From Sphingomonas sp. 67-36 (GTDB lineage: Bacteria > Pseudomonadota > Alphaproteobacteria > Sphingomonadales > Sphingomonadaceae), in assembly GCA_001897375.1 (NCBI GenBank), contig MKSU01000015.1, positions 62,001 through 126,000 of the forward strand: a DNA stretch of 64,000 nucleotides, given 5' to 3'. Both the position numbers and the translations under genes were made by a program. This document shows, in pieces, positions 1 through 64,000 of the stretch. The notes under the pieces are model-generated. The model had not been told where the DNA came from. It worked only from the letters and a program-made list of their open reading frames with translations, and ran no database searches. Numbering within the stretch: position 1 is the first letter of the stretch; every line of letters starts with the position of its first letter.

Positions 1-2
1 TG

Positions 3-278
3 GCGCAGGGCGTCGCGTGGCGGATCGAGAGCGAGGGGCTGGCGGCTGTCCGCGCGCGGCTCGCCGAGGCGTTCGCCGGCCTGCTGGTGCCGCAGGACAT
101 GTCCGGCTGGCGACCGCACGTCACGATTCAGAACAAGGTGGCGCCGAAGGAAGCGGGGATATTGCTGGCGGCCCTGCGCGCGGGTTTCCGCGCGAGGCCG
201 GTGGCGATCACCGGCCTTGCGTCATGGTGGTATCGCGGCGGCGAATGGGAGCCGCTGTCGCGTCATATGTTCGGATGA
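3..278 (+). CDS. 2'-5' RNA ligase/2H phosphoesterase family protein, C-terminal part (5' partial)
   Basis: The reading frame is open from the left edge to a TGA at 276-278, so only about the last 91 residues are visible. The segment PHVTIQNKV carries an H-x-T motif of the kind that forms half of the active site in the 2H phosphoesterase (LigT-like) superfamily, whose members hydrolyse or make 2',5' or cyclic phosphodiester bonds. The first H-x-T motif would lie upstream of the window and cannot be checked. The downstream tRNA-Met lies on the other strand 3 bases after the stop. The family call rests on one motif and general sequence character, so it is moderate. Confidence 0.6.
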   Translation, partial: AQGVAWRIESEGLAAVRARLAEAFAGLLVPQDMSGWRPHVTIQNKVAPKEAGILLAALRAGFRARPVAITGLASWWYRGGEWEPLSRHMFG

Positions 279-281
279 ATG

Positions 282-358
282 TGGTAGCGGAGGAGGGACT
301 TGAACCCCCGACACGCGGATTATGATTCCGCTGCTCTAACCAGCTGAGCTACTCCGCC
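282..358 (-). tRNA. tRNA-Met (CAT), elongator type
   Basis: The reverse complement folds into a full 77-nt cloverleaf. The anticodon stem is GCGGA/TCCGC around loop ATCATAA, giving anticodon CAT. The T arm contains GGTTCAAGTCC and the terminal CCA is encoded (282-284). The acceptor stem starts GGCGGAG and is not the initiator type, since pair 1-72 is a G-T wobble rather than the C-A mismatch. A tRNA-Ile with lysidine also reads CAT in the gene, but the body looks like alphaproteobacterial elongator Met. Confidence 0.93.
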
Positions 359-425
359 CCAGGGCGTTTTTCGCCGAAGCGAGGGCGCCTATTAGCAGTG
401 CCGCCGAAGCGGTCAAGCGCGCAGT

Positions 426-1757
426 TCAGGCTTTGCACGGCGCGCCGAACAGATCGTGCTCGTCGGCGTCCTCGATCGTCACCCGCACGATATCGCCCGG
501 CGACAGATGGCCGGCATCGCGCAGATGCACCTCGCCGTCGATCTCCGGCGCATCGGCATAGGAGCGGCCGGTTGCGCCTTCTTCACCCACCGCGTCGATG
601 ATCACATCCAGCGTGCGGCCCACCTTCGCCGCGAGCTTCGCGGCGGAGATGGCGGCGGTCTTTTCCATCACGCGGGCGTAGCGCTCCTCCTTCACCGCGT
701 CCGGCACCGGATCGGGCAGCGCATTGGCCGCCGCGCCCTCGACCGGCTCGAAGCGGAACGCACCGACGCGATCGAGCTGCGCCTCGTCCAGCCAGTCGAG
801 CAGATAACGGAAATCGTCCTCCGTCTCGCCCGGGAAGCCGACCACGAAGGTCGAGCGGATCGCGATGTCCGGGCAGATCTCGCGCCAGCCGCGGATGCGC
901 TCCAGCACCTTCGCTTCGTTGGCGGGGCGCTTCATCGCCTTCAGCACCGCGCGGCTGGCGTGCTGGAAGGGGATGTCGAGATAGGGCAGCACCAGCCCCT
1001 CCGCCATCAGCGGGATCACCTGATCGACGTGCGGGTAGGGATAGACGTAATGCAGCCGCACCCATGGCGCGATCCGGCCCAGTTCGCGGGCGAGGTCGGT
1101 CATGTGCGAGCGCACCTCTCCGCCCTTCCACGGCCAAGCCTTGTGGCGCAGGTCCACCCCATAGGCTGAGGTGTCCTGGCTGATGACAAGCAGCTCCTTC
1201 GTGCCGGCCGCGACCAGCTTTTCCGCCTCGCGCAGGATCGCGTCCGGGCGGCGGCTGACGAGATCGCCGCGCAGCGAGGGGATGATGCAGAAGGCGCAGC
1301 GGTGGTTGCAGCCCTCCGAAATCTTCAGGTAGCTGTAATGGCGCGGGGTGAGCTTCAGCCCGGCGTCCGGGATCAGATCGACGTAGGGCGAGATGTTGGC
1401 GGGCGCGGCGTCGTGCACCGCTTCCACCACCTGCTCGTACTGATGCGCGCCGGTGACGGCGAGCACATCGGGGAAGCGCGCGCGGATCAGCTCGGCTTCC
1501 TTGCCCATGCAGCCGGTGACGATGACGCGGCCGTTCTCCGCGATCGCCTCGCCGATCGCCTCCAGGCTCTCCTCCTTCGCCGAATCGAGGAAGCCGCAGG
1601 TGTTGACCAGCACCACGTCCGCGCCGGCATAGTCGGCCGACATCTGATAACCGTCGGCGCGAAGCTGGGTCAGGATGCGCTCACTGTCGACAAGGTTCTT
1701 CGGGCAGCCGAGCGAGACCATGCCCACGCGGGGCGGGGAGGGGAGTTTTGTCGCCAT
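426..1757 (-). CDS. rimO: Ribosomal protein S12 methylthiotransferase RimO
   Basis: A 443-residue radical SAM enzyme that adds a beta-methylthio group to the conserved aspartate of ribosomal protein S12. The N-terminal UPF0004 domain carries the three cysteines for the auxiliary 4Fe-4S cluster (C18 in SLGCPKN, C54 in NTCGF, C83 in TGCMG). The radical SAM cluster motif is CNHRCAFC near residue 150, and a TRAM-like domain closes the C-terminus. The SLGCPKN form and overall length separate RimO from the tRNA enzyme MiaB. The chosen ATG lies 11 residues before SLGCPKN; a much longer open frame upstream is a shadow of the opposite-strand genes. Confidence 0.95.
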
Positions 1758-1811
1758 AGGAAGGCGCGCCACATAGCGATTTCCGCGCGCTTTTCCTAGG
1801 GTGGGCGCGAC

Positions 1812-2330
1812 ATGGCGATTTACACCCTGATCCCGCATCCCGATTTCCCCTCGCTGGCGGTGAAGGAGGTGAGCGTGGAGGCGTACCGGCGGGACGGGAA
1901 TCTGTGCCTCCACTATCGTGTGGAGGGCGGTGGCGAGGTTGTGTGGCCGGAACCCGCCGCGCCCGGCCGGGCCGACGAATTGTGGAAGACGACCTGCTTC
2001 GAGCTGTTCGCGAAGCGCGACGGGGGAGCGGATTATGAGGAGTTCAATTTCTCGCCGTCCGGCCGGTGGGCCGCCTATGCGTTCGATGCATATCGCGCGG
2101 GAATGCGTGACCTGTCGCTTCCGGTCGATCCGCGCGTAGAGCGACTTGTGGATGGGGTCATCGTGCATGGGCTTGTCCCCGGAAGCGGGCGGCGCATCGC
2201 CCTCACCGCCGTGATCGAGGAAACCGGCGGGCGACGCTCCTTCTGGTCGCTCGCGCATCCTCCGGGCGCGCCGGATTTCCACCACGACGATTGCTTTGTC
2301 GCGCGGCTCCCGGCACCTGAGGCGCCATGA
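1812..2330 (+). CDS. DOMON-like domain-containing protein
   Basis: A 172-residue protein with no signal peptide or membrane segment. It resembles the DOMON-like beta-sandwich proteins seen next to DUF1343 genes in sphingomonads: an N-terminal HPDFPS segment, then [10 protein letters not shown] around residues 57-66 and [15 protein letters not shown] near residues 77-91. DOMON-fold relatives bind haem or sugars, but no ligand can be inferred here. Its TGA overlaps the ATG of the DUF1343 gene (ATGA), so the two are translationally coupled and probably act together. It diverges from rimO with only 54 bases between. Confidence 0.75.
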
Positions 2331-3523
2331 AGTTCGGGATCGACCGCCTGCTCGCCGATGCGAGCCTCAGGAAGCCGCTGGAGGGGAAACGCGTCGCGTT
2401 GCTCGCGCATCCCGCCTCCGTCACCGCCGACCTGACCCATAGCCTCGACGCGCTGATCGCGGCGGGGGTGAAGATCAGCGCGGTGTTCGGGCCGCAGCAC
2501 GGCGTGCGCGGCGATCTTCAGGATAACATGATGGAGTCGCCCGACTTCACCGATCCGACCTATGGTATGCCGGTGTTCAGCCTCTACGGCGAGGTGCGCC
2601 GGCCGACCGGACAGGCGATGGGCACCTTCGACGTGCTGCTGGTCGATCTGCAGGATGTCGGCTGCCGCATCTACACTTTCGTCACGACGCTGCTCTACGT
2701 GCTCGAAGCGGCGGCGGCGCATGGCAAGGCGGTATGGGTGCTCGATCGCCCCAACCCCGCTGGTCGCCCGGTCGAGGGGCTGGCGCTGCGCCCCGGCTGG
2801 GAGAGCTTCGTCGGCGCAGGGCCGATGCCGATGCGGCACGGGCTGACGCTCGGCGAGATGGGGCGGTGGTTCGTCGATCACTTCCGGCTCGACGTGGATT
2901 GTCGCGTGATCGCGATGGAAGACTGGCGGCCTGACGAGGCGCCCGGCTACGGCTGGCCGCCCGAGCGGGTGTGGATCAACCCCAGCCCCAATGCCGCCAA
3001 CGTCAACATGGCGCGGGCCTATGCCGGCACGGTGATGCTGGAGGGCACGACGCTGAGCGAGGGCAGGGGCACGACGCGCCCGCTGGAGCTGTTCGGCGCG
3101 CCCGATATCGACGCGCGCGCGGTGATGGCGGAGATGCGCGCGCGTGCGCCGGAATGGCTCGCCGGCTGCACCCTGCGCGATTTCTGGTTCCAGCCGACCT
3201 TTCACAAGCATGTCGGGCAGCTTTGCGCGGGCGTGTTCATCCACGCCGAAGGGGCGGGTTACGATCACGCTGCCTTCCGGCCGTGGCGGCTTCAGGCACT
3301 GGCGTTCAAGGCGATCCGGCGGCTGTACCCGGATTACCCGCTGTGGCGCGATTTCCCGTATGAATATGAGTTCGGCAAGCTGGCGATCGACGTCATCAAC
3401 GGCGGGCCGGCATTGCGCGAATGGGTCGACGATGCGGGCGCGGTGGCGGGCGATCTGGATGCGGTCACCGTGCCGGACGAACGCGCATGGGAGGAGCGCA
3501 GGCGCGCGTTCCTGCTGTATTGA
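2327..3523 (+). CDS. DUF1343 protein, NamZ-like exo-beta-N-acetylmuramidase family
   Basis: A 398-residue protein of the DUF1343 family. Family markers are [11 protein letters not shown] near residue 30, FGPQHGVRG near residue 56, [15 protein letters not shown] near residue 105 and LDRPNP near residue 139. The characterised member is Bacillus NamZ, an exo-lytic N-acetylmuramidase that releases MurNAc from peptidoglycan fragments, so a role in cell-wall sugar recycling is plausible. No signal peptide is visible, which points to a cytoplasmic substrate. It is coupled by ATGA overlap to the DOMON-like gene and converges on the DUF4112 gene with 6 bases between stops. Substrate is inferred from family only. 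Confidence 0.8.
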
Positions 3524-3529
3524 CGGGCT

Positions 3530-3952
3530 TTATCGTTCGATCGTCACCGTCGAGGGGTGGTGCCGGTCGAGGTGCCGCTTGATCGTCTTCAGGTTGCGCG
3601 TGTTCGAGCGATAGAAGAAGTCCGCCGCGTCGCCCACCACCGGCACCATGCCGATCAGCGCGTCGAAGCCGACCCGCGCGCTCATCCGCGTGAGCTGGAA
3701 GCGGCTCATGCCGAGGTTGCGCGCCTCCCATACGATCCATGCGCCCAGCACGGCGGCGACCACGTCGCCCGCCACCGGCACCAGCCCGAGCAGGAAATCC
3801 AGCCCGACGCGCCGGTTGATGCCCGGCACGACGAACAGCCCTTCGAGCAATTTCTCCATCGCCTCGATCCGCTGGCGGACGTGCGCCGGATCGCGGCTGA
3901 GCGGCAGGTTATCGAGCGCGGCGGCGTGGATGCGGGTGGTGCGCTGGTTCAT
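3530..3952 (-). CDS. DUF4112 domain-containing membrane protein
   Basis: A 140-residue protein with the DUF4112 signature: two similar halves, each with a glycine- and proline-containing hydrophobic hairpin (GLDFLLGLVPVAGDVVAA near residues 48-65 and GFDALIGMVPVVGDAADFF near residues 94-112). The internal repetition suggests a pair of membrane-dipping hairpins. No function is known for the family. It lies 6 bases downstream of the solute-binding gene start-to-stop run on the same strand and may be co-transcribed with it. Confidence 0.8.
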   Translation of the reverse strand: MNQRTTRIHAAALDNLPLSRDPAHVRQRIEAMEKLLEGLFVVPGINRRVGLDFLLGLVPVAGDVVAAVLGAWIVWEARNLGMSRFQLTRMSARVGFDALIGMVPVVGDAADFFYRSNTRNLKTIKRHLDRHHPSTVTIER

Positions 3953-3958
3953 GCCGCA

Positions 3959-5401
3959 TCACTTGGGGGCGGCACGCAGGCGGTTCAACGGGTGCCAGGC
4001 GCGCGCGTTCGGCTGCCATTGCCGCAGCCGCAATGACACGAGCGACCAGCGCAGCGGCCGCGCGATCGGGATGAAGGCGACGTCGGCGGCCATGGCCGCA
4101 TCGGCGGCGGCGATCGCGGTGGCGCGCTCGGCCAATGTCGGGGCGACTCGCGCCGCCTCGATCGCCTCGCTCGCCGCCTCGCTGCACGACACGCAGGCGT
4201 GCGCGAGATACCAGCGCGCGCTGTCATAGGGAGCGACCGCGTCGATCAGGCGCAGGTCCGCGTCGCGATCGTCCGCTGCGACGCGCTCGGGCTGGATGCC
4301 GATCGCCAGCAGGTCCGCGCCGATTCGCGCCCATAGCAGGTTGCCGCCCGGCCCGGCGGGGAGCGCGACGCGCAGTTGAAGCGGCTCGGGATGGGCGCGC
4401 CGCCACGCCGCGACGCTCGCCAGCGCCTGCCGGCGGCGATTGTCCTGATCCAGCGCCACCCAGGACGACAGCGCCGGCGCGGCAGCCGAATCGAGCTGCT
4501 CGGGCAGCAGTTGCTCGGTCGCCGGCCAATCGGGGGAGAAGGCGCCGGTGAGCGCGCTACGGTCGATGGCGCCGGCAAGCGCCGCGCGGTTCTCCGGTGT
4601 CGCGAGGAAACCGTCGCGGCGCGCGATCGCCAGCCCGAACAGGCCGGCGGCCGGATCGAGGCGGATATTGTTCGGCGCGACCGCGGCGATTTGCAGCAGC
4701 GGCCAATCGCGTACCGTTCCCCCGGTGACGAGATCCGATCGGCGCGCGGCATAACGGGTGATCGCGCGCGCCGCCGATTCGCCGATCAGCCGGACGTTAT
4801 CCTCCGGCACCTTCCCGGGCGTCTCGTCGGGCGAGCGGTTCAACTCGCGCACCGGCGTCAGCAGCAGCGAATAGCGGCTCCGGCGCGTGATGCGGAACGG
4901 GCCGGTGCCCGCCGGATCGCGCAGCCGCATGACCGCCAGCTCCGGCTGCGCGAAGACCTTCAGCAGGTCGGGGCGCGGATAGGACAGCTCGATCTGGATG
5001 ATCTGCGGCGTCATATCCACGATCGAGTCGATCGCAGTGAGATAGGGCTTCAGCGGGTTGCGCGATGCCGCCGCCATCTGGCGCTTCAGGATCGCGACTA
5101 CTTCCTGAGCGGTGACGGGGCGGCCGTCCGACCACAAGGTCTCGCGCAGGCGGAAGATGTACGTCTTGCCTTCGTCGGTGACGATCCAGCGTTCCGCGAT
5201 GCCCGGTTCGATCTGTCCGGCCGCGTCGAAGCGGACCAGCCCCTGCGCGACCGAGTCGGCGAGCAGCCGATCGCTCTCCGATCGTTCACCCCGGCTGGAA
5301 TCGCGCAATTCGGGGGCGTCGCCGATCACGCTCGCCACCACGGGGCCGACGTCGGGACGCCGCTCGCAGCCGGCGATCAGCGCCAGCGCGGCGCACGCGA
5401 T
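3959..5401 (-). CDS. ABC transporter substrate-binding lipoprotein, SBP_bac_5 (peptide) family; start uncertain
   Basis: About 480 residues with the family-5 extracellular solute-binding fold used for oligopeptides and related solutes: IEPGIAERWIVTDEGKTYIFRLR followed by LWSDGRPVTAQEVV is the usual N-terminal signature. A lipobox LIAGC follows a short hydrophobic run, so the product is probably an inner-membrane-anchored periplasmic lipoprotein. No permease or ATPase gene is adjacent. The odd point is the start: between the CCA end of tRNA-Leu and the lipobox there is no in-frame ATG, GTG or TTG. The frame runs back through the tRNA to an ATG at 5486-5488, which would give 509 residues with an arginine-rich leader. 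The end given here is only the ATC codon abutting the tRNA. Confidence 0.72.
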   Translation of the reverse strand: MACAALALIAGCERRPDVGPVVASVIGDAPELRDSSRGERSESDRLLADSVAQGLVRFDAAGQIEPGIAERWIVTDEGKTYIFRLRETLWSDGRPVTAQEVVAILKRQMAAASRNPLKPYLTAIDSIVDMTPQIIQIELSYPRPDLLKVFAQPELAVMRLRDPAGTGPFRITRRSRYSLLLTPVRELNRSPDETPGKVPEDNVRLIGESAARAITRYAARRSDLVTGGTVRDWPLLQIAAVAPNNIRLDPAAGLFGLAIARRDGFLATPENRAALAGAIDRSALTGAFSPDWPATEQLLPEQLDSAAAPALSSWVALDQDNRRRQALASVAAWRRAHPEPLQLRVALPAGPGGNLLWARIGADLLAIGIQPERVAADDRDADLRLIDAVAPYDSARWYLAHACVSCSEAASEAIEAARVAPTLAERATAIAAADAAMAADVAFIPIARPLRWSLVSLRLRQWQPNARAWHPLNRLRAAPK

Positions 5402-5484
5402 GGTGCGGACGGCGGGACTCGAACCCGCACGCCAAGGGCAGAAGATTTTAAGTCTCCAGCGTCTACCGATTCCGCCACGTCCGC
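5401..5484 (-). tRNA. tRNA-Leu (TAA)
   Basis: The reverse complement gives an 84-nt tRNA with a long variable arm as expected for leucine. The anticodon loop CTTAAAA gives anticodon TAA, the T arm contains GGTTCGAGTCC, and the acceptor stem GCGGACG pairs with CGTCCGC before an encoded CCA (5401-5403). Its 3' end touches the open frame of the solute-binding lipoprotein. Confidence 0.95.
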
Positions 5485-5522
5485 GCATCGCCCGCGACGT
5501 GAAGGCTACCCGGAGGCTTACG

Positions 5523-5804
5523 TCAAGCGACGTTGAGCCGCGCGCGCATTTCCTTGCCGGGCTTGAAATAGGGAACGCGCTTGGCATTCACGTCCACCGT
5601 CTCGCCGGTGCGCGGATTGCGGCCGGAGCGGGCGTCGCGGGCGCGGGTGGAGAAAGCGCCGAAACCGCGCAGCTCGACCCGGCCATTTTCGGCGAGGCGG
5701 CGGACGATTTCGTCGAAGAAGGTGGAAACGATCGCTTCGACCTCACGCAGCGAAAGCTCGGGATTGGCTTCGGCGAGTTGCTGGACGAGTTCGGAACGGA
5801 TCAT
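5523..5804 (-). CDS. ihfB: Integration host factor subunit beta
   Basis: A 93-residue HU/IHF-family DNA-bending protein. It begins [15 protein letters not shown] and has the beta-arm signature [11 protein letters not shown] near residues 41-51, followed by SGRNPRTGE, where the conserved proline intercalates DNA. Starting with MIRSEL and ending KEMRARLN is typical of alphaproteobacterial IHF beta rather than HU. It lies downstream of rpsA on the same strand, the position it takes in the conserved aroA-cmk-rpsA-ihfB cluster. IHF acts as a heterodimer in nucleoid organisation and transcription. Confidence 0.93.
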
Positions 5805-5924
5805 TCTGCAAGTCCTGAAGCGGTTCCCCGACGCGCGGAACTGGTGGAGCGCAATAATATCGGAAAAACTGCGGATCGGAATAGGACCGAAACGACAATT
5901 CGCGGTAATTTTGTGCCGGATCGA

Positions 5925-5955
5925 GAACCGGACAGGAAATTTTCCTGCCCGGTTC
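5925..5955. terminator. Near-perfect 31-nt palindrome between rpsA and ihfB
   Basis: Arms GAACCGG and CAGGAAA are mirrored by TTTCCTG and CCGGTTC, with one A/C mismatch and a single central base. It starts 9 bases after the rpsA stop, so in RNA it would form a strong hairpin at the 3' end of the rpsA message. There is no T run after it, so it may attenuate, stabilise the upstream RNA or be a processing site rather than an intrinsic terminator. Confidence 0.5.
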
Positions 5956-5964
5956 CCGCCGATC

Positions 5965-7674
5965 TCACTTCTTCGATTCGCGAGCCTTGAGCGCCTCGCC
6001 CAGGATGTCGCCCAGCGACGCGCCCGAATCGGACGAACCATACTGCGCCACGGCCTGCTTCTCCTCGGCGATCTGCATCGCCTTGACCGAGAAGGTCGGC
6101 TTCTTCGAACGATCGAAGCCGGTCACCATCGCATCGAGCTTCTGGCCGACCTGGAAACGCTCCGGACGCTGCTCGTCGCGATCGCGGCCGAGGTCGGTGC
6201 GCTTGATGAAGCCGGTCGCGCCGTCGTCGCCCGCCTGCACCTCGAGGCCCGCGTCGCGGACTTCGAGGATGGTGACGGTGACGACCGCGTTCTTCGACAG
6301 GCGCTCGCCCGCCGCCACGGCGCCGGCCACCGGGCCGCCGCGCTCAAGCTGCTTCATGCCGAGCGAGATGCGCTCCTTCTCCGGATCGATGTCGAGCACG
6401 ATGGCCTGGACCATCTCGCCCTTGCGGTGCAGCGCCAGCGCATCCTCGCCCGAAACGCCCCAGGCGATGTCGGACATGTGGACCATGCCGTCGACATCGT
6501 TGTCGAGGCCGACGAACAGGCCGAACTCGGTCGCGTTCTTGACTTCGCCCTCGACGGTCGAGCCGATCGGATGAGCGGCGGCGAACGCCTCCCACGGATT
6601 GGCCTGCGCCTGCTTGAGGCCGAGGCTGATGCGGCGCTTGTCCTCATCGACCTCCAGCACCACGACATCCACTTCCTGCGAGGTGGAGACGATCTTGCCC
6701 GGATGGACGTTCTTCTTGGTCCAGGACATCTCGCTGACGTGGACGAGGCCCTCGATGCCCGGCTCCAGCTCCACGAACGCGCCATATTCGGTGATGTTGG
6801 TGACGCGGCCCGACAGCTTCGCGCCGACCGGATATTTGGCGGCGACGCCGTCCCACGGATCGCTCTCGAGCTGCTTCATGCCCAGCGAGATGCGCTGCGT
6901 GTCCTTGTTGATGCGGATGATCTGGACGCGCACGGTGTCGCCGATGTTGATCATCTCGCTCGGGTGGGCGACGCGCTTGTAGCTGAGGTCGGTGACGTGC
7001 AGCAGGCCGTCGATGCCGCCCAGGTCCACGAAGGCGCCGTAGTCGGTGATGTTCTTCACCACGCCGTCGATGATCTGGCCCTCGTGCAGGCTCTGGATCA
7101 GGCCCGAACGCTGCTCGGCGCGGGTTTCCTCCAGCACCGCGCGGCGCGACACGACGATGTTGCCGCGCTTGCGGTCCATCTTCAGGATCTGGAACGGCTG
7201 CGGGATGTCCATCAGCGGGGTGACGTCACGCACCGGGCGGATATCAACCTGGCTGCCCGGCAGGAAGGCCACGGCGCCGTTCAGATCGACGGTGAAGCCG
7301 CCCTTCACGCGGCCGAAGATCACGCCCTCGACGCGCGCGGTCTTGGCGAATTCGGCTTCCAGATTGTCCCAGGCGGCTTCGCGGCGCGCGCGGTCGCGCG
7401 ACAGCATCGCTTCGCCATGCATGTTCTCGACGCGGTCGACATAGACCTCGACCTCGTCGCCGACCTTCAGCTCGGCCTTCTGGCCGGGGGCGGCGAACTC
7501 GCGCAGCGGCACGCGGCCTTCGCTCTTGAGGCCGACGTCGATGATCGCCATGTCGTTTTCGATGCCGGTGACGGTGCCGTGCACCACGCGGCCCTCGAAG
7601 CTGTCGGCGCCGCCGAACATGTCATCGAGCATCGCCGCGAAATCGTCCCGGGTGGGGGTTGCCGTAGAGGCCAT
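5965..7674 (-). CDS. rpsA: 30S ribosomal protein S1
   Basis: A 569-residue protein with six S1 RNA-binding repeats, the full-length proteobacterial form. Repeat signatures such as [43 protein letters not shown] and [22 protein letters not shown] are spaced by about 85 residues. S1 binds mRNA leaders and helps load them on the 30S subunit. The ATG at 7672-7674 gives the usual short N-terminus before the first repeat. It lies between cmk and ihfB, the conserved order. Confidence 0.97.
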
Positions 7675-7950
7675 AAACTTTCGATTCCTTGATGTCGTTT
7701 CCGGCCAAGCGGTTGAATCCGCTGGTCTTGGCCTTCACCGCCGCGCCGGCCCCATGCCGATGCGGCATCCGTCGAACGGGGCTTGCGACGGGCCGTTACG
7801 CACATGCGAAAAGGGCGCAAGAGAGCAACCTCCGCGCCCGGCCCCCGCGGACCCCAGCCCGCCGGACCGCGCGCCCTTAGCGCAAGTGACGGTTATCCAC
7901 AAGCGAAAGCGCGGCCGGATGCGGCGGAACGGCGCGGATTCGCGAGCGGA

Positions 7951-8592
7951 TCAAGCGCGCGGCGCCCCCTTGCGCGCGCGCTGCTCCTCGACGAGGTCGA
8001 TCGCCTTGCGCACCGACGCCTCGATCGAGAGGAAGCTGGTGTCGAGCACCGCCGCGTCGGGCGCGGCGATTAGCGGGGCCGCGCTGCGCGTGCTGTCGCG
8101 CTCGTCGCGGGCACGGATATCGGCCAGCACCTGATCGAAGCTCTGCGTCGAGCCGTGCGACTGAAGCTCGGCATGGCGGCGGCGGGCGCGGATCGTCGGC
8201 GTCGCCTTGACGAACAATTTGGCGTCGGCATCGGGCGCGATCACCGTGCCGATATCGCGCCCGTCGAGCACCGCGCCGCCCGCCTGATGCGCGAAGCGTT
8301 TCTGCCGCTGGAGCAGCGCCGCGCGGACGAGGGGATGCGCCGAGACGACCGAGGCGAGCTTGCCGATCTCGCCGTCGCGCAGCACCGGATCGGCCAGCGT
8401 CAACTCGTCGAAATCGCAGGCGGCGACCGCATCGGCTTCCTTCGTCGGATCGAGGCCGAGCCGCTCCGCCGTCGCCGCCACCGCGCGATAAAGCAGCCCG
8501 GTATCGAGATGCGGCAGGTGGTAATGCCGGGCGAGCGCCTTGGCGATCGTGCCCTTGCCGGACGCCGCCGGCCCGTCGACCGCGATGATCAT
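7951..8592 (-). CDS. cmk: Cytidylate kinase
   Basis: A 213-residue P-loop kinase that phosphorylates CMP and dCMP using ATP. The Walker A motif GPAASGKGT is at residues 7-15, followed by the substrate-site LDTGLLYRAVA near residue 34 and the DGRDIGTVIAPDA segment near residue 111. The length fits bacterial Cmk. The start codon overlaps the stop of the upstream hydrolase gene (ATGA). A 276-base spacer separates it from rpsA; I see no gene in that spacer, which presumably holds the rpsA promoter. Confidence 0.95.
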   Translation of the reverse strand: MIIAVDGPAASGKGTIAKALARHYHLPHLDTGLLYRAVAATAERLGLDPTKEADAVAACDFDELTLADPVLRDGEIGKLASVVSAHPLVRAALLQRQKRFAHQAGGAVLDGRDIGTVIAPDADAKLFVKATPTIRARRRHAELQSHGSTQSFDQVLADIRARDERDSTRSAAPLIAAPDAAVLDTSFLSIEASVRKAIDLVEEQRARKGAPRA

Positions 8593-9593
8593 GCCAGCGC
8601 GTCCTGCCGCGAGAGCCAGCCGCGCACGGTCGCGATCGTCTCCTCCGGCCGGTCGCCGAAGATATTGTGCGCCGCGCCGGGGATCACCGCGAATTCGGCG
8701 CCCGGCACGCGCGCGGCATAATTGCCGATCGTCGCCGGGCGGGCTTCGTCATACTGGCCGCAGATGAACAAGGTACGCCTTCCATCGAGCTTTGCGAGCA
8801 ACGGCTCGCCGTCATAATTGCTGAGCGTGCCGGTCGAGACGAACTCGCTCGATCCCCACATCGTTTCGTACAGCTTCGCGTTGAAGCCGCGTCCACCGGC
8901 CGCCTGCGCATAGGCGCGCCGCGCGGGGGAGGCCGGCTCGCGCCCGTTATAGGCGGCGTAGAAAGCGCGCGTCGCCGTTCCGCAGCTTGGCGGTTGCGGC
9001 GCGGCGATCGCCTCGCAGCGCCGGATCTCGTCGCGGATCGGGGCGGGGAGGGCGTCGACCAGGATATTGGCATCGCCGATCCAGCTTTTCGTCGCGATCA
9101 GCGGGCTAGCGAGCGCGAGCCCGGCCAGCGCCTCCGGCCGCCGCGCGCCATATTCCAGCGCGCCATATTCCAGCGCGATGGTGCCGCCCCAGCTATGCCC
9201 CAGCACGTGCCAGCGCCTGACCCCCAGCGCGCGGCGCACCGCCTCCACCTCGTCGACGAAGCGGGCGACGCGCCAGTTGGCGGGGTTGTCGGGCCGGTCG
9301 GACCGCCCCGAATCGAGCTGGTCGTAGAGGATCACCGCGCGCTCGTCGGCGAGCGGCAGCGCCTCCAGCAATGCGTCGTGCGTGCCGCCGGGCCCACCGT
9401 GGATCAGCAGCAGCGGCGGGCGCGGCCCGGCGAGATCGCCGTTGACGCGGACATAGACGCGGCCGCCCTCCACCGGCACCATCGCCTCGCGCGTCGGCGG
9501 CGGATAGCTCGCGAGGCCGCGTGCCAGCGCCGGGAGCGGGATAAGCGTCGCCAGCCCGCCGGCAAGCAGCAGCCGCCTGTCGATCAGTTCCAC
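8589..9593 (-). CDS. Exported alpha/beta hydrolase, proline-iminopeptidase-like (S33)
   Basis: A 334-residue alpha/beta hydrolase with the S33 pattern: oxyanion-hole HGGPGG near residue 65, [10 protein letters not shown] near residue 91, nucleophile in GHSWGG, acidic residue in CGQYDEARP and histidine in [11 protein letters not shown]. The N-terminus reads DRRLLLAGG followed by a hydrophobic stretch and ALARG, which looks like a twin-arginine signal peptide, so the enzyme probably acts in the periplasm. It is wedged between aroA and cmk, overlapping both. Directly after the nucleophile, a 15-bp tandem duplication repeats residues LEYGA. Substrate is unknown. Confidence 0.85.
9143..9177. repeat. 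15-bp tandem duplication inside the hydrolase gene
   Basis: The unit GCGCCATATTCCAGC occurs twice without a break (9145-9159, 9160-9174), and flanking bases extend the periodicity to about 35 nt. It keeps frame and inserts five residues, so the protein reads EYGALEYGA just after the catalytic serine motif. Identity of the two copies suggests a recent slippage event. Confidence 0.85.
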
Positions 9594-10987
9594 GTCACCT
9601 GCCCCCCGAGCGATTCGAGCAGTTCGAAGAAGGTCGGGAAGCTCGTCCTGACCGGCGCCGCATCGTCGATCGTCACGGGCGCGCGGGCGTGAAGCCCGGC
9701 GACCACCATGCTCATCGCGATGCGGTGATCGAGTTTCGAGGCGATGCGAGCGCCGCCGGGAATGGCGTCGCCACCCGTGCCGTGGATGGTCAGGCCGTCC
9801 TCATGCTCGGTCAGCGACACGCCGTTCGCCTCCAGCGCGGCCTTCATCACGGCGATGCGATCCGATTCCTTGACGCGCAGTTCCTCGGCCCCGCGCGCAA
9901 CGGTGGACCCGTCGGCGAAGGCGGCGGCGACGAACAGGGCGGGATATTCGTCGATCATCGACGGCGCGAGTTCCGGCGGCACCTCGATCCCGCTGAGCGC
10001 GGCGTGGCGGACATGAAGGTCCGCGACCGGCTCGCCGCCGACGATTCGCGGGTTCAACTCGGCGATGTCCGCGCCCATCAGCCGCAGCGCGGTGACGATG
10101 CCGCTACGCGTCGGGTTCATCCCGACATTCTCGACCACCAATTCGCTGCCCGGCACGATCGACGCGGCAACCAGCCAGAAAGCGGCGGAGGAGGGGTCGC
10201 CGGGGACGACGATCGATTGCGGCTTCAGTTCGGCCTCGCCGGTGATTGAGATGATCCGGCCTTCGGGTACCTCCTCGACGCTCAGCGCCGCGCCGAAGCC
10301 GGTGAGCATCCGCTCGCTATGGTCGCGTGTCGCGACCGGCTCGATCACGCGCGTCGTGCCCGGCGTATTGAGGCCGGCGAGCAGGATCGCCGACTTCACC
10401 TGCGCCGAGGCGACCGGTAGCGTATAGGCGATCGGCACCGCCGGGCAGAGACCGCGCACCATCAGCGGCAGGCGTCCGCCGGGGGAGGCGGTGAATTCCG
10501 CGCCCATCGTCGAGAGCGGGTCGATCACCCGCTTCATCGGCCGCGCCGAGAGCGAGGCGTCGCCGGTGAAGGTCGCGGTGATCGGGTGGCTCGCCACCAG
10601 CCCCATCAGCAGCCGGGTCGAGGTGCCGGAATTGCCCATGTCGAGCGCCGCCCGCGGCTGGAGCAGGCCGCCCACGCCGACTCCGTGGATGCGCCAGATG
10701 CCGTCCTCGCCGCGCGCGATGTCAGCGCCCATCGCCTGCTCACCGCCGCTGCTTGCGGCGGCGGACTCTTTGATAATTGTCGCGCCCATGGCGCGAAGGG
10801 CGGCGGCGGTGGCGAGTACGTCCTCGCCCTCCAGCAACCCCTCGACGCGGCTTTCGCCCACCGCCAGCGCGGACAGCATCAGCGCGCGGTGGCTGATCGA
10901 TTTGTCGCCCGGCACGCGGATTCTGCCCTTCAGGGCGGGGGCGGCGGCGACGGTGACGGGTTGGGCGGCAACATGGGTCATGCTCAA
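9584..10987 (-). CDS. aroA: 3-phosphoshikimate 1-carboxyvinyltransferase (EPSP synthase), class II-like
   Basis: A 467-residue EPSP synthase, sixth step of the shikimate pathway, joining shikimate-3-phosphate and phosphoenolpyruvate. All four motifs used to define class II enzymes are present: GDKS near residue 27, SAQVK, RDHSE and NPTR. The PEP-loop reads GNSGTS at residues 118-123, so Gly121 occupies the place of Ala100 in the CP4 enzyme and Gly96 in E. coli. Its stop overlaps the start of the hydrolase gene by 10 bases. It diverges from the TIGR02300 gene across 94 bases. MTHVAAQ, two codons in, is an alternative start. Confidence 0.95.
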
Positions 10988-11081
10988 GCGGCCTTGCCAG
11001 CCGGGTTATGCTATGGCAAGGCGCCCGCCACTTCGCAGGGAATGGCCTGTTGAACCACCCATCCGAAAGGTTTTGCACGGC

Positions 11082-11402
11082 ATGATCAAGCCGGAATGGG
11101 GCACGAAGCGTACGTGCCCGAAATGCGCGACGCGTTTCTATGACCTCGAAAAGGACGACCCCGTCACCTGCATCAGCTGCGGCTATGCCTGGGAGCCGGA
11201 GCCGATCCTGAAATCCAAGCAGCCGCTTCCGTTCGAGGCGGCGAAGACAGACAAGGGCGAGGCCGACAGCGATCTGGCCGGCGACGACGACGTCGATATC
11301 GATACCGGCGAGGACGAGGAGCCCTCGGCCGACGACGAGGTGGATCTCGGCGGCGACGACGACCTCGGCGTCGAGACGTCGAGCGACGACGAAGAGAATT
11401 GA
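11082..11402 (+). CDS. TIGR02300 family protein (FYDLN acid domain)
   Basis: A 106-residue protein. The N-terminal half has two CxxC pairs (CPKC, CISC) that look like a zinc ribbon, together with the FYDLEKDDP segment that defines TIGR02300. The C-terminal half, from about residue 55, is almost entirely aspartate, glutamate and glycine and is likely disordered. The ATG at 11082 is chosen because the protein then begins at the conserved MIKPEWGTKRTCPKC; the much longer upstream frame is antisense to aroA. The function of the family is unknown. Confidence 0.9.
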   Translation: MIKPEWGTKRTCPKCATRFYDLEKDDPVTCISCGYAWEPEPILKSKQPLPFEAAKTDKGEADSDLAGDDDVDIDTGEDEEPSADDEVDLGGDDDLGVETSSDDEEN

Positions 11403-11410
11403 CGGATTCT

Positions 11411-11437
11411 GGCGAGCGGCGAAAACAGCCGCTTGCC
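11411..11437 (+). terminator. Hairpin after the TIGR02300 gene
   Basis: GGCGAGCGGC and GCCGCTTGCC form a 10-bp stem (one G-T pair) around a 7-base loop, 8 bases after the stop codon. No T run follows; a second GC-rich hairpin sits at 11447-11465 just before tRNA-Ala. Together they probably separate the gene from the tRNA unit. Confidence 0.5.
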
Positions 11438-11480
11438 AAGCCCGCGGCGCCCCGCTAGGGGGCGCTTCCCGGACGGAAAT

Positions 11481-11556
11481 GGGGCCGTAGCTCAGCTGGG
11501 AGAGCGTCGCAATGGCATTGCGAAGGTCAGGGGTTCGATCCCCCTCGGCTCCACCA
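11481..11556 (+). tRNA. tRNA-Ala (GGC)
   Basis: A 76-nt cloverleaf starting GGGGCCGTAGCTCAG with anticodon GGC in the loop between GCAAT-type stem arms, T arm GGTTCGATCC, and encoded CCA at 11554-11556. It ends about 56 bases before the stop of the convergent Lrp-family gene. Confidence 0.95.
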
Positions 11557-11612
11557 TCCTCTTCCTCAATACATTGATTTCGCGATAGTTCGCGGGGCTG
11601 CCATGCGCGGCC

Positions 11613-12086
11613 CTACATCGTTGTGTCGCGGATCGTCTCCATCGCCACGAAGGTCGATGTGCTCGCCACATGCGGCAGGCTGGAGATGCGCTCGCCCAGC
11701 ACGATGCGATAGCGGCGGATATCGGCGGTGCGCACCTTGAGCAGGAAATCGAAGCTGCTCGCGATCATGTGGCATTCCTCGACCTCCGGAATCTTCAGCA
11801 CCGCGCGACGGAATTCGTCCAGCGCGGTTTCGCGCGTGTCGGACAGCTTCACTTCGGCGAAGGCGACATGGTCCAGCCCGAGCTTGGCCGGATCGATCAC
11901 CGCGCGGAAGCCGCGGATATAGCCTTCGTCGATCAGCCGCCGGAGCCGCACCTGGCACGGCGTCTTGGACAGGCCGACCCGCCGCGCCAGTTCCGTCACC
12001 GACATGCGCCCGTCCTCGCGCAGCGCGCCGATGATGCGGCTGTCGAAGACGTCGATTTCACCATGAAGCGTCATTTTGCCGTTCAT
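11613..12086 (-). CDS. putR: Lrp/AsnC family regulator, probable PutR
   Basis: A 157-residue Lrp/AsnC-type regulator: N-terminal winged helix-turn-helix (LAREVGL-like stretch ELARRVGLSKTPCQVRLRRL near residues 32-51) and a C-terminal RAM domain for ligand binding and oligomerisation. It diverges from putA across 94 bases. In Agrobacterium, Rhodobacter and related bacteria, a divergent Lrp-type gene (PutR) activates putA in response to proline, so that role is inferred from position. The putA product here has no DNA-binding domain of its own, which fits. MTLHGEIDVFD, four codons in, is an alternative start. Confidence 0.85.
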   Translation of the reverse strand: MNGKMTLHGEIDVFDSRIIGALREDGRMSVTELARRVGLSKTPCQVRLRRLIDEGYIRGFRAVIDPAKLGLDHVAFAEVKLSDTRETALDEFRRAVLKIPEVEECHMIASSFDFLLKVRTADIRRYRIVLGERISSLPHVASTSTFVAMETIRDTTM

Positions 12087-12092
12087 ATCGCC

Positions 12093-12125
12093 TGACCATA
12101 TACTAAAATGAAGTCCGTTCGGTCA
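12093..12125. promoter_or_regulatory. Candidate Lrp/PutR site in the putR-putA intergenic region
   Basis: TGACC at 12093 and GGTCA at 12121 form an inverted pair inside an AT-rich stretch of the 94-base divergent spacer, and a further GGTC lies at 12142. Lrp-type regulators bind such degenerate inverted sites in arrays. The match is short and could be chance. Confidence 0.3.
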
Positions 12126-12180
12126 TATTATGGCTGATGATCGGTCGGATTGCCACGATCGACTCTGCTAATGGCGCGAG

Positions 12181-15100
12181 ATGACCGACGCGCTCGCACC
12201 ACTATTCTCCGATTTCGCCCCGCCGATCCGCCCGCAGACGCCGTTGCGGCAGGCGATCACCGCCGCCTATCGCCGGCCCGAGCCGGAATGCGTCGCCGCG
12301 CTGCTGGACGAGGCGACGTCGCCGGAGTCGATCCGCAGCGCCGCCGCCGCGACGGCGACCGCGCTCATCACCGCGCTGCGCGCCAAGCACAAGGGCAGCG
12401 GCGTGGAAGGCCTGGTCCACGAATATGCGCTGTCGAGCCAGGAGGGCGTGGCGCTGATGTGCCTCGCGGAGGCGCTGCTGCGCATCCCCGACGATGCGAC
12501 GCGCGACGCGCTGATCCGCGACAAGATCGCCGGCGGCGACTGGCGCGCGCATCTCGGCGACGGGCGCTCGCTGTTCGTCAACGCCGCGACCTGGGGGCTG
12601 GTCGTCACCGGCAAGCTGACCAGCAGCGTCAACGACAGCGGGCTGGGCGCGGCGCTCACCCGGCTGATCGCGCGCGCGGGCGAGCCGGTGATCCGGCGCG
12701 GCGTCGACATGGCGATGCGCATGATGGGCGAGCAGTTCGTCACCGGCGAGACGATCGAGCAGGCGGTGAAGCGCGCGCGCGAGCTTGAGGCGCGCGGCTT
12801 CCAGTACAGCTACGACATGCTGGGCGAGGCGGCGACCACGGCGGCCGATGCCGAGCGTTACTATCGCGATTACGAGGAGGCGATCCGCGCGATCGGCAAG
12901 GCCTCGGCGGGGCGCGGCGTCTATGGCGGGCCGGGCATCTCGATCAAGCTCTCCGCGCTGCATCCGCGCTACGCGCGGTCGCAGGCGGATCGCGTGATGG
13001 GCGAGTTGCTGCCGCGCGTGAAGGCGCTGGCGGTGATCGCCAGGGGTTACGACATCGGCTTCAATATCGACGCGGAGGAAGCCGACCGGCTGGAGCTGTC
13101 GCTCGACCTGCTCGAAAGCCTCGCGCTCGACCCGGATCTCGCCGGCTGGAACGGCCTCGGCTTCGTCGTGCAGGCTTATGGCAAGCGCTGTCCGTTCGCG
13201 ATCGACTGGATCGTCGATCTGGCGAAGCGCGCCAACCGGCGGATCATGGTGCGGCTGGTCAAGGGCGCCTATTGGGATGCCGAGATCAAGCGCGCGCAGG
13301 TCGACGGGCTGGCCGATTTCCCGGTCTACACGCGCAAGATCCACACCGACGTCGCTTATATCGCCTGCGCGCGGAAGCTGCTGGCGGCGACCGATCACGT
13401 CTTCCCGCAATTCGCGACGCACAATGCGCAGACGCTGGCGACGATCTATCACATGGCCGGGCCGGATTTCGCGATCGGCCGCTACGAGTTCCAGTGCCTG
13501 CACGGCATGGGTGAGCCGCTGTATGACGAGGTGGTCGGCAAGGACAAGCTGGACCGCCCCTGCCGCATCTATGCGCCGGTCGGCACGCATGAGACGTTGC
13601 TCGCCTATCTCGTCCGGCGGCTGCTGGAGAATGGCGCCAATTCCTCGTTCGTGAACCGCATCGCCGACCCGGAAGTGTCGATCGCGGAGCTGGTCGCCGA
13701 TCCGGTCGAGCAGGTGGCGGCGATGCCGGTGGTCGGGCAGAAGCATCCGCAGATCGCGCTTCCCCGCGAATTATATGGCACGCGGGCCAATTCCGCCGGG
13801 CTGGACCTGAGCGATGAAAGCACGCTCGCCGCGCTGGGCGAGACGATGCGCGCGGGCGCGACCGACGCATGGCGCGCCGTGCCGGCGGACGGGCAGGGCG
13901 CGGCGCGGCCGGTGCTCAATCCCGCCGATCATCGCGATCGTGTCGGCACGGTGGTCGAGGCGTCGGCGGAGCAGGCGCGCGCCGCGGCGGCGCGGGCGCT
14001 GGCGGCGGCTCCGGCATGGGCGGCGGTGCCGCCGGCCGATCGCGCCGCCCGTCTCGATCGCGCGGCGGCGATCATGCAGGAGCGGATGCCGGCGCTGCTC
14101 GGGCTGATCGTGCGCGAGGCCGGCAAGTCGCTGCCCAATGCCATCGGGGAGGTGCGCGAGGCGATCGACTTCCTGCATTATTATGCCGATCAGGCGCGGC
14201 GCACGCTCGGGCCGGCGCATGGCGCGCTGGGGCCGGTGACGTGCATCAGCCCGTGGAACTTCCCGCTGGCGATCTTCACCGGGCAGGTGGCGGCGGCATT
14301 GGTCGCGGGCAATCCGGTACTGGCCAAGCCGGCCGAGGAAACCCCGCTGATCGCCGCGCAGGGCGTCGCGATCCTGCATGAGGCGGGCGTGCCGGCGGAC
14401 GTGCTGCAACTGCTGCCCGGCGACGGCGCGATCGGCGCTGCGCTGGTCGCCGCGCCGGAGACGGCGGCGGTGATGTTCACCGGATCGACCGAGGTGGCGC
14501 GGCTGATCCAGCGCGAGCTGGCGACGCGCCTCTCCGCCGATGGCGCGCCGATCCCGCTGATCGCGGAGACCGGCGGCCAGAATGCGATGATCGTCGATTC
14601 CTCCGCGCTCGCCGAGCAGGTGGTGGCGGACGTGATCGCCTCCGCCTTCGACAGCGCGGGGCAGCGTTGCTCTGCGCTGCGCATCCTGTGCTTGCAGGAG
14701 GATATCGCCGACCGCACGCTCGACATGATCAAGGGCGCGCTGCACGAATTGTCGATCGGGCGGACCGATCGGCTGGCGGTCGATATCGGCCCGGTCATCA
14801 CCGCCGAAGCCCAGGCGAATATTGCGAAGCATATCGATCGGATGCGCGGCCTCGGCCGCCCGGTGGAGCAGATCGGGCTGGCGGGGGAAACCGCGCACGG
14901 CACCTTCGTGCCGCCGACGATCATCGAGCTTGACGATATCGCCGACCTGACGCGCGAGGTGTTCGGCCCGGTGCTGCACGTCGTGCGCTTCCGCCGCGCG
15001 GGGCTGGACCGGCTGATCGATGCGATCAACGCCACCGGCTACGGCCTCACCTTCGGCCTGCATACGCGCCTCGACGAGACGATCGCGCATGTCACGGCGC

Positions 15101-15801
15101 GGGTGAAGGTCGGCAACATCTACATCAACCGCAACGTGATCGGCGCGGTGGTGGGCGTGCAGCCGTTCGGCGGGCGCGGGCTTTCCGGCACCGGGCCGAA
15201 GGCGGGCGGGCCGCTCTATCTCGGCCGGCTGGTGACGGGCGGGCCGGTGCCGCCGCAGCTTTCCTCGAACAGCGCCGATCCGGCCGCGCGCGACCTCGCG
15301 CTGTGGCTGGAGGAAACGGGCGACGGCGCGGCGGCGGCGCGGGTGCGCGAGGCGATCAGCGCCTCGCTGCTCGGCGGCGAGGTGGAGCTGCCGGGGCCGG
15401 TGGGCGAGCGCAACCTTTACGTGCTCCATCCGCGCGGGCGGGTGCTGCTGCTGCCGGAAACGCGCGAGGGGTTGATCGCGCAGCTTGGCGCGGCGCTGGC
15501 CGGGGGCAATGAAGTGGTGGTCGCCGGCGATGCGACGCTGCTCCCGGAACTGCCGGCGTCGGTGGCGCGACGTGTCTCCCGCGTGGCGGACTGGACGCAG
15601 GCCGGGCCGTTCGCCGGCGCGCTGATAGAGGGTGAGCCGGCGCAGGTGCGCGAGGCACTGGCCGGGCTGGCCGCGCTGCCGGGGCCGATCGCGCTGCCGC
15701 AGGCCGGCAGCTACCGGCTCGACTGGCTGGTGGAGGAGGTGTCCACCTCGATCAACACCACCGCGGCGGGGGGGAATGCGAGCCTGATGGCGATGGTCTG
15801 A
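12181..15801 (+). CDS. putA: Bifunctional proline dehydrogenase / L-glutamate-gamma-semialdehyde dehydrogenase PutA
   Basis: A 1206-residue enzyme that oxidises proline to pyrroline-5-carboxylate (FAD, electrons to quinone) and then to glutamate (NAD). The proline dehydrogenase barrel occupies roughly residues 150-480 (GPGISIKLSALHPRY, RLVKGAYWD, ATHNAQTL). The aldehyde dehydrogenase domain follows, with catalytic Glu796 in AETGGQ and Cys830 in SAGQRCSALR. A short C-terminal domain closes the chain. There is no N-terminal ribbon-helix-helix domain, so it is not the self-regulating trifunctional type; the adjacent Lrp-type gene probably controls it. Length fits long type-A PutA proteins. Confidence 0.96.
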   Translation: MTDALAPLFSDFAPPIRPQTPLRQAITAAYRRPEPECVAALLDEATSPESIRSAAAATATALITALRAKHKGSGVEGLVHEYALSSQEGVALMCLAEALLRIPDDATRDALIRDKIAGGDWRAHLGDGRSLFVNAATWGLVVTGKLTSSVNDSGLGAALTRLIARAGEPVIRRGVDMAMRMMGEQFVTGETIEQAVKRARELEARGFQYSYDMLGEAATTAADAERYYRDYEEAIRAIGKASAGRGVYGGPGISIKLSALHPRYARSQADRVMGELLPRVKALAVIARGYDIGFNIDAEEADRLELSLDLLESLALDPDLAGWNGLGFVVQAYGKRCPFAIDWIVDLAKRANRRIMVRLVKGAYWDAEIKRAQVDGLADFPVYTRKIHTDVAYIACARKLLAATDHVFPQFATHNAQTLATIYHMAGPDFAIGRYEFQCLHGMGEPLYDEVVGKDKLDRPCRIYAPVGTHETLLAYLVRRLLENGANSSFVNRIADPEVSIAELVADPVEQVAAMPVVGQKHPQIALPRELYGTRANSAGLDLSDESTLAALGETMRAGATDAWRAVPADGQGAARPVLNPADHRDRVGTVVEASAEQARAAAARALAAAPAWAAVPPADRAARLDRAAAIMQERMPALLGLIVREAGKSLPNAIGEVREAIDFLHYYADQARRTLGPAHGALGPVTCISPWNFPLAIFTGQVAAALVAGNPVLAKPAEETPLIAAQGVAILHEAGVPADVLQLLPGDGAIGAALVAAPETAAVMFTGSTEVARLIQRELATRLSADGAPIPLIAETGGQNAMIVDSSALAEQVVADVIASAFDSAGQRCSALRILCLQEDIADRTLDMIKGALHELSIGRTDRLAVDIGPVITAEAQANIAKHIDRMRGLGRPVEQIGLAGETAHGTFVPPTIIELDDIADLTREVFGPVLHVVRFRRAGLDRLIDAINATGYGLTFGLHTRLDETIAHVTARVKVGNIYINRNVIGAVVGVQPFGGRGLSGTGPKAGGPLYLGRLVTGGPVPPQLSSNSADPAARDLALWLEETGDGAAAARVREAISASLLGGEVELPGPVGERNLYVLHPRGRVLLLPETREGLIAQLGAALAGGNEVVVAGDATLLPELPASVARRVSRVADWTQAGPFAGALIEGEPAQVREALAGLAALPGPIALPQAGSYRLDWLVEEVSTSINTTAAGGNASLMAMV

Positions 15802-16012
15802 CACGATTCACGCGTGGTTCAGGCCGTCCGGTTCCATCGATTAGCCTCATGATATAACGACTCAACGCAGCTTCGGCCCGACCCGACGCTTAGGATGGTC
15901 GCTTCTATTGCGTATTTTAACCGCCCGGAGCCAGAAAGCGTCGTCCGGGGCGCGGGGGTGCGATCCAGACAGATAGACAAGTAACGCCGGGTCGCTCGGC
16001 GGTAGTGGTTCC

Positions 16013-16756
16013 ATGCACGCTCGTCGGGGTCTGATGTCGCACATTTCTCTTACGCAGCTCGTCCGGGTCGCTTCGATCGCCGCCGCCTCGCTGGCGCTCG
16101 CCGGGGTCGGCACCGCCGCCAACGCCGCGCCGGAAGAGGGGCAGAAGCCCGCCGTCGGCGGCCCGCTACTCGCTGCGAGCAGCGCGGACGCCGCCGCCGA
16201 GCTGACTGGCGAGGCGCAGTTCCGCTCGCTGTTCATGACATGGAAGAAGATGGACCGGATGGAGCAGGGGGTGATCTCCATTCCCTCCGTGCAGCCGGTG
16301 CAGCACCTCAACTTCTCCAGCAATTTCGGCGTCCGCAGCGACCCCTTCCGGGGCACCGCCGCGATGCACGCGGGCGTGGACATCCCCGGCCCGGTCGGCA
16401 CCCCGATCTACGCCACGGCTGACGGCATCGTCAGCCACGCCGATCGCCTCGGCGGCTACGGCAACATGGTGGAGATCAACCATGGCAAGGGCATCGCGAC
16501 CCGCTATGGCCACCTTTCCAAGATTCTGGTCGCTGACAATATGCGCGTGAAGCGCGGGCAGCTGATCGCGCTGATGGGCTCGACGGGTCGCTCCACCGGG
16601 CCGCACCTCCATTACGAGGTGCGCATCGACGGACACGCGGTGAACCCCGTGCCGTTCCTCACCACCGCCGACTATCTGCTTGCCGCGCAGGACAGATCGG
16701 TGAAGCAGATTCCAGTCGTGACCAACGGCCCGGCGCCGCTGGATACCATGGACTGA
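16013..16756 (+). CDS. M23 family metallopeptidase (LytM-type)
   Basis: A 247-residue exported protein with a hydrophobic N-terminal segment ending near NAA at residue 38. The peptidase M23 domain has the zinc ligands H119 and D123 (MHAGVDIPGP) and H200 (GPHLHYE), plus catalytic H167 and H198, so it should be active as a peptidoglycan cross-link endopeptidase in the periplasm. It converges on an AmpG-like permease gene. The 211-base spacer after putA (15802-16012) shows no gene. MSHISLTQ at residue 8 is an equally likely start. Confidence 0.88.
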   Translation: MHARRGLMSHISLTQLVRVASIAAASLALAGVGTAANAAPEEGQKPAVGGPLLAASSADAAAELTGEAQFRSLFMTWKKMDRMEQGVISIPSVQPVQHLNFSSNFGVRSDPFRGTAAMHAGVDIPGPVGTPIYATADGIVSHADRLGGYGNMVEINHGKGIATRYGHLSKILVADNMRVKRGQLIALMGSTGRSTGPHLHYEVRIDGHAVNPVPFLTTADYLLAAQDRSVKQIPVVTNGPAPLDTMD

Positions 16757-16809
16757 GGTCCGCGCGAGCGGCTTGATGGTCGCCCGGTTTTCCGATTTTC
16801 TGACGATTG

Positions 16810-16839
16810 AGCCGGCTGCGTGCATCCACGCTGCCGGCT
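16810..16839. terminator. Bidirectional hairpin between the M23 peptidase and ampG-like genes
   Basis: AGCCGGC-T-GCGTG and CACGC-T-GCCGGCT form a 13-bp stem with one mismatch around the loop CATC. It sits between two convergent genes, 54 bases after the peptidase stop and 14 bases beyond the stop of the AmpG-like gene, and could end both transcripts. Confidence 0.65.
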
Positions 16840-16852
16840 TTGTCCCGTTCGC

Positions 16853-18184
16853 CTAAATCCCTTCTTCCTCCCGCACATCGCCTTCGCCGATCGTGCCCGC
16901 GCTACCGATCGAGCGGTCGATCATGCCGGTGTGGCTCATCCACCAGAACAACAGAACGCCGGGCAGCGCGATGACGGTGGTGAGCAGGTAGAAGTTCACA
17001 TAGCCCATCGCCTCGATCAGCGCGCCCGCCGTGGTGCCGGTGACGATCCGGCCGAGGATGCTCGCGGCGGCGGAGATCAGCGCATATTGCGCCGCCGTGA
17101 AGCGCAGGTCGCACAGCGCGGAGAAATAGGCGACCACCGCCACGCCGCCGAAGCCGCTGGCGAAATTCTCGAACCCGATCGCGCCCGCCATGCCGGCGTT
17201 CGAATGACCGGCGGCGGCGAGGCCGGCGAAGCTGAGGTTGGACACCATCATCAGGATCAGCGCGAGCAGCACCGAACGCTTCATCCCCATCCGCGCGTAG
17301 AGGATGCCGCCGACGAATATCCCGACCAGATAGGCCCAGAAGCCGAGGCCCACGTCATAGAAGGCGATCTCGTCATTGCTGAACCCGAGATCATCGAACA
17401 GCAGGCGGAAGGTGAGGTTGGCGAGCGTATCGCCGATCTTGTGGATCAGGATGAAGGCGAGGATCACCACCGCGCCGGGCCGCGTGAAGAACTGCACGAA
17501 CGGCCGCCAGATCGCGTCGAGCGCGGTGGACGCGCCCTTGCGCTCGATCGGATCGCGCCGCCGCTCCGGCTCGCCGACGACCAGCGCGGCGAGCATCGCG
17601 GGCAGCGCAAAGCAGGCGCAGGCGAGATAGGCGAGGTGCCACCCGCCGCGCGCCGCGATCACCAGCGCCAACGCGCCGGCGCCGGCCGACCCGATCCGCC
17701 AGCCGTACTGGCTCATCCCCGCGCCGACGCCGAGCTGGCGCGGCTCCAATATCTCGATGCGATAGGCGTCGATCACGATGTCGAAGGTCGCGCCCGCCGC
17801 GCCGACGAGGATCGCGGCCAGCGCGGTCCGCGCGATATCCGCCTGCGGATCGACCAGGGCGAGATTGACGACCGCCGCGATCACCAGCACCCCCGCGACG
17901 AGCAGCCACGACACGCGCTGCCCCAGCCCGCCGATCACGGGCAGCCGCACGCCATCGACGATCCATGCCCACAGGAATTTCAGATTATAGACGAGGAAGG
18001 CGAGGCTGAACGCCGTTACCGTCTTCTTGTCGATGCCGCTCTGCGCCAGCCGCGTGGTGAGCGTCGCGCCGATCATCGCATAGGGGAAGCCGGAGGAGAT
18101 GCCGAGCGCGAGCGCGGCGAGCGGGGCTTTCTCGATATAGGGCTTCACGCCATCGACCCATGTGCGCTCGACGCCTATATTCAT
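16853..18184 (-). CDS. AmpG-like MFS permease (muropeptide transporter family)
   Basis: A 443-residue integral membrane protein with about 12 hydrophobic segments. It starts near WVDGVKPYIEKAPLAALALGISSGFPYAMIG, and the LxLGFSSGxPY pattern is the hallmark of the AmpG/SLC33-type major facilitator subgroup. AmpG imports GlcNAc-anhydroMurNAc peptides for cell-wall recycling. The facing M23 endopeptidase gene supports a cell-wall theme, but substrate is inferred. The start is set at MNIGVERTWVDG; an upstream ATG would add 12 charged residues. Confidence 0.82.
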   Translation of the reverse strand: MNIGVERTWVDGVKPYIEKAPLAALALGISSGFPYAMIGATLTTRLAQSGIDKKTVTAFSLAFLVYNLKFLWAWIVDGVRLPVIGGLGQRVSWLLVAGVLVIAAVVNLALVDPQADIARTALAAILVGAAGATFDIVIDAYRIEILEPRQLGVGAGMSQYGWRIGSAGAGALALVIAARGGWHLAYLACACFALPAMLAALVVGEPERRRDPIERKGASTALDAIWRPFVQFFTRPGAVVILAFILIHKIGDTLANLTFRLLFDDLGFSNDEIAFYDVGLGFWAYLVGIFVGGILYARMGMKRSVLLALILMMVSNLSFAGLAAAGHSNAGMAGAIGFENFASGFGGVAVVAYFSALCDLRFTAAQYALISAAASILGRIVTGTTAGALIEAMGYVNFYLLTTVIALPGVLLFWWMSHTGMIDRSIGSAGTIGEGDVREEEGI

Positions 18185-18222
18185 TGCCGACCTTGCTCCC
18201 CGCATCCGCTTCCGCGACACTA

Positions 18223-18415
18223 GGGTCCAAACTCACTCAGGACAACGCCGTGACGGAGCGGATTTTGGCGTCAGGCAAGGAGCAAGGAGGGAGCGATGCA
18301 ATTGCATCGTGACCGACGCGCGACGGGGTCCCCGCAAAGTACTACTTTGCGGGGACCACCTTGCCAGCGGGCTTCTCCGGGCGATCAGGACGTTGTCCTG
18401 AGCGAGTTTGGACCC
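18223..18415. mobile_element. 193-bp MITE-like element with 25-bp terminal inverted repeats
   Basis: The ends GGGTCCAAACTC-A-CTCAGGACAACG (18223-18247) and its reverse complement (18391-18415) match at 24 of 25 bases. Inside lie a 16-nt perfect palindrome, CGATGCAATTGCATCG (18294-18309), and a 31-nt perfect palindrome (18327-18357) with arms GGTCCCCGCAAAGTA and TACTTTGCGGGGACC around one C. There is no open reading frame of note and no clear target-site duplication. It fills the spacer between the AmpG-like gene and the Rieske oxygenase gene. Non-autonomous element or large REP-like repeat is the best reading. Confidence 0.7.
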
Positions 18416-18443
18416 CAAGCGGGAAAAGATCGAGAGGACAGCC

Positions 18444-19583
18444 ATGAACGCACCCGCCGGCCGCCTTCAGCCAACGCCCGGGCAACTCGCGCTCGCGGCG
18501 GCGCTGGCCGATGGCGGCACCGTCCGCGCGCCGCGCATCACCTATGTCGATGCCGCGGCCTATACCGATCCGGCGCGGCACGTCGCGGAACAGGCGCGCA
18601 TCTTCTCGCGCGTGCCGCTGGTGATCGCGCCCTCCGCGCTGCTGCCGGAGCCGAACATGGCGGTGCCGCATGACGGCTTCGGCAAGCCGCTGCTCGTCAC
18701 GCGCGATAGGGCGGGGGAGGCGCATGTCTTCCTCAACGTCTGCCGCCATCGCGGCACGCGACTGGTGGAGGGCGGCGAGGTGGCGTGCGGCCCGCGTCTC
18801 GTCTGCCCCTATCATGCGTGGAGCTATGCGCTCGACGGGAAGCTGGTCGGGTTGCCGCGCAGCGAGACCTTTCCGGGGCTGGACAAGAGCGATTATGGCC
18901 TGAAACGCCTGCCGACGCGCGAGGCGGGAGGGCTGATCTGGTTCTCGTTCGATGAGAGTGCCGATTTCGCCGAAGCCGATGCGCTGGGCCATGATTTCGA
19001 CGCCTTCGGGCTGGCCGGGCTGCACCTGTTCCGGCGCCGGACGCATGACGTGCCGGCGAACTGGAAGCTCATCATGGATGCGTTCCTGGAGAGCTATCAT
19101 GTGCTGCGGCTCCACGCGAACACGATCGGGCCGTTCTTCAAGGACGGCGTCTCCACCGCCGACACGATCGGGCCGCACCAGCGATCGGCGGTGGGGCGCG
19201 ACGTGGAGGAAGCGGCGGTGCGCGCGGGCGACTGGCCGACGTTGCGCTCCGCGATCACCTATACCTATCAGATGTTCCCCGGCACCGTGCTGATCGTCAG
19301 CCCCGATTACGTGAACCTGATGGTGATGATGCCGCAGGCGCATGATCGCGTGCTGGTCGAGGATTTCATGCTGATCCCGGAGGCGCCGGCGACCGACAAG
19401 GCGCTGAAGCATTGGGAGAAAAGCTGGGCGTTGCTCGATGGCGGCGTGTTCGGCAGCGAGGATTTCCGCGCCGCCGCGCTGGGGCAGCAGGGGCTGGAGG
19501 CCGGTGCGGTGGAGCGCGTGACGCTGGGCGCGCTGGAGGCGGGCATCCGCAACTTCCACGATCAGGTGGAGGCGCGCCTGTGA
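18444..19583 (+). CDS. Rieske-type aromatic ring-hydroxylating oxygenase alpha subunit
   Basis: A 379-residue Rieske non-haem iron oxygenase. The 2Fe-2S ligands are C100-x-H102 and C121-x-x-H124 (CRHRG, CPYHAW). The catalytic domain from about residue 190 contains FLESYHVLRLH, giving the two histidines of the mononuclear iron site. The start at MNAPAGRL follows GAGAGGACA; the open frame before it lies inside the inverted-repeat element. The gene ends in a GTGA overlap with a CitE-like lyase gene, so the two form an operon. No reductase or ferredoxin gene is nearby, so electrons must come from elsewhere. Substrate unknown. Confidence 0.88.
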   Translation: MNAPAGRLQPTPGQLALAAALADGGTVRAPRITYVDAAAYTDPARHVAEQARIFSRVPLVIAPSALLPEPNMAVPHDGFGKPLLVTRDRAGEAHVFLNVCRHRGTRLVEGGEVACGPRLVCPYHAWSYALDGKLVGLPRSETFPGLDKSDYGLKRLPTREAGGLIWFSFDESADFAEADALGHDFDAFGLAGLHLFRRRTHDVPANWKLIMDAFLESYHVLRLHANTIGPFFKDGVSTADTIGPHQRSAVGRDVEEAAVRAGDWPTLRSAITYTYQMFPGTVLIVSPDYVNLMVMMPQAHDRVLVEDFMLIPEAPATDKALKHWEKSWALLDGGVFGSEDFRAAALGQQGLEAGAVERVTLGALEAGIRNFHDQVEARL

Positions 19584-20428
19584 TCCGTCCGAGGCGCAGC
19601 GCCTTGTTCATGCCCGCATCGAATGCGCGGGCGATCGAGAAGGCGCGCGGGCTGGAGTGCGACGTGGTGATCCTCGATCTGGAGGATGCCGTCTCGCCCG
19701 ACCAGAAGGCGCTGGCCCGCGATCAGGCGGTGGCGGCGGTGCGCGCGGGCGGGTTCGGGCGGCGCGAGCTGGTGGTGCGCGCCAACGGGCTGGACAGCGA
19801 ATGGGGCGCGGAGGATCTGGCGGCGATCGCCGGCGTCGCGCCCGACGCGGTGCTGCTGCCGAAGGTTTCCTCGCCCGATATGCTGCGTGAGGCGCGGGCC
19901 GCGCTCGGGACAGGGCCGGCGCTGTGGGCGATGATCGAGACGTGCCGGGGGATCGTCGACCTCCCCGCGATCGTCGCGACGGCGGACGAGACCGGGCTTG
20001 CGGCGCTGGTGCTCGGGCCGAACGATCTCGCCAAGGAGATGCGCTGCCGCCCCGGCGTGGATCGCGCGCCGCTGCTGCCGGCGATGACCACGCTGGTGCT
20101 CTGCGCGCGGATGGCGGGGATCGCGGCGCTCGACGGGGTGTGCAATGCGATCGACGATCCCGCGCGGGTCGAGGCGGAATGCCGACAGGGTCTGGCGTGG
20201 GGCTTCGACGGCAAGACGCTGATCCACCCGTCGCAGATCGCGCCGGCCAATGCGGTCTTTTCCCCAAGCGAGGAGGAGGTGGCGTGGGCGCGCGCATTGG
20301 TCGCGGCGTTCGACGATCCCGCCAATGCCGGAAAGGGCGCGATCCGGGTGGAGGGCAGGATGGTCGAACTGCTCCACCGCGACGAGGCGCGGCGCACGCT
20401 GGCGATCGCGGCGGCGGCGGGGCGCTGA
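19580..20428 (+). CDS. HpcH/HpaI aldolase / CitE-like lyase
   Basis: A 282-residue TIM-barrel protein of the citrate lyase beta family. RRSALFMPASN at the start (phosphate/CoA site), LDLEDAVSP near residue 35 and MIETCRGI near residue 118 supply the conserved metal and CoA-binding positions; FDGKTLIHPSQI closes the barrel. Such stand-alone proteins cleave malyl-, citramalyl- or similar CoA esters. The start is the GTG at 19580, because the next ATG would remove the conserved RSxLF segment. It overlaps the oxygenase gene by 4 bases, suggesting a shared catabolic pathway. Confidence 0.85.
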   Translation: MIRPRRSALFMPASNARAIEKARGLECDVVILDLEDAVSPDQKALARDQAVAAVRAGGFGRRELVVRANGLDSEWGAEDLAAIAGVAPDAVLLPKVSSPDMLREARAALGTGPALWAMIETCRGIVDLPAIVATADETGLAALVLGPNDLAKEMRCRPGVDRAPLLPAMTTLVLCARMAGIAALDGVCNAIDDPARVEAECRQGLAWGFDGKTLIHPSQIAPANAVFSPSEEEVAWARALVAAFDDPANAGKGAIRVEGRMVELLHRDEARRTLAIAAAAGR

Positions 20429-20459
20429 ACGACCGCCCGGTCGCCCGGGCGGGCGGACC

Positions 20460-21689
20460 TCAGTCGAAGCCGTTGGCGAGATAGCGTTCGGCGGCGGCGC
20501 AGTGCATCGCGATGCCCTTCGCCATCGTCGCCTCGTCGATCGTCATCTTCGTGTTGTGCAGCGGCGGGTTGGTGCGTGGATCGCTGCCCTCCGGCGCGAC
20601 GCCGATGAAGGCCATCGCCCCCGGCACCTCGCGCAGGACATAGGAGAAATCCTCGCCGCCCATCATCGGCGACGGCATGGTCGACCAGCCCTCCTCGCCG
20701 GAAATCTCGCCGGCCAGCGTGCGCATCAGCCCGGTGGCGCGGGGATCGCACATCGTCACCGGATAGCCTTCGTCGATCTCCACCTCGGCGGTGCAGCCGT
20801 GCGCGGTGGCGATGTCGGTCGCGATCTGGCGGAAGGCGGCGCGCATCACGCCGCGCGTCGCTTCGGACAGGGTGCGCAAGGTGCCGCCCAGCTTCACCTC
20901 GTCGGGAATGATGTTGTGCGCGGAACCGGCGTGGATCTTCGTGATGGTCAGCACCGCCGGATCGGATACCGGCACGCGGCGCGCGATGAAGGTCTGCACC
21001 GCGCCGACGATCTCGCAGGCGACGGGGATCGGATCGAGGCAGTCGTGCGGCATCGCGGCGTGGCCGCCCTTGCCGCGGATCGTCGCATGGACGGTATCGG
21101 TGGAGGCGAGCAGCGGTCCCTCGCGACCGATGAACAGGCCGGCGGGGGCGTTGGGGGAGATGTGCAGCGCGAAAGCGGCGTCGGGGCGGGCGATGTTCAG
21201 CAGGCCGTCCTCGATCATGTGGCGCGCGCCGTGCTGCCCTTCCTCGCCGGGCTGGAACATGAACACGACCGTGCCGGACAATTGCTCCTTGCGCGCACAG
21301 AGCGCCCTGGCCGCGCCCGCCAGCATCGCGCAATGCGCGTCATGGCCGCAGGCGTGCATCGCGCCGGTGACGGTGGAGGCGAAGTCCAGCCCCGTTTCCT
21401 CGTTCATCGGCAGCGCGTCCATGTCGCCGCGCAGCAACACGGTGCGGGTATTGCTGCCCTGACCGGCGCGCCCGCCGCGCAGGATCGCGACGAAGCCGGT
21501 GGTCGTCTTGCTGTCGTGGATCTCCAGCGGCAGGCCGACCAGCGCGGCCTTGAGCTTCTCGGTCGTGCGCGGGCAGTGGTTGCCGATCTCCGGCTCGGCA
21601 TGGATCGCGCGGCGCAGCGCGACGACGTCCGCCAGTTCCCCGGCGCCGATGGCGGTCCAGTCGGTGCGGCGGTCGATCGTTGTGGTCAT
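20460..21689 (-). CDS. M20 family amidohydrolase (hippurate hydrolase/aminoacylase type)
   Basis: A 409-residue M20D metallohydrolase that removes acyl groups from N-acyl amino acids or similar amides. Motifs in order: LRRAIHAEPEIG near residue 25, LRGDMDALPM near residue 90, HACGHDAH near residue 112 (metal ligands), FQPGEEG near residue 145 (catalytic acid and metal), and MGGEDFSYV near residue 340. No signal peptide is evident. It converges on the CitE-like gene with 31 bases between and is followed, 54 bases on, by the radical SAM gene upstream-to-downstream run of the minus strand. Exact substrate unknown. Confidence 0.9.
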   Translation of the reverse strand: MTTTIDRRTDWTAIGAGELADVVALRRAIHAEPEIGNHCPRTTEKLKAALVGLPLEIHDSKTTTGFVAILRGGRAGQGSNTRTVLLRGDMDALPMNEETGLDFASTVTGAMHACGHDAHCAMLAGAARALCARKEQLSGTVVFMFQPGEEGQHGARHMIEDGLLNIARPDAAFALHISPNAPAGLFIGREGPLLASTDTVHATIRGKGGHAAMPHDCLDPIPVACEIVGAVQTFIARRVPVSDPAVLTITKIHAGSAHNIIPDEVKLGGTLRTLSEATRGVMRAAFRQIATDIATAHGCTAEVEIDEGYPVTMCDPRATGLMRTLAGEISGEEGWSTMPSPMMGGEDFSYVLREVPGAMAFIGVAPEGSDPRTNPPLHNTKMTIDEATMAKGIAMHCAAAERYLANGFD

Positions 21690-21743
21690 GGGGAATGCTC
21701 CTTCGAGTTCAGACCCTAGGCCCGTCGGCAGGAGTCGGTCCAG

Positions 21744-22844
21744 CTAGAACAATTCCCCCTGCGGCCCGTGCGGTGGGTGGAACAGGTCGGTGCGGAGCCG
21801 CATCTTCTCGCCGTTGCGGTCGATGCCGAAGCGGCGGCGCGCGATCAGGAAACGGGTGCGCAGCAATTCGGCCCACGGCCCCTGTCCCCGCATCCGGCTG
21901 TGGAAATCGGGATCATTGTCCTTCCCCCCGCGCAGCGAGCGGATGATCGCCATCACCTTGCCCGCGCGATCGGGGAAATGCTCTTCCAGCCACGCGCGGA
22001 ACAGCGGGGCGACCTCCCACGGCAGGCGGACCGGGATGAAGGAGACGCCGCGCGCGCCGGCCCCGGCGGCGCGCTCGACGATCGCCTCCACCTCGTTGTC
22101 GGTGATCGCCGGGATCACGGGGGCCATGTTGACATAGACCGGTACGCCCGCGTCGGCGAGCCGTCGCACCGCCGCCAGCCGCCGCTCGGGATGCGGCGCG
22201 CGCGGCTCGATCGTCATCGCGATGCGCGGCACCAGCGAGGTGACCGATATCGCCACCGCCGCCAGTTCCTTCGCCGCCATCGGCGCGAGCAGATCGAGAT
22301 CGCGCGTCACCCGATCGGATTTGGTGGTGATGAACAAGGGATGGTCACATTCCGCCAGCACCTCGATCACCTGCCGGGTGACGCGCCACTCGCGCTCGAT
22401 CGGCTGATAGGGATCGGTGTTCGTCCCCATCGCCATCGGCTGACAGGCGTAGCCCTTCTTCGCCAGTTCGGCGCGCAGCAGCCCCGCCGCATCGGGCTTG
22501 GCGAACAATTTCGTCTCGAAATCGAGGCCGGGGGAGAGATCGTGGAAGGCGTGGCTCGGCCGCGCGAAGCAATAGATGCAGCCATGCTCGCAGCCGCGAT
22601 AGGGGTTGATCGAGCGGTCGAACGGGATGTCGGGGGACTTGTTGCGATTGATGATCGTTTTGGGCCGTTCGACGGTGACGGTGGTGCGCAACGGTGGGAG
22701 TGCGCCGTCGATCAGGTCGCGATCGTCGAGCCAGTCGCCGTCCGCCTCGGTCTGCGGCAGGTTGAAGCGGCGGCTCTCGTCGTTCCGTGTCGCGCCGCGC
22801 ACCGCTCGGGGCTTTTGACGAGACTGGGGCCGGGCCTGATCCAT
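21744..22844 (-). CDS. PA0069/Rv2578c-type radical SAM protein
   Basis: A 366-residue radical SAM protein with the cluster motif C85-x3-C89-x2-C92 in SINPYRGCEHGCIYCFA, the form found in the PA0069 family related to spore photoproduct lyase-like proteins. The N-terminus carries a basic leader and the sequence ends in FHPPHGPQGELF. TNTDPYQPIEREW near residue 150 is another family mark. No biochemical role has been established for this family that I can name. It is a single gene, 31 bases downstream of DUF2842 on the same strand. Confidence 0.88.
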   Translation of the reverse strand: MDQARPQSRQKPRAVRGATRNDESRRFNLPQTEADGDWLDDRDLIDGALPPLRTTVTVERPKTIINRNKSPDIPFDRSINPYRGCEHGCIYCFARPSHAFHDLSPGLDFETKLFAKPDAAGLLRAELAKKGYACQPMAMGTNTDPYQPIEREWRVTRQVIEVLAECDHPLFITTKSDRVTRDLDLLAPMAAKELAAVAISVTSLVPRIAMTIEPRAPHPERRLAAVRRLADAGVPVYVNMAPVIPAITDNEVEAIVERAAGAGARGVSFIPVRLPWEVAPLFRAWLEEHFPDRAGKVMAIIRSLRGGKDNDPDFHSRMRGQGPWAELLRTRFLIARRRFGIDRNGEKMRLRTDLFHPPHGPQGELF

Positions 22845-22875
22845 CGCCCGAGGGTATCAGAACAAAATAAGAACA

Positions 22876-23082
22876 TCAACGCCGGCGGCCGGTCTCCATC
22901 CAGCGCAGCAGCGGCTTGAGCGGCGCGATCCAGACGATCCCCGTGACGACGTAGAAGGGCAGTTGCAGCGCCCAATGCCACTGGCCGACGACGCCCGACA
23001 GGCTGACGACGGCCACGCACCAGATCGCGATGATCGCGAGGATGATGAGCATTCCGGCGGGTTTGCGCCAGCTTGGCGTCAT
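22876..23082 (-). CDS. DUF2842 small membrane protein
   Basis: A 68-residue protein with two predicted membrane helices (residues about 10-30 and 38-55) between a basic N-terminus, TPSWRKPAG, and a basic tail. It matches the DUF2842 pattern (VGQWHWALQLPFYVVTGIVWI). It overlaps the end of the 5-formyltetrahydrofolate cyclo-ligase gene by ATGA and so is translated with it. No function is known. Confidence 0.85.
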   Translation of the reverse strand: MTPSWRKPAGMLIILAIIAIWCVAVVSLSGVVGQWHWALQLPFYVVTGIVWIAPLKPLLRWMETGRRR

Positions 23083-23630
23083 GGCGTGATCCATTCCTTC
23101 TCGGTCGCGATCGCGTGGAGCGGCATGTCCCACGGATCGACCGGCAGCGCCTCCACCTCCTGCGCCGAAAGCGCAACCCCGATCCGTCGCGCATCGGGAA
23201 ATTGCGCGAAGGCGCGGTCGTAATGCCCCGCGCCCTGACCGAGCCGCTCGAGCCGGCGCGTGAAGGCGACGAGCGGGGTGAGGATGATGTCGGGCGCAAG
23301 CTCCGCCCAATGATCGTGCGGCTGGGAGAGGCCGAACGGCCCGGCGGCCAGCGCCGCCTCCGTGTCCCAGGCGAGGAAGCGCAGCGGCGTCGCGCGGTCC
23401 ACGACATGCGGCAGCGCGATCGCGCACCCGGCCTCCACCGCCGCGCGGGCAAGCAATGCGGGATCGGCCTCGCTGCCCAGCGGAACGTAGCTGGCGACCG
23501 TCAGGCCGTGCGACAGCAGAGCGCGGAACGGCGCGGGGCAGGGGACGCCGGCGCCATGCGCCGCGACGAAGCGCGCACGGGCGGCGCGGGCGGCGGCGCG
23601 GATCGCGGTCTTGGAAAGCGCGTCGGTCAT
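23079..23630 (-). CDS. fau: 5-formyltetrahydrofolate cyclo-ligase
   Basis: A 183-residue enzyme that converts 5-formyl-THF to 5,10-methenyl-THF with ATP. The conserved substrate and ATP-binding segments are visible: GLTVASYVPLGSEADP near residue 43, DIILTPLVAFTRRLERLGQGAGHYDR near residues 114-139. The gene follows zapA and the 6S RNA, the conserved zapA-ssrS-fau (ygfA) order shared with gammaproteobacteria. It overlaps DUF2842 downstream. Confidence 0.93.
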   Translation of the reverse strand: MTDALSKTAIRAAARAARARFVAAHGAGVPCPAPFRALLSHGLTVASYVPLGSEADPALLARAAVEAGCAIALPHVVDRATPLRFLAWDTEAALAAGPFGLSQPHDHWAELAPDIILTPLVAFTRRLERLGQGAGHYDRAFAQFPDARRIGVALSAQEVEALPVDPWDMPLHAIATEKEWITP

Positions 23631-23645
23631 TGGAACGGGAGAGCG

Positions 23646-23818
23646 AAAAAAGCGGTGGCGGGACCGCCGTGGCCGTTTGCCGGAGTATCCACCGACGCCG
23701 AGTACGTCAGGTGGGGACCATGTACGTCAGACCAGGATCTGCGCAGGGACAGCCCCCATGGATGATGAATAGCCTCAGGGATAGTTCAAGGCTCGCACCG
23801 GGCAGAACCCGCCGTGAA
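23646..23818 (-). ncRNA. ssrS: 6S RNA (ssrS), approximate ends
   Basis: The 193-base spacer between zapA and fau has no open frame but can fold as a closed long hairpin: GGCGGG near its 5' end can pair with CCCGCC near its 3' end, with interrupted pairing between, such as GACGTACATGGTCCCC/CTGACGTAC regions around a central bubble. It ends in a GCGGT/ACCGC hairpin followed by six T residues (minus strand, 23646-23651). 6S RNA sits between zapA and fau across proteobacteria and mimics an open promoter to sequester RNA polymerase. The call rests mainly on position and fold. Confidence 0.65.
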
Positions 23819-23823
23819 GGGAT

Positions 23824-24126
23824 TTAGGCGCTCGCCGCGCTTTTCTCAAGGCTGGTCGCGAGCGATTCCAGCCGGCCGGCGATCGCGGCGAGCGCGTCGG
23901 TCTCGCCCGGCGCGCGGGCGCTGGCCTTCGCATCGGCGAGATCGTCCGCCAGCATCAGCGCGGCGAGCAGCAGCGCCTGCAACGTGCCGGTATTGCCGGA
24001 CGCGCGCTGCGCATCGCCCCAGCGCTCGTCGATCATCGCGCCGAGCTGCTCGAGTCGCGCCTCCTCGCCGTCGCGGCAGGCGACCGGCCAGCGATTGTCG
24101 CCGATCACCAGCGTCACCGTCGCCAT
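23824..24126 (-). CDS. zapA: Cell division protein ZapA
   Basis: A 100-residue protein with the ZapA layout: an N-terminal beta-strand head (VTLVIGDNRWPVACRDGEE, residues 4-22) and a C-terminal helix for tetramer formation. ZapA cross-links FtsZ filaments at the division site. Its start overlaps by one base the stop of a 58-residue coiled-coil gene (TGATG), and 6S RNA and fau follow. Confidence 0.88.
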   Translation of the reverse strand: MATVTLVIGDNRWPVACRDGEEARLEQLGAMIDERWGDAQRASGNTGTLQALLLAALMLADDLADAKASARAPGETDALAAIAGRLESLATSLEKSAASA

Positions 24127-24302
24127 CAGCCGTCCTCCCGCGCGATGATCTCGTCCAGCGCGCCGACGGCCTTCGCCATCGCCTCGCGCAATTTCTCATG
24201 GCGACGCGCGAGCGAATCGCTTTCCTTGCGCTGGGCGACGACGGCGGCCTCGATCCGCGCGACCGCCGCCTCGATCCGTTGCAACGGCGAGGTGTCTGTC
24301 AT
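24126..24302 (-). CDS. Small coiled-coil protein coupled to zapA
   Basis: A 58-residue reading frame starting MTDTSPLQRIEAAVARIEAA. It has heptad-like spacing of hydrophobic and alanine residues with many charged residues and no proline after residue 6, so it should form one long helix. Its TGA shares a base with the zapA ATG (TGATG), the typical sign of a real coupled gene. I do not recognise the family; by position and form it could be a partner of ZapA or FtsZ, in the way ZapB is in E. coli, but that is a guess. Confidence 0.7.
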   Translation of the reverse strand: MTDTSPLQRIEAAVARIEAAVVAQRKESDSLARRHEKLREAMAKAVGALDEIIAREDG

Positions 24303-24461
24303 CGCTTCACGATAGGAACCCGCCGGTTTCGGGACAAGCCCGCTCGCGGCGGCCCGTTGCGCGGTTGACGCGCGACGCTTCCCTCGCGCAAAGGCTCCCG
24401 CGAGCGGGCAAGCGGCAGCCGCCGCCCCGGACCGACGCTATCGGGAGGCTATGAGGGTTTT

Positions 24462-25466
24462 ATGACCAAGGTTGCGATCAATGGTTTCGGGCGCATCGGC
24501 CGCCTGGTGGCGCGCGCGATGCTGGAGCGGGGCGGAGACCTGGAACTGGTCGCGATCAACGATCTCGCCGATGCCAAGTCGAACGCGTGGCTGTTCGCGC
24601 GTGACAGCGTGCATGGCCGCTGGCCCGGCACCGTCACCGCCGAGGGCAACGACCTGGTGGTGGACGGCAAGCGCATCCGCGTCACCGCCGAGCGCGATCC
24701 GGCCAACCTGCCCCACAAGGAACTGGGCGTCGAGCTGGTGCTGGAATGCACCGGCTTCTTCACCGACCGCGCCTCGTGCCAGAAGCATATCGATGCGGGC
24801 GCGAAGAAGGTGCTGATCTCCGCGCCGGGCAAGGGCGTGGACCTCACCGTGGTGTTCGGTGTCAACGAGGACAAGCTGGAGGCGGGGCACACGATCGTCT
24901 CGAACGCGTCGTGCACCACCAACTGCCTCGCCCCGGTGGCGAAGGTGCTGAACGACACGGTCGGCATCGAGCGCGGGCTGATGACCACCGTCCACGCCTA
25001 TACCAACGATCAGAAGATCCTCGACCAGATCCACCCGGACCTGCGCCGCGCCCGCGCCGCCGCGATGTCGATGATCCCCACCACCACCGGCGCCGCGCGC
25101 GCGGTGGGCGAAGTGCTGCCGGAGCTGAAGGGCAAGCTGGACGGCTCCGCGATCCGCGTGCCGACGCCGGACGTCAGCCTCGTCGACCTCACCTTCACGC
25201 CGAAGCGCGACACCAGCGTCGAGGAGATCAACCAGATCCTCAAGGCCGCGTCGGAAACCGCCCGGCTCAAGGGCGTGCTCGATTTCTCGGACGAGCCGCT
25301 CGTCTCGATCGACCTGCAGCACACGCCGGCTTCCTCGACCGTCGACAGCCTCGAGACGGCGGTGATCGACGGCAAGCTGGTGCGCGTCGTGAGCTGGTAT
25401 GACAACGAATGGGGCTTCTCGAACCGCATGGTCGACACCGCGACGCGGATGGCGAAGCTGGGTTGA
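24462..25466 (+). CDS. gap: Glyceraldehyde-3-phosphate dehydrogenase
   Basis: A 334-residue type I GAPDH that makes 1,3-bisphosphoglycerate. The Rossmann motif is INGFGRIGR (residues 6-14), the nucleophile is C151 in NASCTTNC and the activating base is H178 in TVHAY. Asp34 in AIND is the residue that normally selects NAD over NADP. The 159-base spacer upstream (24303-24461) contains a ribosome-binding stretch GGGAGG and a possible TTGACG promoter element near 24364. The gene leads a gap-pgk glycolytic operon. Confidence 0.96.
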
Positions 25467-25477
25467 TCCGATGGGCA

Positions 25478-25501
25478 CCGCCCCGGTGAAGGCCGGGGCG
25501 G
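25478..25501. repeat. GC-rich hairpin repeat in the gap-pgk spacer
   Basis: CCGCCCCGG and CCGGGGCGG pair perfectly (9 bp) around TGAAGG, 11 bases after the gap stop. The same core (CGCCCCGG, GAAAG-type loop, CCGGGGCG) occurs at 31266-31288, so this is a small dispersed repeat family. In RNA it could modulate gap-pgk readthrough or mRNA stability. Confidence 0.65.
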
Positions 25502-25530
25502 CGGCCGGCTAACATATCACGCGAGGAACC

Positions 25531-26721
25531 ATGTCCAGGCCCTTTCGAACGCTCGACGATATCGGCGATGTCCGTGGCAAAAGGGTGCTCGTCCGCGAGG
25601 ACCTGAACGTGCCGCTGGCCGATGGCCGCGTCACCGACGACACCCGGCTGCGCGCGACCGTCGCGACCGTCGCGGAACTCGCTGACAAGGGCGCGATGGT
25701 GCTGGTTCTCGCGCATTTCGGGCGGCCGAAAGGGCAGCCCAACCCGGAAATGTCGCTGGCGCGGATCGTCCAGCCTTACTCGGCAGTCCTCGGTCGTCCG
25801 GTGCGCTTCGTCGACTGGGACGGCGCGGAGGCGGCGATCGCCACGCTCCAGCCCGGCGATATCGCGGTGCTGGAGAACACGCGTTTCTTCGCGGGCGAGG
25901 AGAAGAATGCGGCGGAAGTGATTGAACGGATTGCCGCTCTCGGCGACCTCTATATCAACGACGCCTTCTCCGCCGCGCACCGCGCCCATGCCTCGACCGA
26001 GGGAGTGGCGCATATCCTCCCGGCCTTTGCCGGCCGGGCGATGGAGGCGGAACTCGAGGCGCTGGAAAAGGCGCTCGGCAACCCCGAGCATCCGGTCGCA
26101 GCGGTGGTCGGCGGGGCGAAGGTCTCGACCAAGCTCGATGTGCTCAAGCATCTGGTGGCGAAGGTCGATCACCTTATCATCGGCGGCGGCATGGCCAACA
26201 CCTTCCTCGCCGCGCGCGGGGTGAATGTCGGCAAAAGCCTGTGCGAACATGATCTTACCGGCACCGCCGACGAAATCCTCGAAGCCGCCGACCGCGCCGG
26301 CTGCACCGTCCATCTGCCCTATGACGTGGTGGTGGCGAAGGAATTCCGCGCCAACCCGCCGACGCGCACCGTCAACGTGCATGAAGTGGCGGCTGATGAG
26401 ATGATCCTCGATGTCGGCCCGGCGGCGGTGGAGGCGCTCGGCGACGTGCTCAAGACGTGTCGGACGCTGGTGTGGAACGGGCCGCTGGGCGCGTTCGAGA
26501 CGCCGCCGTTCGATGCGGCAACGGTGGCCCTTGCGCGGACGGCGGCGGCGCTGACACAGGACGGCAGCCTCGTTTCGGTCGCCGGTGGCGGCGATACGGT
26601 GGCCGCGCTCAACCACGCGGGCGTGGCGGACAAGTTCACCTTCGTCTCGACTGCCGGCGGCGCCTTCCTCGAATGGATGGAAGGCAAGGAACTACCCGGC
26701 GTGAAGGCGTTGGCGCGCTAG
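25531..26721 (+). CDS. pgk: Phosphoglycerate kinase
   Basis: A 396-residue enzyme that transfers phosphate from 1,3-bisphosphoglycerate to ADP. Typical segments are [12 protein letters not shown] near residue 17, LAHFGRPKG near residue 64, [12 protein letters not shown] near residue 195 and [11 protein letters not shown] near residue 350. It follows gap with a 64-base spacer and GAGGAACC as ribosome-binding site. Its TAG stop codon is the first three bases of a long intergenic repeat. Confidence 0.97.
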
Positions 26722-26840
26722 AGCGGTTGTCGATCCGATTGCATCGGATCACCGCTCTATTCTCCTTGTTTGCCGCGATTTCCGAGCCGGCAGGTGATTA
26801 GCTGCGCTGAACTGCGTTTCCACCTGCCTCGAAATCGCGC
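26719..26840. repeat. Composite intergenic repeat with two hairpins that includes the pgk stop codon
   Basis: Hairpin one: TAGAGCGGT (26719-26727) pairs with ACCGCTCTA (26751-26759) and inside it GATCCGAT pairs with ATCGGATC. Hairpin two: GCGATTTC plus GGCAGGTG (26775-26796) pair with CACCTGCC plus GAAATCGC (26822-26838), leaving a small bulge. GCGCTAG appears at both edges. The element fills the whole spacer between pgk and the convergent gene at 26844. It looks like a sphingomonad intergenic repeat and probably serves as terminator for both genes. Confidence 0.7.
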
Positions 26841-26843
26841 TAG

Positions 26844-27491
26844 CTACGCAGCCCCGCCGTCGCCGCGATATTTGATTTCGAGGTAGCGCCCGCGCGTCGC
26901 GAGCGAATCGAGATCGCCCTGCGCCAGTTCCTCGGACATCTGGCCGATCTCCCGCTCGATCAGCTCCAGCCCCTCGACAAGCTGGCGATCCGGCGTCTTG
27001 CCGTTGCGCGGGGTGGCGCGCAGCTCGCGCGGCACGCGCTGATAATCGCGCACGAATTCGGGAAGCTGCTCCCCGACCAGCCGGCGGATTTCGGCCGTCG
27101 CGGGCGTCTCCTCATGGATCGCGGCAAGCTGCGCCCCGAGCGTGTCGAGCCGCACCCCGATCCGGTCGGCGATCGACACCGCGGGCGCCGGCAGCGCGAG
27201 CCGCTGCGCATCGAGCCAGCGCGCCGTTTGCGTGGGGAGGGCGCGGATGTCCGCCTGCCGCAGCCGCTCCGGTGCGACCGGTGCATCGGGCGGCCATACC
27301 GCCAGCGTCACCGTCGCGGCGATCAGGATCGCCGCATCGGCGATCGCGATCCGCGCCAGCCGCCGGCCGAGCCGCTTCGCGCCCGCGCTGCGCCGGCGGC
27401 GGAGCATGTAGCCGGCGTCGTAATGCGCGCCGGTGATCCGCTCATAGGCCGCGCGGGCGGCGGCGATCGTCTGGTCCGACGTTTCGCTCAC
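26844..27491 (-). CDS. XpaC-like membrane protein coupled to telA
   Basis: A 215-residue protein with one clear membrane segment (IADAAILIAATVTLAVWPP, near residues 49-67) after a very basic stretch (RRRRSAGAKRLGRRLAR), then a long helical, charged C-terminal region with heptad-like spacing. It overlaps telA by ATGA. Genes paired with telA often encode XpaC/5-bromo-4-chloroindolyl phosphate hydrolysis family proteins; the resemblance is in layout and position rather than a firm motif. It may recruit TelA to the membrane. Confidence 0.55.
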   Translation of the reverse strand: MSETSDQTIAAARAAYERITGAHYDAGYMLRRRRSAGAKRLGRRLARIAIADAAILIAATVTLAVWPPDAPVAPERLRQADIRALPTQTARWLDAQRLALPAPAVSIADRIGVRLDTLGAQLAAIHEETPATAEIRRLVGEQLPEFVRDYQRVPRELRATPRNGKTPDRQLVEGLELIEREIGQMSEELAQGDLDSLATRGRYLEIKYRGDGGAA

Positions 27492-28696
27492 ATCGACTCC
27501 AGCTTGAAATTATCCTGCGGCGCGGCGATCTGGTTCTGCGCGGCGCCCTCGGCGCGGGCGATATAGCCGCGCGATTTCTCCACCTCTCGGCCCAAAGTGT
27601 CGACGGTGGCCTTCATCGAATCGAGCGCCTTCATCTTGAAGGTGTCGATCGCGTCCATCGTGTCGTAGATGTTCTGGAAGGCGCGTTGCAGCGTCTCCAG
27701 CGGGATCGCGGACGATGCGGCCTGCTCATGGATGCGCGCGGTGTTCGAGCGCAGCAGCTTGCCGGTCGAATCGATGATGTTGGCGGTGGTGGTGTTGAGC
27801 TGGGTGATCTGCTCCAGCACCAGCTTCTGGTTGGTCATCGCCTGCGCCACGGTGACGGCGGTGCGCAGCGCCGAGACGGTGGTGGTGGAGGCACGATCGA
27901 CGCCCTTGATCAGCTCGACATTGTTCTTCTTGACCAGATCGAGCGCGAGATAGCCCTGCACCGTCACCGCCATCTGCGTCAGCAGGTCCTGCGTGCGCTG
28001 GCGGGCGTAGAACAGCGCGCTCTCGCGGATCGCCTTGGCCTTGGCCGGATCGGTCGCGTCCAGCTCGTTCGCCTTGTCCTCCAGCTTGCCGTCCATCAGC
28101 CGCGAGAGGTGGATCATCTGCTCCAGCCGGCCCATCGCCGACCACAGGTTCGCGCGCTCGGTATCGATCGCGGCATTGTCCATCAGCAGCTCGTCCTTGC
28201 CGGAGGCGAGGCTGCGCAGGATCGAGGCGATGTGCGTCTGGCTGGATTTGTAGCTGTCGAAATAATTCCGCATCTTGTTGCCGAACGGAATGATCCCGAA
28301 CAGCTTCTGCGGCGCGGTGAGATTGCCCTTCCGGCCCGGATCGAGATCCTCCACCACGCGGCGGAGCTGGGCGAGGTCCTTCCCCACGCCGGTTTCCTGA
28401 TCCATCGCGCGCACCGGGCGATCGAGGAAGCGGTTGGACTGGCCGGCGGCGTCGCGGATCTCCTTCGCGCCCATCGCGGTGATCGCATCGACGCGCTTGC
28501 CGAATTCGGGCGAGTTGGCGTCCTGCGCCACGAGCTGCGCGACGAAATGGTCGACCCGCTCCTCCAGCTTGCTTTTGGTGCCGTCGTCGACGGGGACCAG
28601 CCCGGCGGCTTTCTCCGCGGGGACGGTCGGCACCGGATCGGGCGGCGTCAGCTTCAGCGCGAACTCGTCGGTGGTCGTCTCGGGGGTGGTCGCCAT
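27488..28696 (-). CDS. telA: Toxic anion resistance protein, TelA/KlaA family
   Basis: A 402-residue soluble, mostly helical protein of the TelA family, named for tellurite-resistance loci but also found widely as a chromosomal gene linked to envelope stress. Family segments include KLFGIIPFGNKMRNYFDSYKSSQ near residues 138-160, LWSAMGRLEQMIHL near residue 187 and LVKKNNVELIKGVDRASTTTVSALRTAV near residues 257-284. It is preceded by a palindromic site at 28749-28766 and is followed by the coupled membrane protein gene. Confidence 0.88.
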   Translation of the reverse strand: MATTPETTTDEFALKLTPPDPVPTVPAEKAAGLVPVDDGTKSKLEERVDHFVAQLVAQDANSPEFGKRVDAITAMGAKEIRDAAGQSNRFLDRPVRAMDQETGVGKDLAQLRRVVEDLDPGRKGNLTAPQKLFGIIPFGNKMRNYFDSYKSSQTHIASILRSLASGKDELLMDNAAIDTERANLWSAMGRLEQMIHLSRLMDGKLEDKANELDATDPAKAKAIRESALFYARQRTQDLLTQMAVTVQGYLALDLVKKNNVELIKGVDRASTTTVSALRTAVTVAQAMTNQKLVLEQITQLNTTTANIIDSTGKLLRSNTARIHEQAASSAIPLETLQRAFQNIYDTMDAIDTFKMKALDSMKATVDTLGREVEKSRGYIARAEGAAQNQIAAPQDNFKLESM

Positions 28697-28748
28697 GTTT
28701 TCCTCCAGCGATGCGCGAGCATGACCCGCCCGCGCCGCGCGTTCAACT

Positions 28749-28766
28749 GTGTTGCATATGTAACAC
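28749..28766. promoter_or_regulatory. 18-nt near-perfect palindrome upstream of telA
   Basis: GTGTTGCAT and ATGTAACAC form an inverted repeat with one mismatched position, centred about 61 bases upstream of the telA start. Size, symmetry and place fit an operator for a dimeric helix-turn-helix regulator; the ATGT/ACAT ends resemble PadR-type sites. No regulator gene is adjacent. Confidence 0.5.
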
Positions 28767-28806
28767 GCTGGCGGGCCGGTTCAACAGCCATGAACTGGGC
28801 GCGCGC

Positions 28807-29322
28807 TCATTTCGGCACGGCGGATACCATCACCCCGGTCGAGAGCGGCTCGGTGCCCGCGATCTGAAGCAGGTAACGGCCGGGCTGGAGATCGAAATCG
28901 ACCATCTTGCGGATGCCGCTGCACACCGGCCCGTGACCGTGCGCGACCGAGGGGAGCGACCGGCCGTTCCGCACCACGTCGATCCACGCGGCGCTGCCCA
29001 GCGCGACGCGATAGCGCCCGGGGGTAGTGACGGCGAAGCCGAACAGGCCGCCGCCGCTTTCCGCCGCCGGCGTTCTGGCTGGAGGCACCGCGAAATCGAT
29101 CTGGCCGATCGGAAGCAACGTGGCGCGGGCGCTCGACCCGATCGGGAGCAGGGCCTTGCCCACCTCGCCGGCGCGAACGGCCGCTGCGACCGGGGCCATT
29201 TTCGACCAGCCCCCCATGCCGCCGGGCGGGGCCACGGGAGCCGCGCAGGCAGGAGGCCCGGCGGGGGCCATCGGCGCGGCCTGCGCCAGCGCGAGCATGA
29301 GAGGGACAAGGGGGCTGGGCAT
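28807..29322 (-). CDS. Exported hypothetical protein
   Basis: A 171-residue protein with a hydrophobic N-terminus (PLVPLMLALAQAAP) and two cysteines, so probably secreted to the periplasm. The middle is alanine- and proline-rich. The C-terminal part from about residue 90 (GLFGFAVTTPGRYRVALGSAAW, then GHGPVCSGIRKMVDFDL and GRYLLQIAG) looks like a beta-sandwich domain. Similar sphingomonad proteins are often mislabelled homogentisate dioxygenase; nothing here supports that activity. It diverges from typA across 108 bases. The start is set at MPSPLVPL, since upstream sequence gives no signal peptide. Confidence 0.7.
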   Translation of the reverse strand: MPSPLVPLMLALAQAAPMAPAGPPACAAPVAPPGGMGGWSKMAPVAAAVRAGEVGKALLPIGSSARATLLPIGQIDFAVPPARTPAAESGGGLFGFAVTTPGRYRVALGSAAWIDVVRNGRSLPSVAHGHGPVCSGIRKMVDFDLQPGRYLLQIAGTEPLSTGVMVSAVPK

Positions 29323-29430
29323 CGTCTGGCGCTCCGCGTATCGGTTTTGCGCAAGCTCTAGCCGCAATGCAGCAAATAGGCTATCGGCGCGCGCAACGCG
29401 CCGCGTTCTGCGGCCATTCCAGGAATTCAG

Positions 29431-31251
29431 ATGAATCTGCGCAATATCGCCATCATCGCGCACGTCGATCATGGCAAGACCACCCTTGTGGACCAGCTCT
29501 TCCGCCAGTCCGGCACGTTCCGCGACAATCAGCGCGTCGAGGAGCGCGCGATGGACTCGAACGATCTGGAGCGCGAGCGCGGCATCACCATCCTCGCCAA
29601 GCCGACCTCGATCGAGTGGGAAGGCACGCGCATCAACATCGTCGACACGCCCGGCCACGCCGATTTCGGCGGCGAGGTGGAGCGCATACTGTCGATGGTC
29701 GACGGCGTGATCCTGCTGGTCGATTCGGCCGAAGGCGCGATGCCGCAGACCAAGTTCGTCACCGGCAAGGCGCTGGCGCTGGGCCTGCGCCCGATCGTCG
29801 TGGTCAACAAGATCGACCGTGCCGACGCCCGCGCGCAGGAAGTGCTGGACGAGGTGTTCGACCTGTTCGTCACGCTCGACGCGAGCGACGAGCAGCTCGA
29901 TTTCCCGGTGCTGTTCGCCTCCGGCCGCAACGGCTATGCCGGCGACAACCCCGATGTGCGCGAGGGCACGCTGCGCCCGCTGTTCGAGAAGATCGTCGGC
30001 CATGTCCCGCCGCCCGCGCTGGATCAGGACGCGCCGTTCTCGTTCCTCGTCACCTTGCTCGATCGCGACAATTTCCTCGGCCGCATCCTCACCGGGCGCG
30101 TGCAGTCGGGCGTGGTGAAGCTCAACCAGCCGATCCATGCGCTCGATCAGGAGGGCAAGGTGATCGAGACGGGCCGCGCCTCGAAGCTGATGAGCTTCCG
30201 TGGCCTTGAGCGCGTGCCGGTGGAGGAAGCGCGGGCGGGCGACATCATCAGCCTCGCCGGCCTGACGGTGGCGACGGTGGCGAACACGATCGCGGACACC
30301 AGCATCGAGACGCCGATCCGCGCGCAGCCGATCGACCCGCCGACGCTCTCGATGCGCTTCGCGGTGAACGACAGCCCGATGGCCGGGCGCGAGGGCAGCA
30401 AGGTCACGTCGCGCATGATCCGCGATCGCCTGATGCGCGAGGCGGAGTCGAACGTCGCGATCAAGATCACCGAGGCGGCGGACAAGGATTCGTTCGAGGT
30501 CGCCGGGCGCGGCGAGCTTCAGCTCGGCGTGCTGATCGAGACGATGCGCCGCGAGGGCTTCGAGCTGGGCATCAGCCGCCCGCGCGTGCTGTTCCGCGAC
30601 GGCGAGAACGGCCGCGAGGAGCCGTATGAGACGGTCGTCATCGACGTGGACGAGGAGTTCAGCGGCACGGTCGTCGACAAGATGAACCAGCGCAAGGCGG
30701 AGATGACCGACATGCGCCCGTCCGGCGGCGGCAAGACGCGCATCACCTTCTCCGCGCCCAGCCGTGGCCTGATCGGCTATCACGGCGAATTCCTGTCCGA
30801 CACGCGCGGCACCGGCATCATGAACCGGCTGTTCGAGAAATACGGCCCGTACAAGGGCCAGATCGACGGCCGGAAGAACGGCGTGCTGATCTCGAACGGC
30901 TCGGGCGAGGCCAATGCCTATGCGCTGAACGCGCTGGAGGATCGCGGCATCCTGATGGTCGCGCCAGGCGATCCGCTCTACGAGGGCATGATCATCGGCG
31001 AGAATGCCAAGACGGACGACCTCGAGGTCAATCCGATGAAGGCGAAGCAACTCACCAACTTCCGCGCCTCGGGCGGCAAGGACGATGCGATCCGCCTGAC
31101 CCCGCCGAAGAAGATGACGCTGGAGCAGGCGATCGCGTACATCGACGACGACGAAATGGTGGAGGTGACGCCCAAGTCGATCCGCCTGCGCAAGCGCTTC
31201 CTCGATCCGCACGAGCGCAAGCGCGCGGCGCGCTCGAAGGAAGCGGCCTGA
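29431..31251 (+). CDS. typA: Translational GTPase TypA/BipA
   Basis: A 606-residue ribosome-associated GTPase with EF-G-like domains, needed for ribosome assembly and growth under stress or cold. G1 is AHVDHGKTT (residues 9-17), G3 DTPGHADF and G4 NKID; an elongation-factor domain 2 and the characteristic C-terminal domain follow ([18 protein letters not shown]). Length fits BipA exactly. It is a single gene, followed by a repeat and a strong bidirectional terminator. Confidence 0.96.
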
Positions 31252-31262
31252 CCGGAGCCGTG

Positions 31263-31339
31263 CGTCGCCCCGGCGAAAGTCCGGGGCGCGTGCGGCGGTC
31301 GCGCTTGCGGCCCGAGATCCGGGCTTTCGCCGGGTGACG
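31263..31339. repeat. Inverted repeat element after typA
   Basis: CGCCCCGG and CCGGGGCG (31266-31273 and 31281-31288) form an inner hairpin. An outer copy of the arm, CCGGGCTTTCGCCGGGTGACG (near 31319-31339), is the imperfect reverse complement of CGTCGCCCCGGCGAAAGTCCGG at 31264-31285. The same core is found in the gap-pgk spacer. No coding capacity. Confidence 0.6.
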
Positions 31340-31344
31340 TGACA

Positions 31345-31380
31345 AAAAGGGCGGCGTGGTATCGACCACGCCGCCCTTTT
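31345..31380. terminator. Bidirectional intrinsic terminator between typA and a TonB receptor gene
   Basis: AAAAGGGCGGCGTGGT and ACCACGCCGCCCTTTT form a perfect 16-bp stem around ATCG. The T run on either strand makes it a classic intrinsic terminator in both directions; it lies 93 bases after the typA stop and 46 bases beyond the receptor stop. Confidence 0.92.
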
Positions 31381-31426
31381 ACTTTGCCGGTACGGCCGGG
31401 GCGGATCGCGCCGCCCCGGCTCCCGA

Positions 31427-33757
31427 TCAGTTGAACTTGCCGGACACCGAAACGCCGATGACGCGCGGCTCGTTGTAAACCGCCGCCATATAGTTCTCGA
31501 TCACGCCCTTGAGGTTCTGCTCGTTGGTGAGGTTGCGGGCGAACGCCGCGATCTCATACTTCTTGTCCGGCGTGGTGTAGCCGACCTTGAGACCCAGTTC
31601 GAGGTTGCCGTCCGCGTAGAACTCCTTCGTCCGGTAGAGCACGAAGTTGGTGTAGCCCTGCACGTTCACGTCGGTGTTGACGAAGAACGCGCCGCCGTTG
31701 CCCAGCGGGATGTCGTAGCGCACCGCCGCGTCGACGTTGAAGGTCGGCGCGTTGGGCAGCGGGTTGCCGTTGACCGACACGAAATAGGCCTTGCCGGTGC
31801 CCGATCCAGTGGTGAACGCGATTGGGTTGAGCACGGTGCAGACCATCACGCCGTTCAGGCTGCACACCTGTGCATAGGCGTTGGGGTCCTTGATCTTGGT
31901 GTGCAGCGCGCTAGCGCCCAGCGTGAAGGTGATGTTGCGGATCGGCCGCCACTCCGCTTCCGCCTCGATGCCGTAGGCGTTGGCGTGATCGGCGTTGAAC
32001 AGAACGCCGTTGCCGTTCGAGTCGTTGCCGTTGAGCTGGATGTTCTTCACCGTATAGGCGAAGGCCGTGGCGTTGAAGCGCAGGTTCGAGGTCGGCTGCG
32101 ACTTGAAGCCCGCCTCATACGACATGATCGTTTCCGAATCCGCCGTGGTGAACGGCGCGCCGAACACCGCCGAACGACCCTGGATGGTCGGGCCGCGGAA
32201 GCCGCGCGCGACTCGGGCGTAGAGATTCAGGTCCGGATTCACCGTATAGAGCGCGGACACGTCCCAGCTCGGCTCCTTGCCGACGAGGCGCACGTCGCTC
32301 GGCGCGTTCGCGGGGAAGTTGACCGAACCGTCGGCGCGCAGCGCCGGCTGCAGCAAGGTGGTGCGCTTGCGATCCTCGGTATAGCGCGCGCCGCCCGTCA
32401 GGGTCAGCTTGCCGATCGTGTAGCTCGCCTGGCCGAACGCCGCCCAGGAGGTGTTCACGTCATGCAGGCGCACCCAGTTGTTGGGGTTGTAGCCCGGCGA
32501 GGTCGGCAGCAGGAAATAACCGCGCTGGTAGAAGTCCGTGATGTCGCGGCTGTCGAAATAGAAGCCGCCGAACTGCCACTTGAACGGGCCGTCGCCGTTC
32601 GAGGCGAGGCGCAGTTCCTGCGTCCACTGGTCCAGCCCGCGCAGATAGCCCTCGCTCTGGCCGTAGCCGTTCGGGTTGCCGAGATACGGGAAGTTGACCG
32701 CCGCGCCGCCGTCCGTGTCGCCACGGCTGTAGCCCGAGGAATGCTCATAGGCGGTGATCGAGGTGAGCGTCGCGCCGCCGAAATTCCACGCCGCGCGCAG
32801 CGAAGCGCCCTGCGTCTTATAGGCCTGCACGTTATTGTCGGCCTCGTCATAGGAGACGATATCGCGCGCCGTCGTCTGGGCGTTGTTCGAGCCCTTTTGC
32901 AGCGCGCCGCGATGGAACAGCGTCGAGGTGCCGTCATAGTCGCGGACATGGCCCGACAGGTCGATCGAGAAATTGTCGGTCGGGGTGAACAGCAGCTGGA
33001 GGCGGGCGTTGCGGTCATTGAAGCCGCCCATCACGTCCTTGCCGCCCCTGGTGCCGTCGAAGCTCGGGCCGGTGTAATTGTTGCTGACCCAGTTGTCGCG
33101 GTGCTGCCACAGGCCGGAGATGCGGAACGCCAGCTTGTCGGCGACGATCGGGCCGCCGAGGCCAACGTCCGCCGACACCGTGTTGTAGCTGCCCCATGAG
33201 GCGGAGCCGCGGCCTTCCCAGTCCATCGTCGGCTTGTTGGTGTCGAACTTGATGATGCCGGCGGTGGTGTTGCGGCCGAACAGCGAGCCCTGCGGGCCGC
33301 GCAGCACTTCCACCTGCGCCACGTCATAGACCGGGTTCGACTTCAGCACGACATGTTCGAGCACGACGTCGTCCTGGATGATCGACACCGGCTGCGACGC
33401 GCCGAGATAGAAGTCCACGTTGCCGAGGCCGCGGATGTAGAAGCGCGGGAAGATGCGGCCGGTTGTCGTCTCGACGTAAAGGCTCGGCACGCGACCGGAG
33501 AGCGCGAGGATGTCCTCGCCCGCCGCCTGGAAGTTGCGCAGGTCGGCGCCGCCGACCGCCGCGACCGACACCGGCACGCGCTGCAAATTCTCGCTGCGGC
33601 GCTCGGCGGTGACGACGATATCGCCCAGCCCCGCGCTGTCGGAGGCGGCGGCGGGAGCGGCGGTGTCCACGTTCTGGGCCTGCGCGGGGATTGCGGAGAC
33701 GGCGAGGCCGGCGGCCACGCCCGCGAGCAGCGCGGGGCGGATGCGATTGATCGACAC
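31427..33757 (-). CDS. TonB-dependent receptor
   Basis: A 776-residue outer-membrane receptor. Signal peptide ends near AQAQN (residue 28), a TonB box follows (GDIVVTAERR, residues 45-54), then the plug domain (VEVLRGPQGSLFGRNTTAGII near residues 148-168) and a 22-strand barrel ending in FN. This plug form is the FecA/CirA-like type common in sphingomonads for plant-derived or unknown nutrients. The start is a GTG at 33755-33757, preceded by AGAGGG; no in-frame ATG gives the signal peptide. The 189-base spacer upstream should hold its promoter. Ligand unknown. Confidence 0.92.
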   Translation of the reverse strand: MSINRIRPALLAGVAAGLAVSAIPAQAQNVDTAAPAAASDSAGLGDIVVTAERRSENLQRVPVSVAAVGGADLRNFQAAGEDILALSGRVPSLYVETTTGRIFPRFYIRGLGNVDFYLGASQPVSIIQDDVVLEHVVLKSNPVYDVAQVEVLRGPQGSLFGRNTTAGIIKFDTNKPTMDWEGRGSASWGSYNTVSADVGLGGPIVADKLAFRISGLWQHRDNWVSNNYTGPSFDGTRGGKDVMGGFNDRNARLQLLFTPTDNFSIDLSGHVRDYDGTSTLFHRGALQKGSNNAQTTARDIVSYDEADNNVQAYKTQGASLRAAWNFGGATLTSITAYEHSSGYSRGDTDGGAAVNFPYLGNPNGYGQSEGYLRGLDQWTQELRLASNGDGPFKWQFGGFYFDSRDITDFYQRGYFLLPTSPGYNPNNWVRLHDVNTSWAAFGQASYTIGKLTLTGGARYTEDRKRTTLLQPALRADGSVNFPANAPSDVRLVGKEPSWDVSALYTVNPDLNLYARVARGFRGPTIQGRSAVFGAPFTTADSETIMSYEAGFKSQPTSNLRFNATAFAYTVKNIQLNGNDSNGNGVLFNADHANAYGIEAEAEWRPIRNITFTLGASALHTKIKDPNAYAQVCSLNGVMVCTVLNPIAFTTGSGTGKAYFVSVNGNPLPNAPTFNVDAAVRYDIPLGNGGAFFVNTDVNVQGYTNFVLYRTKEFYADGNLELGLKVGYTTPDKKYEIAAFARNLTNEQNLKGVIENYMAAVYNEPRVIGVSVSGKFN

Positions 33758-33946
33758 GATGATACCCTCTTTTGGCTTATGTTCGACGGGGAGGACGCTC
33801 AGTCACGAGGTCTGCGAGCGCGCGACGCCAAAAGCGCCGAAAGGCCCGCATTCTCCCGACTCGTGCTGGTGCTCCACCCGCTGCCGATGGCCGCTAGGGG
33901 CAATTTGTGTCCGAATAATGAAATATCCGGTCCCGGCGTGAGGCCG

Positions 33947-34348
33947 TCAGCGCGCGGCCATCCGCTCGATCGCCGCCCATTCCGCATCCCCGACCGGGGA
34001 GACCGAAAGCCGCGATTGCCGCAGCATCGGCAGCGCGGCGAGCGCCGGTTCCGCCTTCATCGCGGCAAGCGTGACGGGGTGAGGCAATGGCGCGACCGGC
34101 CTGATCGCCACCGACACCCAATTGCCCTCGTCGCCATCCTTGCGCGGGCCGCGTGTCACCTCGGCGACGCCCACGGCGGCCTTCTCCTTGCCGCTGTGAT
34201 AGATCAGCGCGCGGTCGCCGGGCCGCATCGCGCGGAGATGCGCGGCGGCGGCATTGTTGCGCACGCCATCCCACTCGGTGCCGCCGTCGCGCACCAGATC
34301 GTCCCACGAATAGCTTTCAGGCTCGGATTTCAGCAGCCAATGTGACAT
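33947..34348 (-). CDS. EVE domain-containing protein
   Basis: A 133-residue single-domain protein. The segments HWLLKSEPESYSWDDL (residues 3-18), WDGVRNNAAAAHLRAM (residues 26-41) and GDRALIYHSG (residues 44-53) are the EVE/PUA-like core, an aromatic-cage fold that binds modified bases in DNA or RNA. No restriction enzyme or modification gene is near, so a house-keeping role is as likely as defence. It diverges from the secreted Gly/Tyr-rich protein gene. Confidence 0.92.
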   Translation of the reverse strand: MSHWLLKSEPESYSWDDLVRDGGTEWDGVRNNAAAAHLRAMRPGDRALIYHSGKEKAAVGVAEVTRGPRKDGDEGNWVSVAIRPVAPLPHPVTLAAMKAEPALAALPMLRQSRLSVSPVGDAEWAAIERMAAR

Positions 34349-34481
34349 GATGTATCACCTAAACAGAGGGTGAATGCCGTATTCCGGCCTCATTCAGCCC
34401 GACTCGGCTAGCAAAGGCAACACGGTCGCACCATCGTGCGTTGGTCATGCGAACCGGTGTTGAGAGTTCTGGAGGTTCGAG

Positions 34482-34826
34482 ATGAATGGCTTTCTGAAAA
34501 AGGCGGGCCTTGGCGCGGCGCTGGCGGCGACCGCGCTTGTCGCGGCGGCTCCGGCCGATGCGCAGCGGTGGGGCGGCTATCGTCACTATGGCCATGGCTA
34601 TCGTGGCGGTGACGCGGGCGCGGCGGCGCTGGTCGGCGGGATCGTCGGCCTCGGCATCGGCGCGGCGATCGCGTCGAACAACCGCCCCTATGGCTATTAT
34701 GATCGCGGCTATTACGGGCCGCCGCCGGCTTATTATTACGAGCGGCCCTATTATCCGCGCTGCTGGACGAGCTGGCGCTGGGATCCCTATTGGGGCCGCG
34801 ACGTGCCGGTGCGCGTCTGCCGCTGA
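34482..34826 (+). CDS. Secreted glycine/tyrosine-rich small protein
   Basis: A 114-residue protein with a signal peptide ending near ADAQ (residue 28). A glycine-zipper-like segment (GAAALVGGIVGLGIGAAIAS) follows a Gly/His/Tyr-rich stretch, and the last 45 residues are dense in tyrosine and proline with two cysteines. This is a common sphingomonad type of unknown function, probably periplasmic or outer-membrane associated. GGAGG lies 7 bases before the ATG. Confidence 0.78.
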   Translation: MNGFLKKAGLGAALAATALVAAAPADAQRWGGYRHYGHGYRGGDAGAAALVGGIVGLGIGAAIASNNRPYGYYDRGYYGPPPAYYYERPYYPRCWTSWRWDPYWGRDVPVRVCR

Positions 34827-34925
34827 TCGCGGCCGGCTTCTACGAGGTCACGCAGGAGCGGCGCGGGTATCCCCCGCGCCGTTTTTGCGTTGGTTCGGCG
34901 GCGATGATCCGCTAAGCGCGCCGCC

Positions 34926-35201
34926 ATGAGCGATACTCCTCCAGACCATCTGTCGATCGACCCCCGCAGCCCGCATTTCGCCCGCGAGGCGCTGGAACGC
35001 GGCGTCGGCATCCGCTTCAAGGGCGCGGAGCGCAAGGACGTCGAGGAATATTCGATCAGCGAAGGCTGGATCCGCGTCGCGCTGGGCAAGAAGGTCGATC
35101 GCCACGGCCGCCCGCTGACGATCAAGCTCTCCGGCCCGGTCGAGGCGTGGTTCGAGCGCCCGGCGGAAGGCGAGGACGAAGGCGAGGGCGAGGAGGCTTA
35201 A
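34926..35201 (+). CDS. DUF3297 family protein
   Basis: A 91-residue soluble protein. PDHLSIDPRSPHFAREALERGVGIRFKGAERKDVEEY is the DUF3297 signature; an acidic tail follows (AEGEDEGEGEEA). Function unknown. Its TAA stop interlocks with the TAA of the convergent ABC-F gene inside a 20-nt palindrome, so the two genes share two stop-codon bases. Confidence 0.88.
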   Translation: MSDTPPDHLSIDPRSPHFAREALERGVGIRFKGAERKDVEEYSISEGWIRVALGKKVDRHGRPLTIKLSGPVEAWFERPAEGEDEGEGEEA

Positions 35202-35209
35202 GCCTCCTC
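35190..35209. repeat. 20-nt perfect palindrome holding both stop codons of convergent genes
   Basis: GAGGAGGCTT is followed at once by its reverse complement. Read from either strand it encodes Glu-Glu-Ala-stop, which is the C-terminus of both the DUF3297 protein and the ABC-F protein. In RNA it would form a short hairpin at each message end. Confidence 0.85.
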
Positions 35210-37054
35210 CAGCGCCTCGCTCGCCTCCAGCCAGCGCGCCTCGGCCGCCTCGATGCGGTCGGTGAGATCGGCGCGGCGCTTCATCAATTCGGTCATCGTC
35301 AGTTTGGCGAGCGCCTGATCCGCGCCGGCGGGATCGAACATCGCATGATCGATCGCGGAACGCTGGGCGGTGAGCTTCGCCAGTTCCGTCTCCGCCTCGC
35401 GCGCGGTCTTGCGCCATTCCTTCGCCGCCTCGCGCCGTTCGGCGGCGGCGCGGCGCTCGTCCTTGCGATTGGCCTTCGCGCCCTCCGCCTTCGGCTCCTT
35501 CGCCAGCACCAGCGCGACATAATCGTCGAGGCTGCCGTCGAACTCGTGCGCCGTGCCGCCGTCGACCAGCACCAGCCGGTCGGCGGTCAGCTCCACCATA
35601 TGCCGGTCGTGGCTGACGATCAGCACCGCGCCCTTGTAGCCCGCCAGCGCCTGCACCAGCGCCTCGCGCGCATCGACGTCGAGGTGGTTGGTCGGCTCGT
35701 CGAGGATGAGGAGGTGCGGCGCGTCGCGGGTGATGAGCGCCAGCGCGAGCCGCGCCTTCTCACCGCCGGACATCTTGCCGACCTGCCCTGTCGCGCGGTC
35801 ACCCGAAAAGCCGAAGCGGCCGAGCTGCGCACGCACCGCCGCCGGGGTCGCGCCCGGCATCACGCGCGTCATATGCGCGAGCGGCGTGTCGTCCGCGTCC
35901 AGCTCCTCGACCTGATATTGCGTGAAATAGCCGACCTTCATCCGGTTGGAGGCGGCCATCTCCCCCTCCATCGGCGCGAGCTGCGCGGCGATCAGGCGGG
36001 CGAGGGTGGTCTTGCCGTTGCCGTTGCGGCCGAGCAGCGCGATGCGATCGTCCGGATCGAGCCGCAGGTTGAGGCGCTTGAGCACCGGCGTCTCGCCATA
36101 GCCGACCGCCGCATGGTCGAGCGTGATGAGCGGTGGGCGCAGCGGATCGGGATCGGGGAAATCGAACGACAGGCTCGGATCGTCCGCCAGTTCGGCGATC
36201 GGCTGGAGTTTCGCCAGCATCTTCGCACGGCTCTGCGCCTGCTTGGCGGTGGAGGCGCGGGCGGAGTTGCGGGCGATATAATCTTGCAATTTCGCGCGCT
36301 GCGCATCCTGGCTGGCGCGCGCGGCGGCGAGCTGCGCCATGCGCTCGGCGCGCTGGCGCTCGAACGAATCGTAGCCGCCGGCGTAGAGCGTGGTCTTGCC
36401 GCCCTGCAGGTGCAGGATGTGATCGACCACGTTGTTGAGGAAATCGCGCTCGTGGCTGACCACCACGATCGTCGCGCGATAGGATTTGAGGAAATCCTCC
36501 AGCCACATCACCGCCTCCAGATCGAGGTGGTTCGACGGCTCGTCGAGCAGCAGCAGATCGGGCTGCGAGAACAGCAGCGCGGCGAGCGCCACACGCATCC
36601 GCCAGCCGCCGGAGAAGCTGTCGAGCGGGCGCTGCTGCGCCTCCTCGTCAAAGCCGAGCCCGACGAGGATGCGCGCGGCACGGGCCGGGGCGGCATGGGC
36701 ATCGATCGCGATCAGCCGCTCATGGATGTCGCTGATCCGGTGGGGATCGGTGGCGGTTTCGGCCTCCGCCGTCAGCCGCGCGCGCTCCACGTCCGCCGCC
36801 AGAACCGCCTCGAACGGCGTGGTCTCGCCGGCGGGCGCCTCCTGCGCGATATAGCCGATGCGCGCGCCGCGCGGCATCTCGATCGCGCCGGCGTCCGGCT
36901 CGATCATCCCGGCGATCGCCTTCACGAGCGTCGACTTGCCCGCGCCATTACGGCCGATCAGCCCGACGCGGCTCCCCGGCGGCAGCGAGGCGCTCGCGCC
37001 GTCGAGGATCGCGCGCCCGCCGAGACGGACGGTGATGGCATTGAGGGTAAGCAT
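35198..37054 (-). CDS. ABC-F family ATP-binding protein (YheS/Uup group)
   Basis: A 618-residue protein with two ATPase cassettes and no membrane segment. Walker A motifs are GRNGAGKST (residues 34-42) and GRNGNGKTT near residue 340; signatures are FSGGW and MSGGE, each followed by LLLDEPSNHLD or LLILDEPTNHLD. The inter-domain linker and a C-terminal coiled coil with many Glu/Lys/Arg (near residues 530-615) fit ABC-F factors that act on the ribosome. Whether it is a translation factor or antibiotic-protection type cannot be told; the chromosomal setting favours the former. Confidence 0.9.
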   Translation of the reverse strand: MLTLNAITVRLGGRAILDGASASLPPGSRVGLIGRNGAGKSTLVKAIAGMIEPDAGAIEMPRGARIGYIAQEAPAGETTPFEAVLAADVERARLTAEAETATDPHRISDIHERLIAIDAHAAPARAARILVGLGFDEEAQQRPLDSFSGGWRMRVALAALLFSQPDLLLLDEPSNHLDLEAVMWLEDFLKSYRATIVVVSHERDFLNNVVDHILHLQGGKTTLYAGGYDSFERQRAERMAQLAAARASQDAQRAKLQDYIARNSARASTAKQAQSRAKMLAKLQPIAELADDPSLSFDFPDPDPLRPPLITLDHAAVGYGETPVLKRLNLRLDPDDRIALLGRNGNGKTTLARLIAAQLAPMEGEMAASNRMKVGYFTQYQVEELDADDTPLAHMTRVMPGATPAAVRAQLGRFGFSGDRATGQVGKMSGGEKARLALALITRDAPHLLILDEPTNHLDVDAREALVQALAGYKGAVLIVSHDRHMVELTADRLVLVDGGTAHEFDGSLDDYVALVLAKEPKAEGAKANRKDERRAAAERREAAKEWRKTAREAETELAKLTAQRSAIDHAMFDPAGADQALAKLTMTELMKRRADLTDRIEAAEARWLEASEALEEA

Positions 37055-37119
37055 GGCGCGCGCCTAGCAGAGCGAAGCGCGCGCCGCCAGCGAGGCGACG
37101 CGGCTCCCTCCGCCGCGCG

Positions 37120-37941
37120 TCAATGCACGAAGCGCGCCACCACGTCGCGATAGGAGCGGCTGACCTTCACCTGCGCGCCCGAATCGAGCACCAGGAAGCA
37201 TTCGCCGTTGGTGTGCGGCTTCACCTGCTTGACGAGATCGAGGTTGACGATCGTCGAGCGGTGGACGCGCTGGAAGCGGCGCGGGTCGAGGCGCTTCTCC
37301 AGGTCCTTCATCGTTTCGCGCAGGACGAGCGAATTGTCGGCGGTCTTGATGACCATATAGTCGCCCGCCGCCTCGATCAGCTCGATCGTGTCGACATCGA
37401 CGCGGAAGATCTGGCCGCGATCCTTGATGTTGATGAGCTTCTCGAAGCGATTGGCGTTGACATGATCGCCATCGCCGCCGGCCATTTCCGCCGCCGCTTC
37501 GGGCGCATGTTCGGCCAGCGCCTCCTTGAGCTTCTCGGTCTCCTCGGCGCCCTTGCGCTCCGCGAGACGCTGGCGCACGCGGTCCAGCGTATCGGCGAGA
37601 CGCGCTTCCTCGACCGGCTTCATCAGATAATCGACCGCCTGCGCCTCGAAGGCGCGCAGGGCATGGTCGGAATAAGCGGTCACGAATACGAACAGCGGCG
37701 GTTCCACCTCCATCAGCCCCTGCACGACGGAAAAACCGTCGAAGCCGGGCATCTGGATATCGAGGAACACGAGATCGGGTTTATGCGTCTTGATCGCGCT
37801 GATCGCCTCGCGCCCGTTCTGGCACTTGGCGATGATCTCGACATCCTCATGGGTCTGGAGCCGCAGTTCGAGGCCCTGGATCGCCAACGGTTCATCGTCG
37901 ACCAGAATGGTGCGGATGGTCATTGCCTGGGTATTCTCCAA
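37120..37941 (-). CDS. LytTR-type response regulator
   Basis: A 273-residue two-domain regulator: receiver domain (phospho-acceptor D61 in LVFLDIQMPGFDGF) and a LytTR DNA-binding domain from about residue 165, with RFQRVHRSTIVNLDLVKQV as its hallmark. A charged linker around residues 135-160 joins them. It follows the LytS-type kinase gene on the same strand with 65 bases between, so they form a two-component pair. MTIRTILVDDE, six codons in, is the more usual kind of start. Confidence 0.92.
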   Translation of the reverse strand: MENTQAMTIRTILVDDEPLAIQGLELRLQTHEDVEIIAKCQNGREAISAIKTHKPDLVFLDIQMPGFDGFSVVQGLMEVEPPLFVFVTAYSDHALRAFEAQAVDYLMKPVEEARLADTLDRVRQRLAERKGAEETEKLKEALAEHAPEAAAEMAGGDGDHVNANRFEKLINIKDRGQIFRVDVDTIELIEAAGDYMVIKTADNSLVLRETMKDLEKRLDPRRFQRVHRSTIVNLDLVKQVKPHTNGECFLVLDSGAQVKVSRSYRDVVARFVH

Positions 37942-38006
37942 TAATCCGCCGCGCCCAATTCATCCGTCCGGCGCGACGGTTTCATTTACTCCACACCCCT
38001 GTTGAC

Positions 38007-39167
38007 TCACTCGAGCTGGAACGGGATCTCTATCTCGACCCCGAACCCGCCCGCCGGCATGGCCTGGATCTCGAAACGATGATCCGCCCCGTAGGCCTGC
38101 GCCAGACGCTCCCTGATATTGGCGATGCCTACGCCGGTTGAAAGACTCGGCCGGTTTTTCGTTCCCTGCAAGCCCGGTCCGGTATCGGATACGGCGATCT
38201 GCACGCGATCCCCGGCGAGCCGCGCGCCGATGCGGATTTCGGCCCCTTCCTCCTGCGGCGTGACGGCATATTTGATCGCGTTCTCGACCAGGGGCTGGAG
38301 CAGCAGCGACGGCAGGTGCGCCTTCTCCACCGCCGGATCGATATCGAATTGCGGGCGCAGCCGCTCCTCGAAGCGCATCTTCTCGATCTCGAGATAGAGC
38401 TTCAGCGTCTCGATCTCCTGCGCCATCGTGACATGCGCGGTCGGCTCGTTGATCAGCGTGTAGCGCAGGAAAGAGGCGAGGCGGGAGAGCATCGCATTGG
38501 CGCGCTCCGTCTGCTTCAGCAGCACCAGCGTCGAGATCGAGTTCAGCGTGTTGAACAGGAAATGCGGATTGAGCTGGTAGCGCAGCATCGCGAGCTGTGC
38601 GGAGGAAGCCTGCGTCTCCAGATGCTGCATCTGGTCGATCTGCTCCTCGATGATCAGATAGAAGTTGATCCCGAAATAGAGCGCCGACCAGCCCGCCAGC
38701 ACGGTGAAATTGAGGAACAGCGCGCCGATCAGCAGCTTCACGTCGATGCCGGGTGCGGCGAACTTGATGAAGCTGAACGAAAAGGTGTCGAGCAGCGCAT
38801 AGAGAAAGGTCGCCGCGCCGAGCGTCAGCAGCGTCAGCATGATCCCGGCGATGCGCGGGAAGCTGCGGTAATAGCCGTAGAGCGTCGAGAGCAGCAGGGT
38901 GATGCAATAGCCGACGATCGTCTCGATGATGTTGGTGGTGATGCCTTGCAGCGTGAAGCCGTTCGAGATGCTCGATACGGTGCGCAGGATCAGATAGCCC
39001 GACCAGCCCGCCGCCTGGAGGAACCAGAAGGCGCGCGCCTTGTCCTCGAAGAAGGGGCGGGCGAACATCGTGGGCGCGCGGATCGGCGTCGCCGGAAAGG
39101 GCGGCGGCGCGGCGGTGTCCGCCGCCGGTGTCGGGCTGGTGCTGGGGGCCGGGAACGAGGTCGCCAT
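38007..39167 (-). CDS. LytS-type sensor histidine kinase (His_kinase/HATPase)
   Basis: A 386-residue kinase with about four membrane helices (residues 48-190), a short coiled coil and the LytS/YehU-type phospho-acceptor segment LRYQLNPHFLFNTLNSIS near residue 195, then an ATPase domain (PLVENAIKYAV, DTGPGL, GVGIANIRERL). No separate ligand domain is seen, so the membrane part probably senses. It stands upstream of its LytTR partner and downstream of an Oar-like receptor gene, separated from the latter by a terminator. The ATG at 39165-39167 is preferred to one 14 codons earlier that lies next to the terminator. Confidence 0.9.
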   Translation of the reverse strand: MATSFPAPSTSPTPAADTAAPPPFPATPIRAPTMFARPFFEDKARAFWFLQAAGWSGYLILRTVSSISNGFTLQGITTNIIETIVGYCITLLLSTLYGYYRSFPRIAGIMLTLLTLGAATFLYALLDTFSFSFIKFAAPGIDVKLLIGALFLNFTVLAGWSALYFGINFYLIIEEQIDQMQHLETQASSAQLAMLRYQLNPHFLFNTLNSISTLVLLKQTERANAMLSRLASFLRYTLINEPTAHVTMAQEIETLKLYLEIEKMRFEERLRPQFDIDPAVEKAHLPSLLLQPLVENAIKYAVTPQEEGAEIRIGARLAGDRVQIAVSDTGPGLQGTKNRPSLSTGVGIANIRERLAQAYGADHRFEIQAMPAGGFGVEIEIPFQLE

Positions 39168-39201
39168 CGCCGCCGCCTTACACGCCCCGGCGCGACGGTG
39201 C

Positions 39202-39246
39202 AAAAACAAGCGGGCCGCCGCTCCCGGGAAAGGAGCGACGGCCCGC
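39202..39246 (-). terminator. Intrinsic terminator after the Oar-like receptor gene
   Basis: On the minus strand GCGGGCCGTCGCTCC pairs with GGAGCGGCGGCCCGC (one G-T pair) around TTTCCCG, followed by TTGTTTTTG. It begins 24 bases after the receptor stop and should separate it from the kinase gene. Confidence 0.85.
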
Positions 39247-39270
39247 GAGGGTGTGCCGGAGCGGCGGCGC

Positions 39271-42200
39271 TCAGAAGCTGAAGCGCGCGCCGATGCGGAT
39301 CGTGTAGAGCGACTGGCGCGCGTAGATCGTGTCGGTCGGCGCCGTGTTCGGCGAGAGGTAACGATACTGGACGCACTTGTCGGTCGATGTGCCGGCCACG
39401 AAGCCGGTGGTCGAGGCGCCGGTGGCGACCGGCGCGGTCAGGCACTGCACCCGCACCGCCGGGATGGTGTACGGGAAGGCATATTCGCGGATCTGGCCCC
39501 AATTCTTGTTGATCAGGTTCGTCACGTTCTCGATGTCCGCGAAGACCTCGATGCGCGACTTGCCCACGAACGCCGGGATTTCCTGCGCCAGGTGCAGGTC
39601 GAAACGAGTGAACCACTTCGAGTTGAACGCATTGCGCGGCGCGATCTGGCCGCGATACTTCGATAGGCCGCTCGACTTGATCAGCGCCTCGAACGTGTCC
39701 TGCGTCGCCTTCGAATCATAGGAGACCAGCGGATCGTTCTCGGTCGGGACGTACAGCAGATAACGGCTGGACGATTGCACCGTGCCGAACACCGGGCTGC
39801 GAGCGCTCGACGCATCCTGCATCGTGAAGCTGTACGGCCGGCCGATGCGGGTTTCGCCGAACAGGGCGAAGGTGGTCTTGTAATCGCCGAACAGTGCCGG
39901 GTTCACCGTCAGATTATACTTCAGGCTGTGCCGCACCTCGTCGTTCGACGTGCCGTAAGCGGCGCCGTTCGCGTCGAGGAAGGCTCCGTTCGCATAGTTG
40001 GACGTGGCGGTCGACGAAGTTGCCGGCGCCTGATCCGTCACGCGCTGGTAGGTGTAGCTGACACCCGCGTCGAGACCCCAGTCGAACGTCTTGTTGACGC
40101 GCAACACGCCGATCAGGCTGTGGCCGCGATTGGTGTTGGTGAGAATGATGTCGTAGTTGGTATCGGCGAAGCTGGTGACCGGGCTGTAGCGGGTGCGGCC
40201 GTCCGGCGTCAGGAGACCGTTCGGGCGCACGCGGGCGTCCGTGAAGAATACCTGGTTGCGCACCTTCGACCAGAAGAAGTCCGCACCGAAGTTCCATCCC
40301 GTGCCGAACCCGGATTCACCAAAGCGCGGTGACCAGTCAGCCGACAAGGTGCCCCGCCACTGCGACGGCAGCTTGAACTTCGGATCGAGCGCGTTGGTGG
40401 GAGCCGGGGTGGCCGGGTTGGTCGTGACGCTCTTGAGATAGTCATTGACCGCGCCCGGAATGGTCGTGCCGTTCACATTGACCAAGCCGACGCTGCCGGC
40501 GGGATTGGTATATGAGCCGTCGTTATTCTGGCGGATGTCGATCGAGTTTGACAGGAAGCCGGTGTTCGAGAAGCTGTTCGAGACATAAACGTCCGGCGAA
40601 CCGCCCGAGAAGACGCCGATGCCGCCGCGCAGGCTGATCGTGGGCGTGGGCTTGAAATCGAAGCCGACGCGCGGCTGAAGGATCGAGCGGCCGCTGATGT
40701 ACGCGGTGTTGGCATAGCCGATCCGGCCCACGAAGCTCTGGTTGAGCGCAGGGCGCGAGTGGCCGCCATACATGTCGAAGCGGACGCCGTAGTTCAGCGT
40801 CAGGACGTCGTTGACGGTCCAGGTGTCCTGAAGGCCGAAAGCATAGGACTGATAGCGGAAATTCGCTGCCGCGTCGTTCGGGTCAAGCGACGGCACCGCA
40901 TTCTGATAACGAAGGCGCTGTGCGTTGCCGTCGATGAAATCCTGCATCGAATCGAAGTAATAATCGCCGGCGCTACGCTGCAGGAAGGCGTTGAAGATCT
41001 TCGTGTCCTGGAAATCGAAGAACAGACGCACATTGTGGTTGTCGCGATTCAATCGCGCCTGGATGAGACCGCCGTAGGTGCGGCTCGTCAGAGCATTGGT
41101 CTGGCGCGAGATGTCGGGACCGAACGTGATCGTGCCATAGCCGGGCTGGCAGTTCGTCGACGCGCTTGCGCCGGCGCTGCCCGGATTGGTGCGGTCCGAG
41201 GTCGGCGCCGCGCAAACCGTCATCTGCGCGAAGCCGCGGCCCATCACCGGATCCTGGCCGCGCTTGTAATCCTTGTAGAAGGCGCGAACCTCGGTCGAGA
41301 ATTCGTCGGTCCAGTCCGAATTGAGCTGGAACACCCCGGTATGCAGCCGGTTCGAGGCGATATAGCCGTCAGATGCGAGACCCAGCCCCGGCGTGCCGGT
41401 GGTGAAGGTATTCTGATTATACTGGATCGAATCCTTGGTATAAAGATAGGTCAACGACGCGCGCTGACGATCCGAGAAGTTCGCGTCGATACGCGCGACG
41501 AGCCGATCGTCGCTGTCCTGCGAGTTGTTCAGGATGCCGCCAGTGTCGTAACCATATTTGCTTTTGGCGATCTGGGTGACCTGATCGACCTGCGCCTGGG
41601 TGATGCTCGGGATCACCGTGCCGGCGTTGTTCTCCGCCGTGCCTTCGGGGATCGGAGTGCCGGCGCGGATGCGCTCGCCGGCAACCATGAAGAACAGCTT
41701 GTCCTTGATGATCGGGCCTGACAATTCGGCGCCGTAATTCTCGAACTTGAAGCTCGGCAGCGTCACATGGCCGGTCGGCACGCCCGGACCTGCCTTGGTG
41801 TTCTTGCCCGTCAGTCCATCGCCGGAATAGGCATAGAAGCCGGTGCCGTGGAACTGGTTGGTGCCCGACTTCAGGATCGCGTTGATCGCGCCGCCCTGGA
41901 AATTGCCTTCGCGCACGTCATAAGGCGCGACCTTCGTCTGGAACTGGCCGATCGCGTCGAGCGGGACCGGTGAGCGACGGGTAGGCAGGCCATCGGGGTT
42001 GAGGCCGAAGTTATCGGTGACGGGAACGCCGTCCACCGAGAAGCGGTTGTAGCGCGCGTTCTGGCCCGCGAAGCTTACGGCGCGGCCGCCTGAGGGCGTG
42101 TCGTCGAGGCGCGCGAGCGGGTCGCGGCGCATCAGGTCGCGCACGTCGCGGTTCAGCGTCGCGACATTCTTGATCTGCGCGGCCGTGAGAACGGTGGCAG

Positions 42201-42615
42201 GACCCTGGCTCACGGTGCGCGCGTTGACGATCCGCGAAGCGGTGACGACCACCTCGCCGCCGGCGGTTCCGGTGGCGGCCTCCGCGGGCTTCAACTCGAC
42301 CGGCAGGTCATACGCCTGCGCGACGACGGTGAAGATATCGGTGACGGTGGTCTGGGGGTAGCCGGTGGCGGTTACGCTCACGGAGAAGGGGCCTCCAACG
42401 CGAAGGCCCGATGCGTTGAAGCTGCCGTTCGCGCCGGTGACGGTGTTGACGGCGGTACCCGACGGAACGTGGGTGATCGTCACCGTCGCGCCCGCGACCG
42501 GGGCGCCGCCCGACGTCACCGAGCCGCGAATGGTGGAGGTGGTTTCCTGCGCCGTGGCCGCGACAGGCGCGATGAGCGCAGCCGCAGCCACGCCCAGAAA
42601 TAGGCTAGTACGCAT
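39271..42615 (-). CDS. Oar-like TonB-dependent receptor with N-terminal carboxypeptidase-regulatory domain
   Basis: A 1114-residue outer-membrane protein. After a signal peptide ending near ATAQE (residue 23) comes a carboxypeptidase regulatory-like beta-sandwich (STIRGSVTSGGAPVAGATVTI to residue 105), a TonB-box-like GEVVVTASRI, a plug domain and a large barrel ending in SF. This is the Oar/OmpA-related receptor type used for large substrates such as peptides. Two CxxxC-type pairs in extracellular loops (near residues 505-525 and 1065-1090) may form disulphides. The 172-base spacer upstream (42616-42787) shows no gene and should hold the promoter. Substrate unknown. Confidence 0.92.
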   Translation of the reverse strand: MRTSLFLGVAAAALIAPVAATAQETTSTIRGSVTSGGAPVAGATVTITHVPSGTAVNTVTGANGSFNASGLRVGGPFSVSVTATGYPQTTVTDIFTVVAQAYDLPVELKPAEAATGTAGGEVVVTASRIVNARTVSQGPATVLTAAQIKNVATLNRDVRDLMRRDPLARLDDTPSGGRAVSFAGQNARYNRFSVDGVPVTDNFGLNPDGLPTRRSPVPLDAIGQFQTKVAPYDVREGNFQGGAINAILKSGTNQFHGTGFYAYSGDGLTGKNTKAGPGVPTGHVTLPSFKFENYGAELSGPIIKDKLFFMVAGERIRAGTPIPEGTAENNAGTVIPSITQAQVDQVTQIAKSKYGYDTGGILNNSQDSDDRLVARIDANFSDRQRASLTYLYTKDSIQYNQNTFTTGTPGLGLASDGYIASNRLHTGVFQLNSDWTDEFSTEVRAFYKDYKRGQDPVMGRGFAQMTVCAAPTSDRTNPGSAGASASTNCQPGYGTITFGPDISRQTNALTSRTYGGLIQARLNRDNHNVRLFFDFQDTKIFNAFLQRSAGDYYFDSMQDFIDGNAQRLRYQNAVPSLDPNDAAANFRYQSYAFGLQDTWTVNDVLTLNYGVRFDMYGGHSRPALNQSFVGRIGYANTAYISGRSILQPRVGFDFKPTPTISLRGGIGVFSGGSPDVYVSNSFSNTGFLSNSIDIRQNNDGSYTNPAGSVGLVNVNGTTIPGAVNDYLKSVTTNPATPAPTNALDPKFKLPSQWRGTLSADWSPRFGESGFGTGWNFGADFFWSKVRNQVFFTDARVRPNGLLTPDGRTRYSPVTSFADTNYDIILTNTNRGHSLIGVLRVNKTFDWGLDAGVSYTYQRVTDQAPATSSTATSNYANGAFLDANGAAYGTSNDEVRHSLKYNLTVNPALFGDYKTTFALFGETRIGRPYSFTMQDASSARSPVFGTVQSSSRYLLYVPTENDPLVSYDSKATQDTFEALIKSSGLSKYRGQIAPRNAFNSKWFTRFDLHLAQEIPAFVGKSRIEVFADIENVTNLINKNWGQIREYAFPYTIPAVRVQCLTAPVATGASTTGFVAGTSTDKCVQYRYLSPNTAPTDTIYARQSLYTIRIGARFSF

Positions 42616-42787
42616 CGTTCGTGTTCCCCTTGCGAGCTTCTGCTCAGGTTCCCGGCGGTTCCCTGACCGTCCGCCGAGCCCGTGCCCTTGCATTATTAAG
42701 CTACGATGACAGCCGCGAGTCGATTCCGCCGCTGCTTCAGACTCGGCTCATGATGCGTTGCAAAAAAGCGACACTTTAGCCGCGAAA

Positions 42788-44923
<2,136 letters not shown>

Positions 44924-44975
44924 CTAGCCCGTCCGCCCCCGCGTTGCGAAGGGGCGAACGGGCGGAGGCGTTCGA

Positions 44976-46544
44976 TCAGGGCTGCTCGCCCACGGGCGCG
45001 ACATATTCGCCCATGTCCTTGCCCTCGATCTCGTCGAGGCCCTTGTAGAGCCGCGAATTGTGCATCCCGTAGACGAAATACAGCACGATCGCGCCGATCG
45101 AATACCACAGGAAGAACATCAGCACCCGCGTCTCGATCGAGAAGATCAGGCCGAAGCAGAACAGGATGCCGAGGATCGGCAGCACCGGATAGAGCGGCAC
45201 CCTGAAGCCGCGCGGCAGATCGGGGTGCGTGCGGCGCAGCCATACCACCGTGAGGCAGACGATGCCGAACGCCGCCAGCGTGCCGACCGAGGTCATGTCG
45301 CCGAGCGTGTTGATGTCGAAGAAGCCCGCCGCCGCCGCGACGATCATGGCGACGAGGATCGTGTTGACCCACGGCGTCTTGAAGCGCGGATGCACGGTGG
45401 CGAACACGCGCGGCAGCAGCCCGTCGCGCGCCATCGTGTAGAAGATGCGCGTCTGGCCGTACATCAGCACCAGCACCACCGAGGTGAGGCCGACGATCGC
45501 GCCGATCTTGATGATCTTGGCGAACCAGCTCCATTGCGGGCCGAGCGCGTCCACCGCGACCGCGACCGGATCGGGCACGTTGAGCAGCTTGTAGTTCACG
45601 ATCAGCGTCATCGTCACCGACACGAGCATGTAGATGACGGTGCAGACGATCAGGCTGCCGATGATGCCGATCGGCATGTCGCGCGCCGGGTTCTTCGCTT
45701 CCTGCCCGGCGGTGGAGACCGCCTCGAAGCCGATATAGGCGAAGAACACGATCGAGGCGGCGCGCATGATGCCGCTCCAGCCGAACTCGCCCTTCTCGCC
45801 GGAGGGCGGCGGGATGAACGGGTCCCAATTGGCCTTCAGCGTGCCGAAATTCTGGATCACGAACCAGCCGACGATCAGGATGAAGGCGATGATGACGCCC
45901 ATCTTGACCACCACGATCGCGTTGTTGACCTTCGCGCTCTCGCTCACGCCGACGACCAGCAGCGCGCCGAGCAGCGCGCAGATCAGGAAGGCGGGGAGGT
46001 TGAACAGATAGGTCAGCGGCGCGCCGTTCGCGCCCAGCACGGCCGCGCCGTTCTGCATGATCGCATGGCCGCTCGGCCCGGTGAGCTCGATCGGGATGAT
46101 GATGCCGTAGTCGCGCAGCAGCGACACGACATAGCCCGACCAGCCGACCGCGACGACCGACGCCGCCAGCCCGTATTCGAGCAGCAGCAGCGCGCCCATC
46201 ACCCAGGCGGCGAACTCGCCGATCGTGGTGTATGAATAGGTATAGGCCGAGCCAGACACCGGCAGGGTCGAGGAAAGCTCGGCATAGCACAGGCCGGCAA
46301 GCCCGCAGATCACGCCGGCGACGACGAACGAGATCAGCACCGCCGGCCCGGCGTGGAGCGCGGCGGCGTTGCCGGTGCGCACGAAGATGCCCGCGCCGAT
46401 GATGCAGCCGATGCCAAGAAAAACGAGATTGGCCGCGCTGAGCGTTCGTTTCAGCTCGCTGGCCTGCGTCTCGCGCTGGATCTGCTCCACCGTCTTGCGG
46501 AGCGTCATCCGCGCGAGAAGACCTTCTGCGGGTCTGGTTGCCAT
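44976..46544 (-). CDS. APC family amino-acid permease (cationic amino-acid transporter type)
   Basis: A 522-residue membrane protein with about 12-14 helices. The N-terminus reads FLGIGCIIGAGIFVRTGNAA near residues 42-61, the substrate-site GAGIF loop of the APC superfamily; GLCYAELSSTLPVSGSAYTYSYTTIGEF and FFAYIGFEAVSTAGQEAKNPARDMP are typical of the YfnA/CAT subgroup. It probably brings in arginine, lysine or related amino acids. Single gene, 61 bases upstream of ligA. Confidence 0.88.
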   Translation of the reverse strand: MATRPAEGLLARMTLRKTVEQIQRETQASELKRTLSAANLVFLGIGCIIGAGIFVRTGNAAALHAGPAVLISFVVAGVICGLAGLCYAELSSTLPVSGSAYTYSYTTIGEFAAWVMGALLLLEYGLAASVVAVGWSGYVVSLLRDYGIIIPIELTGPSGHAIMQNGAAVLGANGAPLTYLFNLPAFLICALLGALLVVGVSESAKVNNAIVVVKMGVIIAFILIVGWFVIQNFGTLKANWDPFIPPPSGEKGEFGWSGIMRAASIVFFAYIGFEAVSTAGQEAKNPARDMPIGIIGSLIVCTVIYMLVSVTMTLIVNYKLLNVPDPVAVAVDALGPQWSWFAKIIKIGAIVGLTSVVLVLMYGQTRIFYTMARDGLLPRVFATVHPRFKTPWVNTILVAMIVAAAAGFFDINTLGDMTSVGTLAAFGIVCLTVVWLRRTHPDLPRGFRVPLYPVLPILGILFCFGLIFSIETRVLMFFLWYSIGAIVLYFVYGMHNSRLYKGLDEIEGKDMGEYVAPVGEQP

Positions 46545-46655
46545 AATCCTCCCTCGGCCGCCCCCCGGACGGCCCGAATACGTTAAGCGACGGAACCTAG
46601 CGGCGAATGCGCCGCTCGCCTAGCCCGGAACGGGGCAGGTTGAGGGACGGAAGGA

Positions 46656-47048
46656 TCAGCGGTTGCTGTCGTTCCGCACCAGCATCGGGCCGAGCGGCCG
46701 CCCGGCGAGGATATGGACGTGGAGGTGCGGCACCTCGGCATGGGAATCCAGCCCGGTGTTGGCGATCAGGCGATAGCCGCTCTCGACCAGCCCGGCCTCG
46801 CGCGCGACCTTGCCGGTGGCGCGGACGAAGCTGGCGATTTCCGCATCGGACGCCCGTTCGGAAAAATCGTCCCAGCTGACATAGGCACCCTTCGGGATCA
46901 CCAGCAGGTGCGTCGGCGCCCAGGGCGCGATATCGTGGAACACCAATGTGTGTTCGTCCTCGAACACGGTTCGCGACGGGATCTCGCCGCGCAGGATCTT
47001 CGCGAAGATGTTCTGATCGTCATAGGGCTGGGTGGCGTCGACGGCCAT
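46656..47048 (-). CDS. HIT family protein (HinT-type purine nucleotide phosphoramidase)
   Basis: A 130-residue protein of the HINT branch: NIFAKILRGEIPSRTVFEDEHTLVFHDI at residues 13-40 and the catalytic histidine triad HLHVHILAG near residues 108-116. Such proteins hydrolyse AMP-lysine and related phosphoramidates. It follows hisE by 10 bases, an arrangement repeated in many alphaproteobacteria. Confidence 0.92.
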   Translation of the reverse strand: MAVDATQPYDDQNIFAKILRGEIPSRTVFEDEHTLVFHDIAPWAPTHLLVIPKGAYVSWDDFSERASDAEIASFVRATGKVAREAGLVESGYRLIANTGLDSHAEVPHLHVHILAGRPLGPMLVRNDSNR

Positions 47049-47058
47049 GATGCGGCTC

Positions 47059-47394
47059 CTATTCGGGGCGGAAGGAAAGCGGGCGGCCGGCTTTCTCGTC
47101 GTGGCCGGACTGGCCCTCGCGCCGTTCCAGCTCGCGGCGCACGTCGTCGAGCGTCAGGTCCGCGTCGGCGAGCAGGACGAGCAGGTGGAAGATCAGGTCC
47201 GCCGCTTCGGGCACGATCTTGGCGTCGTCGCCGGAGCAGGCGGCGATCACGGTTTCCACCGCTTCCTCGCCCAGCTTCTGCGCGATGCGCCTGCGCCCCT
47301 GGAAGAACAGGCTGGCGGTATAGGATTTCATTGCCGCCGCGTCCTTGCGCGCGCGGATCGTCGCCTCGAGGCGATCGAGCGTATCGTCGGCCAT
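47059..47394 (-). CDS. hisE: Phosphoribosyl-ATP diphosphatase
   Basis: A 111-residue protein of the MazG-like pyrophosphatase fold that hydrolyses phosphoribosyl-ATP to phosphoribosyl-AMP in histidine synthesis. KLGEEAVETVIAA (near residues 39-51) and EAADLIFHLLVLL (near residues 62-74) supply the metal-binding acidic residues. The start is set at MADDTLDRLEATI, since the longer frame adds only low-complexity sequence. The rest of the histidine genes are not in the window. Confidence 0.92.
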   Translation of the reverse strand: MADDTLDRLEATIRARKDAAAMKSYTASLFFQGRRRIAQKLGEEAVETVIAACSGDDAKIVPEAADLIFHLLVLLADADLTLDDVRRELERREGQSGHDEKAGRPLSFRPE

Positions 47395-47426
47395 GCCGGC
47401 AGCGGTGCCGCGTGGCGCGCGCGCGG

Positions 47427-47630
47427 TCAACCGTCCGGCCGCCCTTTTCGCATCCGCCGCCTGAGCGCGCGGCGCGTCAGCCACACGGCGAGCACCGCGA
47501 CGACGAACAGTGCGACATCGGAAAGCTCGGGGATCTTGCGTTCGCGGACGGTGCCGCTGTGCGGGGCGCCCGGCGTCGATGCGGAAGCTTTTATGTCATC
47601 CGGGCCGAACGCCAGCCTCGGGACAATCAT
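47427..47630 (-). CDS. Small membrane protein with PEP-CTERM-like tail
   Basis: A 67-residue frame whose ATG overlaps the stop of the PLP-enzyme gene (ATGA), which favours real translation. The last 33 residues read like a sorting tail: [20 protein letters not shown], then a cluster of arginines ([11 protein letters not shown]). This is the order of a PEP-CTERM signal (Pro-Glu motif, helix, basic end) but with PEL-S-D in place of PEP. The N-terminal half has no recognisable domain and no signal peptide. It could simply be a small single-span membrane protein. Confidence 0.5.
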
Positions 47631-48700
47631 TCCCACAGCGCCGCGACCCGCGCCGCCGCGCTCCGCCAGTCGATCCGGCGTTCGGCGAGCCACGCATCGT
47701 CGTAATAGGTGCAGCCGTAGCGGTCGCCGCCGTCGCACAGCAGGGTGACGATGCTGCCGTGCTCGCCCGCCGCCGCCATCTCCTCCACCAATTGCGCGCA
47801 GGCCCACAGGTTCGTGCCGGTCGAGCCGCCGACACGCCGGCCGAGCCGCGCCGACAGCGCGCGCATCGCGCCGATGCTCTCGGCGTCGTCCACCGCCACC
47901 ATCCGGTCGATCACGCCGGGCACGAAGCTCGGCTCGACGCGCGGGCGGCCGATCCCCTCGATGCACGAGGCGCAGCCCTCCGGCAGCGCGTCGACGCCGC
48001 GGTCGGCGTAGTGGCGGTGGAACACCGAATGGAGCGGATCGGCGACCAGCAGCCGCGTCGCGTGGCGCTGGTAGCGGATGAAGCGCCCGATCGTCGCGGA
48101 GGTGCCGCCGGTCCCCGCGCCGCACACGATCCAGGCCGGGATCGGGTGTTCCTCCCGCGCCATCTGGGAGAAGATGCTCTCGGCGATATTGTTGTTGCCG
48201 CGCCAGTCGGTCGCGCGCTCGGCATAGGTGAACTGGTCGATGTAATGGCCGCGCGTTTCCGCCGCGAGCCGCTGCGCCACGTCATAGACGGTGCGCGGAT
48301 CGTCGACGGTGTGAATCTCGCCGCCCTGGAAGCGGATCGCATCGAGCTTGGGCGCGGCGGTCGTCGCCGGCACCACGGCGATGAAGCGCAGCCCCAGCAT
48401 CCGCGCGAAATAGGCCTCGCTCACCGCCGTCGAGCCGGACGATGCCTCGATCACGCAGGTATCCGGCCCGATCCACTCGTTGCACAGGGCATAGAGGAAC
48501 AGCGAGCGGGCGAGGCGGTGCTTCAGGCTGCCGGTGGGATGCGAGCTTTCGTCCTTCAGATACAGCGTGATGCCGGGATGGCGCGGCAGATCGACGCGGA
48601 TCAGGTGGGTATCCGCCGAGCGGTTGAAATCCGCCTCGATCCGCTGGATCGCATCGGTCAGCCACGCGCGGTGGGAGGCGATCGGGGAGGGGGCGTTCAT
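47627..48700 (-). CDS. PLP-dependent cysteine synthase/desulfhydrase family protein (Cds1-like)
   Basis: A 357-residue fold-type II PLP enzyme. The PLP lysine is K60 in [11 protein letters not shown], followed by the phosphate-binding loops [17 protein letters not shown] and [14 protein letters not shown]. The [17 protein letters not shown] form, rather than SVKDR, is that of the Cds1-like cysteine desulfhydrase group, which releases sulphide from cysteine, and differs from biosynthetic CysK or CysM. No cysE is nearby. The end of the gene overlaps the small PEL-SD protein gene. Reaction is inferred from the motif variant. Confidence 0.8.
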
Positions 48701-48819
48701 CGGGCGGTGTTCCTGTCGTTATGGCGTCCCCGCGCGGTTTGGCCCAGCAGGATGCGTTTTCCAACGGATAAAAGACGGTCGAGCGCTCACGGTCGGAGGA
48801 CGAACCTGGGACGCGGCGA

Positions 48820-48852
48820 AATCCGCCGACATATCGCGCAATCCGCCGACAT
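48820..48852. repeat. Direct repeat, 13 bp with 20-bp period, in a divergent promoter region
   Basis: AATCCGCCGACAT occurs at 48820-48832 and 48840-48852. The 20-base spacing is two DNA turns, which would place two protein-binding sites on one face. The 282-base spacer that contains it separates the PLP-enzyme gene from the small secreted-protein gene, and is AT-rich just after the repeats (48853-48905). Confidence 0.5.
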
Positions 48853-48982
48853 TCAGTAGTTTACAACTGTAGTCATTTTCCTAAACTATTGAAAAATAAC
48901 GATTCAAGTGTTTGGCATGACTAATGCACTTCGATGGGCGCAGCGCTCCCCCAGGCTGCAAAATTTTCGGAGGAGGAAAGCC

Positions 48983-49222
48983 ATGAACACCCGGTCCCTG
49001 ATTGCCGCCGCCACGATCGCCCTCACCGCCGCGATCGCCGTTCCCGCCGCCGCGCGCACCGTGGCGCCGCCCGCGCCGGTTCCCACTTCGACAGACACGC
49101 CGTCGCCCACGCAGCGCATCTGCGTGGTGGACACGCCGACCGGCTCGCTGGTCACGCGGAAAGTGTGCCGCACCCGCGCGGAATGGAACAACATGGGCAT
49201 GGACCCGCTCGCCAAGAAGTGA
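48983..49222 (+). CDS. Small secreted protein, sphingomonad type
   Basis: A 79-residue protein with a signal peptide ending near AAAR (residue 25). The mature part is proline/threonine-rich and then has two cysteines in RICVVDTPTGSLVTRKVCRTRAEW, which probably form a disulphide. AGGAGG lies 9 bases before the ATG, a strong ribosome-binding site that decides the start over an upstream ATG at 48908. Function unknown; similar small Cys-pair proteins ending in CRTRAEW are frequent in sphingomonads. Confidence 0.75.
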   Translation: MNTRSLIAAATIALTAAIAVPAAARTVAPPAPVPTSTDTPSPTQRICVVDTPTGSLVTRKVCRTRAEWNNMGMDPLAKK

Positions 49223-49279
49223 CGGCGGGCGCGGGCGGCTCGCGGCCATCCCTCATGCCGCGAGCCGCCCGTCTTGCCG

Positions 49280-50434
49280 CTACAGATCGCGCGCGTAGAT
49301 CTGATAGACCTTGTTGACCTTGCTATCGATCGCGGCGGCGATCGAGTTCATGCCCTGATTGTCGTCGAGCACCCAGCCGATCTCCGCGCGGCTCGCGCCG
49401 TAGCGCCCCACCGCGTCCCGGCGGATGAACTCGATCATCATGAAAGCGAGCTGGCTCGCCAGCCGCGACGACTGAAGCTCCTTCAGCACGCCCATCAGCG
49501 GCACGCGCATCGTCCGCACCTTCGGCCGCCGCAGCCACAGCAGCAGCTTCGCCCAGCCGAACGGCAGCAGGTTGCCGTTGAGCGGCTTGATCGCCTCGTT
49601 GAGATCGGGAAGCGTGATCATGAAGGCGACCGGCCGGCCGTCGAGTTCGGCGATACGGATCAGGTCGTTGAACACGATCGGCTTCAGCTTCACGCCGATA
49701 TCGTCGATCTCCGGCTGGGTCAGCGGGATGAAGCCCCAATTGTCCGACCAGGCATCGTTGAGGATGCCCAGGATGATCGCAGCCTCCTGCTGGAATTTCG
49801 ACTTGTCGACGTGCCGGATGCGGATGCGCGGATTCTTCTCGCCGGACGCGACGATGCGGTTGACGATCGGCGGAAAGCCGTCCGAGATCGGCAGGTCGTA
49901 GGTGAAGAGCCTCTTCACCGGCAGATAGCCCGCGCGCTCCACCCAGCCGCGATATTCGGGCCTGGCATGGCCCATCATCACCGTCGGCGGATGATCGAAG
50001 CCCTCGATCAGCAGCCCCGGCTCCTCCCACACCGATTGCGAGACGGGGCCGATCGCCCGCGTCATGCCCTGATCGCGCAGCCAGCCTTCCGCCGCCGCCA
50101 TCAGCGCGGTGAACTGCTCCTCGTTCTCCGCGTCCATCAGGCCCCAGAAGCCGGTGCCGGGGCCGAAGCCGCGCTCGGGCGGCATCTCCAGCGCCAGCGT
50201 GTCGATATGCGCGGAAATGCGCCCGACCACGCGGCCATCCTGCTCGGCGAGGAAAAGCTGCGCCTTCGCATGGCTGTACCAGCCGTTCTTCTCCGGCGTG
50301 ATGAGGCCCAGGGCCTCGCCCTTCAGCGGCGGCACCCAGTTCGGATCGTCGCGATAGAGGCGGAAGGGGAAATCGACGAAGGTCTTGCGGTCGCGCTTCG
50401 TCAGGACGGGGCGGATGGTGATCGGTGATGCCAT
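49280..50434 (-). CDS. GNAT-fold N-acyltransferase, candidate bacterial ceramide synthase (bCerS family)
   Basis: A 384-residue soluble protein starting with a GNAT-like half: TIRPVLTKRDRKTFVDFPFR at residues 5-24, DPNWVPPL near residue 29, then FLAEQDGRVVGRISAH near residue 60. A second half contains KNWGF-type NDAWSDNWGFIPLT and PDLNEAIKPLNGNLLPFGW. This layout, often annotated as GCN5-related acetyltransferase or dATP pyrophosphohydrolase, matches my recollection of the Caulobacter protein shown to N-acylate the sphingoid base. It lies within 6 kb of serine palmitoyltransferase and diverges from a desaturase gene. No membrane segment is seen. The family is well supported, the ceramide role is inferred. 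Confidence 0.62.
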   Translation of the reverse strand: MASPITIRPVLTKRDRKTFVDFPFRLYRDDPNWVPPLKGEALGLITPEKNGWYSHAKAQLFLAEQDGRVVGRISAHIDTLALEMPPERGFGPGTGFWGLMDAENEEQFTALMAAAEGWLRDQGMTRAIGPVSQSVWEEPGLLIEGFDHPPTVMMGHARPEYRGWVERAGYLPVKRLFTYDLPISDGFPPIVNRIVASGEKNPRIRIRHVDKSKFQQEAAIILGILNDAWSDNWGFIPLTQPEIDDIGVKLKPIVFNDLIRIAELDGRPVAFMITLPDLNEAIKPLNGNLLPFGWAKLLLWLRRPKVRTMRVPLMGVLKELQSSRLASQLAFMMIEFIRRDAVGRYGASRAEIGWVLDDNQGMNSIAAAIDSKVNKVYQIYARDL

Positions 50435-50542
50435 GAGACAGGCGCAATAATCGCACGAAGCGATCATGGCGAGTGACCTTTCCGTCATCATCGCGCCGCC
50501 GGCGGCCTGTAAACGCCACCGTCTCGCCACTATCTTCGGCCA

Positions 50543-51628
50543 ATGGACCACGCCATGACGACCATCACCCTCGATCGCGCGTCCGCCGCGCCCGCGCGCC
50601 TGCCGATCGCCGACGATCGCGAGATGCTGAAGGCCGCCGCCGAGCTGACGCGCGACATCAATGCGCCGCGTCCTGGCATCTACTGGGCGGATTTCCTCGG
50701 CTCGGCCGTGCTCGGCTATGCCGCGCTGGCGGCGGCGGTCCTGTCGCATTCGGCCGCCGTGACGATCGCGGCGGGAGTGGTGTCGGTGCTGGCGCTCTAT
50801 CGCGCCCTGCTGTTCATCCACGAGCTGACCCATGTGCGCCACGCCGCGCTGCCGGGGTTCCGCTTCGCCTATAATCTGGTGATCGGCGTGCCGATGCTGG
50901 TGCCGTCGTTCATGTACGAGGGCGTTCACAACCTGCACCACGCGCGCACGCGCTACGGCACGGTCGACGATCCGGAATATCTGCCGCTCGCGCTGATGAA
51001 GCCGTGGACCTTGCCCGTGTTCATCATCGTCGCGGCGCTGGCGCCGGTGGGGCTGATCATCCGCTACGCCGTGCTGACGCCGCTGTCGCTGCTCATCCCG
51101 CCGCTGCGCCGCGCGGTGGTGGCGCGTTATTCGTCGCTGTCGATCAATCCCGCCTTCCGCCGCCGGATGCCGGAGGGCGAGTTCCGCGCGCAGTGGAACC
51201 GGATCGAGGCCGCGTGCATGGCCTGGGCGATCGCGCTGGTCGCACTGGCGGCGACGGGCGTGCTGCCGCTGCGCGCGTTCGGCATCATGGTGGCGGTCGC
51301 CTCGGGCGTGGCGGTGCTCAACCAGGTCCGCACCCTCGTCGCGCACCTGTGGGAGAACGAGGGCGAGACGATGACCGTCACCGCGCAATATCTCGATTCG
51401 GTCAACGTGCCGCCGCCGGGCCTGCTGCCGGGCCTGTGGGCGCCGGTCGGGCTGCGCTACCACGCGCTGCACCATCTGCTGCCGGGGCTGCCCTATCATT
51501 CGCTGGGCGAGGCGCACCGGCGGCTGTCGAAGGCGCTGGACGCATCCTCGCCCTATCACGACGCCAATTACCGCAGCCTGCCCTATCTGGTCGGCAAGAT
51601 CGCGCGGAGCACGATGCTGCCGCGCTGA
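50543..51628 (+). CDS. Membrane fatty-acid desaturase/hydroxylase family protein
   Basis: A 361-residue integral membrane di-iron protein. Three histidine boxes are present: H93-ELT-H97-VR-H100, H129-NLH-H133 and H307-AL-H310-H311, with several hydrophobic helices between (residues 50-90, 105-125, 155-190, 225-260). Such enzymes insert double bonds or hydroxyls in acyl chains. Its neighbours are the candidate ceramide synthase (divergent, 108 bases) and lptG (convergent, 5 bases). An ATG four codons later is an alternative start. Acting on the sphingoid base or the amide-linked acyl chain is a hypothesis from context. Confidence 0.85.
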   Translation: MDHAMTTITLDRASAAPARLPIADDREMLKAAAELTRDINAPRPGIYWADFLGSAVLGYAALAAAVLSHSAAVTIAAGVVSVLALYRALLFIHELTHVRHAALPGFRFAYNLVIGVPMLVPSFMYEGVHNLHHARTRYGTVDDPEYLPLALMKPWTLPVFIIVAALAPVGLIIRYAVLTPLSLLIPPLRRAVVARYSSLSINPAFRRRMPEGEFRAQWNRIEAACMAWAIALVALAATGVLPLRAFGIMVAVASGVAVLNQVRTLVAHLWENEGETMTVTAQYLDSVNVPPPGLLPGLWAPVGLRYHALHHLLPGLPYHSLGEAHRRLSKALDASSPYHDANYRSLPYLVGKIARSTMLPR

Positions 51629-51633
51629 CGTAG

Positions 51634-52725
51634 TTATTCCTCGGTGCGCAGCAGCACCGTCTCGCCGATGAACAGGAACAGCAGGAACGGCGCCCAGGCC
51701 GCGAGGAACGGGGGGTAGGCGCCGAGATTGCCCATCGCCAGCGCGAAATTGTCAGCGACGAAATAGGCGAAGCCCAGCGCCATGCCGATCACGGCGCGGA
51801 CGAACAGCTTGCCCGAGCGCGCGATGCCGAACGCCGCCACCGCGCCGAGCAGCGGCATCAGCACCGACGAGAGTGGCCCCGACAATTTGTGCCACAGCGA
51901 GCCTTCGAGCGCCTTGGTCGGCCGCCCCGCCGCCTTGAGGTCGCCGATCGCCTCCCTGAGCGCGCCGAACGACAGCTCGTCCGCATCGACCGAGGCGAGG
52001 GTGAACTGGTCGGGCGTCACGCCGCGCGCGATCACCGTCTCGCCGAGCTGCGACACCTTGCCGCTCGCGACGTCGAAGCGCTGCGTCGGCGCCACCACCC
52101 AGCCGTCGCCGGCGCGGCGGCCGCGCGGCGCGGTGACGATCGCGCGCAGCGCGCCGCCCTGCCGGTCATAGACGGTGATGCCGCCCAGTTCCGCCGCATT
52201 CCCGCGCCCCCTGATCGTGTCCACCTCGATCAGATCGGGGCCGGATCGCACCCACACGTTCGTCCGGTCGCCGCGGTCGACCGGCATCGGCCCGTAATCG
52301 ACCTTCTGCCAGCGGTTGAGCGTGGCGGTGGCGCGCGGCACGATGCGGTCGTTGAAGGCGAAGCTCAGCACCGCGACGCCCATGCTGGCGACGATCAGCG
52401 GCGCCAGCACCTGATGCGCGGACATGCCCGCGCCCTTCAGCGCGACAACCTCGCTGTTCTGGTTCATCGTGATGAGCGTGAGGATCGTGCCGAGCAGCAC
52501 CGAGAAGGGCAGGAAGCGCGCGATGATCTGCGGCGCGCGCAGCGTGACGTAATACCACACCTGCGCGTCGCCATTGCCCTGCGCCGCGAGGATCTTGCCG
52601 GATTCGCCCAGCAGGTCGAGCGCCTGGAGCACCAGCACCAGCCCGGCGAGGATGCCGAACGTCCGCACCAGGAACATCCGCCCCATGTAGAGGGAGACGG
52701 TGCGCGAGGGGAAGAAGGAGGTCAT
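51634..52725 (-). CDS. lptG: LptG-type permease of the Lpt envelope-lipid exporter
   Basis: A 363-residue permease with about six membrane helices: three near the N-terminus (LVLVLQALDLLG, ARFLPFSVLLGTILTLI, VLAPLIVASMGVAVLSF), a periplasmic beta-jellyroll (residues about 130-260) and three near the C-terminus. EVVALKGAGMS is the cytoplasmic coupling segment that meets the LptB ATPase. The start overlaps the lptF stop (ATGA), so the pair is co-translated. In LPS-bearing bacteria LptFG extracts LPS from the inner membrane; sphingomonads studied so far carry glycosphingolipid instead. Confidence 0.88.
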   Translation of the reverse strand: MTSFFPSRTVSLYMGRMFLVRTFGILAGLVLVLQALDLLGESGKILAAQGNGDAQVWYYVTLRAPQIIARFLPFSVLLGTILTLITMNQNSEVVALKGAGMSAHQVLAPLIVASMGVAVLSFAFNDRIVPRATATLNRWQKVDYGPMPVDRGDRTNVWVRSGPDLIEVDTIRGRGNAAELGGITVYDRQGGALRAIVTAPRGRRAGDGWVVAPTQRFDVASGKVSQLGETVIARGVTPDQFTLASVDADELSFGALREAIGDLKAAGRPTKALEGSLWHKLSGPLSSVLMPLLGAVAAFGIARSGKLFVRAVIGMALGFAYFVADNFALAMGNLGAYPPFLAAWAPFLLFLFIGETVLLRTEE

Positions 52726-53921
52726 GCGGGGGTCTCCGCGCGCTTGCGCCGGCCCGGCAGGCGGCTGGCGACGGCCTTCCACGCCTTGCCCGCCACGCGC
52801 TCCAGCGCGCCGATCGGCTGGCCGCCGGGAACGAAGGCGATCGTGCGATACATCCACAGCACCAGCGCGGCGAAGACGAGGAAGGGTATCCACAGCGCGA
52901 AGAACGGGTCGATCCGGCCGAGATGCCCCACCGAGGCGGCATATTGGTTGATCTTGTGATAGGTCACGATCATCACGATCGACAGGAACACGCCCAGCGC
53001 CGAGGTGGAGCGCTTCGGCGGCACGCCCAGCGCCACCGCGAGCAGCGGCAGGAGGAACATCGAGGCGACTTCCGCGAGGCGGAAGTGGAATTCCGATCGG
53101 CTGCTGTCGCGCTCCTCGACGGTCTGCCCGGTGCGGCCGGTGCGCGCCAGCTCGGGCAGCGTCGCCTCGAGGCTCTCGCCGCTGCGCACGCGGAATTGCT
53201 CGAACTTCGGCAGGTTGATCGGCAGGTCGTGGCTGTTGAAGGTCAGCACGCGCGGGGTGCTGAAATCCTTGCGGTTGTGGACGAGGGTGCCGTTGGTCAG
53301 GCGCAGGATGATGACGTCCGGGTCGTCGGTCGCGAGGAACTGGCCGCGCTGCGCCGTCACGCCCACCCAGTCGCCCTTCTGGGTCTCGGTATGAACGAAG
53401 ATGCCCGAAAGCTGGCGCCCGTCGTCGCGGCTCTGCTCGATGCGCAGCGTGGTGCGGTCCCCGAGATGGGTGAACTCGCCGACCTTGATCGAGGCGCCCA
53501 GCGCGCCCGTGCGCAGCTCGAAGCCGAGCTGTTCATAGGCGTAGCGCGCCTTGGGCTGGACATAGCCGACGATCGCGAGGTTCAGCAGCGCGAGCGCGAT
53601 CGCATACATATAGGGCACGCGCAGCAACCGCCCGTAGCTCATCCCCACGCCGCGCATCACGTCCAGCTCCGACGAGGTGGCGAGGCGGCGGAAGGCGAGC
53701 AGGATGCCCAGCATCAGCCCGATCGGGATGCCGAGGCCGAGATATTCCGGCAGCAGATTCGCCAGCATCCGCCACACCACCGAAACCGGCCCGCCCTCGG
53801 TCGCGACGAAGTCGAACAGGCGCAGCATGCGGTCCAGCACCAGCAGCATCGCTGCGAGCACGAGGGTGGAGAACAGCGGCAGCGCGATCAGCCGTGCCAT
53901 GTAGCGGTCGATCGATTTCAT
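52722..53921 (-). CDS. lptF: LptF-type permease of the Lpt envelope-lipid exporter
   Basis: A 399-residue permease with the LptF layout: MKSIDRYMARL start, helices near residues 12-32, 58-80 and 100-120, the coupling segment ELDVMRGVGMSYGRLLR near residue 85, a periplasmic jellyroll (residues 130-270) and three C-terminal helices, then a basic tail. It works with LptG as the transmembrane pair powered by LptB, which is not in the window. It lies 100 bases after the CHASE3 kinase gene on the same strand, downstream of serine palmitoyltransferase. Confidence 0.88.
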   Translation of the reverse strand: MKSIDRYMARLIALPLFSTLVLAAMLLVLDRMLRLFDFVATEGGPVSVVWRMLANLLPEYLGLGIPIGLMLGILLAFRRLATSSELDVMRGVGMSYGRLLRVPYMYAIALALLNLAIVGYVQPKARYAYEQLGFELRTGALGASIKVGEFTHLGDRTTLRIEQSRDDGRQLSGIFVHTETQKGDWVGVTAQRGQFLATDDPDVIILRLTNGTLVHNRKDFSTPRVLTFNSHDLPINLPKFEQFRVRSGESLEATLPELARTGRTGQTVEERDSSRSEFHFRLAEVASMFLLPLLAVALGVPPKRSTSALGVFLSIVMIVTYHKINQYAASVGHLGRIDPFFALWIPFLVFAALVLWMYRTIAFVPGGQPIGALERVAGKAWKAVASRLPGRRKRAETPA

Positions 53922-54022
53922 GGGCGGGAAACGGTCACTCGGCGCTGCTGGTCGATCGGGGCGGTATAGGCGGGGGAAAGCCGGGCGTCAGCCGAAATAT
54001 CCGCGCGGCGCGTTTCCGCCCG

Positions 54023-55981
54023 TCATTCCGCCGCGATGCCGGGGCGCGCAGCCGCGCGATCGGCGCCGGTCGCGGCGGCGATCGCGCGATCGAGCGCATT
54101 GAGCGTGAACGGCTTGCGCAGGACGTGATGGCCGGCGAACGCATCGCCCTCGCTCGCCTCGCCGGCGAAGCCGGTGACGAACAGCACCGGGATGTGCGCG
54201 TATCGCCGGTCGAGCGCGGCGATCATCTCCGGCCCGGTCTGCGTGGGCATCAGCACGTCGGAAAGGATCAACCGGATCGCATCGTGCGCGGCGAGCATCG
54301 CCGGCGCGGCGAGCGGGTCGTTGCAGGGGATCGGGCGATGGCCCAGTTCGCGAAGCGCGCCGCTCGTCGCGGCCAGCACGCGCGGATCGTCCTCCACCAC
54401 CAGCACGTCGAGCGCGGCGGGGGAGGCATGGAATGCCTCCTCGTCGCTCGTGGCGGGAGGCGCGGGCGCCTCCTCGTGCTCGCGCGGCAGATATAGCGTG
54501 ATCGTCGTGCCCGCGCCCGGCGCGGTGTCGACCGCGATCGCGCCGCTTTGCTGCCGGACGAAGGCGAAGATCTGGCTCAGCCCCAGCCCGGTGCCCTTGC
54601 CGACCGGCTTGGTGGTGAAGAACGGCTCGAACACGCGCTCGGCGACTTCCGGCGCCATGCCGCAGCCGGTGTCCGTCACCGCGATGGTGAGATAGTCGCC
54701 GGCGGCGCATTCGCGCTCGTTCTCCGCCAGCGTCGCGGTGCCGGCGGTGACGGTCAGCGTGCCGCGCCCGTCCATCGCGTCGCGCGCATTGACCGCGAGG
54801 TTGAGGATGCTGTTCTCGATCTGGACGCGATCCGCGCGCAGCCGCCAGCCCGCGCTCTCGTCGCGGATCACGACGGTGATCGCGTCGCCCAACGTCCGGT
54901 CGAGCAGGTCCGACATGCCGCGCAGCAGGTCCGCCGCGCGCATCGCCTCGGGATTGATCGCGGCCTCGCGGGTGAAGGAAAGCAGGCGGCCGGTCAGCGC
55001 GGCGGCGCGCTTCGCCCCCTCCATCGCGCTGTCGACATGGCGGCCGATCTCCTTGCGCGCCGTCGTGCCGGCCAGCCCACGCTGGGCAAGCTCCAGCCCG
55101 CCCATCACGACCGCCAGCATATTGTTGAAATCATGCGCGATGCCGCCGGTGAGCTGGCCCACCGCCTCCATCTTCTGCACCTGCCGCAGCCGCGTTTCCT
55201 GCTGGCGCAACTCGGCGGTGGCGACCGCCACGGCGGCGGCGAACTGGTCGGCGCGCTCGCGTTCGGCGGCGGCCTCTGCGCGGGCGACGCCGCGCTCGGT
55301 CAGCGCGCGCACGGTGAGCGCCCCCAGCGCGATCGCGCCGACCAGGATCAGGATGCCGAAGGCGGAGAAAATTCGCGCCAGCCGCGTCGCGCGCTCGATC
55401 GCGGCGCGTGTCTCCCGCGTGCGCTGGTCGAGCAGGTTGCGCTCGCTGCGAATCACCTCCTCGAGGATGCGGTCGATCGCCGTCAGCGAGGGCGCCTCGC
55501 GCGCGCGGTAGTAGAGCGACAGCGCCTGGTCGTTCTTGCCGTAATTGGTGCTGAGCGCGATCAGCGACAATTCCTTGCCGCGCTGCTGATAGGCGAGCCG
55601 CAACTGGGCGAGGCGCGGAATCTGGCTGTCGTTCTGGCTGGCGAGGTCGGCGAGCCGGTCGATCTGCTTCCCCGCGAGCTGCCATTTGTCGTAATAGAGC
55701 TGGCCGAGCTGCTTGTCGCCGGAGATGACGAAACGGCCGAGCGACGCTTCGGATTCCGCGATCGTCCCGTCCAGCGTGCGCGCCAGCACCATGATGTCAT
55801 AGCTGTGCGACTGGAGCTGGATCGCGCGGTCGCGCTGGCGGTTGGCCTCGCCGAGCGTCACGATCAGCGCGAACAGCACGGCGACGCCGAGCACGCCCAT
55901 CAGCGCCAGCGCGATGGTGCGGAGCTTCGAAATCGCCCGCTCCCGCGTATTTCCCCCGTCGATCGCGCTCACGACCGACAT
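54023..55981 (-). CDS. CHASE3 hybrid sensor histidine kinase with C-terminal receiver
   Basis: A 652-residue hybrid kinase. A membrane helix (residues 22-44), a periplasmic helical CHASE3 sensor (to about 200) and a second helix (203-225) precede a HisKA domain with phospho-acceptor H283 in GGIAHDFNNMLAVVMGG, an ATPase domain (NLAVNARDAM, DTGCGM, GKGTGLGLSQ) and a receiver with D575 in LILSDVLMPT. There is no DNA-binding output, so phosphate must pass to another protein. It sits 42 bases after serine palmitoyltransferase and before lptF on the same strand, suggesting a link to envelope lipids. Confidence 0.9.
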   Translation of the reverse strand: MSVVSAIDGGNTRERAISKLRTIALALMGVLGVAVLFALIVTLGEANRQRDRAIQLQSHSYDIMVLARTLDGTIAESEASLGRFVISGDKQLGQLYYDKWQLAGKQIDRLADLASQNDSQIPRLAQLRLAYQQRGKELSLIALSTNYGKNDQALSLYYRAREAPSLTAIDRILEEVIRSERNLLDQRTRETRAAIERATRLARIFSAFGILILVGAIALGALTVRALTERGVARAEAAAERERADQFAAAVAVATAELRQQETRLRQVQKMEAVGQLTGGIAHDFNNMLAVVMGGLELAQRGLAGTTARKEIGRHVDSAMEGAKRAAALTGRLLSFTREAAINPEAMRAADLLRGMSDLLDRTLGDAITVVIRDESAGWRLRADRVQIENSILNLAVNARDAMDGRGTLTVTAGTATLAENERECAAGDYLTIAVTDTGCGMAPEVAERVFEPFFTTKPVGKGTGLGLSQIFAFVRQQSGAIAVDTAPGAGTTITLYLPREHEEAPAPPATSDEEAFHASPAALDVLVVEDDPRVLAATSGALRELGHRPIPCNDPLAAPAMLAAHDAIRLILSDVLMPTQTGPEMIAALDRRYAHIPVLFVTGFAGEASEGDAFAGHHVLRKPFTLNALDRAIAAATGADRAAARPGIAAE

Positions 55982-56023
55982 AGTATCAGACCAGGCGATG
56001 CGCGAAAAGCGCGGGCCGGTTGT

Positions 56024-57283
56024 TCAGGCGATCGCGCCGGTCGCGCGGCCCGCCGCCTCGAACATCGCGATCACGCGGGCGATCTGTTCGCTCGTATGCT
56101 CGGCGCAGACCGAGCAGCGCAGCAGGAAGGTGCCGGCGGGGGTGGCCGGCGGTCGCGCGACGTTGACGTACAGCCCCGCCTCCAGCAGCGCGTGCCACAT
56201 CGCCACCGCCTGATCCTGATCGTCGAGCAGCACCGCGACGACCGCCGATTGCGGCTCGTCGGTCGGCAGGCGGAAACCCAGCGCCTTGAGGCCGCCGTGC
56301 AATGCCCTGGTGTTTTCCCACAGATGCGCGCGCTTGTTGTGGGCGTGCATCAGCTTGCGGATCGAGACGGCGGCGCTCGCCATCACGGCGGGGGGCAGGC
56401 TGGCGGTGAAGATATAGGGGCGGCAGACGAAGCGCAGGATCTCGAACTTCGGATGGTTCGACACGCAGAAGCCGCCGACCGTGCCGACCGATTTGGAGAA
56501 GGTGCCGATCACGAAATCGACCTGATCCTCCAGCCCCTGCTCCTCATAGACGCCGCGCCCGTTGGGGCCGAAGAAGCCCATCGAATGCGCCTCGTCCACC
56601 AGCACCATCGCGCCATGCTTTTTGGCGACGGCCACCATTTCCCTTAGCGGGGCGACGTCGCCAAGCATCGAATAGACGCCCTCCAGGACGACGAGCTTGC
56701 CCGGCTCCCTCGGCAGGCGGCCGAGCCTCTTGTCGAGGTCCTCGACCGAATTGTGGCGGAAGCGGACCACCTCGGCATTGCCCATCGCGCAGCCGTCGTA
56801 GATCGAGGCGTGGCTGTCGGCGTCGAGGATGATATATTCGCCCTTGCCGGCGATCGCCGAGATCACGCCGAGATTGGCCTGATAGCCGGTCGAGAAGACG
56901 ATCGCGCCCGACATGCCGTAGAATTCGCGCAGCGCCTGCTCCACCTCCATATGGTCGTGGAACGTGCCGTTGAGCGCGCGGCTGCCGTTGGTGCCGGTGC
57001 CGAAACGGTCGAACGCCTGCTTGCCGGCGGCGATCACGTCCGGGTCGAACGTCATCCCCATGTAATTATAGGTGCCGAGGAGGATCGTCTCCCTGCCCTT
57101 GATGACCGCGACGGTGGGGGATTTCACCTCCTCCATCACGATGCCGAACGGATCGCGCAGCCCGCTCGACAGCAGCGCCTCGCGCTCGGCGATCAGGGGA
57201 GCGAACTTGTCGAACAGGTCGCGTTCGGCCGGCGCCGGGGTGGCCGCCGGCGGAAGATCGGACTGCTGGCCGCTGTCGCTCAT
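56024..57283 (-). CDS. spt: Serine palmitoyltransferase
   Basis: A 419-residue soluble PLP enzyme of the alpha-oxoamine synthase family that condenses serine with palmitoyl-CoA or acyl-ACP to 3-ketosphinganine, the first step of sphingolipid synthesis. Residues match the S. paucimobilis enzyme with an offset of one: H158 (PLP stacking), D230 and H233 (VDEAHSMG), PLP lysine K264 in TFSKSVG, and the C-terminal arginines R377 and R389. The homodimeric bacterial form lacks membrane anchors, as here. The acyl carrier protein gene ends one base before its start. This is the best single mark of a sphingomonad in the window. Confidence 0.95.
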   Translation of the reverse strand: MSDSGQQSDLPPAATPAPAERDLFDKFAPLIAEREALLSSGLRDPFGIVMEEVKSPTVAVIKGRETILLGTYNYMGMTFDPDVIAAGKQAFDRFGTGTNGSRALNGTFHDHMEVEQALREFYGMSGAIVFSTGYQANLGVISAIAGKGEYIILDADSHASIYDGCAMGNAEVVRFRHNSVEDLDKRLGRLPREPGKLVVLEGVYSMLGDVAPLREMVAVAKKHGAMVLVDEAHSMGFFGPNGRGVYEEQGLEDQVDFVIGTFSKSVGTVGGFCVSNHPKFEILRFVCRPYIFTASLPPAVMASAAVSIRKLMHAHNKRAHLWENTRALHGGLKALGFRLPTDEPQSAVVAVLLDDQDQAVAMWHALLEAGLYVNVARPPATPAGTFLLRCSVCAEHTSEQIARVIAMFEAAGRATGAIA

Positions 57284-57284
57284 C

Positions 57285-57527
57285 TCACGCCTTCAGTCTG
57301 GCGACGGCGTCGGCGAGCTGGCCGACGGTCTCGATTTCCGCCTGCATGTTCATCGTGATGATGATGTCGAACTCGTCCTCGATCGCGGCGACGAAATCCA
57401 TCACCGTCAGGCTGTCCCACTCCAGGTCGCCCTGGAAGGTGGTGGCGTCGGTGACGGCGACGCCCTTCTTGTTGAAAGGTTCGATCTGCGCCTTGATGGC
57501 GGTGAGGATGGTGTCGCGGTCGCTCAT
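57285..57527 (-). CDS. Acyl carrier protein of the serine palmitoyltransferase operon
   Basis: An 80-residue acyl carrier protein. The phosphopantetheine serine is S39 in LEWDSLTVMDF, and acidic helices follow. It lacks the DSLD form of the housekeeping AcpP and stands alone beside serine palmitoyltransferase, one base from its start, so it should deliver the acyl group for sphingoid base synthesis, as established for the matching gene in Caulobacter. A phosphopantetheinyl transferase is not in the window. Confidence 0.92.
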   Translation of the reverse strand: MSDRDTILTAIKAQIEPFNKKGVAVTDATTFQGDLEWDSLTVMDFVAAIEDEFDIIITMNMQAEIETVGQLADAVARLKA

Positions 57528-57597
57528 GTCCCGGCCTTAATCGCTGGACCTTGGCCTTGCCAAGCGATTGCGGCCGAAGCTTGACCCAAAGGCGGCG

Positions 57598-57897
57598 TCA
57601 GCCGTTCGTTCCGATATGGTCGACGTCCGGCGGATAATCGCCCTCGTTGGCGCGATGCGCGTTGGGCGCGATCGTCGCGGCGGTGACGGGCGCGGCGCGG
57701 CCGAGCCGGGCATTCTCCGCCTCAAGCTCGCGAATGCGCGCGTCCGCCTCGTTGCGGGTGGCGGCGTGGGCGTCGCGCTCCGCTATGTAGCGGTCGCGCC
57801 ACTTGCGGCCGCCGGGATGGCTGGCGAGGCCGAGCAGCCAGCCCGCGATCAGGGCGAGCGCTAGCGCGAGATATTGCGTCGGCGTGGTGAACGGCAT
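57598..57897 (-). CDS. Small membrane-anchored coiled-coil protein
   Basis: A 99-residue protein starting MPFTTPTQYLALALALIAGW, with one membrane helix (residues 8-27) followed by a charged helical segment (RDRYIAERDAHAATRNEADARI, and onwards to ENARL near residue 70) and a flexible tail. No family is recognised. It sits between the tad operon end (87 bases upstream) and the sphingolipid operon start (70 bases downstream) and could belong to either. An upstream ATG would add ten residues that lack a likely role. Confidence 0.55.
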   Translation of the reverse strand: MPFTTPTQYLALALALIAGWLLGLASHPGGRKWRDRYIAERDAHAATRNEADARIRELEAENARLGRAAPVTAATIAPNAHRANEGDYPPDVDHIGTNG

Positions 57898-57984
57898 GGC
57901 GGCGGACCTCCTCGTGCACAGGTTCAACGATCCACCGCGCCGCGTCGTTCCGGCCGCTCACGCACGGCCGGAACGGCGGGCCGG

Positions 57985-58986
57985 TCAGGGGGTGCCGTGG
58001 ATGAAGGCGTCGTTGATCGAGCAGGCCGCCGGGCCGAGGATGACGATGAACAGCACCGGCAGGATGAACAGGATCAGCGGCACCGTCATGATCGCCGGCA
58101 GGCGGGCGGCCTTCTCCTCCGCGCGCATCATGCGCTCGTTGCGGAACTCGGCCGACAGCACGCGCAGCGCGGAGGCGAGGGGGGTGCCGTATTTCTCGGT
58201 CTGGATCATCGTGGTGACGATCCCCTTCACCTCGTCCAGCGCGATGCGGCTGGAGAAATTCTCGAACGCCTGGCGGCGATCGGTGAGGAAGCCCAGTTCG
58301 ATCGCGGTGAGCGCGAATTCGTCGCCCAGCTCGGGATAGGCCTTGCCAAGCTCCTTCGCGACGCGATGGAACGCGGCGTCCACGGTCAGGCCGGCCTCGG
58401 CGCAGATCACCAGCAGGTCGAGCGCGTCGGGCAGGCCCTTGCGGATCGCCTGCGAGCGCTTGGTGATCTGGTTCTTCAGGAAGATGTCCGGCGCCTTGTA
58501 GCAGGCGATGAAGGTGAAGGCGACCAGCCCGTAACGCTTAATCGCCGACCAGTCGGCGAAGCTGTTCGTGCCATAGACGACGAACACCATGATGCCGCCG
58601 ATCACCACCGGCAGCACCAGCCGGCCGAAGATCACGCCGACCGCCCATTCCTTCGAGCGGATGCCGGCCTGAAGCAGCTTGACCTGCGCGTCCTTGAGCT
58701 GGCTGTCCTGCAACACCTTCAGCGAGGCGAGGAAGGCACGGATGCGGTCGGCGCCCTCGCTGCGGCGCACCAGCTTCGCGCGGCGCTTGCCGCTGGAGGC
58801 GGTGATGCCGGCCTTGAGCTGTTCGCGGCGCTCGTTCAGCGCCTTGACGCGACGCGCCATCGGGTTGCGCACGCTGAGCGCGGCGTAGATCGCCACCAGC
58901 ACGGCCATCGCCGCCACCCCGGACAGGACCGTTGCGGCCAGATAGACGTCGATGCCCAGAAGCGTCGGATTGGATGCCGTTTCCAT
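57985..58986 (-). CDS. tadC: Tad pilus inner-membrane protein TadC
   Basis: A 333-residue type II secretion F-domain protein. It has an N-terminal helix (residues 14-36), a central pair of helices (118-165), the cytoplasmic GspF-like four-helix domain (LPDALDLLVICAEAGLTVDAAF near residues 190-212) and a C-terminal helix. TadC works with TadB as the membrane platform for Flp pilus assembly. It follows tadB by 4 bases and ends the pilus operon in this window. Confidence 0.92.
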   Translation of the reverse strand: METASNPTLLGIDVYLAATVLSGVAAMAVLVAIYAALSVRNPMARRVKALNERREQLKAGITASSGKRRAKLVRRSEGADRIRAFLASLKVLQDSQLKDAQVKLLQAGIRSKEWAVGVIFGRLVLPVVIGGIMVFVVYGTNSFADWSAIKRYGLVAFTFIACYKAPDIFLKNQITKRSQAIRKGLPDALDLLVICAEAGLTVDAAFHRVAKELGKAYPELGDEFALTAIELGFLTDRRQAFENFSSRIALDEVKGIVTTMIQTEKYGTPLASALRVLSAEFRNERMMRAEEKAARLPAIMTVPLILFILPVLFIVILGPAACSINDAFIHGTP

Positions 58987-58990
58987 CGCG

Positions 58991-59965
58991 TCAGATCTCG
59001 AAGTTTATCATCTTGGCCATGATGAAGGCGCCGATCGCCATCCATACCAGCCCGCCGCCGCCCACCATGATGAGCCGCTCGTCGACGAAGAATTTCTGCA
59101 TGTAGCTGCCGTTGATGAACCAGATCAGCCCGAAGACGATGAACGGCAGCGCGCCGATGATATAGGCCGACGCCTTCGATTCCGACGACATCGCCTTGAT
59201 CTTCAGCTTCATCTGCCCGCGCTGGCGCAGCACGGTGGCGAGGTTCTGCAGCGTTTCCGCCAGATTGCCGCCGGTCTCGCGCTGGATCGCGATGGTGATG
59301 CAGAAGAACTGGAACTCGGGAGTCGGAATCCGCTCGGCAGTTTCCTGGAGCGCGACGTCCATCGAGCGGCCGATCTTCATCTTGTCCGAGACGATGCGGA
59401 ATTCCTCGCCCACCGGCCCCGGCACCTCGCTGGCGACGACCGACATGGTTTCGGTGATCGGCAGGCCCGAGCGCAGGCCGCGCACGAGCAATTCGATCGC
59501 GTCGGGGAATTTCGCGTTGAACTTCGCGATGCGGCGCTTGATGAAGAAGCCGACGACATAGTGCGGAATGCCCGCACCCACGCCCAGCCCGACCATCAGT
59601 GCCAGCAGCAGCGGCAGGCCCTGCAGCATCAGCAGCAGGGTGACGATCGTCAGCAGACCCACCGTCGCCATGCCGTATTGACCGACCGTCCAGTTCTTGC
59701 CGGTACGCGTCAGCCGCTTCTTCAGCTCGGCCGGCTTCGGCAGGAAGCGCATCGCCGCCTGATCCGCCCTGGTGGCGTTCTTGCCGGTGATGCGGCGCAT
59801 CTGCGCCTCCACCGCCATTGCCGGCGAGGCGGAATGACGTTCGCGCAACGCGCCGAGCCGGCGGCTGCCGGCGCGCGCCGCGGACGGGCCGGCGAAGGCG
59901 AACGCGATCATCGCGATCACGGTCAGCGCGCCCAGCGCAAGCATGGCAATCGGCATCAGGGGCAT
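58991..59965 (-). CDS. tadB: Tad pilus inner-membrane protein TadB
   Basis: A 324-residue F-domain protein paralogous to TadC, with an N-terminal helix, two helices near residues 100-140, the conserved FPDAIELLVRGLRSGLPITETM segment near residue 160 and a C-terminal helix pair. It should form the platform with TadC. Upstream, 55 bases away, is cpaE rather than the motor ATPase gene expected here. Confidence 0.92.
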   Translation of the reverse strand: MPLMPIAMLALGALTVIAMIAFAFAGPSAARAGSRRLGALRERHSASPAMAVEAQMRRITGKNATRADQAAMRFLPKPAELKKRLTRTGKNWTVGQYGMATVGLLTIVTLLLMLQGLPLLLALMVGLGVGAGIPHYVVGFFIKRRIAKFNAKFPDAIELLVRGLRSGLPITETMSVVASEVPGPVGEEFRIVSDKMKIGRSMDVALQETAERIPTPEFQFFCITIAIQRETGGNLAETLQNLATVLRQRGQMKLKIKAMSSESKASAYIIGALPFIVFGLIWFINGSYMQKFFVDERLIMVGGGGLVWMAIGAFIMAKMINFEI

Positions 59966-60020
59966 CGCGGCCTCACACCTCCTTGGGCGCTGCCCCGCGC
60001 GGAAAGGCGCGGGCGCGCGA

Positions 60021-61319
60021 TCACTTCGCCTTCGCTCCGGCCGGCTTTCTCGGCAGGAGCGATTTCAGATCGGTGAATCGCTCGATCAGCGAGCCGCTCT
60101 TTGCCTTTGATTTTGCCTTCGCCTCGTCGGTCGATCCGCTCTCGTCGCCGGCTTCGCACAGCCGGCTCGCGAGCTGCGCGATCGGCGCGACCGTCTTGGA
60201 GCCCTTGCCGGCTTCCGCGAGCGGCTTGCCGAGCTTCGCGGCCTGCGCGGCGAGCTTCTGGTCGAACGGGACGATGAAATCGACCTTGCGCTCGATCGAA
60301 TTCTCGAAATCCTTCCGCGTGATCTCGAGTTGCTGCCCCGGATGGACGCGGTTGGCCAGCACGAGCACCATCAGGTGCGGCGCATTGGCCTTGATCCACG
60401 AGAGGATGCGGATCGTGTCGCGCGCCGCCGCCAGCGTCAGCTCGGTGACGATCAGCGCGCACTGCATGTCGCTCACCAGATGCGGATGCGCGACCAGCAT
60501 GTTGCGCGGCAGATCGACCACGGTGCATTCGAACGCCGCCCGCATCTCCTCCTGCAACTGGAAGAAGGCGCTGCCGTCGGTGACGATCGGCGAGTTGATC
60601 GGCGCCTCGGCCGACAGGATCGAGAGCTTGTCGGAGGCGCGGACCATGGCGCGCTCGATGAACAGGCCGTCGATGCGGCTGGGGTTCTCGATCGCGTCGG
60701 TGAGGCCGCGCCCCGGCTCCAGATCGAGCGCCAGCGCGCCGGTGCCGAAATGCACGTCGAGATCGAGCATCGCGGTGGTGCGCTGCTGCTTCTCGCTCAT
60801 CAGCCACGCCAGCGACGCTGCGATGGTGGAGGCGCCCGTGCCGCCGCGCGTGCCGATCACCGCCACCGCATAATGCGGCCGGTCCACGGCGCCCTCGACC
60901 ACCTTGGGCGCGTTCAGCACCGCCTGAGCGTGCGAGAAGGCCTCGCGCAGCATGTCCGGCGACAAGGGCTTCAGGAGATAATCCTGGATCCCGCTCGCGA
61001 CGAGATCGCGGTACAGCCGCACGTCGTTGACCTGACCGGAGGCGATCACCACCGTGCCCGGCTCGCATACCTCGGCCAGCGAATTGATATCGCCGAGCGG
61101 ATCGCCCGATTCGGCGAGATCGACGAACAGGATCTGCGGGCTGGCCGAGACCGACAGCGACTGCACCGCATTGCGCAGGCCGCCCTTGTTCACCTTCTCG
61201 GGCGACCAGCCCATCTCGGTTGCGATGGGGCGGATCGCCTCGGCGGTCGTCTCGTCGCAGACATAGGCGACGAAGGGTTCGCGATGGGCTACGCCGCCCG
61301 GTTTCCACGGAGCGTTCAT
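60021..61319 (-). CDS. cpaE: Tad pilus assembly ATPase-like protein CpaE/TadZ
   Basis: A 432-residue protein of two parts: an N-terminal receiver-like domain without the phospho-acceptor signature (residues 15-135, with YLLKPLSP near 114) and a ParA/MinD-type domain whose deviant Walker A is GTRGGTGAST at residues 156-165. CpaE/TadZ proteins set the position of the pilus machine at the pole. The tail is Lys/Ala-rich. It starts one base after the cpaD stop. TadB follows after 55 bases. Confidence 0.92.
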   Translation of the reverse strand: MNAPWKPGGVAHREPFVAYVCDETTAEAIRPIATEMGWSPEKVNKGGLRNAVQSLSVSASPQILFVDLAESGDPLGDINSLAEVCEPGTVVIASGQVNDVRLYRDLVASGIQDYLLKPLSPDMLREAFSHAQAVLNAPKVVEGAVDRPHYAVAVIGTRGGTGASTIAASLAWLMSEKQQRTTAMLDLDVHFGTGALALDLEPGRGLTDAIENPSRIDGLFIERAMVRASDKLSILSAEAPINSPIVTDGSAFFQLQEEMRAAFECTVVDLPRNMLVAHPHLVSDMQCALIVTELTLAAARDTIRILSWIKANAPHLMVLVLANRVHPGQQLEITRKDFENSIERKVDFIVPFDQKLAAQAAKLGKPLAEAGKGSKTVAPIAQLASRLCEAGDESGSTDEAKAKSKAKSGSLIERFTDLKSLLPRKPAGAKAK

Positions 61320-61320
61320 C

Positions 61321-61971
61321 TTACTTGTTCCCCGACGTCGTCATCTTTTCGATCTTGATTGCGGTGCCGCCGTTTCCGGTCGGCTTCGCCTTGCGATATT
61401 CGTCGATCGCGCGCGTGCCCGTCGCCGCGTCATAGACCTGCGCGCCCGGCTCGCCGCGCACCAGATCGAGCGGATTGGCGACCATCGCGGCGAGGTTCGA
61501 ATTGACCGCGCAGCCCTGGTTCGACCAGGTGTTGCCCTCGAAATCGGGCTGGCGATCACGCGAGAAATCGGGGCAGTTCGGGACGCGCGCCCGCGCCCGG
61601 CTGACCACCACGCGCATCGTGCCGGGCGTGACCGGCGCCCCCGTCACCGGCGCGTCGCCGGAGACGAGCAGGCCGAAGCGGGCCGCCGCGCGCGACACCG
61701 CGCCGCGCGCCGCCGGGCTGGCGCCGGCCGGATCGTCGATCGCGATGCTGTCGCCATAGCCGAGGCGGAGCGAGCCCATCCAGCCGGCGAGCCGCTGCTC
61801 CTCGCCCGGCGCCAGCCCGGCGGGGCCGGTGCCGACGTCGAAGCTGTAGGCGGTGCGGCTGACGACCGGCTGGTGGACGGATTCGAGCCCGCGGTTCTTC
61901 GTGCCGCTGCATCCGCCGAGCAATATGGCGGGTAGGGCGGCGAGGAGCAGGGTGCGCTTGACCATGTTCAT
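61321..61971 (-). CDS. cpaD: Tad pilus lipoprotein CpaD
   Basis: A 216-residue outer-membrane lipoprotein: signal peptide with lipobox LLGGC (lipidated C21). The CpaD domain carries two further cysteines, in VPNCPDFSRD and NQGCAVNSNLAAMVANP, the latter being the family hallmark. CpaD helps secretin CpaC form the outer-membrane pore. The gene lies 14 bases after cpaC. Confidence 0.92.
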   Translation of the reverse strand: MNMVKRTLLLAALPAILLGGCSGTKNRGLESVHQPVVSRTAYSFDVGTGPAGLAPGEEQRLAGWMGSLRLGYGDSIAIDDPAGASPAARGAVSRAAARFGLLVSGDAPVTGAPVTPGTMRVVVSRARARVPNCPDFSRDRQPDFEGNTWSNQGCAVNSNLAAMVANPLDLVRGEPGAQVYDAATGTRAIDEYRKAKPTGNGGTAIKIEKMTTSGNK

Positions 61972-61985
61972 GTCCTCGATGCGGG

Positions 61986-63644
61986 TCAGTTGAACGAGAA
62001 GCCGGGAGCCGGCGTGGCTGCGGGGGCGGCCGAAGCCTTGTCCTTCGGTTTCGCGGCCGCCTTGCGATCGGCGTCGTCGCGGCGCGGCTCGGGCGCGGGG
62101 ACCGGGGTGACCGGCGCGGCCGCGCCGACCGCCGGCTGCGCGGGCGGACCGGCCTCCATCGTCGGCTTGGGCCGCTGGGCGCCGCTGGTGCCGCCGCCGA
62201 GCTGGCCGAGCAGGATGCGATCGAGATCGGTCGGCGCCTTGTAGCCGTCGGTCGGCAGGACGATGTCGTTGGCGTTGACCGGCTTCACCAGATACGGGGT
62301 GATGACGATCACCAGTTCGGTCTCGTTGCGCTGGAAACCGTTGGAGCGGAACAGCGCGCCCAGCACCGGCAGGTCGCCGATGCCCGGCGTCTTGTCGATC
62401 GAGTTGTTGTGCGAGTTCTGCAGCAATCCGGCGATCATGAAGCTCTGGCCGGAGCCAAGCTCCACCGTCGTTTCGGCGCGCCGCGTGGTGATGGCGGGGA
62501 TCGTCGTGCCCTGGAAGGTGACCGCGCCGTCCGACGAAAGCTGCGACACCTCGGGGCGGACGCGCAGGCTGATCCGGCCGTCCGCCAGCACCGTCGGCGT
62601 ATAGGCGAGGCTGACGCCGTACTGCTTGTATTCGATCGACACCGCGCCGAGGCCCTGAGCCACCGGGATCGGGATCTCGCCGCCCGCCAGGAACGTGCCG
62701 GTCTCGCCCGACAGCGCCGTCAGGTTCGGGTTGGCGAGGCTCGTCACCTGCCCGATGCGCTCGCCGAGGTCGAGTGCCTGGAGCACGTCGAGACCGAACA
62801 ACTTGCCCGCGAGGCCGAGCGTGGTGCGCTCGGTGGTGCTCTGCGTGAATCCGTACTGGCTGCCCGAATTGGGATAGACGAACGTGCCGGTCGCCGGATT
62901 GAACGGCAGCGAGATCGAGCCGGCCGGCAGCCCGAATTTCGACGAGGCGTCGAGCACCGGCAGGTTGCTGGTGTTGAAGCTGCCGATCGTCCCGCCCGCG
63001 CGGCCCGAGAGCACGCCGAAGTTGAAGCCGTTCGTCGTGTCCCGCGTCATGATGTTCGAGCCGACGTTCTTGAGGAAGCTGCGGCTCACCTCGGCGAACT
63101 TCACCTGCAGGTTCACCTGCAATGGCGTGGCGGTGCGCAGGCGGCTGATGACCTTCGTGCCCTCGCCGACGAAGGCGGTGGCGAGGCGTTCCGCCTCCGC
63201 GCCGTCATCGGGCTGCGCGACGGTGCCGGTCAGCAGCACCACGCCGTTCATCGTCGTGGCGGTGATCTGCGCCTCGGGCATTGCCAGCTTGAGCATCTGG
63301 CCGATCGAGTCGAAGTTGTTGCCGACGCGGATCGTCGCGGAATAGACGACCTGCCCGCTCTTGGACGTGGCGGAGACGGTCGTCTCGCCGGTCTTCTTGC
63401 CGAAGATGTAGAGCTGGGTCGGCGAGCGGACCTGGACGTCGGCGATTTCCGAATTGGCGACGAACAGGTCGCTCATCGGCCGCGCCAGCGTCACCAGCCG
63501 GCCGCGATTGGTGGCGAGCTGGACGACCGGTCCGCCGGCTCCCGGCGCGGACTGCGCCGGCGCCGCGGCGGGCGTTGCGGCGACTGCGGCCGCTGCGAGC
63601 GCGACTGCCAGCGGCAGCCCGATCGATGTCGAACGAATACGCAT
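61986..63644 (-). CDS. cpaC: Tad pilus secretin CpaC (RcpA)
   Basis: A 552-residue type II/III secretin-family protein. Signal peptide ends near PAQSA (residue 32), a pilus-formation N domain follows (LARPMSDLFVANSEIADVQV, near residues 52-71), then a BON-like segment and the secretin barrel (LSGETGTFLAGGEIPIP near residue 310; ELVIVITPYLVKPV near residue 455). The C-terminal 90 residues are Pro/Ala/Lys-rich and look disordered. The start MRIRSTSIG lies one base after the cpaB stop and is preferred over an ATG within cpaB. Confidence 0.93.
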   Translation of the reverse strand: MRIRSTSIGLPLAVALAAAAVAATPAAAPAQSAPGAGGPVVQLATNRGRLVTLARPMSDLFVANSEIADVQVRSPTQLYIFGKKTGETTVSATSKSGQVVYSATIRVGNNFDSIGQMLKLAMPEAQITATTMNGVVLLTGTVAQPDDGAEAERLATAFVGEGTKVISRLRTATPLQVNLQVKFAEVSRSFLKNVGSNIMTRDTTNGFNFGVLSGRAGGTIGSFNTSNLPVLDASSKFGLPAGSISLPFNPATGTFVYPNSGSQYGFTQSTTERTTLGLAGKLFGLDVLQALDLGERIGQVTSLANPNLTALSGETGTFLAGGEIPIPVAQGLGAVSIEYKQYGVSLAYTPTVLADGRISLRVRPEVSQLSSDGAVTFQGTTIPAITTRRAETTVELGSGQSFMIAGLLQNSHNNSIDKTPGIGDLPVLGALFRSNGFQRNETELVIVITPYLVKPVNANDIVLPTDGYKAPTDLDRILLGQLGGGTSGAQRPKPTMEAGPPAQPAVGAAAPVTPVPAPEPRRDDADRKAAAKPKDKASAAPAATPAPGFSFN

Positions 63645-63645
63645 C

Positions 63646-64000
63646 TCAGTGCTTCCCCCCGACCGGAACATCGGTCACAGTATTGCCCCGCGCCACCCGC
63701 ACCACGGGACCGAACACCGGCGCCCCTCCCGGGAAATTGCCGCCCGCGCCCTGCGCGCCCTGCGGCGCGCCGTCGGACGCCTTGCCCGGCACGGTGCGGC
63801 GCTGGAAGCGCGACACGTCGGCCCCGACGGTGACGCTCGAATCGCCGGCTTGCGGCTGGCTGGCGACCTGCAGCATCAGCGCGCGCTCGGCCTTGGGGTC
63901 GCCGTTGGCGGGCGCCTTCACCGCACCGGCGGCGATCGCCTGCTCGAACTCGGCCTGATTGTCGGCGATCGAGCGCAGCGACAGCGAGAGCGTGCCGGCC
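63646..64000 (-). CDS. cpaB: Tad pilus assembly protein CpaB (RcpC), C-terminal part (5' partial)
   Basis: The frame is open to the right edge; about 117 residues are visible. AGTLSLSLRSIADN at the start of the visible part is the C-terminal end of the RcpC/CpaB SAF domain, which is thought to bind peptidoglycan in the periplasm. A long glycine- and proline-rich tail follows. It leads the pilus operon as usual (cpaB-cpaC-cpaD-cpaE). The rest of the gene, and possibly the prepilin peptidase, pilin and motor genes, lies beyond the window. Confidence 0.85.
   Translation of the reverse strand, partial: AGTLSLSLRSIADNQAEFEQAIAAGAVKAPANGDPKAERALMLQVASQPQAGDSSVTVGADVSRFQRRTVPGKASDGAPQGAQGAGGNFPGGAPVFGPVVRVARGNTVTDVPVGGKH

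Follow-up and report, generated by a model that had tools for sequence, protein, structure and literature searches.

Sphingomonads that lack LPS carry glycosphingolipid in its place, so the question of how a sphingolipid leaves the inner membrane and reaches the outer one is sharper in them. That route is stated as not known in a study on Caulobacter crescentus (PMC11324152). Does a locus of Sphingomonas sp. 67-36, occupying positions 49280..57527 of the 64,000-nucleotide stretch analysed here (the window), combine the synthesis, modification, and export of such lipids? All seven genes that an earlier note had claimed for this interval are found, with the desaturase gene on the strand opposite to that of AcpR, SPT, the kinase, LptF, and LptG:

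57285..57527, minus strand, acpR-like acyl carrier protein (ACP) of 80 aa, 1 base upstream of spt (ACP models)
56024..57283, minus strand, spt, serine palmitoyltransferase (SPT) of 419 aa (NCBIfam NF047603)
54023..55981, minus strand, hybrid sensor histidine kinase of 652 aa (CHASE3, HisKA, HATPase_c, and receiver domains)
52722..53921, minus strand, lptF of the sphingolipid-type clade (PF03739, TIGR04407, trees)
51634..52725, minus strand, lptG of the sphingolipid-type clade, with its start at 52725 (PF03739, TIGR04408, trees)
50543..51628, plus strand, PF00487 "fatty acid desaturase", predicted ceramide acyl-chain hydroxylase (three histidine boxes, complementary distribution)
49280..50434, minus strand, cerS/aca, predicted 384-aa ceramide synthase with a tandem-GNAT fold (identity to YghO, structure model, PDB matches)

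As had been claimed, the minus-strand genes from ACP to lptG follow one another with short gaps (the coordinates give 1, 42, and 101 bases, while lptF and lptG overlap by 4 bases), and a consensus scan of that strand found neither a terminator-like nor a promoter-like site between them; the five genes may operate as a single transcript. The desaturase gene lies tail to tail with lptG, 5 bases away, and diverges from the GNAT gene across 108 bases, and because of these orientations neither of the two is simply part of that transcript. A long GNAT open reading frame overlaps the desaturase gene. The gene order of the window matches that of Sphingomonas parapaucimobilis NZ_CP155753.1, which runs from an NAD(P)H-binding protein through ACP, an aminotransferase-fold enzyme at the SPT position, an ATP-binding protein, lptF, lptG, and a desaturase on the opposite strand to an N-acetyltransferase. 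The gene cerR, which adjoins ACP on its upstream side in many relatives, is absent from the window and was found on another contig (C32).

We consider it likely, with a probability of roughly 0.7, that this locus is a unit for making, modifying, and exporting sphingolipids in a bacterium that seems to have no lipid A, with LptF/LptG being a sphingolipid-type paralogue. AcpR would hand over an acyl chain, which SPT would couple with serine; the GNAT protein would then attach the second (amide) chain, and the "desaturase" would hydroxylate it. LptF and LptG, with the remaining Lpt machine as far as LptD, would extract the resulting (glyco)sphingolipid from the inner membrane for delivery to the outer membrane. 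The LPS-type pair would have been lost along with lipid A and the sphingolipid-type paralogue retained, while the kinase, gained in some Sphingomonas-like genera, would probably adjust the supply to the state of the envelope.

Parts of such a system have been described. PMC11324152 places LptF2/LptG2 (CC_1156 and CC_1155), cerS (CC_1154), and acpR-spt of C. crescentus in one region, CC_1168-CC_1152, and its authors propose Lpt-like sphingolipid transport for Caulobacter, the transport itself not being investigated there. The window likewise has acpR-spt, LptF/LptG, and cerS together. It differs in having a sensor kinase and a desaturase rather than an adjoining ceramide kinase or phosphoglycerate gene, and in belonging to an order in which none of 147 genomes has LpxC, whereas Caulobacter bears LpxC. 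In S. paucimobilis AIMST S2, acpR, spt, and aca are given as DRN02_007880, 007885, and 007910 in PMC9386255, which also treats S. wittichii; with tags in steps of 5, the four tags between spt and aca fit, by our arithmetic, the four genes of the window, and the term "lpt" is nowhere in the text of that paper. The gene set is thus new in part: PMC9386255 already pairs ACP with SPT, and PMC11324152 has LptF2/LptG2 as neighbours of spt and cerS. What is new is the absence of LpxC together with the split into sphingolipid-type and LPS-type clades, the exchange of desaturase and hydroxylase, and the kinase as a late addition. In the open-licence literature, PMC11324152 was the only paper found to link sphingolipid or Sphingomonas to Lpt names; a search for Sphingomonas with LpxC and glycosphingolipid returned one commentary, and one for Sphingomonas with SPT and histidine kinase found no paper joining the three.

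The order of the window was sampled with 147 genomes of 56 genera, 124 of them classed as good, and with 78 fetched spt stretches from eight families (42 from family f1 and 36 from the others). SPT is present in 141 of the 147 genomes. On the 78 stretches, ACP is found on 77, lptF on 55, ceramide synthase on 54, and the latter two together on 52. Since spt, lptF, and ceramide synthase recur on a common stretch in seven of the eight families sampled, their linkage goes beyond chance, and this core is old. The idea of a single conserved unit therefore holds in part: ACP-SPT, LptF-LptG, and ceramide synthase are conserved across the families of the order (52/78), so that their linkage is not confined to this strain and its closest relatives, whereas the kinase (20/147 genomes) is a later piece, and the 36 spt stretches from families other than f1 yielded no desaturase.

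The kinase, searched for at E 1e-100 among the best eight first-look candidates scored per genome, occurs in 6 of the 56 genera, all of one family, and it is a late addition to the sphingolipid locus. Its restricted range, with no match in two genomes of the window's own genus (G005 and G062), lends some weight to the alternative that it landed once behind spt in an ancestor and has since been cotranscribed there as a hitch-hiker, with no regulation of sphingolipids. Against this, each of the 20 kinase-bearing genomes has it directly behind spt (within about 200 bases), even where other genes part spt from lptFG or where lptFG is on the other side. We give the hitch-hiker slightly less than an even chance. 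One genome (G044) has a second, partial kinase match elsewhere.

SPT scores 826 bits against a cut-off of 670 for NF047603, the equivalog model of alphaproteobacterial serine palmitoyltransferase. The best match of the ACP to an ACP model, 49 bits, is below the model cut-offs; a specialised function of AcpR in relatives is described in PMC9386255. The GNAT protein, proposed earlier as a candidate ceramide synthase, aligns with E. coli BL21 YghO over 382 columns at 41% identity (E 1e-97), and the aca list in PMC9386255 includes YghO and CC_1154. Its model (pLDDT 92) matches tandem-GNAT folds in the PDB and thus has the GNAT fold; a sequence search of the PDB with the GNAT profile gave a chance match only. 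We predict that it is a bacterial ceramide synthase (cerS/aca) with N-acyltransferase activity on the long-chain base. Its identification with CC_1152 was abandoned in view of the match to YghO, a listed aca, and of the fitting published locus tags. In some other orders, the GNAT gene follows a CDP-alcohol transferase-like gene and a fatty acid hydroxylase behind lptG, an arrangement that had suggested CC_1152.

The "desaturase" has the histidine boxes HELTH, HNLHH, and HALHH, with the histidines invariant in an alignment of 16 sequences. In family f1, and only there, its gene occupies the slot taken elsewhere by an SCS7-like ceramide hydroxylase; the SCS7/FA2H homologue that other genera have there, ahead of ceramide synthase, is of PF04116, whereas the gene of the window is of PF00487. 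The desaturase occurs without the SCS7-like hydroxylase in 102 of the 124 good genomes, the hydroxylase without the desaturase in 17, and both together in five, and no good genome lacks both, so that the one stands in for the other across genomes, although three of the 102 (G034, G058, and G071) have matches just 32-36% identical, perhaps paralogues. Outside f1, every desaturase match is 32-45% identical; the desaturase-negative G093, G104, and G106 were identified by subtraction. On the SPT tree, the hydroxylase-only label requires 11 changes, at least six of them forced by well-supported branches. Because most good genomes have either this enzyme or the SCS7-like hydroxylase but not both, the desaturase of the window is probably a ceramide acyl-chain hydroxylase. 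Its Pfam name, FA_desaturase, a weak NCBIfam match to DesA far under the cut-off, and the five good genomes with both enzymes would fit an enzyme that puts a double bond, not a hydroxyl, into the long-chain base or the acyl chain. We regard this as unlikely, given the complementary distribution and the shared slot, and given that, according to PMC11324152, hydroxylation of the amide-linked chain is reported for a Caulobacter protein of the DesA family, CC_0202. P450SPalpha, a fatty acid 2-hydroxylase of S. paucimobilis according to PMC10002949, was counted against the desaturase as the hydroxylase; besides this published P450, the complementary hydroxylases offer a candidate enzyme for hydroxylated ceramide. 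The desaturase profile matched no sequence in the PDB.

LptF and LptG of the window belong to their families by score (251.5 against a cut-off of 230 for TIGR04407 and 293.5 against 240 for TIGR04408). While the pair thus passes the models that would fit the LptB2FG exporter of LPS, it falls in a separate clade, is linked to sphingolipid genes, and comes from a genome free of LpxC. LpxC was detected in none of the 147 genomes of the order, that of the window (G000) included, the search having detected it in the positive controls E. coli, Caulobacter, and two more; by this one marker, the bacterium appears to be without lipid A. LptF/G is present in 138 of the 147 genomes and LptD in 141 (123 of the 124 good ones). 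In the trees of LptF and of LptG, in which no sequence is identified by name as being from Caulobacter, the pairs of the order group with those pairs of other orders that are spt-linked or single, apart from a clade of LPS-type pairs of LpxC-bearing genomes. With E. coli added and G203 and G225, which were long-branched in the LptG tree, left out, each group forms one clade in both trees at 99-100% bootstrap; in the first, midpoint-rooted LptG tree, a weak branch (34/9) divides the non-LPS rows. The deepest order differs between the second trees: the LPS-type alphaproteobacterial clade pairs with the sphingolipid-type one to the exclusion of E. coli for LptF (97/94) and with E. coli for LptG (99/98). 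In the LptF and the LptG tree alike, three genomes assigned outside the order (G184, G311, and G268) sit within it, which may reflect transfer or membership of a neighbouring order.

In other orders, 12 of 20 spt stretches include lptF. An LPS-type pair is present there exactly where LpxC is, in all 21 SPT-bearing genomes compared; 12 of these 21, each covered by both searches, have neither, and 11 of the 12 keep the sphingolipid-type pair. E. coli BL21(DE3) resembles the window in that yghO, a fatty acyl-AMP ligase, an epimerase, ACP, and spt form a cluster with lptG and lptF adjoining spt. However, E. coli has LpxC, and this extra pair clusters, on a long branch, with the LptFG of E. coli K-12 rather than with the sphingolipid type; the association of spt with LptFG therefore seems to have arisen twice.

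Being set among sphingolipid genes and in the sphingolipid-linked branch, LptF and LptG probably carry sphingolipids to the outer membrane. It is quite improbable that the pair is kept for another cargo, such as another envelope lipid or a lipid-linked polysaccharide, with its proximity to spt being an inherited order without function. For that reading one may cite family f1, where lptF is apart from spt on 19 of 42 stretches; yet ceramide synthase is on 18 of the 19 f1 stretches fetched around lptFG away from spt, and LptF-LptG-desaturase-ceramide synthase lie together on 16 of them, 15 of which had been chosen with prior knowledge of a nearby desaturase. The recurrence of the sphingolipid-type clade beside spt in other orders, and the second pair beside spt in BL21, also tell against it. 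Some SPT bearers do manage differently, and the six of the order without LptF/G as well as G224 count in favour of another cargo: LptF/G is unmatched in five f2 genomes (G009, G022, G033, G037, and G042), two of whose stretches (L055 and L056) have ceramide synthase and no lptFG, and in G045 of family f8, all six having LptD; outside the order, G211 has SPT and ceramide synthase with neither LptF/G nor LpxC, and G224, with SPT, ceramide synthase, and LpxC, carries no pair other than an LPS-type one. The sphingolipid-type pair is therefore not required in every SPT bearer. The LptF and LptG trees argue against lptFG beside spt being a left-over LPS pair.

With sphingolipids as the preferred cargo, the sphingolipid-type clade, whose occurrence follows the loss of LpxC, points to a transporter candidate, and additional lineages would be expected to have outer membranes free of LPS. 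We can speculate, at close to even odds, that Alphaproteobacteria of several orders have a second Lpt pair dedicated to sphingolipids, that the LPS pair was lost where lipid A was abandoned, that sphingolipid membranes served by Lpt are a recurrent alternative to LPS, and that a ceramide hydroxyl from either di-iron-type family is nearly obligatory. The public annotation of NZ_CP155753.1 labels its sphingolipid-type LptFG as LPS export. A scan of contigs gave 67 loci, mainly from Dongia, Reyranella, and other Rhodospirillales-type records, with one from a Verrucomicrobia MAG.

All seven genes that the earlier note had assigned to one sphingolipid neighborhood lie where they had been placed:

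57285-57527, minus strand, acpR, acyl carrier protein (ACP)
56024-57283, minus strand, spt, serine palmitoyltransferase (SPT)
54023-55981, minus strand, CHASE3 hybrid histidine kinase
52722-53921, minus strand, lptF
51634-52725, minus strand, lptG
50543-51628, plus strand, desaturase, tail to tail with lptG
49280-50434, minus strand, GNAT gene, divergent from the desaturase

The gaps from acpR through spt and the kinase to lptF are 1, 42, and 101 bases, lptF and lptG overlap by 4 bases, and Sphingomonas parapaucimobilis has the same gene order, with an LptF that is 78% identical. Judged from sequence comparison, these genes probably (roughly 70%) form a locus for making, modifying, and exporting sphingolipid, in which LptF/LptG would move the lipid to the outer membrane of a bacterium apparently without lipid A. 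Upstream of the ACP gene (57985-59965) are two T2SSF genes, which we guess to be of Tad type; in most relatives of the genus this position is occupied by cerR, found in this strain on contig C32.

The core of the locus is old. The sample comprised 77 spt neighborhoods from eight families (f1-f8) of Sphingomonadales and the window's own, and these 78 stretches, several of which stop at contig ends (including the sole f3 stretch), were searched with profiles built on proteins of the window and then recounted. lptF is present on 55 of them, ceramide synthase on 54, and both on 52, so that this part of the proposed linkage extends across families, whereas the kinase is confined to one. By family, lptF accompanies spt on 23/42 stretches of f1, the family in which the desaturase sits in the locus, and on 32/36 of the others. 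On most stretches of f2 and f4-f7, AasR, CerR, ACP, and SPT come first; next, on the other strand, are a protein of unknown function, a lipid kinase, and a DUF2141 protein, and after these LptF, LptG, a flippase-like protein, in some cases a fatty acid (FA) hydroxylase (PF04116), and ceramide synthase. In f8 the layout is shorter. In other orders, most of the same genes are present and lptF is on 12 of 20 spt stretches. A protein of ~310 residues with no Pfam match (cluster c7, L062:6762-7739 and relatives), adjoining the lipid kinase, belongs to the locus in many of the order's families and also in other orders.

In f1, lptFG is often separated from spt. Twenty extra stretches were fetched, one for a lone desaturase and the remaining 19 all with lptFG. 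Ceramide synthase, of which nothing was known at selection, is on 18 of the 19; between it and lptFG lies the desaturase in 16 and the FA hydroxylase in one, the former rate being biased, since 15 of the 19 were chosen with desaturase proximity already known.

We identify the window's GNAT protein as the ceramide synthase. Pfam and NCBIfam searches with it gave no match, but YghO of E. coli BL21, which PMC9386255 includes with Caulobacter CC_1154 in its list of 'aca', is 41% identical to it over its length, and the AlphaFold model of the window's protein (pLDDT 92) gives tandem GNAT structures as matches. By our own calculation, the S. paucimobilis tags published in the same text (acpR 007880, spt 007885, aca 007910) would accommodate four genes between spt and aca, the same number as in the window.

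The kinase is associated with spt rather than with lptFG. It is found (E 1e-100, best eight candidates scored per genome) in 20 of 147 genomes of the order, from six genera. The best match in each of these genomes begins no more than ~200 bases behind spt, even if spt is parted from lptFG by other genes or has lptFG on its other side. G044 shows an additional, partial match at another place, and G005 and G062, both of the window's genus, have none. Its CHASE3 domain and position suggest that it may sense the envelope and adjust supply; a literature search found no paper on such a kinase's role with spt.

The desaturase (PF00487) is matched in 124/147 genomes (E 1e-20), with identities of 57-72% in most f1 genomes and 32-45% in other families. 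Its proposed place in the linkage is borne out in f1, where it fills the slot between lptG and ceramide synthase on 16/16 spt stretches that hold it, likewise on the 16 extra lptFG stretches, but none was found on 36 spt stretches of non-f1 families. Judged by match positions alone, eight genomes of f5 (G029, G046, G052, G055, G070, G073, G087, G099) have a homologue at a distance of ~1.8 kb from one of the lpt genes. The FA hydroxylase, which among solved structures is closest to SCS7, a ceramide hydroxylase of yeast (E 1.4e-9), is found in 29/147 genomes and stands immediately before ceramide synthase on 16 stretches. The desaturase only is found in 116 genomes, the hydroxylase only in 21, both in 8, and neither in 2 (G104 and G106, <70% complete). 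The respective counts among the 124 good genomes (at least 90% complete, at most 5% contaminated) are 102, 17, 5, and 0, three of the 102 (G034, G058, G071) having matches 32-36% identical, where a true orthologue may be absent. A quick SPT tree of 78 rows, which is a tree of genes rather than of species, requires 11 changes of the hydroxylase-only label, at least six of them forced by well-supported branches. Such repeated mutual replacement argues for one shared job and, as one family is SCS7-like, the desaturase is predicted most likely to hydroxylate the acyl chain of ceramide. According to PMC11324152, a Caulobacter protein of the DesA family, CC_0202, reportedly hydroxylates the chain that is amide-linked. 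P450SPalpha (CYP152B1), for which fatty acid 2-hydroxylation in S. paucimobilis has been published (PMC10002949), speaks against assigning this job to the desaturase; that the desaturase makes a double bond and no hydroxyl group is, given the replacements, unlikely, if still credible. On L098, a stretch from another order (G221), a desaturase homologue (296 bits) lies directly behind spt on the opposite strand.

LpxC, the lipid A pathway marker, was found in 0/147 genomes of the order, with all controls (E. coli, Caulobacter, Synechococcus, Bacteroides) positive. LptF/LptG is found in 138 of these genomes (exactly two matches in 122, three to five in 15, one in 1) and LptD in 141 (123 of the 124 good genomes). 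Sphingomonas is a genus reported to be without LPS. Public annotation of the lpt genes on one Sphingomonas stretch (L243:9890-12183) reads LPS export (GO:0015920). Outside the order, 13 of 22 SPT-bearing alphaproteobacteria are LpxC-negative (G182, G184, G203, G211, G216, which is 82% complete, G221, G225, G238, G276, G303, G309, G311, G330), and LPS-free outer membranes may therefore be commoner than sphingomonads alone would indicate.

In the 21 SPT-bearing genomes of other orders for which LptF/G and LpxC were both counted (G216, with an LpxC search only, was excluded), LptF scores against the order's profile form two groups, ~250-520 bits and 70-117 bits, the latter confined to LpxC-bearing genomes. 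Nine low-scoring, LPS-type pairs form their own clade in both LptF and LptG trees, separate from the sphingolipid-type pairs, namely that of the order and those of other orders that are single or linked to spt. In trees that include E. coli K-12 and BL21 and omit two of the rows, each group is single for both proteins (99-100% bootstrap), and the LptF and LptG trees disagree on the clade nearest E. coli. The LPS-type pair and LpxC agree in 21/21 genomes (nine both, twelve neither; Fisher p 3e-6, uncorrected for relatedness). An LptD homologue shares the stretch of the LPS-type pair in 4/9, several stretches being only 4 kb, and none is on six sphingolipid-type stretches tested. A sphingolipid-dedicated pair across several orders, with the LPS pair lost where lipid A was given up, is a tentative proposal, at slightly under even odds. 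In PMC11324152, LptC2, LptF2, and LptG2 of Caulobacter are proposed as sphingolipid movers, transport itself being uninvestigated there, and scattered orthologues are mapped in S. wittichii and Zymomonas. Among open-licence papers, our search found in print neither the two-clade split and its match with LpxC, nor the conservation of the locus in further families of the order, nor the complementary distribution of desaturase and FA hydroxylase, nor the pairing of spt with the kinase.

Several exceptions imply that the sphingolipid-type pair is dispensable in some SPT bearers. Six genomes of the order with spt (G009, G022, G033, G037, G042, all f2, and G045 of f8) have no LptF/G match, LptD being present in all six; the loci of G009 and G022 (L055, L056) have ceramide synthase and lack lptFG. 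In other orders, G211 (L106, 100% complete) has SPT and ceramide synthase without LptF/G or LpxC, and G224 combines SPT, ceramide synthase, and LpxC with the LPS-type pair only. Either another exporter, divergence beyond the profile, or incomplete assemblies could account for them. The f2 genomes of this group are small or incomplete. The exceptions G224 and G045 and the three desaturase-only genomes with weak matches slightly weaken the reading as a sphingolipid export locus and the proposal of a sphingolipid-dedicated pair across several orders, and slightly raise both the double-bond alternative and retention of LptF/LptG for other cargo, which is still improbable. As to sphingolipid export by LptF/LptG, E. 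coli BL21 has an annotated extra lptG-lptF adjoining spt (L238:9921-12067) that groups with the K-12 pair on a long branch, suggesting a second, independent recruitment, and BL21(DE3) with this spt-linked pair would be a handy laboratory system.
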